Position numbers and translations under genes: made by a program
In this document: positions 1-42,403 of the stretch, piece after piece
Layout of the letters: each line of letters starts with the position of its first letter
Numbering within the stretch: position 1 is the first letter of the stretch
The notes under the pieces: model-generated
What the model was told of the DNA's origin: nothing
The model's input: only the letters and a program-made list of their open reading frames with translations
Databases searched by the model: none
Assembly: GCA_903923395.1 (NCBI GenBank)
Contig: CAIXXM010000112.1
Span: 1-42,403, forward strand
Reading direction: 5' to 3'
Origin: an uncultured Acidobacteriia bacterium
GTDB lineage: Bacteria > Acidobacteriota > Terriglobia > Bryobacterales > Bryobacteraceae
Length of the DNA stretch: 42,403 nucleotides

Positions 1-63
1 CAGCTCGATCAGCGGCTCAAAACCCTGCACATTGCGGCTGCCATCGCCGCGCACATCCTCTGA
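1..63 (+). CDS. C-terminal end of an upstream gene (partial)
   Basis: The first 63 bases read as an open frame of 20 codons ending in TGA at 61-63, with peptide ending AAAIAAHIL. The stop lies 32 bases before the next start on the same strand, as expected for the 3' end of a preceding co-directional gene. Too little is present to name the product, and chance openness over 20 codons cannot be excluded. Confidence 0.4.
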   Translation, partial: QLDQRLKTLHIAAAIAAHIL

Positions 64-95
64 CCCCGGCATTCGTGCCGTAGAATAGCACCGTC

Positions 96-1052
96 ATGCG
101 CTTTGCCGAATCGCTGGGCCTTTTGTTGTTGACAGTGGTGCCGCTTTGCGGTCAGACGGGAGCGCTGATTGGCTTCGATTTCCAAAAGGGCCAGGTCTTT
201 GCGTGGGGCGAGGGCGCTTACCACTGGGAGTCGCCGCGCGGCAAACCGCTGCGGATCGCGGAAGGCACGTTTTCAGCGGGTGGATGCGCATGGGATGTGG
301 ATGGTGACGGCTTGCTGGACCTCATTGTGAATGAGACAGCGCCGGAGCCTGCACTGGTCTGGTATCACGCTCCGGATTGGAAGCGCCGTGTGATTTCGAA
401 GGGTATTGATTCGCTGGATATGATCCCCGCGGCACTGTTGGGGCACCGGGGGATTCTGCTCATCCACAAACGCATGCAGGTGCGTTTCTTTGATGCGCCG
501 AAGCTCTTGGATGCCACGTGGACGGAGACGGAACTCTATTCCTTCTACACGCCTTCGCATGAGGGTGGCCTGGTGCTGGCGGATATTGACGGTGACGGGC
601 GTTTGGATGTGCTCGCTGGAAATTACTGGATGCAATCGCCGGAGGCATGGGAGCTGCCGTGGCATTTGTTCGCCATTGATACGTGGACGGAGCGGGCGGA
701 ATCCGCGCAGTTGTCTTTGCTTTGGATGAATGGTGCGCGGCTTGCCGCCCAGCGCTCGGCCTCACCGGCACGGCTGGCGTGGTTCGAACCGGCGCCGGAC
801 AGAAAGCAGTTGTGGTCGCAATATCCACTGGCGGAGGAGTTACAACTGGAGTCCGTGGCGCTGGCGGCGCTGGAAGGTGGACGTTTTCTGGCCGTGGAGC
901 GTGCCGGGAAGGGCCGCTGGCTGCTGTTCGCAAAGGACCACTCTTACCGGCAAATTCGGGCCGGTGAGCCCGTGCTGGGAGTGCGGGATCTGGGCGGCAA
1001 CCGAGTGCTGGCAATCCGCCGAAACGGGATTGAGGTTGTAACCATCCAGTAA
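96..1052 (+). CDS. Secreted FG-GAP/VCBS-like repeat protein
   Basis: A 318-residue protein with an N-terminal signal peptide: a hydrophobic run LGLLLLTVVPLCG with likely cleavage near residue 20. Two calcium-binding-type repeats are visible, DVDGDGLLDLIV near residue 69 and DIDGDGRLDVLAG near residue 162. These match the D-x-D-x-D-G-x-x-D pattern of FG-GAP/VCBS beta-propeller blades. The protein is probably exported, either periplasmic or extracellular, and may bind carbohydrate or protein partners; no catalytic motif is seen. The gene heads a tight plus-strand run, with the rpiB-like gene 13 bases downstream. The family is recognised only from the repeats, so the specific role is unknown. 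Confidence 0.7.
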   Translation: MRFAESLGLLLLTVVPLCGQTGALIGFDFQKGQVFAWGEGAYHWESPRGKPLRIAEGTFSAGGCAWDVDGDGLLDLIVNETAPEPALVWYHAPDWKRRVISKGIDSLDMIPAALLGHRGILLIHKRMQVRFFDAPKLLDATWTETELYSFYTPSHEGGLVLADIDGDGRLDVLAGNYWMQSPEAWELPWHLFAIDTWTERAESAQLSLLWMNGARLAAQRSASPARLAWFEPAPDRKQLWSQYPLAEELQLESVALAALEGGRFLAVERAGKGRWLLFAKDHSYRQIRAGEPVLGVRDLGGNRVLAIRRNGIEVVTIQ

Positions 1053-1065
1053 ACTGAAGACTTAC

Positions 1066-1518
1066 ATGAAGATTGCTGTAGCCGCGGACCACGCAGGCTT
1101 TCCCCTCAAAGACCACGTCATTGCGCTGGTCAATAAATTCGGCCACGAACCAATAGATCTGGGCACACACTCCACGGCGGCCGTCGACTATCCCGATTAT
1201 GCCCGTGCTGTAGCGAAGGAAATTCGCGAGGGACGCGCGGAACGTGGCATCCTGGTCTGCGGTTCCGGCATTGGTGCGTGCATCGCCGCGAATAAGTTCG
1301 AGGGTATCCGGGCAGGTACCTGTCATGATACGTTTTCCGCGCATCAGGGAGTGGAGGATGATGCGGCGAATGTGCTTTGTATCGGGGCGAGAATCATTGG
1401 ACCCGAATTGGCTTCAGCGATTGTGAAGGCGTTTCTGGAAGCGAAGTTTTCCGAGGCTGAACGCCACCAGCGGCGGCTGGATAAAGTGATGGAGATTGAA
1501 GCCGGGCCGCGCGGATAA
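1066..1518 (+). CDS. rpiB: RpiB/LacAB-family sugar-phosphate isomerase
   Basis: A 150-residue cytosolic isomerase, the normal length for RpiB, expected to interconvert ribose 5-phosphate and ribulose 5-phosphate in the pentose phosphate pathway. It begins MKIAVAADHAGFPLK, the family phosphate-binding start. It carries the catalytic cysteine C65 in LVCGSGIG and the following AANK segment. The C-terminal ANVLCIGARIIG block is also typical. One difference is visible: the usual E-H-N-D-A-N block reads E-D-D-A-A-N, so the conserved His (H99 of E. coli RpiB) is Asp. A related aldose/ketose phosphate isomerase is therefore possible. The start is the ATG 13 bases after the upstream stop, consistent with an operon. 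Confidence 0.88.
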   Translation: MKIAVAADHAGFPLKDHVIALVNKFGHEPIDLGTHSTAAVDYPDYARAVAKEIREGRAERGILVCGSGIGACIAANKFEGIRAGTCHDTFSAHQGVEDDAANVLCIGARIIGPELASAIVKAFLEAKFSEAERHQRRLDKVMEIEAGPRG

Positions 1519-1539
1519 GACTAACCCCGGATTAGACGA

Positions 1540-1941
1540 ATGGATTCGCTGACGCCCGAACAGCGATCAGAAAACATGCGCCGCATACGGAGTGCGGATA
1601 CGGCGCCGGAGATGACTGTGCGGCGGGCGGCACATGCGCTGGGTTACCGCTTTCGTCTGCATGTGAAGTATCTGCCGGGGCGTCCTGATCTGGTGTTTCC
1701 CAGGCTGGGGAAAGTGATCTTTGTCCACGGCTGCTTCTGGCATTGCCACGCGCGATGCAAGCAGTTCCGCATCCCCGGGACACGCAGAGAGTTCTGGGAA
1801 ACAAAGCTGCACGGGAACAAACTCCGCGATCAGGCGCATTTGAAGGCCATCCGCAAGCTGGGCTGGCAGGCGCTGGTGATCTGGGAATGCCAAACCGAAA
1901 AGCCCGGGCTGAGCGAACGGCTGCAGAAGTTTCTGGCCTGA
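1540..1941 (+). CDS. vsr: Very short patch repair endonuclease Vsr
   Basis: A 133-residue endonuclease of the Vsr family, which nicks DNA 5' of the T in T:G mismatches created by deamination of 5-methylcytosine. The family start SLTPEQRSENMRRIRSADTAPE is present. The catalytic aspartate is D50 (GRPDLVF), with H63 and H68 in HGCFWHCH. Cys/His residues at C65, H70, C73 and C117 sit where the structural zinc is bound in E. coli Vsr. Length is normal. The gene lies 21 bases after rpiB and 20 bases before the DUF1080 gene, so it is probably co-transcribed with metabolic genes. Vsr genes usually sit beside a cytosine-C5 methyltransferase, but none is in this window. Confidence 0.93.
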   Translation: MDSLTPEQRSENMRRIRSADTAPEMTVRRAAHALGYRFRLHVKYLPGRPDLVFPRLGKVIFVHGCFWHCHARCKQFRIPGTRREFWETKLHGNKLRDQAHLKAIRKLGWQALVIWECQTEKPGLSERLQKFLA

Positions 1942-1961
1942 TGGTTCGATATGCTTGACGC

Positions 1962-3434
1962 GTGCAACTGACCCGACGCGCATTCACCGGCGGCCTTGCC
2001 GCGGCTGCCCTTCTTCCGGCACAATCCGGCTGGGAATCCTTGTTTGATGGCAGGACCCTGACGAACTGGAAGCCCAGTGAGAATAAAGGTTCCTGGCAGG
2101 TGATAGACGGGTGTTTGGCGGCCATGGGTCCGCGAAGCCATCTGTTTTATACCGGGCCGGTGCGGAGTGCCAACTTCAAGAACTTTGAGCTCGAAGTGGA
2201 GGTGCTGGCGCATCATGACTGTAACTCCGGCGTCTACTTTCACACGGAATATCAGGAGAAGGGCTTCCCCGTAAAAGGGTTTGAGGTCCAGATCAATAAC
2301 ACCGCCGGCGGAGAAGGCACTTACCGGGAACGGAAGAAGACCGGGTCACTGTATGGTCTGCGGAATATGTACAAGCAGATTGTCGCGGATGATATGTGGT
2401 GCAAGATCAACATACTGGTGCGCGGCAGGAATATACAGATCCGCGTGGATAACATGTTGACGGTGGATTATACGGAGCCTGACCCTCCGGTGATACCCAG
2501 CGGCGCGGAAACAGGCCGGTTTCTTTCGAACGGCACGTTTGCGTTGCAATGCCACAATGACGGGTCCAGGGCTCTATTCCGCAGCGTGCGCGTCAGGCCT
2601 CTGCCGGAGAATACGCCCACTCCGGGACCGCTGCCGTTGGTGGATGATCAGTTCCGCCGGGTGATTGAGATTGGCCGTCATAACGTGCCCATGGTGGACT
2701 ATCATGTGCATCTGAAACCGGGGCTGGATCTGGACCAGGCCGTGGCAAAATCACTGCGGGACGGGGTGCAATATGGCATCGCCATCAATGGCGGGCAGTT
2801 GAATGCCGATGAGAAGGCCGTGCGGGCATTCCTCGCCAGCCTCAAGGGCAAGCCAGTGTTCGCGGGGATGCAGGCAGAAGGGCGCGAGTGGACGAAGTTG
2901 TTCTCCCGCCCACTGGTCAGCATGTTCGACTATGTCTTCAGTGACTCCGAAACCTGGACCGATAACCGGGGAAAGCGCATGCGGCTCTGGATTCCAGCCG
3001 AAGTGGGAACGATCCCGGATGAGACAGAGTTTATGGAGACCATGGTGGCGCGGACCGTGGGCATTCTGGAGAATGAGCCAATCGATATCTATGCCAACCC
3101 GGCATTCCTGCCGCCGCAGTTAGCGAAGAACTTTGATCAGCACTGGACTGATGAAAGAATCCAGAAAGTGGCGCGGGCTGCGGCGAAGAATCAAGTGGCC
3201 ATTGAGCTGGCCGGGCGGTATCAACTGCCCGGCAAACGTTTCATCGAGGCTGCCAAAGCGGAGAAGTGCAAGTTCTCCTTCGGCACGAATAACTCCAGTG
3301 CGGCGGATCTGGGCCGGATTGAATACGGACTTCAGATGTTTGAAGAATGTAAGCTCACGTGGCAGGATATCTTCGTGCCTGGCGCGTTTTGGCCTAGAGC
3401 AGTGGAACGCAAGGGCGAACTGCTGCGCGCTTAG
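1962..3434 (+). CDS. DUF1080 (3-keto-disaccharide hydrolase-like) + PHP/amidohydrolase-like fusion
   Basis: A 490-residue exported protein that starts with GTG; an in-frame TGA lies two codons upstream, so this is the first possible start. The N-terminus MQLTRRAFTGG has a twin-arginine pair, so Tat export is possible. Residues about 24-214 are a DUF1080/LamG-like domain with LFDGRTLTNWK, a family associated with 3-keto-disaccharide hydrolysis. Residues about 240-490 form a second domain with an H-x-H site, DYHVH (D246, H248, H250), and a late FSFGTNNSS block resembling PHP or TIM-barrel metal hydrolases. The stop abuts, with no gap, the stop of the opposing amidohydrolase gene. The fusion suggests two steps on one sugar-derived substrate; this is inference. 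Confidence 0.75.
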   Translation: MQLTRRAFTGGLAAAALLPAQSGWESLFDGRTLTNWKPSENKGSWQVIDGCLAAMGPRSHLFYTGPVRSANFKNFELEVEVLAHHDCNSGVYFHTEYQEKGFPVKGFEVQINNTAGGEGTYRERKKTGSLYGLRNMYKQIVADDMWCKINILVRGRNIQIRVDNMLTVDYTEPDPPVIPSGAETGRFLSNGTFALQCHNDGSRALFRSVRVRPLPENTPTPGPLPLVDDQFRRVIEIGRHNVPMVDYHVHLKPGLDLDQAVAKSLRDGVQYGIAINGGQLNADEKAVRAFLASLKGKPVFAGMQAEGREWTKLFSRPLVSMFDYVFSDSETWTDNRGKRMRLWIPAEVGTIPDETEFMETMVARTVGILENEPIDIYANPAFLPPQLAKNFDQHWTDERIQKVARAAAKNQVAIELAGRYQLPGKRFIEAAKAEKCKFSFGTNNSSAADLGRIEYGLQMFEECKLTWQDIFVPGAFWPRAVERKGELLRA

Positions 3435-5138
3435 TTACTTCGCTGCCTCATAAACGACCCGGCCATTGAAGAGCGTCAGTTCGCACTTCATCCTGGGAAG
3501 TTCCTGCGCGGCGACGGTGTACGGGTCCATATCCCAAACGGCGATGTCTGCCTGTTTGCCAACTTCAATGGACCCCACGCGGTCTTCCATAAACATCTGG
3601 TGCGCGGCCCAGATGGTGTAACTCTTCAGTGCCGCGTGGATATCAATGCTTTCCTTGGTTCCAAAGGGTTGCTTGCCGTAAACACCCTGCAGGGTTTCCC
3701 GTTCCACAGCCGCCCACAGGCCATAGCGTGCGGGGAAGGGAGTGACGTGGAAGTCTGACCCGCCCGCGAAGATCATCCCTTTTTTCAGAAAGGTGGCGAA
3801 GGGTGTCAACATCCCGGCACGGTCAGGGCCCAAGTTGCCGGCATAGTTATCGCCCAGCCACCAGGCGAAGGTCGATTGGGCTTCAGGGTAACCGGAATCA
3901 TAGGTCTTCTGCATCCGCGCCATCTCTTCAATCGCATGCGGTGTGGGTGTGTTGCAGTGGATCACCGCATGGCGCAGGCCCTGCGTGGGCTTGTCGTTCA
4001 GAACTTGGGCATAAGTATCCACTACCCAGTCGATGGCATGATCGCCAATGGCGTGTGTGCCAACGTGAATACCGGCTTCGTGGAATAACTTCACCATCTG
4101 GCGGTAAGTGGCGGGGTCCGTGGTGGGATAACCTTTGTTCCCGGTATCTTTGCTTTTGTAGCCTTTGTTGAAATCGTCATACATCCAGGCGGTGCGGGCA
4201 CCGCCGCTGCCATCCATGTATAACTTCACGCCGCCGGAGATCAGGATGCCATCTTGCGCCACGGGGGGCTTGGGTAACTTCAAAACGGTGGCGATGGCGG
4301 CTTTCGCGGATTCGAGGGTCCGGCCGCCTTGCCAGAGAGCGAAGAGGCGGACGGTCAGTTCGTTCTTGCCCAGAAGTTCCTGGTACATCCCCCAATCGGC
4401 CTGGGTAATGCCGGGGTTCTTGGCGCCGGTCATCCCTTCTTTGTTGAAGTCAGAAATGATCTTCTTCAAACCGGCAAGCTGTTCTTCACGCGTGTGTCGC
4501 GGAATATGCCTTGTAACCATTCCACTGGCCGATTCCTTCAGCACGCCGGTGGGCTTGCCGGACGCATCGCGGTCAATCGTGCCCGCGGGCGGATCTTTAG
4601 TCTCCAGGTTGATATCTGCAATTTCGAGAGCTTTGGAGTTCGCAACGCCGTAGTGTCCGGTGGTCTGCGTGAGCCAGACCGGATTATTCGGAGCTACCTT
4701 GTCGAGATCCGCAGCAGTAATATAACGGCGCTCGGCGAGTTTCCCCTCATCCCACCCCGAACCGCGCACCCATTCCCCGGGCTTGGAAGCGGCGACCTTC
4801 GCCTTGACCAGCGCGAGGACGTCATCGATCTTGGTGATTTCCGGGTCACTTAGTTCCACATCGAATAACTGCGAGGTTTCGCTGAAGTGAACGTGGGTAT
4901 CAATTAGACCCGGCGTTGCCGCGCGTCCGTGAAGGTCAATGAGTTTGGCACCGGGCGCTGCGAACTTGCGGGCGGCATCATTGCTGCCCACCGCGACGAT
5001 CTTTCCCTTGGATATGGCAACGGCTTGGGCGATGGAATCTTTCGCATCCACGGTGATGATCTTGCCGTTGTAGAGGATCAAATCGGCTTGTTGAGCGGAA
5101 AGGGTAAGGGCGCAAAGTGCAAGGAAAGCGAGCCGCAT
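3435..5138 (-). CDS. Exported YtcJ-like metal-dependent amidohydrolase (amidohydrolase family 3)
   Basis: A 567-residue hydrolase, usual length for the YtcJ group of TIM-barrel amidohydrolases. A signal peptide (MRLAFLALCALTLSAQ) is followed by ADLILYNGKIITVD, the standard opening beta-sandwich. The metal site H82-x-H84 lies in GLIDTHVHF. Further along are HAIGDHAID and GGSDFHVTPF, carrying the later His and Asp ligands, and the C-terminal VGKQADIAVWD block that closes the sandwich. The substrate is unknown; family members act on N-acyl or cyclic amides. It has its own upstream region of 129 bases, containing a large inverted repeat, so it is probably transcribed separately from the transglutaminase operon. 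Confidence 0.87.
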   Translation of the reverse strand: MRLAFLALCALTLSAQQADLILYNGKIITVDAKDSIAQAVAISKGKIVAVGSNDAARKFAAPGAKLIDLHGRAATPGLIDTHVHFSETSQLFDVELSDPEITKIDDVLALVKAKVAASKPGEWVRGSGWDEGKLAERRYITAADLDKVAPNNPVWLTQTTGHYGVANSKALEIADINLETKDPPAGTIDRDASGKPTGVLKESASGMVTRHIPRHTREEQLAGLKKIISDFNKEGMTGAKNPGITQADWGMYQELLGKNELTVRLFALWQGGRTLESAKAAIATVLKLPKPPVAQDGILISGGVKLYMDGSGGARTAWMYDDFNKGYKSKDTGNKGYPTTDPATYRQMVKLFHEAGIHVGTHAIGDHAIDWVVDTYAQVLNDKPTQGLRHAVIHCNTPTPHAIEEMARMQKTYDSGYPEAQSTFAWWLGDNYAGNLGPDRAGMLTPFATFLKKGMIFAGGSDFHVTPFPARYGLWAAVERETLQGVYGKQPFGTKESIDIHAALKSYTIWAAHQMFMEDRVGSIEVGKQADIAVWDMDPYTVAAQELPRMKCELTLFNGRVVYEAAK

Positions 5139-5174
5139 AGGAACTTAGTGTAGTACAGGGCGGGGACCTGAGAA

Positions 5175-5260
5175 ACGCGCGCCAGAATGACGCACGAACA
5201 CAGCGCCGGTAGTCCTGGCGATTCTTGCAGCACGGGTTCACGCGCCATTCTGGCGCGCGT
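5175..5260. repeat. Perfect 15-bp inverted repeat, possible REP-like element or terminator
   Basis: ACGCGCGCCAGAATG at 5175-5189 is the exact reverse complement of CATTCTGGCGCGCGT at 5246-5260, separated by 56 bases. The right arm also folds locally (CGCGCC, loop, GGCGCG at 5241-5257). The element lies between two minus-strand genes, downstream of the transglutaminase stop. There is no clear T-run, so a classical intrinsic terminator is not evident. Confidence 0.6.
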
Positions 5261-5267
5261 CTTCCAC

Positions 5268-6266
5268 CTACTGCTGCTGTTGCTGTTGTTGCTGCTGCGG
5301 CGGTGGCGGCGGACCATCCACGGGCGGCTTCGGCGGCGGGAACGCAGCCGTCTCCTTCAGCAACTCCGACCCATCATCATCCAGCGCCGGACGCACAAGC
5401 ACATCCACCGACAAACTCTGCCCCGCATGGCCCTTATAAACCCCGCGGACCGGCGGCACATCCCCGTAATCCCGTCCATAGGCGATGCGGATGTGTTGAT
5501 GATCCACAAACCAGCCCACCGTAGGATCCAGCCCCATCCAGCCAGCCCCGGGAATCAGAGCTTCCACCCACGCATGCGATGCCTGCCCACCAATCACACG
5601 CTCCACCGCACCCTGCGCATCCTCAGACTGCCGCGGCACCAGATACCCGGACACATAACGGCCCGGAATCCCGCGACTGCGCAGCACGGCAAGTAGTAAG
5701 TGTGAGAAATCCTGGCAGACACCGGCAAGGCTGGTGAGGCAGTCAATGATCGAAGAATTGACGTGCGTCGCACCCGGTTGGTACTTGAAGCGCGTATTGA
5801 TCAGGTTTTCTGCGGTGTGGACAAAATCATAGACTTTGCCGCCGCAATCCTTCTCAATCTCCGCCGCAAGGGAAGCGATCTCAGGAACCAGCGGGCAATA
5901 GGCGGAAGGCGACAGCCAGTCGAAGTATTCGTCCCCCAGCGATTCACTCTGCGCATCCAGCTCAGAGAGGGTCATCAAACTGGGCGGCGGGTGAATCGGC
6001 GGATGCACCAGCACCACCGCTTCTGATTCCACGCGCAGGTGCCGATGCTCCGGCAGGATATGAAACTGGTGCACCCAATTGCCATAAAAATCCAAATGAG
6101 CGGCAGGCCGGGAGGCAGGGTCAGTGGAGATGCGGAACGAAAGGCAACTCTGGCCTTCATCGTGCCGTGGCCGCAGGCGGAGTTCGTTGTAACTCTCCGA
6201 TACTGGACCGTCGTAATCGAACTGGGTCACATGGCCCAGCCGGTATCTATTCAGAATAGGCATCAT
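5268..6266 (-). CDS. Bacterial transglutaminase-like protease/ligase with polyglutamine tail
   Basis: A 332-residue protein with the N-terminal beta domain of bacterial transglutaminase-like proteins (YRLGHVTQFDYDGPVSESYNELRLRPR) and a papain-fold core. The catalytic triad is visible: C184 in GVCQDFSHLL, H231 in ASHAWVEA and D247 in GLDPT. Residues about 311-332 are a low-complexity tail: prolines, then nine glutamines, then the stop (codons 5271-5297). It has no signal peptide. The start ATG follows the alpha-E stop with no gap (TAAATG), which implies translational coupling. ATP-grasp, alpha-E and transglutaminase neighbours are a known conserved trio, thought to act in peptide or amide ligation and cleavage. 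A second ATG directly follows the first. Confidence 0.9.
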   Translation of the reverse strand: MMPILNRYRLGHVTQFDYDGPVSESYNELRLRPRHDEGQSCLSFRISTDPASRPAAHLDFYGNWVHQFHILPEHRHLRVESEAVVLVHPPIHPPPSLMTLSELDAQSESLGDEYFDWLSPSAYCPLVPEIASLAAEIEKDCGGKVYDFVHTAENLINTRFKYQPGATHVNSSIIDCLTSLAGVCQDFSHLLLAVLRSRGIPGRYVSGYLVPRQSEDAQGAVERVIGGQASHAWVEALIPGAGWMGLDPTVGWFVDHQHIRIAYGRDYGDVPPVRGVYKGHAGQSLSVDVLVRPALDDDGSELLKETAAFPPPKPPVDGPPPPPQQQQQQQQQ

Positions 6267-7208
6267 TTATGAGGCCACCGCGTAGTAGAAGTAGGTCCGG
6301 GTAATTTGCTCCCCGATCTCCTGACAGGTTTGTTGCAGTTCCGTCAGCGAGTTGTGCAGACCGCGGTCAAAGATCTCCTCGATACGATCATACGTAAGAC
6401 GTTCGTGTAGGCGCCCGGTGAGCCGCTCCGCTTCATTCGCGTAAGTGCCCGGCACTGAGCCGCTGATTGCCAGCAGCGAGTTCTGCAACTGGCCGATGTT
6501 GTAACGCACACTGCGCGGGTGGCGCGAATCCAGCAGCATCAACTCCGCCACCTTCTGGGGCTCGATCTGCGTGTATTGGCGTTTATAGAACTCAAACGCG
6601 GCCACGGATTTCAGCACGGCCATCCAGGCATGGCTGCGGGCCTCATTCAAAATCGGCGGACCCTCCAGCAGACGGTGATAATTCACGTCCAGGATGCGCG
6701 CCGTCATTTCCGCCCGCTCAATCGCACTGCCGGCCATGAGGAAGTGCCAGCCGTCATCCCGGGGCATGGTCGCTTCACAGACGCCATGGAACCGGTGCCC
6801 GCCGCGCTTCACCACGTCACAAAAATAAGTCAGGCCATCGGCATCGCGCAGCTTGATCACCTTGTGATAGAGGCTGTTAATGTCTTCCCACATTTCGCGC
6901 GAGATGCGGTCGCGGATAGTGCGCGCGTTTTCACGCGTCCGCATAATGCACTGCAGAATCGAACTCGGGTTGGCTTCATCGAAGCCCAGAAATTCGAAGA
7001 CGGTCTTGGCGCTGGCCTCGCCGTACTTCGGATAGAAGAGGGGCGCTTCCGACGTGATCAGCACCAGCGGGTCCCAGCGCAACCGGTAGGTATCCGGCGG
7101 CTGCTCCAGCAGCATGTGATAGTTCACATCCAGAATGCGCGCGGTGTTGTCGGCGCGCTCCATGTAACGGCCGATCCAGAAGAGAGAGTCCGCGATCCGT
7201 GAAAGCAT
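6267..7208 (-). CDS. Alpha-E domain protein (DUF403)
   Basis: A 313-residue alpha-helical protein of the alpha-E family, recognised by the opening MLSRIADSLFWIGRYMERADNTARILDVNYH and by a second copy of the same kind of segment (AIERAEMTARILDVNYHRLL) about residues 160-180. The two segments suggest an internal duplication within the fold. Its biochemical role is not known. The family almost always occurs beside a circularly permuted ATP-grasp protein and a transglutaminase, as here, and probably supports their amide-forming or amide-cleaving chemistry. Stop-start junctions on both sides are exact TAAATG abutments, so the three genes form one operon. Confidence 0.92.
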   Translation of the reverse strand: MLSRIADSLFWIGRYMERADNTARILDVNYHMLLEQPPDTYRLRWDPLVLITSEAPLFYPKYGEASAKTVFEFLGFDEANPSSILQCIMRTRENARTIRDRISREMWEDINSLYHKVIKLRDADGLTYFCDVVKRGGHRFHGVCEATMPRDDGWHFLMAGSAIERAEMTARILDVNYHRLLEGPPILNEARSHAWMAVLKSVAAFEFYKRQYTQIEPQKVAELMLLDSRHPRSVRYNIGQLQNSLLAISGSVPGTYANEAERLTGRLHERLTYDRIEEIFDRGLHNSLTELQQTCQEIGEQITRTYFYYAVAS

Positions 7209-8708
7209 TTATTCGTCACCCCGCAGTACCCAGGTATCCTTCGAACCGCCGCCCTGCGATGAGTTCACCACCATGGACCCCGGTTGCAGCGCCACGCGCG
7301 TCAAACCTCCCGGCACAATCGTTGTCTTCTCGCCGTCATAGAGGCAATAAGGCCTTAAATCCACATGCCTGGGACTCATACCGCCCTTGCTTGGGTCAAA
7401 ACTTGGACAGCGCGACAGCGGCACAATCGGCTGGGCAATATAGTTTCTGGGGTCCGCGATGAGCTTCTCACGGAACTCCTCGATGGTCTTCTTATCGGAC
7501 ATCGGCCCCATCAACATGCCGTAACCGCCCGATTCACCGACCGCTTTGACCACCAGCTCCGGCAGATGTTCCAGCACATAGGAGAGTTCATTGGGCTTGG
7601 AGCAGAGAAAGGTTTCCACATTGTGCAGAATGGGGTCTTCCCCCAGGTAATATTTGATGAATTTGGGCACGAAGGCATAGATCGCTTTATCATCCGCCAC
7701 GCCGGTACCAACGGCGTTCGCGAGCGCGACATTCCCGGCCCGGTAAGCATTCATCAACCCCGGCACGCCGACCAGTGAATCCGTGCGGAATGCCAGCGGG
7801 TCCAGGAAGTCATCATCCACGCGCCGGTAAATCACATCTACGCGGTTCAGGCCACGGATGGTTTTCATGTAAACCACGTTGTCGGAAACGACAAGATCGC
7901 GGCCTTCCACCAGCTCAATCCCCATCTCCTGGGCCAGGAAGCAATGCTCGAAGTAGGCGCTGTTGTAGAGACCCGGGGTGAGCAATACGATCACCGGGCG
8001 CTCGCCAGTGCGCGGCGAAAGGCTGCGCAGAATCTTGACCAGTTCGGCGGGGTAATGATCCACCGGCAGTACTTCTGATGTTTCGAACGCCCGCGGGAAG
8101 GTCCGGCGCATCACCAGACGGTTCTCAATGACGTAAGAAATGCCGCTTGGCGACCGGACGTTGTCTTCCAGCACCAGATACTCGCCCGACTTCGAATCAC
8201 GCACCAGATCAATTCCGGAGATGTGGACGTAAATATCCTTCGGCACGTGCAGGCCGGCCATCTCGCGGCGGAAGTGCTTGCAGGAGTAGACCAGTTGCCG
8301 CGGGATGACTTTATCCTGCAGAATCCGCTGCGGACCATAGATGTCCTGCAGATAGAGATTCAAGGCCGTCACGCGCTGGGCGAGGCCGCGTTCGATGGTC
8401 TCCCACTCTGAGCGGGCGATGATGCGCGGCACCAGATCAAACGGGAACAGACGCTCCGTGCCGCGGCCGTCACTGTAGACCGTGAACGTAATGCCCTGCA
8501 CCAGATAGGAAAGATCGGCCAGCTTGCGGCGCTCTTCGTAGACCTCCAAAGGCATTTCCGCGAGCTTCTCGTACATGGGCTTTGCACAAGGCCGCGGCTG
8601 ACCATCCGGCGCGACGAGTTCATCGAAAAACGGCGCGGGGTCATAGTTCTGGAAGAGCGTGGAGCTCCCCGGGTCTGGGGCGGGCGAAAGAGTGGGTGCG
8701 GAAGACAT
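7209..8708 (-). CDS. Circularly permuted ATP-grasp type 2 protein (DUF404/DUF407)
   Basis: A 499-residue cytosolic protein, normal length for the circularly permuted ATP-grasp family. Recognisable blocks are [57 protein letters not shown] and [20 protein letters not shown]. Late blocks include [17 protein letters not shown] and [15 protein letters not shown], with the ATP-binding lysine and glycine-rich loop. The family is predicted to form an amide or peptide bond with an ATP-activated carboxylate; the substrate is unknown. It is the first gene of the operon with alpha-E and transglutaminase. Its upstream 157 bases also hold the terminator of the TonB-receptor gene. The start ATG is at the expected family N-terminus. 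Confidence 0.92.
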
Positions 8709-8803
8709 GGCGATGGCGTGTGTAACGAAAAAGGCGCTTCGGTCGACGCGGATCGGCTGCCTGACGGGAAATGATTATTTTGACACGATTGAAAAAAAAG
8801 CGC

Positions 8804-8842
8804 ACAGAAAGAAAAGGGGCAGGAGAGCGAACTCCCCTGCCC
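8804..8842 (-). terminator. Intrinsic terminator of the TonB-receptor gene, UUCG loop
   Basis: Read on the minus strand just after the stop at 8866, GGGCAGGGGAG, TTCG, CTCTCCTGCCC forms an 11-bp stem with one G-T wobble and a UUCG tetraloop (8817-8842). It is followed by CCTTTTCTTTC. A GC-rich stem plus T-rich tail is a standard intrinsic terminator. Confidence 0.85.
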
Positions 8843-8865
8843 TATCTGATGGAACGAAGCGGTTA

Positions 8866-11800
8866 CTAGAACCGGTACACGCCGCCGAACTGCATGACGC
8901 GCGGAGTGCTCAGTGTGCTGTTGTACTTGCCGAACGTGCTGGAGGCGCCCAGGTTCAGGCTGACCGTGTTCACGTCAAAGCGGGTGGTGTTGGTGATGTT
9001 GAAGACTTCCGCGCGCAGCTGGAACTTGTGGCTTTCTTTCCAGGGCATGGTGAAGGTCTTGCTCATGCTCGAATCGATGTTGAAGATACCGTCGCCGCGC
9101 AGGGTGTTGCGGGAGCCGGTCTGTCCGGGCATCGTGAACGCGAAGTCATTGAACGCCGCCGTCGGGTTGGCAAACATGTAAACGCCGTTGCCCGTCTTCA
9201 CGGTGCCTGCAGTCAACGGAGCCAACTGCGTGCCGTAACCGGAGAGGTTCCAGTTGGTGGGCCAGAAGCCGCCGTTGCCGACCGAAATCGGGAAGCCGGA
9301 GCTCTGGCGGTAGATACCGCTCAACTGCCAGCCGCCGAGGATTGCGTCAACCACCTTGTTCGAGTTGCCGAGGAACTTCTTGCCCTTGCCGACCGGGAGT
9401 TCATAGATCGCGAACGCCGTCACGTTGTGGGTCAAGTCATAGTCGGAGACAGCGCGCATCTGGCCGGTGTTCCAGGGATTGATGATCTGGCCGGACGTGA
9501 TGCTGTCGCTTTCGCGGGTGGAGGAAAGGTCGATGGACCGGGAGTAAGTGTAGTTGAAGTCGAACTGGAAGCCATTCGCATAGCGCTTCCGCACGCTGAA
9601 CTGCGCCGCGTTATACGCACCGGAACCGCGGGAACGGAACACAGCGAGCGAAGAGTACTGCGCATTCCACTGCTGGTAAGCACCATACTTGCCGCAGGGG
9701 CTGCAACCGGGGCCGTCGATATCAAGCAGCACGGAAGTCGCATCCGGCTCCGTCATGTAGAACTGCTGGTAGATCGACTGCGTGGCCGAAAGGCTGCTGG
9801 TCGCATAACCGGGGTAGAAGTTTTCAAAGAACGGCTGCTTCGTGATGTTCTTCACGGGCACGCCGGCATTGACCTGCTGCATCATGAGGGTCGCAGCCTG
9901 GAAGTAAGTCTGACCGGAGGTCGGGTCTTTCAGGTTGGTCGGGATGGCAACGTCGTCACCAACAATGGAGTGGCGGGACATCTTGCCAACATAAGCGACC
10001 TGCACCATGTAACCGCCCTTGAGTTCCCGTTCAATCGAGAAGTTCAGGTTGATGGTGTAGGGAGCGCGCAGCTTGTCATCGAGGCTGCTCGCGATCGCCC
10101 AGATATTGGGCGCGGTCTGCGGGAAGCCACCGGCGGGAGCGGGAATCAGCAGGCCGGCGGGAAGCGACGTCGGGCCCGTGAAGCGGGGAGCCGTCAGAGC
10201 GCTGGCGTTGGCCGGATTGGTGAGAGCCGTGGAGAAGCCGAGAGCAGTGGCGTCCACCTGACGGATCAAGCTGGAACCGAACTGGTCAAAGTACATACCG
10301 GCACCCATGCGGATGGAGGTCTTGCCGGGGCCGCCGAAGATCTTGCCGAGCAGACCATCGCTGTTCTGCGGAGAGAACGCAAGGCCGAGGCGCGGCGAGA
10401 AATCCTTCTGGAAGGGATACAGGGGACGTCCACCGGGCTTGCTGGTGAGATCGAAGCTGATGGGCGTGATCTTGGACTGGGGAATGCCCTGGTCAGCCAG
10501 CGCGCCGCGCTGATTAAACCAGTCAGACAGCGGAATGTTGGTGGTGGTCTGGATGCCGTTGGCTTCGCTAAGCGCGGGGGTCAACGTCATACGCAGACCA
10601 GCGATTACCGTGAGACCGCGGGTGACTTTCCACGTGTCCTGGAAGTAGGTTTCGAAGCCCTTATCGAGGAACTTGCGGGCAATCGGCGTACCCTGGGGCA
10701 GCACGTTGCCGCTCTTGTCGTAGTTATATTTCGCGTCACCTTCTGAAATGATGCCGAGCATGTCGGTCATCAGGCGGGTGTAAAGCGTGCTGTTCTTTGC
10801 ATCCGGAACCAGCAGGTTGCTGGTGCCGCTGCTGCCCGTGCCCTGCAGCCACGAAGAGTTCATGTAACCGTCGCTGAAGGAGTTGGCAGAGTTCAAACGC
10901 GTGGCCGAAGTGAACCGCATGTTGGCACCGAACGCGAACGTATGGGCACCCTTGTTCCAGGTGAAGTCATCCGCAATGGTGTGGGTGGGAACAGTCGCCG
11001 TCAGAGGACGGGTCGTCGGGTAAAGGAAGTCAATGGAACGCAGCGTCACATACGGCGCGGACTGGATGCCAGTCTGGTCATACGCCTGACGGGTCAAGCC
11101 ATAACGCATGTTGCTGACCAGGTTGCTGGAGATGATCCAGGTATCGCCAACGGCGACGCCCTTCGCATTCTGGAGCAACAGCGAGGAACTTGCCTGGCCG
11201 GGGAACTGTGGCAGACCGGTGGTGGAGTGGTCATTCTGCAGGTTGCCGCGGGCGAACATGGTGTTCTTCGAGTTCAGAACATAGTCGATCTTGGTGACGT
11301 AAGTGACGTACTTGAGGGGCAGACCGCTGTTGAAGGTATAGCCGGAGGTGTTGAGACCGTCACCAACTGCCGATGTGTTCGGCGAAGGATACTGCTGCAG
11401 GAACTTCAGCACAGCCTGGTTCGGTCCGATGTGCAGCGGATCAGCCTGCGCGGCAATCTGCGCGGGCGTCAGCGTGCCGATGGTGCCGTTCGTGCGGACG
11501 TAAGTGAAAGTACCCTGGCGGAACAGATCATTGGGAACGATGCGGGTTGCGGAACCCTGCGAAGCATCGCGGCGCTGTTCATAGCTGCCGAAGATGAAGA
11601 GTTTGTCCTTCTTGATGGGACCGCCGGCGGTGCCGCCGAAGATGTTGCGGATCAGTGCGGGTCGTCCCACACCGGCCGCGTTATTGAAGAAGCTGTTCGC
11701 TTCCGTCAGTGTATTGCGGTTGTATTCAAAGAGCGAACCCTTGAGCTGGTTCGTACCGGACTTGGTCACGAGCGAAACCTGTGCACCGCCGGAACGGCCG

Positions 11801-12468
11801 CTGTCTGCGCCGCCGTTGGCAGTGGTCACGCGGAATTCCTGCACGGAATCGAGCGTCACGCGCAGCACGGAGGTGAAGGCCGCGTGCGCCTGCTGGTCGT
11901 TCACGTCGACGCCGTCCAGCGTTACGTTGCCCTGGTCCGCCTTCCCGCCATTGACGGCGCCGCTGCGGTAGTCATTGGTGGGAATGTAAGTCACACCGGG
12001 CTGCAGAGCGAGCAGACCGACGGGGTTGCGGGCTTCGAAGGGAAGTTCCGCGATGGGCTTTTCGCCGATGGCGTTACCGATTGTCGCGTCCGTGGTGTTG
12101 ATGGCGGCGGCTTCGGCGGAAACGGAGACGGAATCAGAGATGGCGCCGACTTGCAGCTTCAAATTTACCGTTGCAGGAGATGCGACCTGGAGCACCAGAC
12201 CATCCACGACTTCTGATTTGAAGCCAGTGGCTTTCGCTTCCAGCTTATAAGTGCCCGGAGCGAGTTGTGCAAAGACATATCTGCCTTGCGCATCCGTCTT
12301 TTCGGCACGCTTGGCATCATTGCTTTTGTTCACCAATTCGATAACGACGCCCGGGACAACGCTGCCGGATGGATCCGTTGCAACGCCGCTGAGACTCGTG
12401 AAACTTTGTGCGTAGAGACCGCTGGCAATCAGAGACGCCACTGCGGCCACGCGCATGAGATTGCGCAT
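8866..12468 (-). CDS. Oar-like TonB-dependent receptor with carboxypeptidase-regulatory domain
   Basis: A 1200-residue outer-membrane protein of the acidobacterial Oar-like type. After a signal peptide (MRNLMRVAAVASLIASGLYAQ) comes a carboxypeptidase-regulatory-like beta domain, residues about 22-115, with GVATDPSGSVVPGVVIELVN and GRYVFAQLAPGTYKLE. A plug-like region follows, with VNGGKADQGNVTLDGVDVNDQ and FRVTTANGGADSGRSGGAQV. The rest is a long beta-barrel rich in aromatic and asparagine residues, ending in an outer-membrane-type GGVYRF. Such proteins import or bind large substrates, often glycans or peptides, using TonB energy. A purine-rich GAAGGGGG ribosome site precedes the ATG. The gene is monocistronic, with its own promoter and terminator. 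Confidence 0.93.
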   Translation of the reverse strand: MRNLMRVAAVASLIASGLYAQSFTSLSGVATDPSGSVVPGVVIELVNKSNDAKRAEKTDAQGRYVFAQLAPGTYKLEAKATGFKSEVVDGLVLQVASPATVNLKLQVGAISDSVSVSAEAAAINTTDATIGNAIGEKPIAELPFEARNPVGLLALQPGVTYIPTNDYRSGAVNGGKADQGNVTLDGVDVNDQQAHAAFTSVLRVTLDSVQEFRVTTANGGADSGRSGGAQVSLVTKSGTNQLKGSLFEYNRNTLTEANSFFNNAAGVGRPALIRNIFGGTAGGPIKKDKLFIFGSYEQRRDASQGSATRIVPNDLFRQGTFTYVRTNGTIGTLTPAQIAAQADPLHIGPNQAVLKFLQQYPSPNTSAVGDGLNTSGYTFNSGLPLKYVTYVTKIDYVLNSKNTMFARGNLQNDHSTTGLPQFPGQASSSLLLQNAKGVAVGDTWIISSNLVSNMRYGLTRQAYDQTGIQSAPYVTLRSIDFLYPTTRPLTATVPTHTIADDFTWNKGAHTFAFGANMRFTSATRLNSANSFSDGYMNSSWLQGTGSSGTSNLLVPDAKNSTLYTRLMTDMLGIISEGDAKYNYDKSGNVLPQGTPIARKFLDKGFETYFQDTWKVTRGLTVIAGLRMTLTPALSEANGIQTTTNIPLSDWFNQRGALADQGIPQSKITPISFDLTSKPGGRPLYPFQKDFSPRLGLAFSPQNSDGLLGKIFGGPGKTSIRMGAGMYFDQFGSSLIRQVDATALGFSTALTNPANASALTAPRFTGPTSLPAGLLIPAPAGGFPQTAPNIWAIASSLDDKLRAPYTINLNFSIERELKGGYMVQVAYVGKMSRHSIVGDDVAIPTNLKDPTSGQTYFQAATLMMQQVNAGVPVKNITKQPFFENFYPGYATSSLSATQSIYQQFYMTEPDATSVLLDIDGPGCSPCGKYGAYQQWNAQYSSLAVFRSRGSGAYNAAQFSVRKRYANGFQFDFNYTYSRSIDLSSTRESDSITSGQIINPWNTGQMRAVSDYDLTHNVTAFAIYELPVGKGKKFLGNSNKVVDAILGGWQLSGIYRQSSGFPISVGNGGFWPTNWNLSGYGTQLAPLTAGTVKTGNGVYMFANPTAAFNDFAFTMPGQTGSRNTLRGDGIFNIDSSMSKTFTMPWKESHKFQLRAEVFNITNTTRFDVNTVSLNLGASSTFGKYNSTLSTPRVMQFGGVYRF

Positions 12469-12567
12469 GAAACCCCCTTCTTGAACTGTTTGGATTTTTT
12501 AAGACGCTTGATCCGGCACAGACAGGGTGGGCCGAGAGGAGAGACGGGGAAGCGTAGCTATTGTTGG

Positions 12568-12597
12568 AGTATGGGCAAACACAAGGGTGTTTGTCAA
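12568..12597 (-). promoter_or_regulatory. Sigma70-type promoter of the TonB-receptor gene with palindrome in the spacer
   Basis: On the minus strand TTGACA (complement of 12592-12597), an 18-base spacer and CATACT (complement of 12568-12573) form a good sigma70 promoter, about 100 bases before the start codon. The spacer region holds a perfect 7+4+7 palindrome, CAAACACAAGGGTGTTTG, at 12576-12593, a likely operator. Confidence 0.7.
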
Positions 12598-12614
12598 TAG
12601 ATTTTGAACATTCG

Positions 12615-12631
12615 TTTTACGGACAGTAAAA
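12615..12631. promoter_or_regulatory. Second palindrome upstream of the TonB-receptor promoter
   Basis: TTTTACGGACAGTAAAA is a perfect 6+5+6 inverted repeat whose near edge lies 17 bases upstream of the -35 box and which abuts the prmA stop codon. Position and symmetry fit a regulator site. There is no T-run suggesting a terminator for prmA, although that remains possible. Confidence 0.45.
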
Positions 12632-13456
12632 TTAAAGTTTTTCTTTATTTACAACACTTTGGATTTCCATAGCGCGCCAGGAGTTCAATCCAAATTCCCG
12701 TAGATTCACCGCGCCAGCCGCTAGCAGTGCTTTCGAAACTTCCGGAATATCCTGCGCCTCGAAGCCGCTGAGAATGGCCGTACCGCCTGGTTTCAAGATC
12801 CGCACCCACTCCGGTGCCAGATCTGCGATCCAGGCCGGGGAAATATTTGCCAGCAGCAGATCCGCAGATGCCGTGGGCACCTCTTCCGCGGAACCCAGCA
12901 CTGCACGGAGGGCGATGCCCGCGCGTTCGAAGTTCTCATTCGCCGTGGTCACTGCTTCGGGGTCGTTGTCGCACGCGAAAACGGAACCAGCACCCAGCTT
13001 GAACGCCGCTTCGGCCAGAATCCCGGAACCACAGCCCACGTCGGCGACGGAGCAACCCGGCGTCACCAGCCGGTCCACGGCTTCGAGACACAGCCGCGTG
13101 GTTTCATGCGCACCAGTGCCAAAGGCGAGGCCGGCGTTGATCACAATGCAGATGCGCCCCTCCGGAGTGGGGTCATTGCGCCACTCCGGAATGACGAAGA
13201 TCCGTTCCCCGAAAGTCATGGGATGCAGATGTTCGCGCGCGAAGGCAACCCAGTCACGGGTGTCAGCGGGTTCGGCCTTGCCGCCGAAACGCGATACCAA
13301 ATCCTCCGCCAGGGAATCATCATCAAAGAAAGCGCGGATGCGCGCGGTCTCCGGGCGGTCCTCGAGTTCGACGATGCCGTTCGAGCCCGCCTCCCAAAGG
13401 TCAGCGATGAGAATATCTTTGGCGTCTTGCTTGCAGTCGAGGTCGATTGAGAACAT
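12632..13456 (-). CDS. prmA: Ribosomal protein L11 methyltransferase-like protein PrmA
   Basis: A 274-residue SAM-dependent methyltransferase expected to trimethylate ribosomal protein L11. The N-terminal substrate-recognition domain spans residues about 1-60. The PrmA signature AFGTGAHETT (111-120) and SAM motif I VADVGCGSGILAEAA (137-151) are clear. The later LLANISPAWIADL segment is the family N-I-x motif region (usual form NILANPL). Length is slightly below the typical 290. The gene lies head-to-head with a DapA-like gene with only 9 bases between start codons, so each promoter must lie inside the other gene or overlap it. No strong ribosome site is seen upstream. Confidence 0.9.
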   Translation of the reverse strand: MFSIDLDCKQDAKDILIADLWEAGSNGIVELEDRPETARIRAFFDDDSLAEDLVSRFGGKAEPADTRDWVAFAREHLHPMTFGERIFVIPEWRNDPTPEGRICIVINAGLAFGTGAHETTRLCLEAVDRLVTPGCSVADVGCGSGILAEAAFKLGAGSVFACDNDPEAVTTANENFERAGIALRAVLGSAEEVPTASADLLLANISPAWIADLAPEWVRILKPGGTAILSGFEAQDIPEVSKALLAAGAVNLREFGLNSWRAMEIQSVVNKEKL

Positions 13457-13465
13457 GGGAATTCG

Positions 13466-14353
13466 ATGAAACTACAGGGAATGTTTGCGGCGGCCGCGAC
13501 GCCGTATGATCACACCGGCGCCATCTACACAGCCAAGGTACAGCATAACGTTGAGAAGTGGTTCCGGACCGCACTGTCCGGAATTCTGCTCGGCTCACCG
13601 GCCGGGGAAGGCGTCCTGATGGACCCCGCGGAACGCGAAATCCTCTGGAAACTCGCCATCCCGCACGTCCCCCAGGGCAAGCTGGCACTGGCCGACGTCA
13701 CAGCCGAGGGCGTGCTGCCCGCCATCAAACTGGCACAGGCTGCCGCTGCCGCAGGCGCGCACGCCGTGGTCAGCCTCTCGCCGCACCAATACCGCAACAT
13801 GATGTACGGCCCGGAAGCCCAGATGCTCTTCTTCCGCGGACTGGCGGACCGTTCGCCCATCCCCGTCATCATCCACAATGCCCCCCTCTGGACGGGCGTG
13901 GATCTGCTGCCCGAAACCATCGCGCGCCTCGCGGAACACCCGAACATCGCCGGCGTCATCGAATCCGGCACTCCCGGCGGACGCATCGCCGCTCTGCGCT
14001 CTCTGGTGCCGAAGGACTTCGCCGTTCTCGCCGGTACCGAAGCACAGGTCTGGGATGCGCTGAAAACAGGGGCAAATGGCGCAGTTCTGGCGCTGGCCTC
14101 CGCAGTGCCGTATGCGACGGTGGCCATCTGGGAAGCGTTCCGCACGCGCGAGGAAGAAGCCGGCCTCGATTGGCAGCAGCGCATCACGCACCCCGCCATT
14201 CTCGTCACCGACATGTACGGCGTGCCGGGCCTGAAACATGCCATGGACCTGAACGGCTATTACGGCGGCCCGCCCCGGATGCCGCTTTCGCCCGTGAGCC
14301 CCGAAGCAAGGCAGGAGATTGAAGACGCGTTCCAGATCTTCCGCGGCTGCTAA
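13466..14353 (+). CDS. DapA/NanA-superfamily protein lacking the catalytic Tyr and Lys
   Basis: A 295-residue TIM-barrel protein that aligns end to end with dihydrodipicolinate synthase, for example TGVDLLPETIARLAEHPNIAGV against the E. coli [22 protein letters not shown] segment. The Schiff-base lysine in the usual GIKEA block is isoleucine here (GVIES, I165, codon 13958-13960). The catalytic tyrosine of the YNVP block is histidine (HNAP, H137). The GTTGE substrate loop is altered to GSPAGE. It is therefore unlikely to be an active class I aldolase or DapA. It could be a pseudoenzyme, a sensor or an enzyme with different chemistry. Family membership is certain; function is unknown. Confidence 0.85.
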   Translation: MKLQGMFAAAATPYDHTGAIYTAKVQHNVEKWFRTALSGILLGSPAGEGVLMDPAEREILWKLAIPHVPQGKLALADVTAEGVLPAIKLAQAAAAAGAHAVVSLSPHQYRNMMYGPEAQMLFFRGLADRSPIPVIIHNAPLWTGVDLLPETIARLAEHPNIAGVIESGTPGGRIAALRSLVPKDFAVLAGTEAQVWDALKTGANGAVLALASAVPYATVAIWEAFRTREEEAGLDWQQRITHPAILVTDMYGVPGLKHAMDLNGYYGGPPRMPLSPVSPEARQEIEDAFQIFRGC

Positions 14354-14407
14354 GGGCGCTCAACTCAAAAAATTCTGATAAAGTGTGGGCTCAGGAACTT
14401 CAATACC

Positions 14408-15166
14408 ATGATCAGAACCCCGCTCGCACCGCGATCCTGGCTTCCGCTCCTCGGCATTTTATTTTCTTCCTGCCTTTGCGGCGCGGGCTTTGAGGTTCGC
14501 GTCCAGATACAGGACCCCAAAGGCAAGGAATTGGCGGAGCCCGGCCGCCTTCTTTGCACCGAATGGTATCCAAAGATCAACGCGCTCCTCTTCGGCCCGG
14601 GTACCGAGCTGCCATTCCAGGAAGTGACTCTGGTCTTCGAAGACTCCATCGTCTCCAATTCCGGGCAGCAACACACGGTTGTACCGGCCTACACCAGCGG
14701 AAACAAAATTCACGTGAACTCTGCATACGTTTCGGAGCTGCACAAGCAACTCCCGGCCGACTACAGCGGGATGATGATTCACGAACTCACGCACGTCAAC
14801 CAGCACTATGGCAACAATAGCGGCGCGGGATGGCTGGTGGAAGGGATCGCCGACTATGTCCGGCACAAGTATTTCGAAAAAGATATCGAACCCCGGCTGC
14901 CTTTGAACAGCAACGGGGAACTGCCAGGCGACAGCGACAAGAATTCCTTCGCCACCGAAGGCTACCGGCGCGGCTACACCATTACGGGCCCTTTTCTCTA
15001 CTGGCTCGAACTTCGGAAAAACAAAGAGATCGTTGGCATTCTGAACAGAGCGCTGCGGGAAAGCCGGTATTCAGACAAGCTGTTCCAGGAGCAATGCGGC
15101 TTTTCCCTTGGCGTACTCTGGCAGGAATTCGTGACGCAAAGCAAACCGGGGAGGGCTCTACCCTAA
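14408..15166 (+). CDS. Secreted basic secretory protein (BSP) family metallopeptidase
   Basis: A 252-residue exported protein with signal peptide LPLLGILFSSCLCGAG. The zinc-peptidase motif HELTH lies at residues 125-129 (MMIHELTHVNQHYG), followed by WLVEGIADYVR with the downstream glutamate, as in the basic secretory protein family (PF04450-like). The C-terminal KLFQEQCGFSLGVLWQEF segment also suits the family. It probably degrades peptides or proteins outside the cytoplasm. A cysteine at 22 or 24 leaves a lipoprotein possible but without a convincing lipobox. The last bases overlap the stop of the opposing glycosyltransferase gene by 4 bases. Confidence 0.8.
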   Translation: MIRTPLAPRSWLPLLGILFSSCLCGAGFEVRVQIQDPKGKELAEPGRLLCTEWYPKINALLFGPGTELPFQEVTLVFEDSIVSNSGQQHTVVPAYTSGNKIHVNSAYVSELHKQLPADYSGMMIHELTHVNQHYGNNSGAGWLVEGIADYVRHKYFEKDIEPRLPLNSNGELPGDSDKNSFATEGYRRGYTITGPFLYWLELRKNKEIVGILNRALRESRYSDKLFQEQCGFSLGVLWQEFVTQSKPGRALP

Positions 15167-18100
15167 CTCACAGCCGGGTAAGTCCCCAAGGCCTCGCGCG
15201 CGATTGCATCCCAGCCGAACCGTTCTTCCGCCGTTCGCCGCGCGCTTGCGGCCATGGCTTCCCGCCCCTGGCTATCCGTGAGCAGCCGCGTGACCGCAGC
15301 CGCGAAACCGTTGTCCAGCTCGCGGATTTCGAGTTCCACGCCATCCGTGAGCTCGAGCCCCACACAGCCAACCGGCGTGCTAACCGACGCGCGCCCGCAG
15401 GCCATCGCCTCCATCAGCTTGATATTCGTACCCGCCGAAACAGGCAGCGGGATCGCCACCACATCAGCGTCGCGGTAGGCGGGGCGCACATCCTCCACAA
15501 AACCATCGAGCAGAATGCGGGGGTCGTTCTGCAGCAGTGCGCTCTTCCCGGCCAACCCCGCCCAGCGCTCATGGTTGGAACCTGCGATAACGTGCAATTC
15601 AGCGCTGGGAACGGCCTTCCAGACTTCCGGCATGATGGAGTTCCGCAGGGCTTCAAACGCCAGCAGGTTGGGCAGGTGGCGGAACGAACCCACGAACAGA
15701 ACGCGGGGGGCTGCCGCCTGTTTCTGTTGCGGCTGGAAGCGTTCCAGGTCCACACCATTGGGCACAGCGAACGTGTGTTCCGCGCGGCCACCGTTCTGCA
15801 GAATGACCTCGCGATCATGGCCGGACATGGCCCAGGTGCAATCCGCATCGGCCAGTGCCTGGCGCTCAAACGCTAGCCAGCGCTCATATTCCGCTTTGTC
15901 TTCCGCACCGCGCTTCGTTTCCCAGATCTGGCGGTAGAGCGTGAAGGTCACATCATGTTCCACCAGCAGCACCGGTACGCCGGGAGCGCAATCACGGTAC
16001 TCCGCCATTTGCGTGTACTCAATCTGGAGCAGTTCGATGTTGAGGCTTCCGCAGAGGTGCTTCACCAGGGCCCGCATGGCGGAGTTGCGGTAGCCGGGAA
16101 TCTGCTTCGGCAACGAGGGATCGCGGTACTTCTCGTCGTTATCCACCACATAAACTTCGCGGAAGACTTCATGCAGACGGTCATAGTGCATGACGTCGTC
16201 TTTCTCGCGGAAACACGCCAGCACGAAATCAATCTCATGCGCCATGGACCGGCACATGTTGAAGATGCGCACCGCGCCGCCATGCGAAAGCGGGAACGGC
16301 AGATAAGGCGACAAAACCAGCACGCGCGGCTTGCCACGGAAGGGCTTGCGGTGCTCCAGCGAGGTCATGATGTTGCCCCGCCCCAGATCCACATGCAACG
16401 GCGCCAAATCACAGAGCGCCGGACGCCCTGGCAGCGGTTTTTCGAGCAGCAAGCGGACAAATTCCGCATGCTCGAGCGGCACATCTGCTTCCTGACTGAC
16501 AGGCTGTTGACCGCCGATCGTGTACGAATGCCAACCCGCCGCTGCCGCCTGCCAATGCAGCAGCATGTAAGCAGAACCGGCTGAGAGAACCGCAGGCAGA
16601 CCAAATTCCGTCAGCGCATCCCGCCGGAAGGCAATCAGAGTGGAGTAAGGCGACTGTGTTCGCGTGAGTTCACCGGGCTGCAGTTTGCGGAACGGGAACT
16701 TTGCCACCAGTTTCTTGCGCCAGTCTGTATGTTCGGTTTGCAGTGCCACGGAGAAGGTCTGCGGCAATTCGAAAATCTTGAGCAACTGGGCAACATCCGC
16801 AGTTTCGCCGTGCTGGCGGAAGACGATGATCTGGGCCTTTGGCAACTCTTGCACGCGCCATTTGCGGCCGTCCAGACAGACCTCTGCAAAGGTGATGTCT
16901 TGCGGCAGGGCGGGGATATCCAGACGCAAGGCTTTAGTACCGCGCAGACGGTCAAAGACAAAGCGCGAAATTGCTGTGTGGAACTGGCCTACGAAAGCGA
17001 ACAGAAACAGCCCCAGAGCGCGGGTGAAATCGCGAATTGGCACCCAGGCTGCAAGTGCGGCACCGCTTGCGTACTCGCCGGTCATGATGCAGAGGTCCAC
17101 CACTTTGTCACGAAGGCGGCGCATGCCGTGGGACAGCAGATACGGCGTCTTCGAGAAGATGTCACCAGTCTCATTGATGGCGTTCACGCGGAAGGGCGGG
17201 CGGAAGAAGGCGCCGAGCTTGAACCAGAGATGGCCTTTTTCACCAGTCCAGGAGACGAGGGTGAGAGCGGCCCAGCGGTCGCGCAGAATTTGTTTCGCCT
17301 GCTGGGGTGTGATGCCCGATTCGAAGCGGTGATAGCCTTCCACCGGTTCACAGGCTTCCAGGCAAAGGCACCAGAAGGGATAGTCGGTCTTGCCAAACTT
17401 TTCCGAACGGAAATATTCCATGGCGACCACCGCAGATTCCCTGCGTATGGCAAGCACCACAATCGTCTTCGGCCGGCCTCCTGTGATCAGCCGTTGCAAC
17501 CCCACCAGCGCCACCCCTTTCAACTCCGGTATCCAGAGGATCCCGGTCCGCACCACCTGATAGCAATAATTGGCCTTCTGCGCCAAGGTCCTGCCAAGCC
17601 ACTGCGCGGCAGCCACACACCACTCCGCGCGCGCCGCGTTCCAGCGGCCGATGCAGTTCAGTGCTGCCCAGCACCATTCTGCCTTATTGATCACTGCACG
17701 TGCCAGAAACCCTGACCATGCAATCAGCCATTCCCCGGTGTTCTTGACACGCGCCCTGAGCCATAGCAACACCAGCTCCCGAACGTCCAGCGTTTCGCGC
17801 AACCGCCGTAGAAGGTGGCGCGCAATCATGTCCAATCTCGAAAAAGCACCACCTGCCTCATTCAAGACCAGCATCCGGAATGGCGGCACCAACAAGGGAA
17901 GAGCCTTCAAGAAGTGGTGGCGGGGGCTGCCGGTCCAGAAAACAATCATAAGTGCGGGCCAGACCATGCGCAGTTCCCGCCATACGGCCCGCATAGAACG
18001 GTGATGCAGGACACGGTCGAAACCCTCTAACTCCCCGGATTCGAACCCCGGGCAGATGCACCACTTTGGAAATTCCCCGGTGACATGGGGAGATGCCTTG

Positions 18101-18195
18101 GCGAGAGCCTGCGCCGCCTCATCAGGTGAGGTGGCAACGACAACGATTACTTTGGGGCGGTCAGCCCCCAAAAGCTTCTGAATAGAGCGCAACAT
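15163..18195 (-). CDS. Large GT4 glycosyltransferase with tandem duplicated N-terminal unknown domain
   Basis: A 1010-residue multidomain protein. The C-terminal part, residues about 622-1005, is a GT-B glycosyltransferase of the GT4 group. It has YLPFPLSHGGAVRIFNMC, VPNGVDLERFQP, RVLFVGSFRHLPN and DVVAIPLPVSAGTNIKLMEAMACG with the donor-binding glutamate. Residues about 436-560 resemble the acceptor half of GT2 enzymes (SPYSTLIAFRRDALTEFGLP). The N-terminus has two copies of an unrecognised domain, about 13-135 and 241-365. Both share RPK-IVV, FPxWCxC / YPxWCxC, a WTG block, PPFR, a NExG block and a final RRLR. Amphipathic, Trp/Ala-rich helices lie between them. It follows the TPR gene by 28 bases, probably one operon. 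Confidence 0.85.
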   Translation of the reverse strand: MLRSIQKLLGADRPKVIVVVATSPDEAAQALAKASPHVTGEFPKWCICPGFESGELEGFDRVLHHRSMRAVWRELRMVWPALMIVFWTGSPRHHFLKALPLLVPPFRMLVLNEAGGAFSRLDMIARHLLRRLRETLDVRELVLLWLRARVKNTGEWLIAWSGFLARAVINKAEWCWAALNCIGRWNAARAEWCVAAAQWLGRTLAQKANYCYQVVRTGILWIPELKGVALVGLQRLITGGRPKTIVVLAIRRESAVVAMEYFRSEKFGKTDYPFWCLCLEACEPVEGYHRFESGITPQQAKQILRDRWAALTLVSWTGEKGHLWFKLGAFFRPPFRVNAINETGDIFSKTPYLLSHGMRRLRDKVVDLCIMTGEYASGAALAAWVPIRDFTRALGLFLFAFVGQFHTAISRFVFDRLRGTKALRLDIPALPQDITFAEVCLDGRKWRVQELPKAQIIVFRQHGETADVAQLLKIFELPQTFSVALQTEHTDWRKKLVAKFPFRKLQPGELTRTQSPYSTLIAFRRDALTEFGLPAVLSAGSAYMLLHWQAAAAGWHSYTIGGQQPVSQEADVPLEHAEFVRLLLEKPLPGRPALCDLAPLHVDLGRGNIMTSLEHRKPFRGKPRVLVLSPYLPFPLSHGGAVRIFNMCRSMAHEIDFVLACFREKDDVMHYDRLHEVFREVYVVDNDEKYRDPSLPKQIPGYRNSAMRALVKHLCGSLNIELLQIEYTQMAEYRDCAPGVPVLLVEHDVTFTLYRQIWETKRGAEDKAEYERWLAFERQALADADCTWAMSGHDREVILQNGGRAEHTFAVPNGVDLERFQPQQKQAAAPRVLFVGSFRHLPNLLAFEALRNSIMPEVWKAVPSAELHVIAGSNHERWAGLAGKSALLQNDPRILLDGFVEDVRPAYRDADVVAIPLPVSAGTNIKLMEAMACGRASVSTPVGCVGLELTDGVELEIRELDNGFAAAVTRLLTDSQGREAMAASARRTAEERFGWDAIAREALGTYPAVS

Positions 18196-18223
18196 GGCTG
18201 CTAATCTCGTTTGCTTGTAGAAG

Positions 18224-19885
18224 TCAGGGTTTTAGCTCAATGCTCAGGACGTCTCCCGCCAAAGGTCCATTGTTGGCGGGCATGTAGGTAACCACAGCAG
18301 TTTGCGGACGGACAGCGCCGCAGGGTGTGCGGTCGCCTTTCGGCATGGCGAAGACCATCTCTTTGGAGCCTGCGGCCCGCAGGTGGAAGAGCCGCAAAGC
18401 CCCCTGGCACTCATAGCGCAGGGCCGTTCCAGTGATGGTGACACCGTTGGCATCTGCCCAATCCACAACTTTATCCTTCGGTGACACAGGGTTCTTGTTC
18501 ACCTTGGACTCCAAATCTGCAATCTCTTTGCGGGCTTTCGCCTTCAGTTGCTCCATCTCGCGGGCGTTGGCTTCCTGTTCGCGGCGGCGGTCGGCATCTT
18601 CCTGATCCAGCTTCTGCACGGCAATCTTTTCGCGCGCGGCGAGGAACTGTTCGCGCCTGGCAGCATCAGGGGCCGATTGCGCGGCGGCAACCCACGCCCT
18701 GCCGGCTTCCGAATATTGCTTCTGTTCCAGGCAGGCCTGTGCGTACATGGCCCACCATTCCCAGTTGCGGGGGGATAGCTCCGTCGCCTTTTTCCACTGG
18801 AAGAGCTGCATGCGGGGGTCGAGGGTCTTCTCTCCCATGGCCCAACGCGCGGGGGCGTACTTCGGATCAATGGCGATCGCTCTCAGAAGCAGATCCGTGG
18901 CGGTGCGGCGGTCGAGTTCAATCTCAGCGAACCGCGTCATCATAACGACGTTCTTCGAACCGGCATCGAGCGCTTTCTGGAAATATCTGCGGGCGTCTTC
19001 GAGATTGTGGCTCCGTTCGGCGAGCAACCCCAAGCCTTCGTTCGCCTCCTGCACCTGCTTGCCTTGCTGCAACAACTGCCGGTAGAGGCCCTCTGAGGCA
19101 GCGTTCAAAAGGTCAGCCTGCATCAGCATCCCTTCATCGGAAGTCAGCTGCGTCGTATTGAAATCACGGTTCGGGTTGATCGGGCGGCTGGGCCCCGGCG
19201 CAGCCTCAAACTTTCCCGCCTGCAGATAGCGGTCCACCTCTGCGTCAAACGTGGCCGCATCTTTGCCAAACGCATTCTTCACCGCTGAAGGCCGGTCCAT
19301 GCCGGACGCCAGATTGTGCAGATAGATCCGGGCGCGGGCCGCTGTTTCCGGATTCGTAATCACCAGATGGAGCAGTGCCCAATCCCTCGTGATCAACCCG
19401 CCGCTGGGAGGTGCCCCCCAAGTCACATGGGTCGCTTTCGCCTGAAAAGTGCTGAAGAAGGTCTCTACCGCCTGCTCCAGCGGCGGGGGCATGGAAGGGA
19501 AATTATTCTCAATCAACACCCGGGTCAGAGAGCGCAGAATTTCCGGCGACAGCTGCTGATCCGCAGCGACGCAGAGGTTGAGCCGCTCCCGGCCCGGGGT
19601 CAAGCCGGAACAGTTTTGCCCTGCCAGCGAGGCCAGCGTCTTGAAGATTAGGATGCGGACGGGCGGTTCGAACGTGAGGTCTGCTTTTCCTAAAATATTT
19701 CCGAGTGCGTACCGAAACTGTTCGAACTGATTCAGTGTTACTACGGCTGAAAGCCGTCCATCGTCACTGACAGCCTCGAACGGTCCACTGCGTGCCTTGA
19801 CCCATGCGGCACCGTCAACTCTGCCCGAAAGTAACGCAAGCGCAGCCACAAAGGCCGCAGCCCTTCCACGTCCACTGAAGCTCAT
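18224..19885 (-). CDS. Exported TPR protein with N-terminal peptidase-like domain
   Basis: A 553-residue protein, choosing the ATG at 19885; a TTG three codons upstream is the alternative. It has a signal peptide (AAAFVAALALLSGRVDG), then a domain of about 200 residues, WVKARSGPFEAVSDDGRLSAVVTLNQFEQFRYALGNI. That start is typical of acidobacterial TPR proteins that carry a degenerate M1/MA-type peptidase fold; no HExxH is visible. Tetratricopeptide repeats cover residues about 270-425. A charged coiled coil, about 430-470, rich in E/K/R/Q, precedes a small C-terminal domain. The gene diverges from the disordered-tail membrane protein and precedes the glycosyltransferase gene. Specific function is unknown. 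Confidence 0.75.
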   Translation of the reverse strand: MSFSGRGRAAAFVAALALLSGRVDGAAWVKARSGPFEAVSDDGRLSAVVTLNQFEQFRYALGNILGKADLTFEPPVRILIFKTLASLAGQNCSGLTPGRERLNLCVAADQQLSPEILRSLTRVLIENNFPSMPPPLEQAVETFFSTFQAKATHVTWGAPPSGGLITRDWALLHLVITNPETAARARIYLHNLASGMDRPSAVKNAFGKDAATFDAEVDRYLQAGKFEAAPGPSRPINPNRDFNTTQLTSDEGMLMQADLLNAASEGLYRQLLQQGKQVQEANEGLGLLAERSHNLEDARRYFQKALDAGSKNVVMMTRFAEIELDRRTATDLLLRAIAIDPKYAPARWAMGEKTLDPRMQLFQWKKATELSPRNWEWWAMYAQACLEQKQYSEAGRAWVAAAQSAPDAARREQFLAAREKIAVQKLDQEDADRRREQEANAREMEQLKAKARKEIADLESKVNKNPVSPKDKVVDWADANGVTITGTALRYECQGALRLFHLRAAGSKEMVFAMPKGDRTPCGAVRPQTAVVTYMPANNGPLAGDVLSIELKP

Positions 19886-19993
19886 TTGGGCCAAGTATAT
19901 TCCAGATTTTGCCCTCTGGAGGCGTCCAGAAACTTCTTTACAATTTTTTTACCATCCACATGTTGGATAATGGACGGATCACAGCAGGCCACT

Positions 19994-21487
19994 ATGATTT
20001 CTGAGCTCATTCAAAAGGCACGGCAGCGGTTTCTGATCCATGAATCGCTGGCACAACTGGCACTGGCGGCCTCAGTCGCGGCTGGCGGCATTGCCCTGCT
20101 GCTGATTATTGGTACAACCTACGTGCAGTGGTGGACCGTCGCCCTGGTGTCTCTGGGCGCACTGGGCTTCGGCGTGTGGCGCGTCAGCAAGCGCATCCCC
20201 GGCGAATATGCGCTGGCGGTGCAGATTGACCAGACCGCCGGCCTGCACGATGCGATATCCACGGCCGTTTACTACACCACGCATGACCCAAAATCTCCTG
20301 AGTTCCAGGCGGGCCAGCTAAGCCAGGCCGAAGCCGCCGCAGCCACAGTGGATCTGGAAGTGGTCATGCCCTTCCTCATGCCGCGCGCGATCTATGCTCT
20401 GGCCGCCTGCGGCTTGCTGGCCACCGGACTCTTCATCGCCCGCTACCGCATTTCCGGCAATTTGGACCTCCGCGCTCCCATCACCCAAATGCTGTTCGAA
20501 GACCAGCAAAACCCCGAACTGGCCAAGGGTGCGAAGAAGACCCCCAACGGCAAGAAGGCGCTGCCGCAGAATGGCATGCAGTCTTTGCTGGCCAAACTCG
20601 GCGTCAACCTCAATGAAGAGGACCAGAAGACGCAGGATGCCATCGACAAAGCCATCGAAGAGGCACTGAAAGCCCCCGGCGCACCGGGCGAAGGCCAGGG
20701 CAAGGGTCAGGCGCAAAGCAATTCCAAAGACGGTAAGGAAAAAGGCGCCGGCGAACAGGCAGCCAAGGGCGACCCCATGGACGGCGGCAAGCAGGATGAA
20801 GCCGGCAAAGAGAGCGACGAGAACGGCAAACAGGGCTCAAAGGAAGCTGGAGCCGGAGAAGACGGCAAGGGCAAAAATGCCAGCCAGAACGAAAACGGCA
20901 GCCTGCTTTCCAAGCTCAAAGAAGCGGCCCAGAACCTGATGTCGAAAGCCAAACAGGACGCCAACAAGGGCGGCGACAACAGCAAGCAGGAAAGCGGCCA
21001 GCAACAGGCCAAGGCGGAAAAGGCCAGCGGCGAAAAGGGCAAGTCCGGCAAAGGCCAGCAGGGCGCGCAGCAATCGAGCCAGCAGGAAGCCGACCCCAAC
21101 GGCGATTCCCAGGAAGGTCAGCCTTCGCAAGGCAAGGCGGGTGCCGAAGACCAGAACCAGAAGGCTTCTTCCCAGCCCGGCAGCGGTGTGGGCCACCAGG
21201 ATGGCGCGAAGGATATCAAGGCCGCCGAACAACTCAAGGCGATGGGCAAGCTCAGTGAAATCATCGGGAAGCGGGCGCAGAATGTTTCCGGTGAAACATC
21301 GGTTGAAGTGCAGTCCGGCTCGCAGCAACTGAAAACCGGCTACACACAAACCAACGCCAGCCACGCGCAGACAGATGGCGACGTGAGCCGCGACGAAGTT
21401 CCCGCGCCCATGCAGCGTTACATCCAGCAGTACTTCGAACAGGTGCGCAAAGGCACGGAAGTTCCCGCGGCGAAGAAGAACCCGTAA
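19994..21487 (+). CDS. Membrane protein with ~270-residue disordered Gly/Lys/Gln/Glu-rich tail
   Basis: A protein of 497 residues if it starts at ATG 19994 (MISELIQKARQRF); an in-frame ATG at 19970 adds eight residues. Two hydrophobic segments form a hairpin near residues 20-62 (LAASVAAGGIALLLIIG, TVALVSLGALGFGVW), and a third is near 130-150 (AIYALAACGLLATGLFIA). After residue about 225 the sequence becomes low complexity: G, K, E, Q, S, N, D and A with almost no hydrophobics, until about residue 410. A short conserved-looking end follows, with IIGKRAQNVSGETSVEV and PAPMQRYIQQYFEQVRKG. The tail codons make the strand locally purine-rich. No family is recognised. It ends 1 base from the opposing PEP-CTERM gene. 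Confidence 0.75.
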   Translation: MISELIQKARQRFLIHESLAQLALAASVAAGGIALLLIIGTTYVQWWTVALVSLGALGFGVWRVSKRIPGEYALAVQIDQTAGLHDAISTAVYYTTHDPKSPEFQAGQLSQAEAAAATVDLEVVMPFLMPRAIYALAACGLLATGLFIARYRISGNLDLRAPITQMLFEDQQNPELAKGAKKTPNGKKALPQNGMQSLLAKLGVNLNEEDQKTQDAIDKAIEEALKAPGAPGEGQGKGQAQSNSKDGKEKGAGEQAAKGDPMDGGKQDEAGKESDENGKQGSKEAGAGEDGKGKNASQNENGSLLSKLKEAAQNLMSKAKQDANKGGDNSKQESGQQQAKAEKASGEKGKSGKGQQGAQQSSQQEADPNGDSQEGQPSQGKAGAEDQNQKASSQPGSGVGHQDGAKDIKAAEQLKAMGKLSEIIGKRAQNVSGETSVEVQSGSQQLKTGYTQTNASHAQTDGDVSRDEVPAPMQRYIQQYFEQVRKGTEVPAAKKNP

Positions 21488-21488
21488 G

Positions 21489-22187
21489 CTACGCGGCCTT
21501 CCGGCGAAACACCCCCAGCGCGATAAGCAAGCCGCCCGCCAGGAGCATGGTGGAAGGTTCCGGCGCTTGCGCCTGCACCACCGTGCTTTGGCTGCTGTCT
21601 CCGGACCAGTTCAAAGTCACATTCACCGGGCCTTCTGCCGAAAACCACGAGCCGTCAGCCGCCGTGGCACCAACCAGGGCCACGCTCTCTTCCGCGACCT
21701 GAAACTTCGCCGACTGTGTGAGATCGAGACCGGACATGCCTCCAGAAACGACATCAATGGTGGTGCTGTCAATGTTCTGCTGATCTGTGGTCACGCCGGT
21801 TGCCGCATAGAGCTCATAGAGGTTCTGCTGCTTGGCGCATGCCAGACCAGTGTTCTGCGCGGTGATAGAGAGGTAGTTGGCCCAGTCATCCGTCGAATCG
21901 AAGGAGTACGAATACTTTCCGATGGTAATGGTAGTGAGGGCGGTGGCCATGAAAAGGTCCTGATAGGTGTCATCGCCACTGGAAGAGCTGAGATCCGGGT
22001 TGAAGCTGCTGGAGATTTGGAAGGTCTTGCCTGCGTTGCTGCCCGTTACAGGTCCGAAGGTGCCGTAGTTTTGCCCTTCGCTAATGGTGCCGGTCGCGGT
22101 GACGACCAAAAAGCCGCTGGCACCCGCAGTTCCCAGGGCAGCCGTGAAAAAGGTCAGGGCAAAAAGGGTCCGCTGCAAGAATGTCAT
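21489..22187 (-). CDS. PEP-CTERM sorted exported protein
   Basis: A 232-residue protein, starting at ATG 22187 so that the signal peptide MTFLQRTLFALTFFTAALG is N-terminal; AGAGG lies immediately upstream. The C-terminus is a textbook PEP-CTERM sorting signal: PEPSTMLLAGGLLIALGVFRRKA, meaning PEP motif, hydrophobic helix and basic end. Export and anchoring or processing by an exosortase outside this window are expected. The body is rich in Thr, Ser, Asp and Gly and shows no recognised enzyme motif; such proteins are often surface or exopolysaccharide-associated. A TTG at 22232, preceded by a strong AGGAGGAG at 22233-22240, is an alternative start that would add 15 residues before the signal peptide. 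Confidence 0.85.
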   Translation of the reverse strand: MTFLQRTLFALTFFTAALGTAGASGFLVVTATGTISEGQNYGTFGPVTGSNAGKTFQISSSFNPDLSSSSGDDTYQDLFMATALTTITIGKYSYSFDSTDDWANYLSITAQNTGLACAKQQNLYELYAATGVTTDQQNIDSTTIDVVSGGMSGLDLTQSAKFQVAEESVALVGATAADGSWFSAEGPVNVTLNWSGDSSQSTVVQAQAPEPSTMLLAGGLLIALGVFRRKAA

Positions 22188-22476
22188 ACCTCTTTCGGGG
22201 TGCACGAGCGATGCCAGGCCGCAGAAACACAACTCCTCCTGAAAACAAAGAGGTTAAGGGAAGCACACGAGCAAACAGAGCGCCCGGCGTACGGAAACGA
22301 AACACCTGCGACAGGGTGAAGTGTTCCGCAAGACAACAGCCCTTGGCGATGGCGGTGCGCCCGGACACTGCAGTTCTCCCGGCTCAGAAGAACGCGGAAT
22401 CGCCCCCTGTTGGCTCTCCGCGGGTCTATACTGAGACGGGAGCTTTGCCGGAAAACTGGCTGGCTTCGATTACTGA
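22188..22476. other. Divergent intergenic region between PEP-CTERM and sensor kinase genes
   Basis: No gene is evident in these 289 bases. The region holds a strong AGGAGGAG on the minus strand (22233-22240). A hairpin on the minus strand has CCTG, TCG, CAGG flanked by AACA and TGTT, near 22300-22325. A TATACT at 22427-22432, pointing towards the kinase, lacks a convincing -35 box. I recognise no riboswitch. Confidence 0.4.
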
Positions 22477-25254
22477 ATGCGCGCCCGCAATGCTATCGCG
22501 ACGGCTGGCTTTCTCCTTCTCGGACTCGCAGGCACAATTGCAGTCTGGAAACAGCCGCCCAATCCCCGTGCCCAAAGGGTCTACCGGATCGGCTTCGGCA
22601 ACGACAGTCCCCTGCACTATCCCGGCCCGGATGGCGAGCCGAGCGGCCTGGCCGTCGAAGTGATAAAGGAAGCTGCCAGGCGCAGCGGCATTCCACTGCA
22701 ATGGGTCCGCACCACGGACGGCTACCGCGAAATCATGCAAGGCCGGGTGGACATGCACGTCCTGATCACCGCGCTGCCGGAGCGCTCGCAGTTCGTTCAT
22801 CTCGTCCGCCCCTACCTGAGCACGGAAACCTGCTTCCTGGTCAAAACCGGCTCCCGCTATCAGCACATGAGTGACTTGGCTGATACACCCATCGCCGTCA
22901 ACAAACTGCCCATCCTGCAGGACACTCTCCACAGCCTGCTGCCGCACAGCAAGCCCATGCTCCTGGACTCCACCATGGACGCAGTCAAAGCCTTGGACGA
23001 GGACCGCGCCAGCGCCGCGTACGTGGATCAATTCGCCGCTATCCGCGCTCTGCTGGACGGTTCGGCGCACTCTCCGCTCCGGATCATCCCCTCGAACATC
23101 CCGCCGCGCCTGCTGACCCTGGCCTCTTCCTTTGAAACGAAGGATGCCGCAGATGAGATCCGGGACCAGATCCAGTTGCTGAGCGAACAAGGTGAACTCC
23201 GGCCCATCCTCGCCCGCTGGAGTCTGTTCCCCGCCCTCATGGCGGAATCCGCGCATGCGCTGGATGTGGAGCGCGTCAAGGTGAAGGTGCTGGCCGCCGG
23301 GGCACTCAGCCTGCTGCTCCTGCTCCTGGTGGTGGCCTGGCTGCTCTGGCACCTGCGTCACCGCACTTATGCGCTTAGGGTGAGTGAAGTCCGCTACCGC
23401 AACGTAGTGGAAAGCCTGGGCGATGGCGTCGCGACTCTGGACCGCGAAGGCAGATTTCTTCTTACCAACCCCGCCGCTGAGGGCGTGCTCGGGGCTCACG
23501 GCGGAACTCTGGCAGGCCGGAAGCTCACCGAATTTCTGTGTTCCGAATCGGGAGAACCCACCCAGCTTCCAGAGTTGAAGGAGAACGACAAGGTCTGCTT
23601 TCAAGCCGTCGTTGCCCGCCCCGATGGCACCCGCCGCAAGGTTCGCGTCACCGTAACACCCCAATTCCGGCGGGGCCTTCGTACCGGAGCCATCGTGGTG
23701 CTGGGAGACATCACTGGAGCCCGCGAACTCGAAGAACAACTGCGGCTTCTGGCCCAGGCTCTCCGTTGCGCGGACGACTGCATTTCCATCACAGACTCCC
23801 AGGACCGCTTTGTCTACGTCAATGACGCCTTCCTGCATACCTACGGCTATGAACCGCACGAATTGCTGGGGCAACATGTGACTTTCGTGCGGTCCAGCCG
23901 GAATAAAGAGAACCTCTCCGCGCTCGACACGCAGGAGCATTGGCGCGGCGAGTTGTGGAACCGAACCAAAGACGGCCGCGACTTCCTCATCTCCCTGGCT
24001 ACCGCACGTGTCCGCGACGAGGAAGGTGCCGCCGTCGGCATGATCGGTGCCGCACGGGATATCACTGCCCTCAAGAGGGTGGAGGAAGAGCGCCGCAGCC
24101 TGCAAACGCAGCTCATACAGGCGCAGAAACTGGAAGCCTTGGGCCGCCTCGCCGGGGGTGTCGCCCATGATTTCAATAACCTGTTGACCGTGATCATCGG
24201 CTATACGGAACTGCTGCTCAAGAATGAAAATCCGCTCACCGCAAACCGGAAGCGCCTGGAGCAAATCCGCCAAGCCGGCAAACGGGCCGCCGACCTCACC
24301 CAGCAACTGCTCGCATTCGGGCGCAAGCAACTGGTCCAGGCGAAGCTGCTGAACCTCAATGAAATGGTCCTGGAAACCCGCGAGATGCTTCACCGCCTGC
24401 TGCCGGAGAACATCGAGATCCAGACCAGCCTCGATCCCTGCCTGGACCTCATCCTGGCGGACCCCAGCCAGATCCACCAGGTTCTGCTCAATCTTGCCCT
24501 GAACGCCCGCGACGCTATGACCGGCGGAGGCAAACTCACACTGGAAACCACCAATACCGCGGTGGATGAGCACTTCACCGCAATTCATCCGGAACTTCTG
24601 CCCGGGAATTACGTGCGCCTACGTCTTTCAGATACCGGCATCGGCATGAACGAAACCATTTGCGCCAATATCTTTGAGCCGTTCTTCACCACCAAAGGCC
24701 TGGGGGAAGGGACAGGCCTCGGTCTGGCGACAGTCTACGGGATTATCCGCCAAAGCGGCGGCACCATTTGGGTGGAGAGCGAACCCGGCCTGGGCTCAAC
24801 CTTCGAAATTTACCTGCCCGCCAGTTCCTCCACCAGCCTTCCCGCAGTCAACGCGGAGCCTGCCGCCCAACACGCCGAGGGAAAAGAGACCATTCTTCTG
24901 GTGGAAGATCAAAATGAGGTCCGCGTCTTCGTCAGAGAGGTTTTGGAGGAACAAGGCTACCGCGTCCTGGAAGCAGTGGCCGGCAAACCTGCACTGGACC
25001 TTGCCAGCCGGCACAGCGGGCCGCTGCATGTCCTTTTGACCGATGTGGTGATGCCCGGTATTTCCGGCCGGGAACTTGCCAAACAATTACTCGAATTCCA
25101 TCCTGAAACCAAGATCTTGTATATGTCCGGCTATACCCAGGATGTCTTCACGGAAACCGGCCACCACGACCAGCCCATCGCATTCCTGCAGAAGCCCCTG
25201 GAGCAGGAACCCCTTCTCAGGAAACTGCGCGAGATGCTGACCGCGCCGAACTGA
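22477..25254 (+). CDS. Hybrid sensor histidine kinase with periplasmic solute-binding domain
   Basis: A 925-residue inner-membrane sensor. Order of domains: N-terminal membrane anchor or signal (7-24); a periplasmic SBP_bac_3-like ligand domain (about 35-250, with [31 protein letters not shown]); a transmembrane helix (about 270-292); two PAS domains (about 305-415 and 425-535). A HisKA domain follows with the phosphorylated H564 in [11 protein letters not shown], then HATPase_c with N676, SDTGIGM and [14 protein letters not shown]-terminal receiver has acceptor D856 in LLTDVVMPG and the conserved lysine in FLQKPLE. It probably senses a small amino-acid-like ligand. No output response regulator lies beside it. 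The start is the ATG that gives a complete anchor. Confidence 0.92.
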
Positions 25255-25330
25255 GACAACGCGCTACCATCAGAAAACGGTACGCCCTATCGCGGGCGGT
25301 CCCGTGCCCTACCCGTAAGGAGAACCAACA

Positions 25331-26551
25331 ATGAATTTCGCGAAAGCCGCGGCGCTCTTCGCCTTGTCGGCGGCAGCTGTTTCTGCCCAGGTCAACATCG
25401 GCGAACAAAAGCCCGAACCCAGCCTGCCCTTCAACATCACCCCGGTTGCCGACTTCAAACTGCCCTGGCGGATTGCCTTCCTGCCCGACGGACGCATGCT
25501 GGTCACCGAAAAATCCGGCCCCTTGTGGCTTGTCACCCAGACCGGCGAGAAAACCCAGGTCAGCAACACCCCTGCCGTTTACTTTCAGGGCCAGAACGGC
25601 ATGCATGCGGTCTATCTCTCCCCGACCTATGCCAAAGACCAGAGGATTTACCTCACCTATGCCGAACCCGGTGACTACGGCGGAGGCCTCGCCCTCGCCC
25701 GCGCCAAGCTGGTGATCACCCCCACTTCGGCCGCTCTGGAAAACTATGAAGTGCTCTGGCGCCAGATGCCCAAAGGCAAAGGCGGCCAGGAAGGCGCGGC
25801 GATTGCGTTCACCAAAGACGGAAAATATCTCTTCCTCGCGGTGGGCGACCGCCAGCGTATGACCCCTGCACAGGATCCCGACCAGCCCGTCGGCAAGATC
25901 CTCCGCCTGACGCTCGATGGCAAACCGGCACCCGGCAACCCGGAATACGGCAAAGTTGGCGCTGAAACCATCTCTTTGATTGACCCGCCCCGCGACACCG
26001 AACTCGCCAAGACCGCGAAAGTGGTCAGCACGTACACGTTCCCGACCCCCAACATGACCCGCGCGGAAACCTGGGCCATGGGTGTGCGGACGCCTTACGG
26101 TCTGGCCCTCTCCCCCACTGGAGAACTCTGGGAAGTGGAGCACGGCCCGCAGGGTGGCGACGAACTGAACCTCATCGAGAAAGGCAAGAACTACGGCTGG
26201 CCTCTGGTTTCCTACGGCAAGAACTACAACAACACGCCGATTCCCAGCCATGACACACGGCCCGAGTTCACCAAGCCCGTTCTCTATTGGGTACCTGTGA
26301 TTGCTCCCGGCAACCTGATGTTCTACACCGGCAAGAAAACCTTCCCGCAATGGGACGGCAACGGCTTCGTCAGCGGTCTGGGCAGCCAGTCGCTCGTGCG
26401 GATCATCTTCGACGGCAAGGGTGGAGCGAAACCCGCGGAGCGCTGGAAGATCGGCTTCCGGGTCCGCGACGTGGAGGAAGCTCCCGACGGTTCCCTGTGG
26501 ATGGTGGAAGACGCCAACCCAGGCAAACTGGTACACGTAACACCGAAGTAA
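25331..26551 (+). CDS. Periplasmic PQQ-dependent aldose sugar dehydrogenase (glucose/sorbosone family)
   Basis: A 406-residue exported beta-propeller enzyme. A signal peptide (AKAAALFALSAAAVSAQ) precedes PWRIAFLPDGRMLVTEKSGPLWLV, the canonical first blade. Later blocks AIAFTKDGKYLFLAVGD, MGVRTPYGLALSPTGELWEVEHGPQGGDELNLIEKGKNYGWP and GNLMFYTGKKTFPQWDGNGFVSGLGSQSLVRI match soluble PQQ sugar dehydrogenases of the YliI/Asd type. It should oxidise aldoses in the periplasm, passing electrons to the respiratory chain. PQQ biosynthesis genes are not in the window. A good AGGAG site at 25318-25322 lies eight bases before the ATG. A strong terminator follows directly. Confidence 0.9.
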   Translation: MNFAKAAALFALSAAAVSAQVNIGEQKPEPSLPFNITPVADFKLPWRIAFLPDGRMLVTEKSGPLWLVTQTGEKTQVSNTPAVYFQGQNGMHAVYLSPTYAKDQRIYLTYAEPGDYGGGLALARAKLVITPTSAALENYEVLWRQMPKGKGGQEGAAIAFTKDGKYLFLAVGDRQRMTPAQDPDQPVGKILRLTLDGKPAPGNPEYGKVGAETISLIDPPRDTELAKTAKVVSTYTFPTPNMTRAETWAMGVRTPYGLALSPTGELWEVEHGPQGGDELNLIEKGKNYGWPLVSYGKNYNNTPIPSHDTRPEFTKPVLYWVPVIAPGNLMFYTGKKTFPQWDGNGFVSGLGSQSLVRIIFDGKGGAKPAERWKIGFRVRDVEEAPDGSLWMVEDANPGKLVHVTPK

Positions 26552-26557
26552 TTCTCA

Positions 26558-26588
26558 GGGCCGGAGCAATCCGGCCCTCTTCTTTTCC
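26558..26588 (+). terminator. Intrinsic terminator after the PQQ sugar dehydrogenase
   Basis: GGGCCGGA, GCAA, TCCGGCCC at 26558-26577 is a perfect 8-bp stem with a GNRA-type loop. It is followed by TCTTCTTTTCC and lies 7 bases after the stop codon. Confidence 0.93.
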
Positions 26589-26677
26589 GGGTACCGAAAT
26601 CTCAACGCGTTTTGACAATCACCCGGGAGATACGTCTTCTCAAGTCCTAACTAACTTCCGGCGGAGACTGGCCATCG

Positions 26678-27829
26678 TTAACTCCCGACACTGAACTCCA
26701 CCCATCCCGCGAGCGTCGCGGGTTTGTTCTTCAGAAACACAATCTTCCTGGTCTTGGGGAACGGCAGACCACTCTTGATTGCCCGCTCGTAAAACGGCAA
26801 CAGACCCAGCACTTTTCTATGTGCCTGTTCCTCAGCACCAATCCCCAGTGACTTACTCAGGAACCCCGCGCCCCAGCCCACAGACAGCAGACAGCCGCCG
26901 TTCTCCCTCGCCTGTGCTAACTTGCTCTGCAACCCGGCAACAGCGGAAGCCAGCGCTTCCAACCCCGTCCACTTCGCATACTGCGCGTGTAGCTCCAGTT
27001 GTTTTGCGGCATAATCATTCGCCGCTAGGAATAACTTCTCCCGCGGAATCGGAGCACCCCACCGCAAAGACGCGCGCACTTCCTCCTGATTCAGGAACGC
27101 ATTCTCGTGCCATGAGCCCTCAAAGACAGTTCCCGGCTTGGCCATCTCCGCGAATGCCGGTGTCGATTCCTCCGGCCGGCTTCCCAGCGCAATCCCGCGC
27201 CCGGAAAGCTTCCAACCCAGCGCCAGTTGCTCCGGCGACTTCTGAAACAGCGTGGCAACCCGCAGTAAGTAGACCTGCAAAGCCTCTCGCGAGATATTTC
27301 CGGCATCGCCAATGCGGAACACACGCAACTTATCGGAATTTCCTGTCCCCAGAATCTGCTGCTCGATGTTCTCCGCCGGCCGCCGCGGCGAACGCTCCCC
27401 GGCCAGCCGTCCCGCCACCTCAGCCATCGCACCGGGCTTGGCATGCGCAAATAAGTACGCCGTACGCAGCGCACCCTTCAACACAGACCCCGCCAGATAA
27501 GGCCCGCGCGCATCCCTGGCAAAAGTCGGGATACTTAATACATCCGCCGGTGCCGCATTCCAGTAAGGCGTATAAGCCGCATCCTCAAACGGAATCCGCC
27601 GCTCCGCGAAGTTCTGCGCATAACCACCCCAGGACGCGAAATCCAGCTTCGTCCCCTTCGCCAACTGCGCCAGATAACTATCCAGCCGCGGACCCTTCGC
27701 ATTCAACTCAAAGATGCGTTTCTGGTTCAGCACGTTCACCTGATCGCGCCAAACCATGTAATCGATAGGGGAGAGCTTATCTCCGTCACCAGTCAACGTG
27801 GGAGTCAGCACAGTAACGCGGTACTTCAT
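26678..27829 (-). CDS. csm5: Type III-A CRISPR effector RAMP protein Csm5
   Basis: A 383-residue RAMP (Cas7-like) protein that caps the crRNA 3' end in Csm complexes. It starts MKYRVTVLTPTLTGDGDKLSPIDYM, matching the Csm5 signature of a T-P strand, G-D-G-x-K loop and SPIDY. PYLAGSVLKGALRTAYLF is the typical RAMP helix after the PGSS-like block. The start ATG overlaps the csm4 stop as ATGA at 27826-27829, so it is translationally coupled. The frame stays open to 28342, but that part lies inside csm4 and has no family similarity. This is the last gene of the operon, and nothing resembling an array follows it. Confidence 0.9.
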   Translation of the reverse strand: MKYRVTVLTPTLTGDGDKLSPIDYMVWRDQVNVLNQKRIFELNAKGPRLDSYLAQLAKGTKLDFASWGGYAQNFAERRIPFEDAAYTPYWNAAPADVLSIPTFARDARGPYLAGSVLKGALRTAYLFAHAKPGAMAEVAGRLAGERSPRRPAENIEQQILGTGNSDKLRVFRIGDAGNISREALQVYLLRVATLFQKSPEQLALGWKLSGRGIALGSRPEESTPAFAEMAKPGTVFEGSWHENAFLNQEEVRASLRWGAPIPREKLFLAANDYAAKQLELHAQYAKWTGLEALASAVAGLQSKLAQARENGGCLLSVGWGAGFLSKSLGIGAEEQAHRKVLGLLPFYERAIKSGLPFPKTRKIVFLKNKPATLAGWVEFSVGS

Positions 27830-28878
27830 TCGCTGATCTCCTCTTCGCCACTGGCGCTTTCTTCCTGTTCCATCACCACCGGTTCCGGGACAACTGCCGC
27901 CGGTACAGGCACCACCGGCTCCACTACCTGCAGCCCCGCCAGCGCAATCGGAATCGCCAGTGCGAACCCGCTGCGGTACACCGGATGCGCAAACCCTTCC
28001 GGAGCCACATCCACAGCCTGTCCGCACAATGCCGGAGCCGCCAGCACAGAGCCCTCTTCCACCATGCGGACGTGCTTCTTTTTCGGCGCTCCCGCCGGGG
28101 AATCCGTCCAGCCGCCGCGCTCCTGAATCACATACTCGCCCTGCGCCCAATCCACGCTGTCCGCGGCAACCGGCGAATACAGAGACAACAGCCACCAGGC
28201 CCCCTGCACTTCCACTTCCGGGAACAGCTTCGCAACTGGATGAAACTCCGGTTCCGCCGCACGTCCCCAGCCGCGCGAACGTTCGCCGCCAAAGCCGGTA
28301 TCCGCCAGCAAACGGAACGCCGCACGCACACGCGGCTCCCACCGGGCCTCACGAATATCAACCAAGCCCCACATGCCCGCCCGCGGATGAAACTCCAGAC
28401 AGGCAACACGGTGCGGCTCTCCGGCCACGCCACTGACACGGTCCACCGCCACAGACGACCGCAGAGAAACGCGGAACGGTGCGGAAGCACCCCCGGGAAT
28501 CAGACAGCCACTGGCCCCATCCACGGCATAACGGTTCTCATCAAACGCACCCAGCGCGACATCCAGCGGCACCAGCTTCGCACCCTTCAAATACAAGCGG
28601 CTCGAAACCGCCGGCGGCCACGAAGTCTTCGGCGGAGGCACCAGCCGCGTGTTCCCCGCAAAAGGAAACAGCGAACTGAACCGCACCGCGGGACCCTCCG
28701 CGGAACGCACCGTCGCCTCCAGCCACTCCTCCAGCCACCCCAGCGAACGCATGGCCTGCGTTACCGCTGAGAAAAGAGAATCAGAGTGGTAGACCGCATC
28801 CACACGCGTGCGGTCTCCGCTGGAATGTCCAATGCGCCACGGACCCGCAGGCCGCAGCTTTACTTCAAGCAGCGCCAT
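27826..28878 (-). CDS. csm4: Type III-A CRISPR effector RAMP protein Csm4
   Basis: A 350-residue Cas5-like RAMP protein that binds the crRNA 5' tag and contacts Cas10. The N-terminus VKLRPAGPWRIG and HSDSLFSAVTQAMRSLGW follow the Csm4 pattern. The glycine-rich loop DTGFGGERSRGWGRA, about residues 210-224, is diagnostic of Cas5/Cas7-type RAMPs. SGFALAIPI near residue 305 matches the usual YRYGKAFPIPI-like C-terminal block. After it lies an extra tail of about 40 residues, Pro/Val-rich then acidic (EQEESASGEEEISE), not needed for the fold. The start is 3 bases after the csm3 stop. Confidence 0.9.
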   Translation of the reverse strand: MALLEVKLRPAGPWRIGHSSGDRTRVDAVYHSDSLFSAVTQAMRSLGWLEEWLEATVRSAEGPAVRFSSLFPFAGNTRLVPPPKTSWPPAVSSRLYLKGAKLVPLDVALGAFDENRYAVDGASGCLIPGGASAPFRVSLRSSVAVDRVSGVAGEPHRVACLEFHPRAGMWGLVDIREARWEPRVRAAFRLLADTGFGGERSRGWGRAAEPEFHPVAKLFPEVEVQGAWWLLSLYSPVAADSVDWAQGEYVIQERGGWTDSPAGAPKKKHVRMVEEGSVLAAPALCGQAVDVAPEGFAHPVYRSGFALAIPIALAGLQVVEPVVPVPAAVVPEPVVMEQEESASGEEEISE

Positions 28879-28881
28879 GCC

Positions 28882-29715
28882 TTAAGCCGCAACCAGGGAA
28901 TCACCAATCTCAGCCACCTTGGCCTGCAACGCCGCCAAGTCCACGCCAGCAGCGAGTTCCTGCTCGGGTGCACCCGCCGCATAGTAATCCTTGCCGCGCC
29001 ACACCAGCTTCAGCCCATGGAAACTCACACTGCCGGACCCGCGCGAACCACCGCCGCCCAGCGTGTCATCCTCCAGCAGCCGCAAACCCTGCAGCAGCAA
29101 CCCCGTCAACACAGCATCTTCCGGGCACAACTGGTCGATCACCATGCGGATCTTGAACTTCGCACCCGCGGGCACGCGCTCCAGCGTTCGCGGATTGGCC
29201 TGCGAAGTAATGCGGTCAATCGCATTCTCGCTCTTCACTTCCGTTAGTTCATCGTCCAGGTTTTCACGCATCTGCGGCGTGATGCTTTCGAGCACCAGCG
29301 GCGCGTCAAACACCGCCAAGCGCGCCGGCGTGGCATGGTGACTGTCGATTTCACCGCCGCCCACCTTCTCCATGCGCCCCGGGTTGCGCCCAAACAGCAG
29401 GCAGATCTCATCATCCGGACGGTCACTCTGGTGGATGCGCACTTCCTGGCCCTTGCGCTTCGAGATATAAACCAGCTCCGAAGGTACTGCCGCACCCGTG
29501 GCCTGCTCCAGCAGCGCACGAATACGCCCGCGCAAAGAACTGCCGGGCAGATACGGACGGCCCTGCGAATCCTTCACCACCGGATTATCCGCCCCGCCGA
29601 TTTCGAGCGAGCCCTTTCCCGCGCCAATATGCAGCCCCGTCCCGCAAACCAATTCGCCTTCGAGAATCAGCTTCCCGATCAACTTCAATTCCGTTTTTGC
29701 CGTGTGAGCGCTCAT
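28882..29715 (-). CDS. csm3: Type III-A CRISPR effector backbone RNase Csm3
   Basis: A 277-residue Cas7-type protein forming the helical backbone on the crRNA and cutting target RNA at 6-nt steps. Family blocks are clear: CGTGLHIGAGKGSLEIGGADNPVVKD, then LPGSSLRGRIRALLE. The aspartate used for RNA cleavage (D32/D33 in characterised Csm3 proteins, in the AIDSPVVRD block) is conserved as D43 in ADNPVVKD (codon 29587-29589). Late in the chain, LGGGGSRGSGSVSF is the glycine-rich loop. It is slightly longer than usual, mainly at both ends. GGAGAG lies 7 bases before the ATG, giving a good start. RNase activity should therefore be intact. Confidence 0.93.
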   Translation of the reverse strand: MSAHTAKTELKLIGKLILEGELVCGTGLHIGAGKGSLEIGGADNPVVKDSQGRPYLPGSSLRGRIRALLEQATGAAVPSELVYISKRKGQEVRIHQSDRPDDEICLLFGRNPGRMEKVGGGEIDSHHATPARLAVFDAPLVLESITPQMRENLDDELTEVKSENAIDRITSQANPRTLERVPAGAKFKIRMVIDQLCPEDAVLTGLLLQGLRLLEDDTLGGGGSRGSGSVSFHGLKLVWRGKDYYAAGAPEQELAAGVDLAALQAKVAEIGDSLVAA

Positions 29716-29744
29716 CTTGTTCTCTCCGGTTGTTCTTGAGTGCG

Positions 29745-30329
29745 CTATTCGTTGTAAGCAACAATGGCTTCGAACAGATCGCGGAACCGTTCATAGCCGC
29801 GCAGTTCGTTCTTGCGGGTGACCTGCAGCAGCAGCCGTTCCATCTGGTCCAGGCTGCGCAGACCGTGGCGCGCAATGGTGTAGGCAAGCCGCGCCCGCAG
29901 CATCACGAACTCATGCTGCCGTTCATTTTCAGGGGCACGCGTGGCACGGCGGACAGCGTTGTAAAACCGCCGCAACTGGCTGCGTGTGCCGGAATCCATA
30001 TCCCGCATGCGGCTGACTACAGCGTGCGCCTGGTTATCCAGATAGAGGCTGTCGTTCACTAGCTTCTCCAGATCCACTTCCATGCCCGCATCGCCACGGA
30101 ACGCACCGGGCGCACCGCCACCAGGCCTCGGCCCGCGGTCACCACCCGGACGGTCTCCGCCCGGCCGCTCGCCACCGTGTCTCGGACCCCTGTCGCCACC
30201 GGGGCGCTGCCCGCCACCCTGGCGGTTGTCACCCCCTGGCCGCGGACCACCACCCTGCGGCTTCCCGCCATCTCTCGGCGGACGGTTCTGACCCGCGCGG
30301 TTTTCCTGTTTTGCCTGTTCTTCCGCCAT
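29745..30329 (-). CDS. csm2: Type III-A CRISPR small subunit Csm2 with RGG/GRP-rich N-terminal extension
   Basis: A 194-residue protein, choosing ATG 30329 because GGAG lies 9 bases upstream; a GTG at 30359 overlaps the cas10 end. Residues about 83-194 are an all-helical domain of Csm2 size (VDLEKLVNDSLYLDNQAHAVV, TRSQLRRFYNAVRRATR, LARHGL-like YTIARHGLRSLDQMERLL). That position, between cas10 and csm3, is standard for csm2. Residues about 10-80 are a low-complexity extension of G, R, P, D and Q with repeats such as RPGGDR and RGPR. Ordinary Csm2 is about 110-150 residues and lacks this. The tail resembles RNA-binding RGG regions. Confidence 0.85.
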   Translation of the reverse strand: MAEEQAKQENRAGQNRPPRDGGKPQGGGPRPGGDNRQGGGQRPGGDRGPRHGGERPGGDRPGGDRGPRPGGGAPGAFRGDAGMEVDLEKLVNDSLYLDNQAHAVVSRMRDMDSGTRSQLRRFYNAVRRATRAPENERQHEFVMLRARLAYTIARHGLRSLDQMERLLLQVTRKNELRGYERFRDLFEAIVAYNE

Positions 30330-30345
30330 GCAAGTTGTCTCCGTG

Positions 30346-31764
30346 TTATCCCTTTGCACTCAGCCGGGCCCATTCCATGGCCACCAGCCCCTCCGGCCGC
30401 AGCTTCAGCCGCCCCCGGATGTTCTTGCCCGTCATCTCTTTCATGAGGTGCGAGCGCAGTTTCTGAAACTCTTTCTCCCGCTTGCCCGCCGCCCGCGCGA
30501 ATTGCCTTTGGAAACGCAACGCCCGCGCCCGCAGGCGCTCATCTTCGCTGCGTTCCGCGGTCTCCACTTTCTTGTAGAGATTCCGCAGTTGCGTCACAAA
30601 CTGCCTGCCGGACCGGAATTCCTCGGTGAGCTTCGCGACGGCATCTTTCAGCTCCGCCGCACTGCTCAGGTGCCGCCATTCCAAGACGCGCCCCAGCAAA
30701 TGTATACAATCCTTGTCGCTCGCCTTCGCTACTTCCAGATCCCGCCCTGCCATTTCATACACATGGCCCAGGGTCTCTTCCGCATCGGCGATCCGAAGCG
30801 CCATCGAAATCGTCTTCGCTTCACCGCCGGGCAGCTCTTTCAAGTTCTCCGCGGTGAAGCGGGCGAAGATCCTTTCCAACTCCTGCGCAAAGCCCGCCAG
30901 CGCATCCCACGCACCGTAGACTGCGAAGCCGGAAGTCGTCGCATAGAGCACCGTCACGCTCTGAAAGTAATCCGGCTGCGAACAAAGCAGTTCCAACTCG
31001 CCAGCCAGGAACTGTTTGTAGAGCAGAGCCAGAGTCACATACTCTTCCACACTCTGCACGCGCCGCAGACGCAGTGCAAAATCATCGAACTCGCCGCGCA
31101 GAACACCCCAGAGCCGCTGCCCTTTCGACCGGCCAGCCAGTTGTGCGGTGCTGGCAGGGCCGTTGTCCGTTTGCGCCTGATGCCGCGAGAGCGAAATGTT
31201 GCCCATCGAAGCCTGCGCGCTCAGATCCCAGTGGTATTGGCCGCCCTCCGCGGCAATTAAGGCAGGGAAATCAAACGAGAACCCCACACCCGCCGCTTCC
31301 CGCAGACCGGGAGGAGTCGCGTCATCCGAGGGTGCTGTCTTCTCGAAGGCAGCGAAGAAACCCGGCTCCAGAGGCACCTTGTGGCGCTGTTCCCGAAGGC
31401 CGTCGTTGAGCCGCTTGCGGACGACTGTCCATGCCCCCAGGTTTTCCGTGGCACTCCAGATCAAACGCAGCGCGGAGTTAGTCGCGGTTTGGATAGTTGC
31501 AGCGGCGCGTGTCAGAAATTGCGCAGCGGCATCGGCGCGCCCTTGATCCGGCAGGATCACCAGGAATTCATTGCGGTCCGCTGTGCCCATCAGCAGCAGG
31601 GGCAGTTGCAGTTCTGACAACAGCGCACGGGGCAGCACCTCGCCCAGCAGCGTGACCCACGCGGTGCGCGCTTCAAACACAACATTGTTCTGGCCGGCGG
31701 AACCGCTGGAGAGAAAGTTTTCCACTCCCAGCAGACGCCCTTGCAGCAAAATCTGCGCTGACAT
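30346..31764 (-). CDS. cas10: Reduced Cas10 (Csm1-like), no HD domain, GGDD replaced by TTSG
   Basis: A 472-residue protein from ATG 31764; an in-frame ATG at 31809 would add 15 residues. It begins directly with a Palm1-like segment (LLQGRLLGVENFLSSGS). The second palm is recognisable: VTVLYATTSGFAVYGAWDALAGFAQELERIFARFT, then TISMALRIADAEETLGHVYEMAGRDLEVAKAS. These align with the Csm1 LYSGGDDLFIVGAWD and RAAELAGEALDRAK regions. The cyclase GGDD is TTSG (residues 276-279, codons 30928-30939). No N-terminal HD nuclease domain and no CxxC zinc pairs exist. Typical Csm1 is about 750-850 residues. It is the first operon gene, 62 bases from a divergent amidohydrolase. Confidence 0.85.
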   Translation of the reverse strand: MSAQILLQGRLLGVENFLSSGSAGQNNVVFEARTAWVTLLGEVLPRALLSELQLPLLLMGTADRNEFLVILPDQGRADAAAQFLTRAAATIQTATNSALRLIWSATENLGAWTVVRKRLNDGLREQRHKVPLEPGFFAAFEKTAPSDDATPPGLREAAGVGFSFDFPALIAAEGGQYHWDLSAQASMGNISLSRHQAQTDNGPASTAQLAGRSKGQRLWGVLRGEFDDFALRLRRVQSVEEYVTLALLYKQFLAGELELLCSQPDYFQSVTVLYATTSGFAVYGAWDALAGFAQELERIFARFTAENLKELPGGEAKTISMALRIADAEETLGHVYEMAGRDLEVAKASDKDCIHLLGRVLEWRHLSSAAELKDAVAKLTEEFRSGRQFVTQLRNLYKKVETAERSEDERLRARALRFQRQFARAAGKREKEFQKLRSHLMKEMTGKNIRGRLKLRPEGLVAMEWARLSAKG

Positions 31765-31826
31765 TGGGTTTTTGCCCTGAAAATCGGTGTGCTTCCGATA
31801 GGCTATCATGCACGGGAGATTTCCAT

Positions 31827-32726
31827 ATGACACGCAGGCAACTGCTGCTCGCACCCTTGTTTACGCAAATCGAGTTTGCGCAAACCCAGAGGGTGCGGCT
31901 GATCGATACCCATGTTCACCTCTTTTCCGCCGATACCCGCCAGTTCCCTTTCTCCAAGGCAGCTCCGTATCATCCCGAACCGCTTGCCGTGGAGGACTAC
32001 GTCAAGTTCGCTCCGGCAGCCGGAATAGAACACGCCGTCATCGTCCACCCGGAGCCGTATCAGGATGACCATAGTTATCTCGAATACTGCTTTGCCAAGG
32101 AACCCTCCAGTGGGTTCTTCAAAGGCACATGCCTCTTCGATCCTCTGCGTCCTGGCACGCCCGCGCGGATGAAAGAACTGCTGCGCCGGAACCCCGGCCG
32201 CATTGTTGCGCTCCGCATCCATGAGATGCACGGGCCCGGCACACCGCCCGCAACCAACGGCCCCATCAAAGACCGCGACTTACAGTCAGAGGCCATGCGG
32301 AATACCTGGCGCGCGGCAGCCAGTTTGGGCCTGATGATACAAATGCACTTTCTCCCCGCATATGCGCCGCAGATCGGCAAGTTAGCTGCCGAATTCCCTG
32401 AGATGAACGTCATTCTCGACCACCTCGGCCGCGGCTGGCAGGGCAGTGCCGAAGACTTCAACGGGGTGCTCGCCCTTTCCCGCCACAAACAGATCGTGAT
32501 CAAGGTGGCAGAGATTCCCGCACTTACAACAAAACCGCTGATCCGCCAGGCCTATGCAGCCTTCGGCCCGGACCGCATGATCTGGGGCGACTTAGGCCAC
32601 GACGCTGACGCACTCCAGAAACAACTACGCTTCTTCACTGCTCTCTTCGACTTCGCGCCAGCGGAAGCACTGGAAAAAATGCGGTTCCGGAACGCCCAGG
32701 CACTCTTCCACTTTCCGCGCAGCTAA
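31827..32726 (+). CDS. TIM-barrel amidohydrolase (amidohydrolase_2 / YcjF-like lactonase group)
   Basis: A 299-residue hydrolase starting at ATG 31827, with GGGAGA seven bases upstream. After a short N-terminus MTRRQLLLAPLFTQIEFAQ, a weak export-like segment, comes LIDTHVHLFS with the H-x-H metal site. Later blocks are AALRIH-like VALRIHEMHG, IQMHFL, VILDHLGRG and FGPDRMIWGDLGHD with the terminal Asp. This is the pattern of the amidohydrolase_2 family, which includes 2-pyrone-4,6-dicarboxylate lactonase and other lactonases and decarboxylases. Substrate is unknown. The longer frame back to 31764 reads over the cas10 start and lacks family similarity. Confidence 0.85.
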   Translation: MTRRQLLLAPLFTQIEFAQTQRVRLIDTHVHLFSADTRQFPFSKAAPYHPEPLAVEDYVKFAPAAGIEHAVIVHPEPYQDDHSYLEYCFAKEPSSGFFKGTCLFDPLRPGTPARMKELLRRNPGRIVALRIHEMHGPGTPPATNGPIKDRDLQSEAMRNTWRAAASLGLMIQMHFLPAYAPQIGKLAAEFPEMNVILDHLGRGWQGSAEDFNGVLALSRHKQIVIKVAEIPALTTKPLIRQAYAAFGPDRMIWGDLGHDADALQKQLRFFTALFDFAPAEALEKMRFRNAQALFHFPRS

Positions 32727-32734
32727 GACAGGAT

Positions 32735-32880
32735 TAGACAGCTACATCCACGAAGGCCCGCGGAAATCCTGCTCATTCTTCGTCGCGTAACCGGCTTACA
32801 AGCTCAAGGCCTGGCCGTTCCGAACTTTGGACTGGCCGGAGGAGCCGCACTCCATTTCTGTACTCCACGAAAGATGAGTC
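32735..32880 (+). pseudogene. Possible remnant of an AbiEii-type nucleotidyltransferase gene
   Basis: One frame is open here and reads ILLILRRVTGLQAQGLAVPN, then FGLAGGAALHFCTPRK. The FxLAGGxAL core resembles the N-terminus of AbiEii/MNT-type nucleotidyltransferases, where it is followed by an S-x-D-x-D metal site. That site is missing, no start codon or ribosome site is evident, and the similarity ends within 60 residues. Either a decayed toxin or abortive-infection gene, or chance. The remainder of 32727-32962 shows nothing else. Confidence 0.22.
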
Positions 32881-32962
32881 ACATCCGGAACCGGGCGTCC
32901 TGCTCTCCTGGTCATCGAGTTCAAAAGTTGTCGTCATGCTTGTAAGTTGACCGGCCCAAAAC

Positions 32963-33970
32963 TTAATTCCGGTTGGGCATCGCGTAATAGCCCTTGCGAA
33001 CCTGCACCTTCATATCTTTGTCCTTCAGCTTCAAATCAATCTTCCGGAAACTGCCGTCTTTGTTCGTGTTCGTCGGCGTATAACCAATGGCATACTGCGC
33101 CCGCATCTCCTGCTCCAACTGGCTGTAGATCTCCTGCAGCGTGTTCTTGCGGTCCACGCGGAACAGCCGTCCCCCGGTCTCTTCACTCATCTTCTTGAGC
33201 GTGCCTTCGCCGGAATAACCCATGCCGCCCATCCCGTAGAACCCGCGGTCCACGTAGAGAACGCTGTAGATGATTGCGTCTGCCTTCTGCGCCGCTTCAA
33301 TGGCCTGTTTTTCGGTTTCACGGCTGCCCTGATCTTCACCATCCGTGATGAGGACAATCACTTTGCGCCCGGCTTCTTTCGCCAGCATGTCGCCCGCCGC
33401 CAGATAGACCGCATCGTAGAGCAGAGTCCCGCGCGCCCGGTTCATCGTCGGCACCGGACCACCCGTTGGACCCGAATATCCCGTATTCAGCTTCAGGCGG
33501 TTCAGGCCCTGTTGCAGCATCCGCGGCGTGCCAGTGATGTCCTGCAGCAGTTCCACATCGGCACCAAAGCTGATTAGAAACGCGACATCTTTCTTCTTCA
33601 GCACAGAGGAAAAGAACGTGGACGAAGCCTGCCGTTCAATCTCAATCAAGTTGCGCTGGCTGCCGGAGACATCCACCAGCAGGCCGATGGTGAGCGGAAG
33701 ATCAGTTTCACGCGTGAAGTACTTCACGGTTTGCGGCTTGCCGTCCTCGAAAAGGTCGAAATCCTCTTTCTTCAAACTAACCACAATCCCGTTCGCCTTG
33801 TTGCGGACAGAACAGAAGAGATTGACCACATCGACATCCACCTTGATGGGCTGGTCATCTTCAATCTTTTGCTGTTGTTGCTGGGCGTAAAGCCCCGCGA
33901 GAGCAAATGGAACCAGCAACACGGCGGAGACGAGAAATTTTTTCATGGTGGCGTAATCCGGCAGACGCAT
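32963..33970 (-). CDS. VWFA-related acidobacterial exported protein
   Basis: A 335-residue protein choosing ATG 33970, which has AAGGA eight bases upstream; ATG 33946 (MKKFLVSAVLLVPFALAG) would give a cleaner signal peptide. After the signal come a run of glutamines and IKVDVDVVNLFCSVRNKANGIVVSLKKEDFDLFEDGKPQ, the hallmark of the VWFA-related family common in Acidobacteriota. The metal-ion-dependent adhesion site is intact: DVSGS (TIGLLVDVSGSQR) and ITDGEDQGS. The C-terminus, QLEQEMRAQYAIGYTP and VRKGYYA, is also typical. It is probably periplasmic or surface-bound and involved in protein interaction. It diverges from the glycosylase gene with about 25 bases between. Confidence 0.9.
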   Translation of the reverse strand: MRLPDYATMKKFLVSAVLLVPFALAGLYAQQQQQKIEDDQPIKVDVDVVNLFCSVRNKANGIVVSLKKEDFDLFEDGKPQTVKYFTRETDLPLTIGLLVDVSGSQRNLIEIERQASSTFFSSVLKKKDVAFLISFGADVELLQDITGTPRMLQQGLNRLKLNTGYSGPTGGPVPTMNRARGTLLYDAVYLAAGDMLAKEAGRKVIVLITDGEDQGSRETEKQAIEAAQKADAIIYSVLYVDRGFYGMGGMGYSGEGTLKKMSEETGGRLFRVDRKNTLQEIYSQLEQEMRAQYAIGYTPTNTNKDGSFRKIDLKLKDKDMKVQVRKGYYAMPNRN

Positions 33971-33995
33971 CGCGATATCCTTCTGGTTTCTTACC

Positions 33996-34595
33996 TTGCG
34001 CAGCATTTACAAGCATCTCAAAAAAGACCCGGTCATGGCGGAGATCATCACAGGCGTGGGCCCCTGCACCATGGGATTCCGCGAGCCGGTCTTCGAATCG
34101 CTGGCGCGCTCCATCGTGTACCAGCAACTAAGCGGCAAGGTAGCCGCCGTTATCTTCAGCCGGTTGCTCGAAGCGGCGGGCTCCCCGCTCACGCCCGCCG
34201 GCATCTTGGAACTCGACGTGGAGAGCATGCGGAAGTTGGGCCTTTCCGGCCAGAAGACGCTCTACCTGCGCGAACTGGCCAACCACACGCACAACGGCAC
34301 GGTGGTCTTTGAGAACCTGCCCGGTCTCGACGATCAGGCAGTCATTGGACACTTGACGCAGGTCAAAGGCATCGGCGTCTGGACGGCCCAGATGTTCCTC
34401 ATGTTTACCCTCCGCCGGATGGATATTCTGCCCACGGGCGATCTGGGCATCCGCACCGCGATGCAACGCGCCTACGGACTGGAAGCACTGCCGAAGCCCG
34501 CGGAAATGGAACGCATTGCCGCGCCGTGGTCCCCTTACCGGACCGTTGCCTCCTGGTATCTCTGGCGCTATCTGGACGGTCCGGCGGAGCTATAG
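33996..34595 (+). CDS. AlkA-type DNA-3-methyladenine glycosylase (HhH-GPD)
   Basis: A 199-residue base-excision repair enzyme removing alkylated bases. It starts at TTG 33996; the first ATG (34035) would cut into the family segment LKKDPVMAEIITGVGPC, so TTG is preferred, though no ribosome site is visible. The helix-hairpin-helix QVKGIGVWTAQMF (about 122-134) and catalytic aspartate D149 in DILPTGDLGIR are intact. SIVYQQLSGKVA is the conserved substrate-pocket helix. Length fits the short bacterial AlkA group without the N-terminal domain. It overlaps the stop of the opposing gene by 6 bases. Confidence 0.9.
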   Translation: MRSIYKHLKKDPVMAEIITGVGPCTMGFREPVFESLARSIVYQQLSGKVAAVIFSRLLEAAGSPLTPAGILELDVESMRKLGLSGQKTLYLRELANHTHNGTVVFENLPGLDDQAVIGHLTQVKGIGVWTAQMFLMFTLRRMDILPTGDLGIRTAMQRAYGLEALPKPAEMERIAAPWSPYRTVASWYLWRYLDGPAEL

Positions 34596-35282
34596 TTCAT
34601 CCTGCACTTCGTGATAACGGTGCAGAGGGATACGAACCTTGTGGGCACTCATCACTTCCAGCACAGCCTCTCTGCCGGCTTCGACATAGAGATCGAGCAG
34701 GCGTGAGAAGCGGCGCAGAACAGGCAGGTCGATGGTCAGCCGCAGCAACTCGGCGAACTCTGGTTCCGGCATGGGACCAGATTCGAGAACACGCTCCCGG
34801 AAGTGGACTTCCGCATCCCGCTCTGAGGCCAGCCTTGTAAAAGACCCCGCCTTGTCCGGCCCGTGAAAACTGCCGTCCGTGAAGGCGACCGAATCAATGG
34901 ACGCGGTCACACTGGACATCTTCCGGACGTTATCGAGGTTCATCAGGATGCGTTGATAGCCGGGAATGCTCTCGATCGAGACACCTTCCAGAACGGCCTG
35001 CGTAACCCCATGTTCAATCGAAATCAGCCGCGCCATTCCGGGCACGAATTCAGATTGTTCAGGATGGCGGAGTGCATCGGAATACTGCATGGCAATCGCA
35101 TGCTTGCCATCGCGCTTGACCATTTCAAAACGCACTCCGAGAAAGGCGATGGCCATGTGGGAGCGGTTGATGACTGCAACCGAGTAATCCAGAGCCCTGG
35201 TGGGAAAGGGATCATGAATCTCAATCGAGTCATCCGACTCGGCAATCTCGACACCTTCCACGGTGCTTGGCAGAATTCTCAT
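34590..35282 (-). CDS. Protein of unknown function (230 residues)
   Basis: No family is recognised. The protein is soluble, with no signal peptide or membrane segment. The N-terminal half is beta-rich (IEIHDPFPTRALDYSVAVINRS, IAFLGVRFEMVKRDGKHAIAMQY), with an acidic start. The C-terminal half is helical (EPEFAELLRLTIDLPVLRRFSRLLDLYVEAGREAVLEVM). It has low cysteine content and no obvious catalytic motif. It lies 33 bases downstream of the methyltransferase gene on the same strand and is probably co-transcribed. Codon use looks like its neighbours, so it is likely a real gene. Confidence 0.7.
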   Translation of the reverse strand: MRILPSTVEGVEIAESDDSIEIHDPFPTRALDYSVAVINRSHMAIAFLGVRFEMVKRDGKHAIAMQYSDALRHPEQSEFVPGMARLISIEHGVTQAVLEGVSIESIPGYQRILMNLDNVRKMSSVTASIDSVAFTDGSFHGPDKAGSFTRLASERDAEVHFRERVLESGPMPEPEFAELLRLTIDLPVLRRFSRLLDLYVEAGREAVLEVMSAHKVRIPLHRYHEVQDEL

Positions 35283-35315
35283 GTGCGCGTTTAGCGGAGC
35301 ATCTCAAATGATATG

Positions 35316-36743
35316 CTAACGCCGCGTCATTACATAGAGATTGCGTGTATTGGAAACGACGTGACGCTCGGCGAGCTCAAACCAGCGGCCGGCGGCAGCA
35401 GCGAAACCTGCCTCCGTATAGTCCGCGAAAAGAGCTTCACGCCCGCGGCTGATACGGCGGAACATGGGGTCTTCGGCGCTGACGAATTCGACAATCAACG
35501 TCCGGCGCGAATAGCTGGCGATAGTTTCAAACAGCTGTTCCAGCGGGATGCGCCCGTTCACCACGATATGGTGAATGACGGCGAGCATCAGCACTGCGTC
35601 GAATTTGCCCCTGGCGCGCGCGTCAAAGGTTTGATATTCAGCATTCCGCCAACCCATGCCGGGAGTCGGTCTCGCGATGTTGATGGCAAGAGGAAGAATA
35701 TCGAGATTCTGCGCGGAGGCATCGAGCCACACCTGGCCGGCCACCGTGGAATCGGAATCCAGAGCGACTACTTTCGCTCCCTGGCTGGCGGCCAGCCGGC
35801 TGTAAGTTCCGGTGTTGCAGCCGATGTCGAGCACTGTGCCCGCGCGCGAATGGCGCAACACCCTGCTGACGACGTCTGACTTGACCTTTACTTCGTCAGC
35901 ATCCGGTGCGTAGCCCGACCATGCAGAACTCTTGGGTCTGGGGCGGACCGTTTCGAGCTTCGAACGCAACTCGCGGAACAACCGCAGCAGCAATTCTTTC
36001 GCAGCCGGTGCCGAGACACTGCGCTTGACATGGAGCTTGGAACGGATCGCATCCATCTCCGCGATGCGGCCCAACAAGCGGGGAATCGTGACCATCCGCA
36101 TGACGGTTGGATGGAGATTGTGCGGGAAGTGGAAACACCGCCCAATCGTTTCGAGATCTGGTCCGTCGAGATCGCTGGAGAAGATGAAATGCGGGTCCAG
36201 CCCGAGACGGAGTGAAGAAAGCAAAGGCAGCAGGAACATCCGTTCGAACTGCGCGCAGGCCAGCCACATGGGATCCGCGGCGTCCCGCTTTTCAAACGAA
36301 CAGACATCGACGAAGACGGGGCGCGCGCGGTCAAACAGAACATTGAACGGCGTGGCGTCTTTCAGTCCGAAGCCTTCCCGCAGGGCACGTTCCGCGATAT
36401 CCAGCGTCAGCTTCCCTGCATCGAACAGCATTTCCGCGGACCATTCATAGGGGTACGACGGAAACCAGACAGGACTGTGTTCATAGAGCGAATACCCGCC
36501 CGACAGGCCATCGGCCAGAGCGAGCAGGTCATGAGCCGCGGCCTCAATGGAGAGTTCCGTGGTGGAGACCAGATTCCCGGAAGCGAGCAGGCTCACAGCG
36601 GTCTCCGTCTGCAGGAACGCCGTGAGATCCCGGTTTCCTGCCGGATTGACGGCACGCAGAATCCGCTCCCCGCGCCGGAATACAGAACCGGCGGGGTCGC
36701 GGAAGGTCATGGTTTCACGGCCGTGACTTGTTGCAAACGTCAT
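35316..36743 (-). CDS. SAM-dependent methyltransferase with kinase-loop-like N-terminal region
   Basis: A 475-residue protein from ATG 36743; a GTG at 36755 overlaps the upstream small gene. The C-terminal methyltransferase domain has motif I TVLDIGCNTGTYSRLAA (about residue 310), acidic motif II VVALDSD, and AVLMLAVIHHIVVNG. Upstream, residues about 130-160 read LKDATPFNVLFDRARPVFVDVCSF. Its D-x-x-x-x-N and later F-V-D are reminiscent of a kinase-type catalytic loop and metal site, a pattern often seen in this methyltransferase group. It probably methylates a sugar or lipid-linked substrate; this is inference. It is preceded by a 43-residue membrane protein and followed by the unknown 230-residue gene. 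Confidence 0.82.
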   Translation of the reverse strand: MTFATSHGRETMTFRDPAGSVFRRGERILRAVNPAGNRDLTAFLQTETAVSLLASGNLVSTTELSIEAAAHDLLALADGLSGGYSLYEHSPVWFPSYPYEWSAEMLFDAGKLTLDIAERALREGFGLKDATPFNVLFDRARPVFVDVCSFEKRDAADPMWLACAQFERMFLLPLLSSLRLGLDPHFIFSSDLDGPDLETIGRCFHFPHNLHPTVMRMVTIPRLLGRIAEMDAIRSKLHVKRSVSAPAAKELLLRLFRELRSKLETVRPRPKSSAWSGYAPDADEVKVKSDVVSRVLRHSRAGTVLDIGCNTGTYSRLAASQGAKVVALDSDSTVAGQVWLDASAQNLDILPLAINIARPTPGMGWRNAEYQTFDARARGKFDAVLMLAVIHHIVVNGRIPLEQLFETIASYSRRTLIVEFVSAEDPMFRRISRGREALFADYTEAGFAAAAGRWFELAERHVVSNTRNLYVMTRR

Positions 36744-36747
36744 GCTG

Positions 36748-36879
36748 CTATTCACGCTTGCGGAATATATCTGCGATACGGGAACGGAACGTCACTAATC
36801 CTCCGAGAATAGTAGCGGAAACGGCCTGCCATAGAAGGGAACCGGAACCTGGGTCGATATAAAGAGCAAAATGGTGCAA
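36748..36879 (-). CDS. Small single-pass membrane protein (43 residues), TTG start
   Basis: The reading MHHFALYIDPGSGSLLWQAV, then a hydrophobic SATILGGLVTF and a basic end RSRIADIFRKRE, begins at TTG 36877-36879. GGAGG (36886-36890 complement) lies exactly six bases upstream. The YIDPGSGSLL-plus-one-helix pattern is a recurring small-protein type found near surface-polysaccharide and methyltransferase genes. The stop is 4 bases before the methyltransferase ATG, so the two are coupled. The frame is open further upstream, but the ribosome site decides the TTG. Confidence 0.78.
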   Translation of the reverse strand: MHHFALYIDPGSGSLLWQAVSATILGGLVTFRSRIADIFRKRE

Positions 36880-37020
36880 ATGAGTCCTCCGTTTAGTACT
36901 TCCAGTAACCCAGCGAAATTTCCAAAGTTGTGGGACCAATTCAGATTTCGTCAAGAAAAGGTAAGGACTCACGCCTCTCGATGAAGAAGTGGGCGGGACG
37001 GAGGAAAGTTCTTACAAATA

Positions 37021-38190
37021 TTAGAGGTAGAAACCGGCGGAGGCTCCGACCCATTCCATGTCGCGGTTGTGGTCGACGCCCATCATCTTGCCGCGCCCCA
37101 TGCGAACGATGGTGGTCACAGCCTCTATCTCATTGCGCCAGATATACATAATGCGTATTTCGGCCTGTGTTGGACCATGCGGAGTCTCAATCACGGGAGT
37201 GAATTTGACCCGGCGCTGGAGCAGATACTGTCCGCGAAGATGGGACGGGACCGCAGCCAGATCTTCCCTCGTGACGCCTACTTTCACGCCCAACCCCGCG
37301 AAGGAGTACAACGGCTTGAGCACATAGTTCTCCAGGTCCATTGGTACTGTTTCCAACATATCGAGGAAGCAGGCTTCTGGAACGGTCCGGTGTTTCAGGT
37401 AGGGCAGCGAGAACTTGCTGATCAGATAAAACCAGTTCGGGTGTCCGGCCCATTCCACGTCCAAATCATCGGAAAACTGGAACTGCAGCTTCGCATCTTT
37501 GCGAACCAGTTCATCCACAATGGCCCGGTTATAAATACGGTCAATGGGAATGCCGCCCGAATATAACTTGCGGCCGCGCTTTTCAACGGACCGGATGTCG
37601 ACGGTGCGAAGGCCGAGCATCCTTTCGGTGACCAGGAAGTCCGGCAAGGTCTTCTGGTTCTGCGGATCGATTTCGAGCAGGACCACATTTTCCGGATCGC
37701 AATCGGCAACCACACCCTGGCGGAAGAGATCGACCGCCCACTTCTCATCGTGGCCACCCAGGATATCCTTCACCGGGCCGAGGGAATAGGCATCGCGATA
37801 TGCCGATGCGACCACGTGCTGGAACCCGTACAACGACGGAAAACCCTGCAGTTCAACCAACTGCGGCAGATAGGAACCGTCTTCCTGCAGAACCAGACCG
37901 AAATCCGCCTGCAGGAACATGGGGTGCGGTGCTTCGTTCGCGGTCAGGAACTCCGCGGGGATTTCCTGGCGGGCACGATCCAGATACTCTTTGTTGCCGA
38001 CGAGCTGAGCGGCCAGCTCCTTGCCAGCCTGCACCATTTCCTCCAGCAGGGCTTCCGGAAAGAAGCACGGGGTCTCACAGTTCCGGAAATGGATGGCCGT
38101 ACCGGAGCGTTCCTCCAACAACTGGAGGAAACGGGCATACTTTTCCGGGCTGTAGCGCTGATTGAATTCCCGCCGGAGTTCCGCAATCAT
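37021..38190 (-). CDS. ATP-grasp-like protein, last gene of the amidoligase operon
   Basis: A 389-residue protein with ATP-grasp features: ENYVLKPLYSFAGLGVKVGVTREDL, an ATP-binding lysine strand and glycine loop about residue 295; YLLQRRVKF; and TQAEIRIMYIW with MGRGKMMGVDHN near the C-terminus, acidic and Asn residues as for metal-ATP binding. The N-terminal half (YSPEKYARFLQLLEERSG, LQADFGLVLQEDGSYLPQLVELQGFPSLYGFQ) is not assigned to a named domain. The start ATG abuts the aminopeptidase stop with no gap (TAAATG). It probably ligates a carboxylate to an amine in the same pathway as its neighbours. The substrate is unknown, and similarity is weaker than for the other ATP-grasp gene. Confidence 0.75.
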   Translation of the reverse strand: MIAELRREFNQRYSPEKYARFLQLLEERSGTAIHFRNCETPCFFPEALLEEMVQAGKELAAQLVGNKEYLDRARQEIPAEFLTANEAPHPMFLQADFGLVLQEDGSYLPQLVELQGFPSLYGFQHVVASAYRDAYSLGPVKDILGGHDEKWAVDLFRQGVVADCDPENVVLLEIDPQNQKTLPDFLVTERMLGLRTVDIRSVEKRGRKLYSGGIPIDRIYNRAIVDELVRKDAKLQFQFSDDLDVEWAGHPNWFYLISKFSLPYLKHRTVPEACFLDMLETVPMDLENYVLKPLYSFAGLGVKVGVTREDLAAVPSHLRGQYLLQRRVKFTPVIETPHGPTQAEIRIMYIWRNEIEAVTTIVRMGRGKMMGVDHNRDMEWVGASAGFYL

Positions 38191-39210
38191 TTAAGCGAGC
38201 AGGAACTGACCTGAGTCCATGATCTGGAGGTTATCGATCCAGATGTTGAAGTTGCGACCGACCACGTCGATATGCGTGGAGGAAAACCAGTCGGCGCCGG
38301 TATGCGCGCCATAGGGGTTGCCGAAAGCGATGTGGATGCCGGGGATTTTCTCATCCTGCAGGATGTTGCCGATGACATCTTTGCAGCCGATGTTGGTGCC
38401 GATCGCGAATTCGCCGACCCGGTCAGAGTTCTCGTCGGTGTGTGTGTATTCCCAAAACTCATCGCGGAGGGCTTTGTTGCTGCATTCCACGCCGGTGAGG
38501 CGGTTGTTGCGGATCTCAATGGTGAGCGGTTCCGCGCGCAGGTCCCCGTATTTGGCGCAGAGGTAATCGCCCACAACGCCATCCACCACAAAAGTGCCGT
38601 TCACTTCGCCGGGGGTGGTGAACGTTTCGCCGCCGGGGAGGTTGCCCCATTTGTTGGGGCTGATGATGCCGCTGGTCTTGACCCACTTGTAATCCGGGTT
38701 CATATCGGCAACGATTTCGGTGCCGGCACCGGTGGTGGCACGGATCTTCTTGGCGTGGCTGGCGATTTCCCAGATCTGGGTGCTGATGCGGTCGACTTCG
38801 ATAAAGTCCGCGCGCATGCCATGCGTCATGATCTCTTTGGTGATGTTGACCATGTGGGCATGGCGCATCTTGCGACGGTTGACCACATCTGTCATTTGCA
38901 TGCGGGTACGGAGTTCGCCGGTTTGCGCCTGCGCCGCGAAGATGCTGACGTGGCTCGACTCCATATCGGCCAGGATGGCGGGCGGCTTGGTTTCGAGCGG
39001 CCGCTTGGCGTAATCCTCCATGACGAAGGCGTTGTAGCGGCAGCCAAGGGCATCGAGTTCCGATACGAGAGCTGCGGCAATTTCCGCCGTTTCGAGATCC
39101 GTGATCACCGTCACTTTCTCTTCGGGCAGAATCCGGAGACAGGTCCGGACGGCATTGTGAGCGCCCGGAATCAGTTCCTGGTCAAATTGAATTTCGTGAA
39201 GATTGGTCAT
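38191..39210 (-). CDS. M29-like aminopeptidase (leucyl aminopeptidase family)
   Basis: A 339-residue cytosolic protein resembling the M29 thermostable aminopeptidase family. The N-terminal Rossmann-like part has ELIPGAHNAVRTCLRILPEEKVTVITDLETAEIAAAL. The metal-site half contains DRVGEFAIGTN, IAFGNPYG and FSSTHIDVV, the usual positions of Glu and His/Asp ligands. It should remove N-terminal residues from peptides, or hydrolyse a peptide-like product made by the neighbouring ligases. It sits 20 bases downstream of the YbdK-like gene and directly abuts the next gene. The exact metal ligands cannot be proven from the sequence alone. Confidence 0.82.
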   Translation of the reverse strand: MTNLHEIQFDQELIPGAHNAVRTCLRILPEEKVTVITDLETAEIAAALVSELDALGCRYNAFVMEDYAKRPLETKPPAILADMESSHVSIFAAQAQTGELRTRMQMTDVVNRRKMRHAHMVNITKEIMTHGMRADFIEVDRISTQIWEIASHAKKIRATTGAGTEIVADMNPDYKWVKTSGIISPNKWGNLPGGETFTTPGEVNGTFVVDGVVGDYLCAKYGDLRAEPLTIEIRNNRLTGVECSNKALRDEFWEYTHTDENSDRVGEFAIGTNIGCKDVIGNILQDEKIPGIHIAFGNPYGAHTGADWFSSTHIDVVGRNFNIWIDNLQIMDSGQFLLA

Positions 39211-39230
39211 GCGCCTGCTCTGTTCCGGAG

Positions 39231-40358
39231 TTACCTGGAAGAATCTTCCGAGTACACACCGGCTTCTGTTTCCTGGACAATATAGTCCACTACTTTCTTG
39301 AAATCACCCGTTTCGCGGTACACGGCGAGTTGGCGGTCTGCTCCCGTGCCCCGTTCGAGCATGGTGTGGATGTAGCGCAGTTCGTCCCGCACCCCGATTT
39401 CATCGACGACGTCGTCGAGAATATGCAAGTACTCTAGCATGAGCTCGCGGAAGGGCACTTCGGTCTCCTTGCCGAAATCGATCATCTTGCCATCGAGGCC
39501 GTAGCGCGCGGCGCGCCATTTGTTCTCCATGAGCAGGGCACCGCGGTAGAGCCGGAAGCCCTGATTGCTCTTGTGGAGTTTGTAGAGTTTGACGACGGTG
39601 GCCTGGATCAAAGCGGCGATCGCGAGGGTTTCATCGACGCGCATGGGAACGTCGCACATGCGGAATTCGAGGGTCGGGAAGAAGGGATGGGGGCGGATGT
39701 CCCACCAGATCTTCTTCGGGTTATCGATGCAATTCGTCTTGACGAGGAGCTTGATGAAGGTCTCGTACTCGCCCCAGCTGGTGAAGAAATCCGGCAGGTT
39801 GGTGCGGGGGAACTTATCGAAGACCTTGCAGCGGTAGGATTTGAGGCCGGTGTCCATGCCCATCCAGAACGGGCTGTTGCTGGAGAGGGCGAGAATGTGC
39901 GGCACGAAGTAGCGCGCCTCATTCATGATGCGGATCTGGGTTTCGCGGTCTTCAATCCCGACGTGAACGTGGAGGCCAAAGATAAGGTTGGAGCGCGCAA
40001 CCATCTTCATGTCTTCGACGAGGATTTCGTAGCGCTGGTCCGGGTAGATGGCTTGCTTGCGCCAGTCGGCGAAGGGGTGCGTGCCGGCGGCGGCGAGGCG
40101 CAGGTTGTTCTGGTGCGCGAGTTTGATGATGCCGCGGCGGATATCGGTCAGGTCTTTGCGGGCTTCCTGGATGTTCTTGCAAACATCCGTGCCGACTTCG
40201 ACGACGGACTGATGCATTTCCGCCTTGACCTTTTCCTTGAGGCGGATTCGCCCCTTCTCGATGATCTCCGCGTGGATATGGGAGCGGAGATCCCGCGTGA
40301 CGGGGTCAATGGTTTGGTATTCCTCTTCAATTCCGATGCTGAATGCGGGTTCGGCCAT
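39231..40358 (-). CDS. YbdK/GCS2-type carboxylate-amine ligase (glutamate-cysteine ligase family 2)
   Basis: A 375-residue ligase of the glutamine-synthetase fold, normal length for COG2170. MAEPAFSIGIEEEYQTIDPVTRDL is the hallmark E-E-E-Y/F start with metal-binding glutamates. Later blocks are AAAGTHPFADW, FGLHVHVGIEDRE, SSNSPFWMGMDTG, IRPHPFFPTLEFRMCDVP and LLMENKWRAARYGLDG. Members join glutamate or another amino acid to an amine using ATP. True glutathione-type activity is not implied, because the neighbours are ATP-grasp ligases and a peptidase rather than a GshB. An excellent AAGGAGGT ribosome site lies just before the ATG. It is the third gene of the five-gene minus-strand operon. Confidence 0.92.
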   Translation of the reverse strand: MAEPAFSIGIEEEYQTIDPVTRDLRSHIHAEIIEKGRIRLKEKVKAEMHQSVVEVGTDVCKNIQEARKDLTDIRRGIIKLAHQNNLRLAAAGTHPFADWRKQAIYPDQRYEILVEDMKMVARSNLIFGLHVHVGIEDRETQIRIMNEARYFVPHILALSSNSPFWMGMDTGLKSYRCKVFDKFPRTNLPDFFTSWGEYETFIKLLVKTNCIDNPKKIWWDIRPHPFFPTLEFRMCDVPMRVDETLAIAALIQATVVKLYKLHKSNQGFRLYRGALLMENKWRAARYGLDGKMIDFGKETEVPFRELMLEYLHILDDVVDEIGVRDELRYIHTMLERGTGADRQLAVYRETGDFKKVVDYIVQETEAGVYSEDSSR

Positions 40359-40380
40359 TGGACCTCCTTTGGGTGCGTAG

Positions 40381-41325
40381 TTACTTCAAAAAGCTGGACC
40401 AGCGGTAGTCCGGTGTTTGTTCGGGTGCGAGTGCTTTTTCGATCGCCATGTCGGCGACGGCATTGACGATCCATTCGAAGTTGGCGGCGCCGACGGAGTG
40501 GTAGTCGGCGTCGGGGGCCGGGTTCATGAAATCGATGGCGTAAGGGATGCCGTCTTCGCAGGCGAATTCCACGGTGTTGAGGTCATAGCCGAGCGCCTGG
40601 CAGATGGTGAGGCAATCCTGTTCGACGCGTGCGAGCAGGGCGGGGTCGACGGGCGCGGGGTTCTTCACGTAGCGTTCGGCGTGCGGCGCGCGCGGGTCGT
40701 ACTGCATGATGTGGACCTTCTGCTGGTTGACCACATAGCAACGGAAGTATTCCTTGAAGTTGACAGCGGTCTGCAGGGTCATGCAGAGGTCGCCGGAATC
40801 ATCGTAGGCGGCGAAGAACTGCTCTTTGTTGTCGACCTTGTACACGTTTTTCCAGCCGCCGCCATCGAAGGGCTTCAGGAAAGCGGGGAAGCCGATGTAT
40901 TCGAAGATCTCCTCCCAGTTGAGGGGGTAGATAAGATTCCGCATGGAGCGGTCTGTGGTTCCGGGCGGGTGGAGTTTGTGGGGCAGCAGAACGGTCTTCG
41001 GGATGGCGACGCCGAGCTTGTGTGCGAGCGAGAAGTTGAAGAACTTGTCATCGGCCGACCACCAGAAGGGATTGTTGATGACGGTGGTGCCACCGAGCGC
41101 GGCATTCTTGAGGAAGGCCCGGTAAAAGGGAATGTCGTGCGAGATGCGGTCCACGATGACTTTGTAGCCGGAGGGCTGGGCCATCCGGATGCCGCCGATC
41201 TGGATCGATTCGGCGAGGATTCCGGGGATGTTGCGGCTGTTGATGGTCTCAACGAGCGCTGGAGGGAAGGTATTTTCCATCCCATAAACGATCCCGATCT
41301 TTTTCACTTCTGTTTCATTCTGCAT
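40381..41325 (-). CDS. ATP-grasp ligase (D-Ala-D-Ala ligase-like)
   Basis: A 314-residue ATP-grasp protein starting at ATG 41325 (MQNETEVKKIGIVYGMENTFPP). The frame is open 42 codons further upstream, but that part is low-quality Arg/Pro sequence. The preATP-grasp strand gives KKIGIVYG. The central domain has FPAFLKPFDGGGWKNVYKV with lysine and glycine loop, about 175-193. The C-terminal metal site is DLNTVEFACEDGIPYAIDFMNPAPD, with Glu, Asp and Asn residues. This is the classical order for an ATP-dependent carboxylate-amine or peptide ligase. It follows the esterase gene after about 160 bases and precedes the YbdK-like ligase by 22. Confidence 0.88.
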   Translation of the reverse strand: MQNETEVKKIGIVYGMENTFPPALVETINSRNIPGILAESIQIGGIRMAQPSGYKVIVDRISHDIPFYRAFLKNAALGGTTVINNPFWWSADDKFFNFSLAHKLGVAIPKTVLLPHKLHPPGTTDRSMRNLIYPLNWEEIFEYIGFPAFLKPFDGGGWKNVYKVDNKEQFFAAYDDSGDLCMTLQTAVNFKEYFRCYVVNQQKVHIMQYDPRAPHAERYVKNPAPVDPALLARVEQDCLTICQALGYDLNTVEFACEDGIPYAIDFMNPAPDADYHSVGAANFEWIVNAVADMAIEKALAPEQTPDYRWSSFLK

Positions 41326-41459
41326 AGTGGAGCGGTTCCTCCATTCTTTCCACGTATCGACGGGCATGGATGCGAGGCGCGCGGTTACGTTCGCTTCGTC
41401 GCGGGGCGAGCGCGGGGCGGGTTCGCATCGGGGCCGTCGGGTGACTCTCATCGGTCTAT

Positions 41460-41507
41460 CTATTTAAAGTATGTCTGCGACGGCGATCATTTGAAATAGG
41501 TCTGCGA
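41460..41507 (-). repeat. In-frame repeat of the esterase C-terminal codons after its stop
   Basis: The esterase ends S-Q-T-Y-F-K-stop (codons 41507 to 41487). Three codons later, in the same frame, S-Q-T-Y-F-K-stop occurs again (41480 to 41460). The codon differences, ACC/ACA, TAT/TAC, TTC/TTT and TGA/TAG, are all synonymous. This looks like the tail of a deleted tandem copy. Confidence 0.7.
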
Positions 41508-42200
41508 CATCCAGCGCCAGAGTGGCCAGTCGTGTTTCTGTTCGGGACCCCAGATGTCGAGCTTATGGGGAATGCCCTTCGCGCCCAGGATTCCGGCGAA
41601 TCTTTGGTTGTCCCCGAGGCAGATATCCCAATCGCCGACGGCAAGGGTGTATTTGTTGGCGCGGTAGCGGCTGAGGTACCAGTCGTCATTCTGGTTGGGG
41701 ATGAAATCCGCAGGGTTGTTGTAGTAGACGTTGTCGTCATAGTAACCGCCGAGGAAGCTGCGGATATCAAAAGCGGCACTCATGGCGAGGCAGTCCGTGA
41801 ACACATCCGGGTGTTTGAGAGCCAGGTTCATGGCGTGGTAGCCGCCGAAGCTGCAGCCCATGGCCATGATGCGTTTGGACCAGTTCATGTAGCGAATGAG
41901 GGGCAGGACTTCATTCATCAGGTACGCCTGGTAGGCGTTGTAGCGGTGCATGCGGTCCTGGGGGCGCATCCACTTGGCGTAGAAGCTGTCTTTATCGACG
42001 GAATCGACGCAGAAGGCCTGGAGCTTGCCTTCCTCATATTGGCTTTGCACGCATTTGACCATGTCGCGGTCTTCGAATTCGTGGAACTTGCCCATGGAGG
42101 TGGGGAAGACGAGCATGGGGAGGCCGCCATGGCCGAGGATCAGCATTTCCATCTCGCGGCCGAGTGCGGGGCTGTGCCATTTGCGGTATTCGCGGTGCAT
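41487..42200 (-). CDS. Alpha/beta-hydrolase esterase (esterase D-like)
   Basis: A 237-residue cytosolic serine hydrolase. The nucleophile is S117 in the elbow GCSFGGYHAMN, preceded by RIMAMG. The early segment LPMLVFPTSMGKFHEFEDRDMV is the typical oxyanion-side strand, and later parts are LAMSAAFDIRSFLGGYYDDNVYYNNP and ALGD-like LAVGDWDICLGDN with an acidic residue. H228-region EQKHDWPLWRWM carries the likely catalytic histidine. This subfamily is small and often found with ATP-grasp genes. It is the first gene of the operon, with 203 upstream bases to the window end, and probably hydrolyses an ester or thioester intermediate; this is inference. Confidence 0.87.
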   Translation of the reverse strand: MHREYRKWHSPALGREMEMLILGHGGLPMLVFPTSMGKFHEFEDRDMVKCVQSQYEEGKLQAFCVDSVDKDSFYAKWMRPQDRMHRYNAYQAYLMNEVLPLIRYMNWSKRIMAMGCSFGGYHAMNLALKHPDVFTDCLAMSAAFDIRSFLGGYYDDNVYYNNPADFIPNQNDDWYLSRYRANKYTLAVGDWDICLGDNQRFAGILGAKGIPHKLDIWGPEQKHDWPLWRWMSQTYFK

Positions 42201-42403
42201 CGATAACCAATGTAGCGGATTGCGGCGGGGTGTTTGGGCGTTGGAGGATTTTTCCGGCGTTATTTAGCCCGGATATCTCACCAGTAAATTCAAGGGGTGA
42301 TTTGGCGGCTCGGGAGAGCAGAAGAGTTGGATTGAAAAACTGGTTTTTTGCAAGTGCCGTGTTTGGAGGTGTTTGCAGGCAGGGGTTTTCGCCGGAGTTC
42401 CAG
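42201..42403. other. Upstream region of the esterase/amidoligase operon
   Basis: No gene is seen here. It should hold the operon promoter on the minus strand. A TTGAAT is present near 42290, but no well-spaced -10 box was found. AAAAAC, TG, GTTTTT at 42335-42348 is a perfect short inverted repeat that could be an operator. Confidence 0.35.

Follow-up and report, generated by a model that had tools for sequence, protein, structure and literature searches.

The csm operon of the window and its Cas10

The window, by which we mean the whole 42,403-nucleotide stretch of DNA analysed here, carries five genes on its minus strand in the order cas10-csm2-csm3-csm4-csm5. The first (30346..31764) encodes a mini-Cas10, or Csm1, of 472 residues comprising Palm1, Palm2 and a C-terminal helical domain. 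Its open reading frame (31764-30346, minus strand) was read from an ATG; an upstream GTG would give 502 residues, and the alignments of relatives' Cas10 begin at the ATG, not at the GTG. It is followed by csm2 (Cas11; 29745..30329; 194 residues), csm3, which encodes the Cas7 backbone subunit (28882..29715; 277 residues) and retains an intact aspartate in GGADNPVV, csm4 (Cas5; 27826..28878; 350 residues) and csm5 (26678..27829; about 383 residues), which overlaps csm4 by 4 nt. No stops were found within the csm genes of the window, and the scores of Csm2, Csm3, Csm4 and Csm5 all exceed the curated NCBIfam cut-offs, in line with the first-pass annotation, which had described these remaining subunits as intact.

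Csm2 begins with an extension of about 92 residues that is rich in G, R and P (30054-30329) and probably disordered. Its median length over 91 distinct relatives is 80 residues, G, R and P making up at least half of it in 53 of the 91, and it resembles RGG RNA-binding tails. Rfam gave no matches in the window, and no non-coding stretch shared with the window was seen in the flanks compared (up to 300 bases upstream and 400 downstream of the operon). The gene family most frequent near the operon, AAA-ATPase-like by eye, is found at only 12 of 81 loci.

The short first protein had been taken for a Cas10, and both profiles and structure comparison bear this out. The Csm1 profile TIGR02578 aligned residues 190-448 to profile positions 480-737 of 753 (E 5.7e-30) with a score of 104.6 bits, under the 170-bit cut-off, and the Pfam model Cas10-Cmr2_palm2 matched above its cut-off over residues 221-354. 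An AlphaFold2 model, built from an alignment of the window Cas10 with 50 relatives, reached a pLDDT of 87.3 and a pTM of 0.87. When this model was submitted to Foldseek, Csm1 chains or Csm complexes accounted for all matches listed (50 of 470), with query TM scores among these of 0.56-0.79.

Alignment of the family profile with M. canettii Csm1 places Palm1 (positions 10-90) against residues 272-352 and Palm2 (220-320) against 543-662, the inter-palm stretch being shorter in the family. The window protein aligns from Palm1 of M. canettii Csm1, indicating that the HD domain which precedes it there is missing here, as had been proposed. The reported lack of CxxC pairs was likewise reproduced, both for the window protein and in 114 of 115 Cas10 rows. 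In the alignment with relatives TTSG occupies the Palm2 position of GGDD, and the first-strand RGDVD of most relatives reads RGEFD. The alignments and the predicted model confirm a Csm1/Cas10 fold with no HD domain, no zinc motif and no GGDD, and such a protein would presumably be devoid of catalysis.

Distribution, motif loss and selection across the family

A first scan of genome contigs in which the window protein was the sole query gave no relatives. In a single-sequence search of 396 genomes of the phylum there were 11 with a match; full-length matches came from all three members of the window's family, and the eight others were weak and partial (E 9.9e-12 to 4.9e-4). A three-sequence Cas10 profile was then used on 237 genomes of the family, and mini-Cas10 was found in 215 of them, including 143 of the 148 good ones, and in 70 of 76 genera, usually as one match per genome. 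Within the window's genus it is present in 18 of 19 genomes, the exception (G400) being 83% complete. Related public contigs are labelled Bryobacterales, Bryobacteraceae, Solibacter, Terriglobia, Acidobacteriia or similar, with one Nevskia, among 80 of 126 relatives. As judged from these sequences, the short Cas10 without HD and zinc domains is a family-wide form and not peculiar to the window locus.

The operon is also complete wherever enough sequence follows. Of 98 family loci (some genomes being counted twice), 66 extend 4.5 kb or more past cas10, and every one of these has the five genes together on the same strand. Overall this holds for 78 of the 98, the other 20 ending 143-2,978 bases after cas10. 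Three loci from other families (L015, L016, L017) have some Csm subunits without a match. Longer Cas10-like frames occur beside mini-Cas10 in at least two family genomes, one of 818 residues in G430 (C49:15961-17328) and one of 840 in G538 (C1:3732851-3733504).

Cas10 and rpoB trees were compared for 29 of 30 chosen genomes, G439 having no rpoB match. The two trees share 15 of 26 splits. Fourteen of the 15 Cas10 splits with support of at least 95 are found in the rpoB tree and none conflicts with a strong rpoB split, while 12 of 15 strongly supported rpoB splits recur in the Cas10 tree. Monophyly in both trees was seen for six genera represented by at least two genomes, and the distances are correlated (Mantel r 0.73, a value reached in none of 2000 permutations). 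The remaining 11 splits are not shared, and G440 and G482 are placed differently. Gene and species trees, with rpoB standing for the latter, point to a Cas10 that largely follows the species.

Catalytic motifs were read in 101 distinct Cas10 proteins left after removing duplicates, frames shorter than 300 residues and rows gapped in the motif; the sample leans to close relatives, since it consists mostly of best matches and further genus members. Counting as cyclase motifs those found beside known effectors in PMC11229360, 75 of the 101 have an accepted motif together with the first-strand aspartate, and one carries GGDD but not the aspartate. In the other 25 the motif is gone. Eighteen of these form one clade (support 1.0) made up of the window and 17 other members of its genus, that is, all 18 genus members read, and seven are scattered (L055, L090, L099, L121, L138, L140, L141). 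Fitch parsimony over the sampled tree counts seven changes of the motif in all, an approximate figure because the GSDD of L090 and L099 may still be functional and L138, L140 and L141 are divergent. The genus has varied residues at the GGDD site (TTSG, DTAD, ENAE, GAAD, GSAD and others). The suggestion that TTSG marks a real subtype was rejected on these readings: relatives have GGDD at the same site, most sampled proteins keep the accepted motif and first-strand aspartate, and what extends across the family is the short architecture.

The aspartate of Csm3 in GG(A/S)DNPV behaves differently from the Cas10 motif. All 99 distinct proteins read have it, also where Cas10 looks dead, and it aligns with that of solved Csm3s; from the streptococcal literature we take it to be the slicer residue. 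Sensors of cyclic oligonucleotides present a puzzle, for most of the sampled Cas10 proteins retain GGDD even though the sensors we searched for appear absent or rare: Csx1_CARF matched in none of 237 family genomes in a profile search whose controls match in two archaea, and Csm6_CARF in six of 237, three of them over the cut-off, with no control matched.

Ratios of dN to dS were calculated by NG86 for pairs at least 70% identical. For cas10 in the genus without the motif (g1), the six closest of 21 pairs gave 0.041, 0.068, 0.066, 0.081, 0.079 and 0.108, and in a genus that keeps GGDD (g2) the six closest of 90 pairs gave 0.032-0.103, single ratios being rough as many dS values lie near 1. For csm2-csm5 the ratios listed for g1 and g2 pairs run from 0.033 to 0.163, save for L107/L115 (g2), where csm4 reached 0.205 and csm5 0.517. 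The window cas10 falls outside all of these pairs because of the identity floor: it is 59-62% identical to its five nearest relatives in the genus, with dN of 0.31-0.36 and dS of 1.67-2.75, near saturation. The low ratios in close genus pairs, together with the invariant Csm3 aspartate, argue for a preserved complex and not for decay. The first-pass description of the locus as stable stands to that extent, with motif loss in every genus member read tracing to a single clade.

Cas6, Cas1 and CRISPR arrays

Matches to the Cas6 family PF10040 come from 198 of the 237 genomes, among them 130 of the 148 good ones and every one of the 19 from the genus. The genome of the window (G000) has its Cas6 at C57:75979-76329, on a contig other than that of the operon. 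Cas6 occurs in 186 of 215 operon genomes and in 84 of the 101 that have the operon without Cas1, and also in 12 of 22 genomes without the operon. This count is mixed, as at least 17 genomes have a listed Cas6 on the same contig as Cas1 (G406, G414, G416, G424, G455, G461, G468, G470, G485, G504, G510, G512, G534, G555, G558, G610 and G625); in G406 the Cas6 on the Cas1 contig is the sole match. In an alignment of 18 of 20 Cas6 loci, from which L200 (divergent) and L195 (frame cut) were excluded, all sequences share one histidine (residue 205 of the G000 protein) and glycines in the terminal loop. The core Cas6 profile had no match in the PDB. In 19 of the 20 Cas6 stretches, which span 4.7-20 kb, neither of two scans revealed array-like repeats; L200 has an array. 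G410 has an array roughly 7 kb away from its Cas6, beyond the scanned stretch, and a second Cas6 match on contig C42 together with another array. A core-like Cas6 also adjoins an array in G503, which is among the five good genomes that lack the operon.

Cas1 is present in 120 of 237 family genomes and 81 of 148 good ones; none was found in G000. Operon and Cas1 occur together in 114 genomes, the operon alone in 101, Cas1 alone in six and neither in 16, a cross-count that takes G570 and G581, which the listed Cas10 matches do not include, as Cas10-negative; 64 good genomes have the operon and no Cas1. On gene content, the operon is uncoupled from adaptation. Many family Cas1 matches lie in open frames of about 580-720 residues (for example G414:C79:1598-2455 and G557:C111:64737-65597), the length of which suggests fusions to a reverse transcriptase or Cas4.

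Arrays were sought with a pattern of three ATTGARAC handles at array spacing, which sees arrays of at least three units with that handle. Fifty of the 237 genomes gave matches, the backwards control none in the rows, and Cas1 is present in 46 of the 50, so that these arrays track Cas1. Neither Cas1 nor the pattern was found in 97 of 215 operon genomes, which is odd for a crRNA-dependent defence. Searching the whole G000 assembly with two repeat patterns revealed no arrays, and none was seen in a free repeat scan of 1.19 Mb of its 6.15 Mb; as a control, the free scan recovered arrays in six of seven loci, missing L301.

Arrays do occur in relatives, with repeats of CCCC-N6-AAGGGGATTGAGAC-type. 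Searched as CCCC-N6-RAGGGGA(T/C)TGARAC (backwards control 0-1 per strand), they form arrays in the genus genomes G410, G411, G414, G415 and G416, each of which has one match to the Cas10 profile. The pattern gave one to three matches in eight other genus genomes and none in G000, G400, G402, G404, G405 and G409. Some G414 arrays of this repeat type share contigs with Cas1 (C79, C156, C170), and no cas genes were recognised by eye around those at G410:C60, G411:C73, G414:C159 and G415:C240. Solitary perfect repeats of the Cas6-associated type were noted at L239:1440-1524 (G412) and L236:1500-1524 (G408); the former lies downstream of a stretch that looks promoter-like by eye. It might be all that is left of a lost array, as its last unit, or else a single-guide RNA. 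A four-repeat array with two identical spacers lies at L300:3556-3824 (G411), with no cas gene recognised nearby.

Other regular repeats were examined and set aside. Seven flagged pieces of G000 (L314, L320, L325, L328, L333, L353, L377) consist of tandem or REP-like units and hold no spacers. A dispersed, often clustered, palindromic REP-like element around ACGCGCGCCAGAATGGCGCACGAAC is found in this genome at L320:11900-12230, L325:210-560, L353:1-180, L377:8680-9000, L314:4560-4780 and L328:7660-7730. Beside the Csm operons of the family, none of the flagged repeats inspected was an array. Those in L114, L118 and L089 are tandem and spacer-free, the L114 copies (70 bp; 9587-9936) standing directly upstream of mini-cas10. 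Ten further operon loci were flagged (L061, L066, L069, L073, L077, L078, L156, L161, L164, L165), and the repeats at several flagged operon loci fall inside csm4 or csm5 frames by their coordinates.

Possible roles and relation to known type III systems

We consider it rather probable that the operon encodes a III-A Csm complex cut down to guide-directed RNA slicing and fed in trans. Cas10 would have lost its HD DNase and zinc domain throughout the family and, in the window's genus, its cyclase as well, and would now have a structural role, capping the complex where the 5' end of the guide lies, with target RNA cut by Csm3. A Cas6 encoded elsewhere would process transcripts of the CCCC-N6 arrays, in the relatives that have them, into guides delivered in trans; that these arrays feed the Csm complex, and that the complex assembles, binds guides and slices, we infer from the genes. 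Operon completeness, the presence of Cas10 in 215 of 237 family genomes, agreement with rpoB, the Csm3 aspartate, low dN/dS, the unlinked Cas6 and the relatives' arrays speak for this reading. Against it we weighed that G000 showed no Cas1, and no array with either repeat pattern or in the 1.19 Mb scanned freely, that none was seen beside the Csm operons inspected or in 19 of 20 Cas6 stretches, the many operon genomes where both Cas1 and the array pattern are missing, the mixed Cas6 count, the arrays on Cas1 contigs, the retention of GGDD in most sampled proteins though the tested CARF sensors are absent or rare, and the near-saturated dS of the window.

That the operon is so frequent where memory genes are not detected hints at a role beyond the usual immune pattern. 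Cas6 and Csm might have been domesticated as a housekeeping machine that cleaves or binds RNA under an endogenous, non-CRISPR guide, with array immunity an occasional extra, a reading that we hold possible but would put forward only tentatively. Equally tentative is its extension to the whole family, in which Csm and Cas6 would form an RNA-guided ribonuclease that belongs to the core genome, passes down vertically, uses an endogenous guide and does not depend on CRISPR memory; its dispensable cyclase would have been discarded repeatedly and once genus-wide. The near-universal, species-tree-like occurrence with usually one Cas10 match per genome would fit, as would the G/R/P-rich Csm2 extension, the frequency of Cas6 in operon genomes that have no Cas1, and the 97 operon genomes in which Cas1 and array pattern are both missing. 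However, neither Rfam on the window nor comparison of the non-coding flanks turned up a guide RNA, relatives of the same genus carry real arrays with stem-and-handle repeats, and more than half of the genomes without the operon still have Cas6.

The remaining readings fare worse. A complex that binds transcripts as a block or decoy, with no slicing and no signalling, would agree with the apparent loss of both Cas10 activities in the window's genus, yet we think it improbable given a slicer aspartate that never varies, dead-Cas10 proteins included. It is very unlikely that the missing activities come in trans from another Cas10 or an HD protein: the longer frames of G430 and G538 could be read that way, but G000 has no Csm1 match beyond the window's own, which also bears on the question, raised in the first-pass annotation, of a cyclase gene supplied in trans. 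Least credible is a functionless, decaying relic. The diversity of dead motifs in the genus and the altered Palm1 hairpin of the window would suit it, and the window's own dN/dS, being near saturation, inspires low confidence; decay was nonetheless rejected on the low ratios of all five genes in close genus pairs, and the stop-free genes of the window and the presence of Cas10 in all genus genomes save the incomplete G400 likewise speak against it.

CRISPR-Cas loci are usually gained and lost over time. In this family an effector operon resembles a housekeeping operon in its behaviour and reaches 70 of 76 genera, whereas about half of the genomes have Cas1. The cyclase motif, a key element of most type III immunity, has changed about seven times on the sampled tree while the RNA-slicing aspartate stays constant. 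The family offers a natural series in which to ask if selection would maintain a type III complex for its RNA slicing and nothing else, and if a CRISPR effector of several subunits can be co-opted for a cellular role.

In gene order, subunit families, Csm1 fold and Csm3 aspartate the window's operon resembles type III-A, in which an active GGDD cyclase is usual though not universal. It departs from the usual III-A locus in having no HD domain and no zinc motif, in the genus-wide loss of the cyclase motif, in having no cas6, cas1 or array adjoining the operon, and in being near-universal in its family. The part of PMC11229360 drawn on here gives an HD nuclease in 65% of III-A Cas10 proteins. 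Cas10 proteins without HD are common: among 1113 type III loci HD is present in 39%, a cyclase in 92% and both in 34%, from which we reckon about 3% with neither. Among the titles listed in searches of the open PMC library none deals with this operon, and the combination of III-A genes, a Cas10 without HD and cyclase, a kept Cas7 aspartate and near-fixation in a family was not found in these searches or in the passages covered.

Other reduced type III systems match the window in some respects, as far as the excerpts of their descriptions go. III-G and III-H share an inactivated cyclase and the absence of an adaptation module, trans guides having been suggested for III-G, but their HD looks active and their Cas7 aspartates are not conserved, the reverse of the window. 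III-I (PMC12669027) likewise has no cyclase, keeps Cas7 aspartates and is predicted to cleave RNA; its Cas10, however, has no polymerase/cyclase domain and its Cas7 units are fused (Cas7-11i), whereas the window keeps both Palm folds and separate csm3, csm4 and csm5 genes. In III-C, as described in part of PMC11229360, cyclase sites are also absent and HD is recognisable in half of the loci, so that the rest appear to have neither; the window differs from these in its III-A genes.
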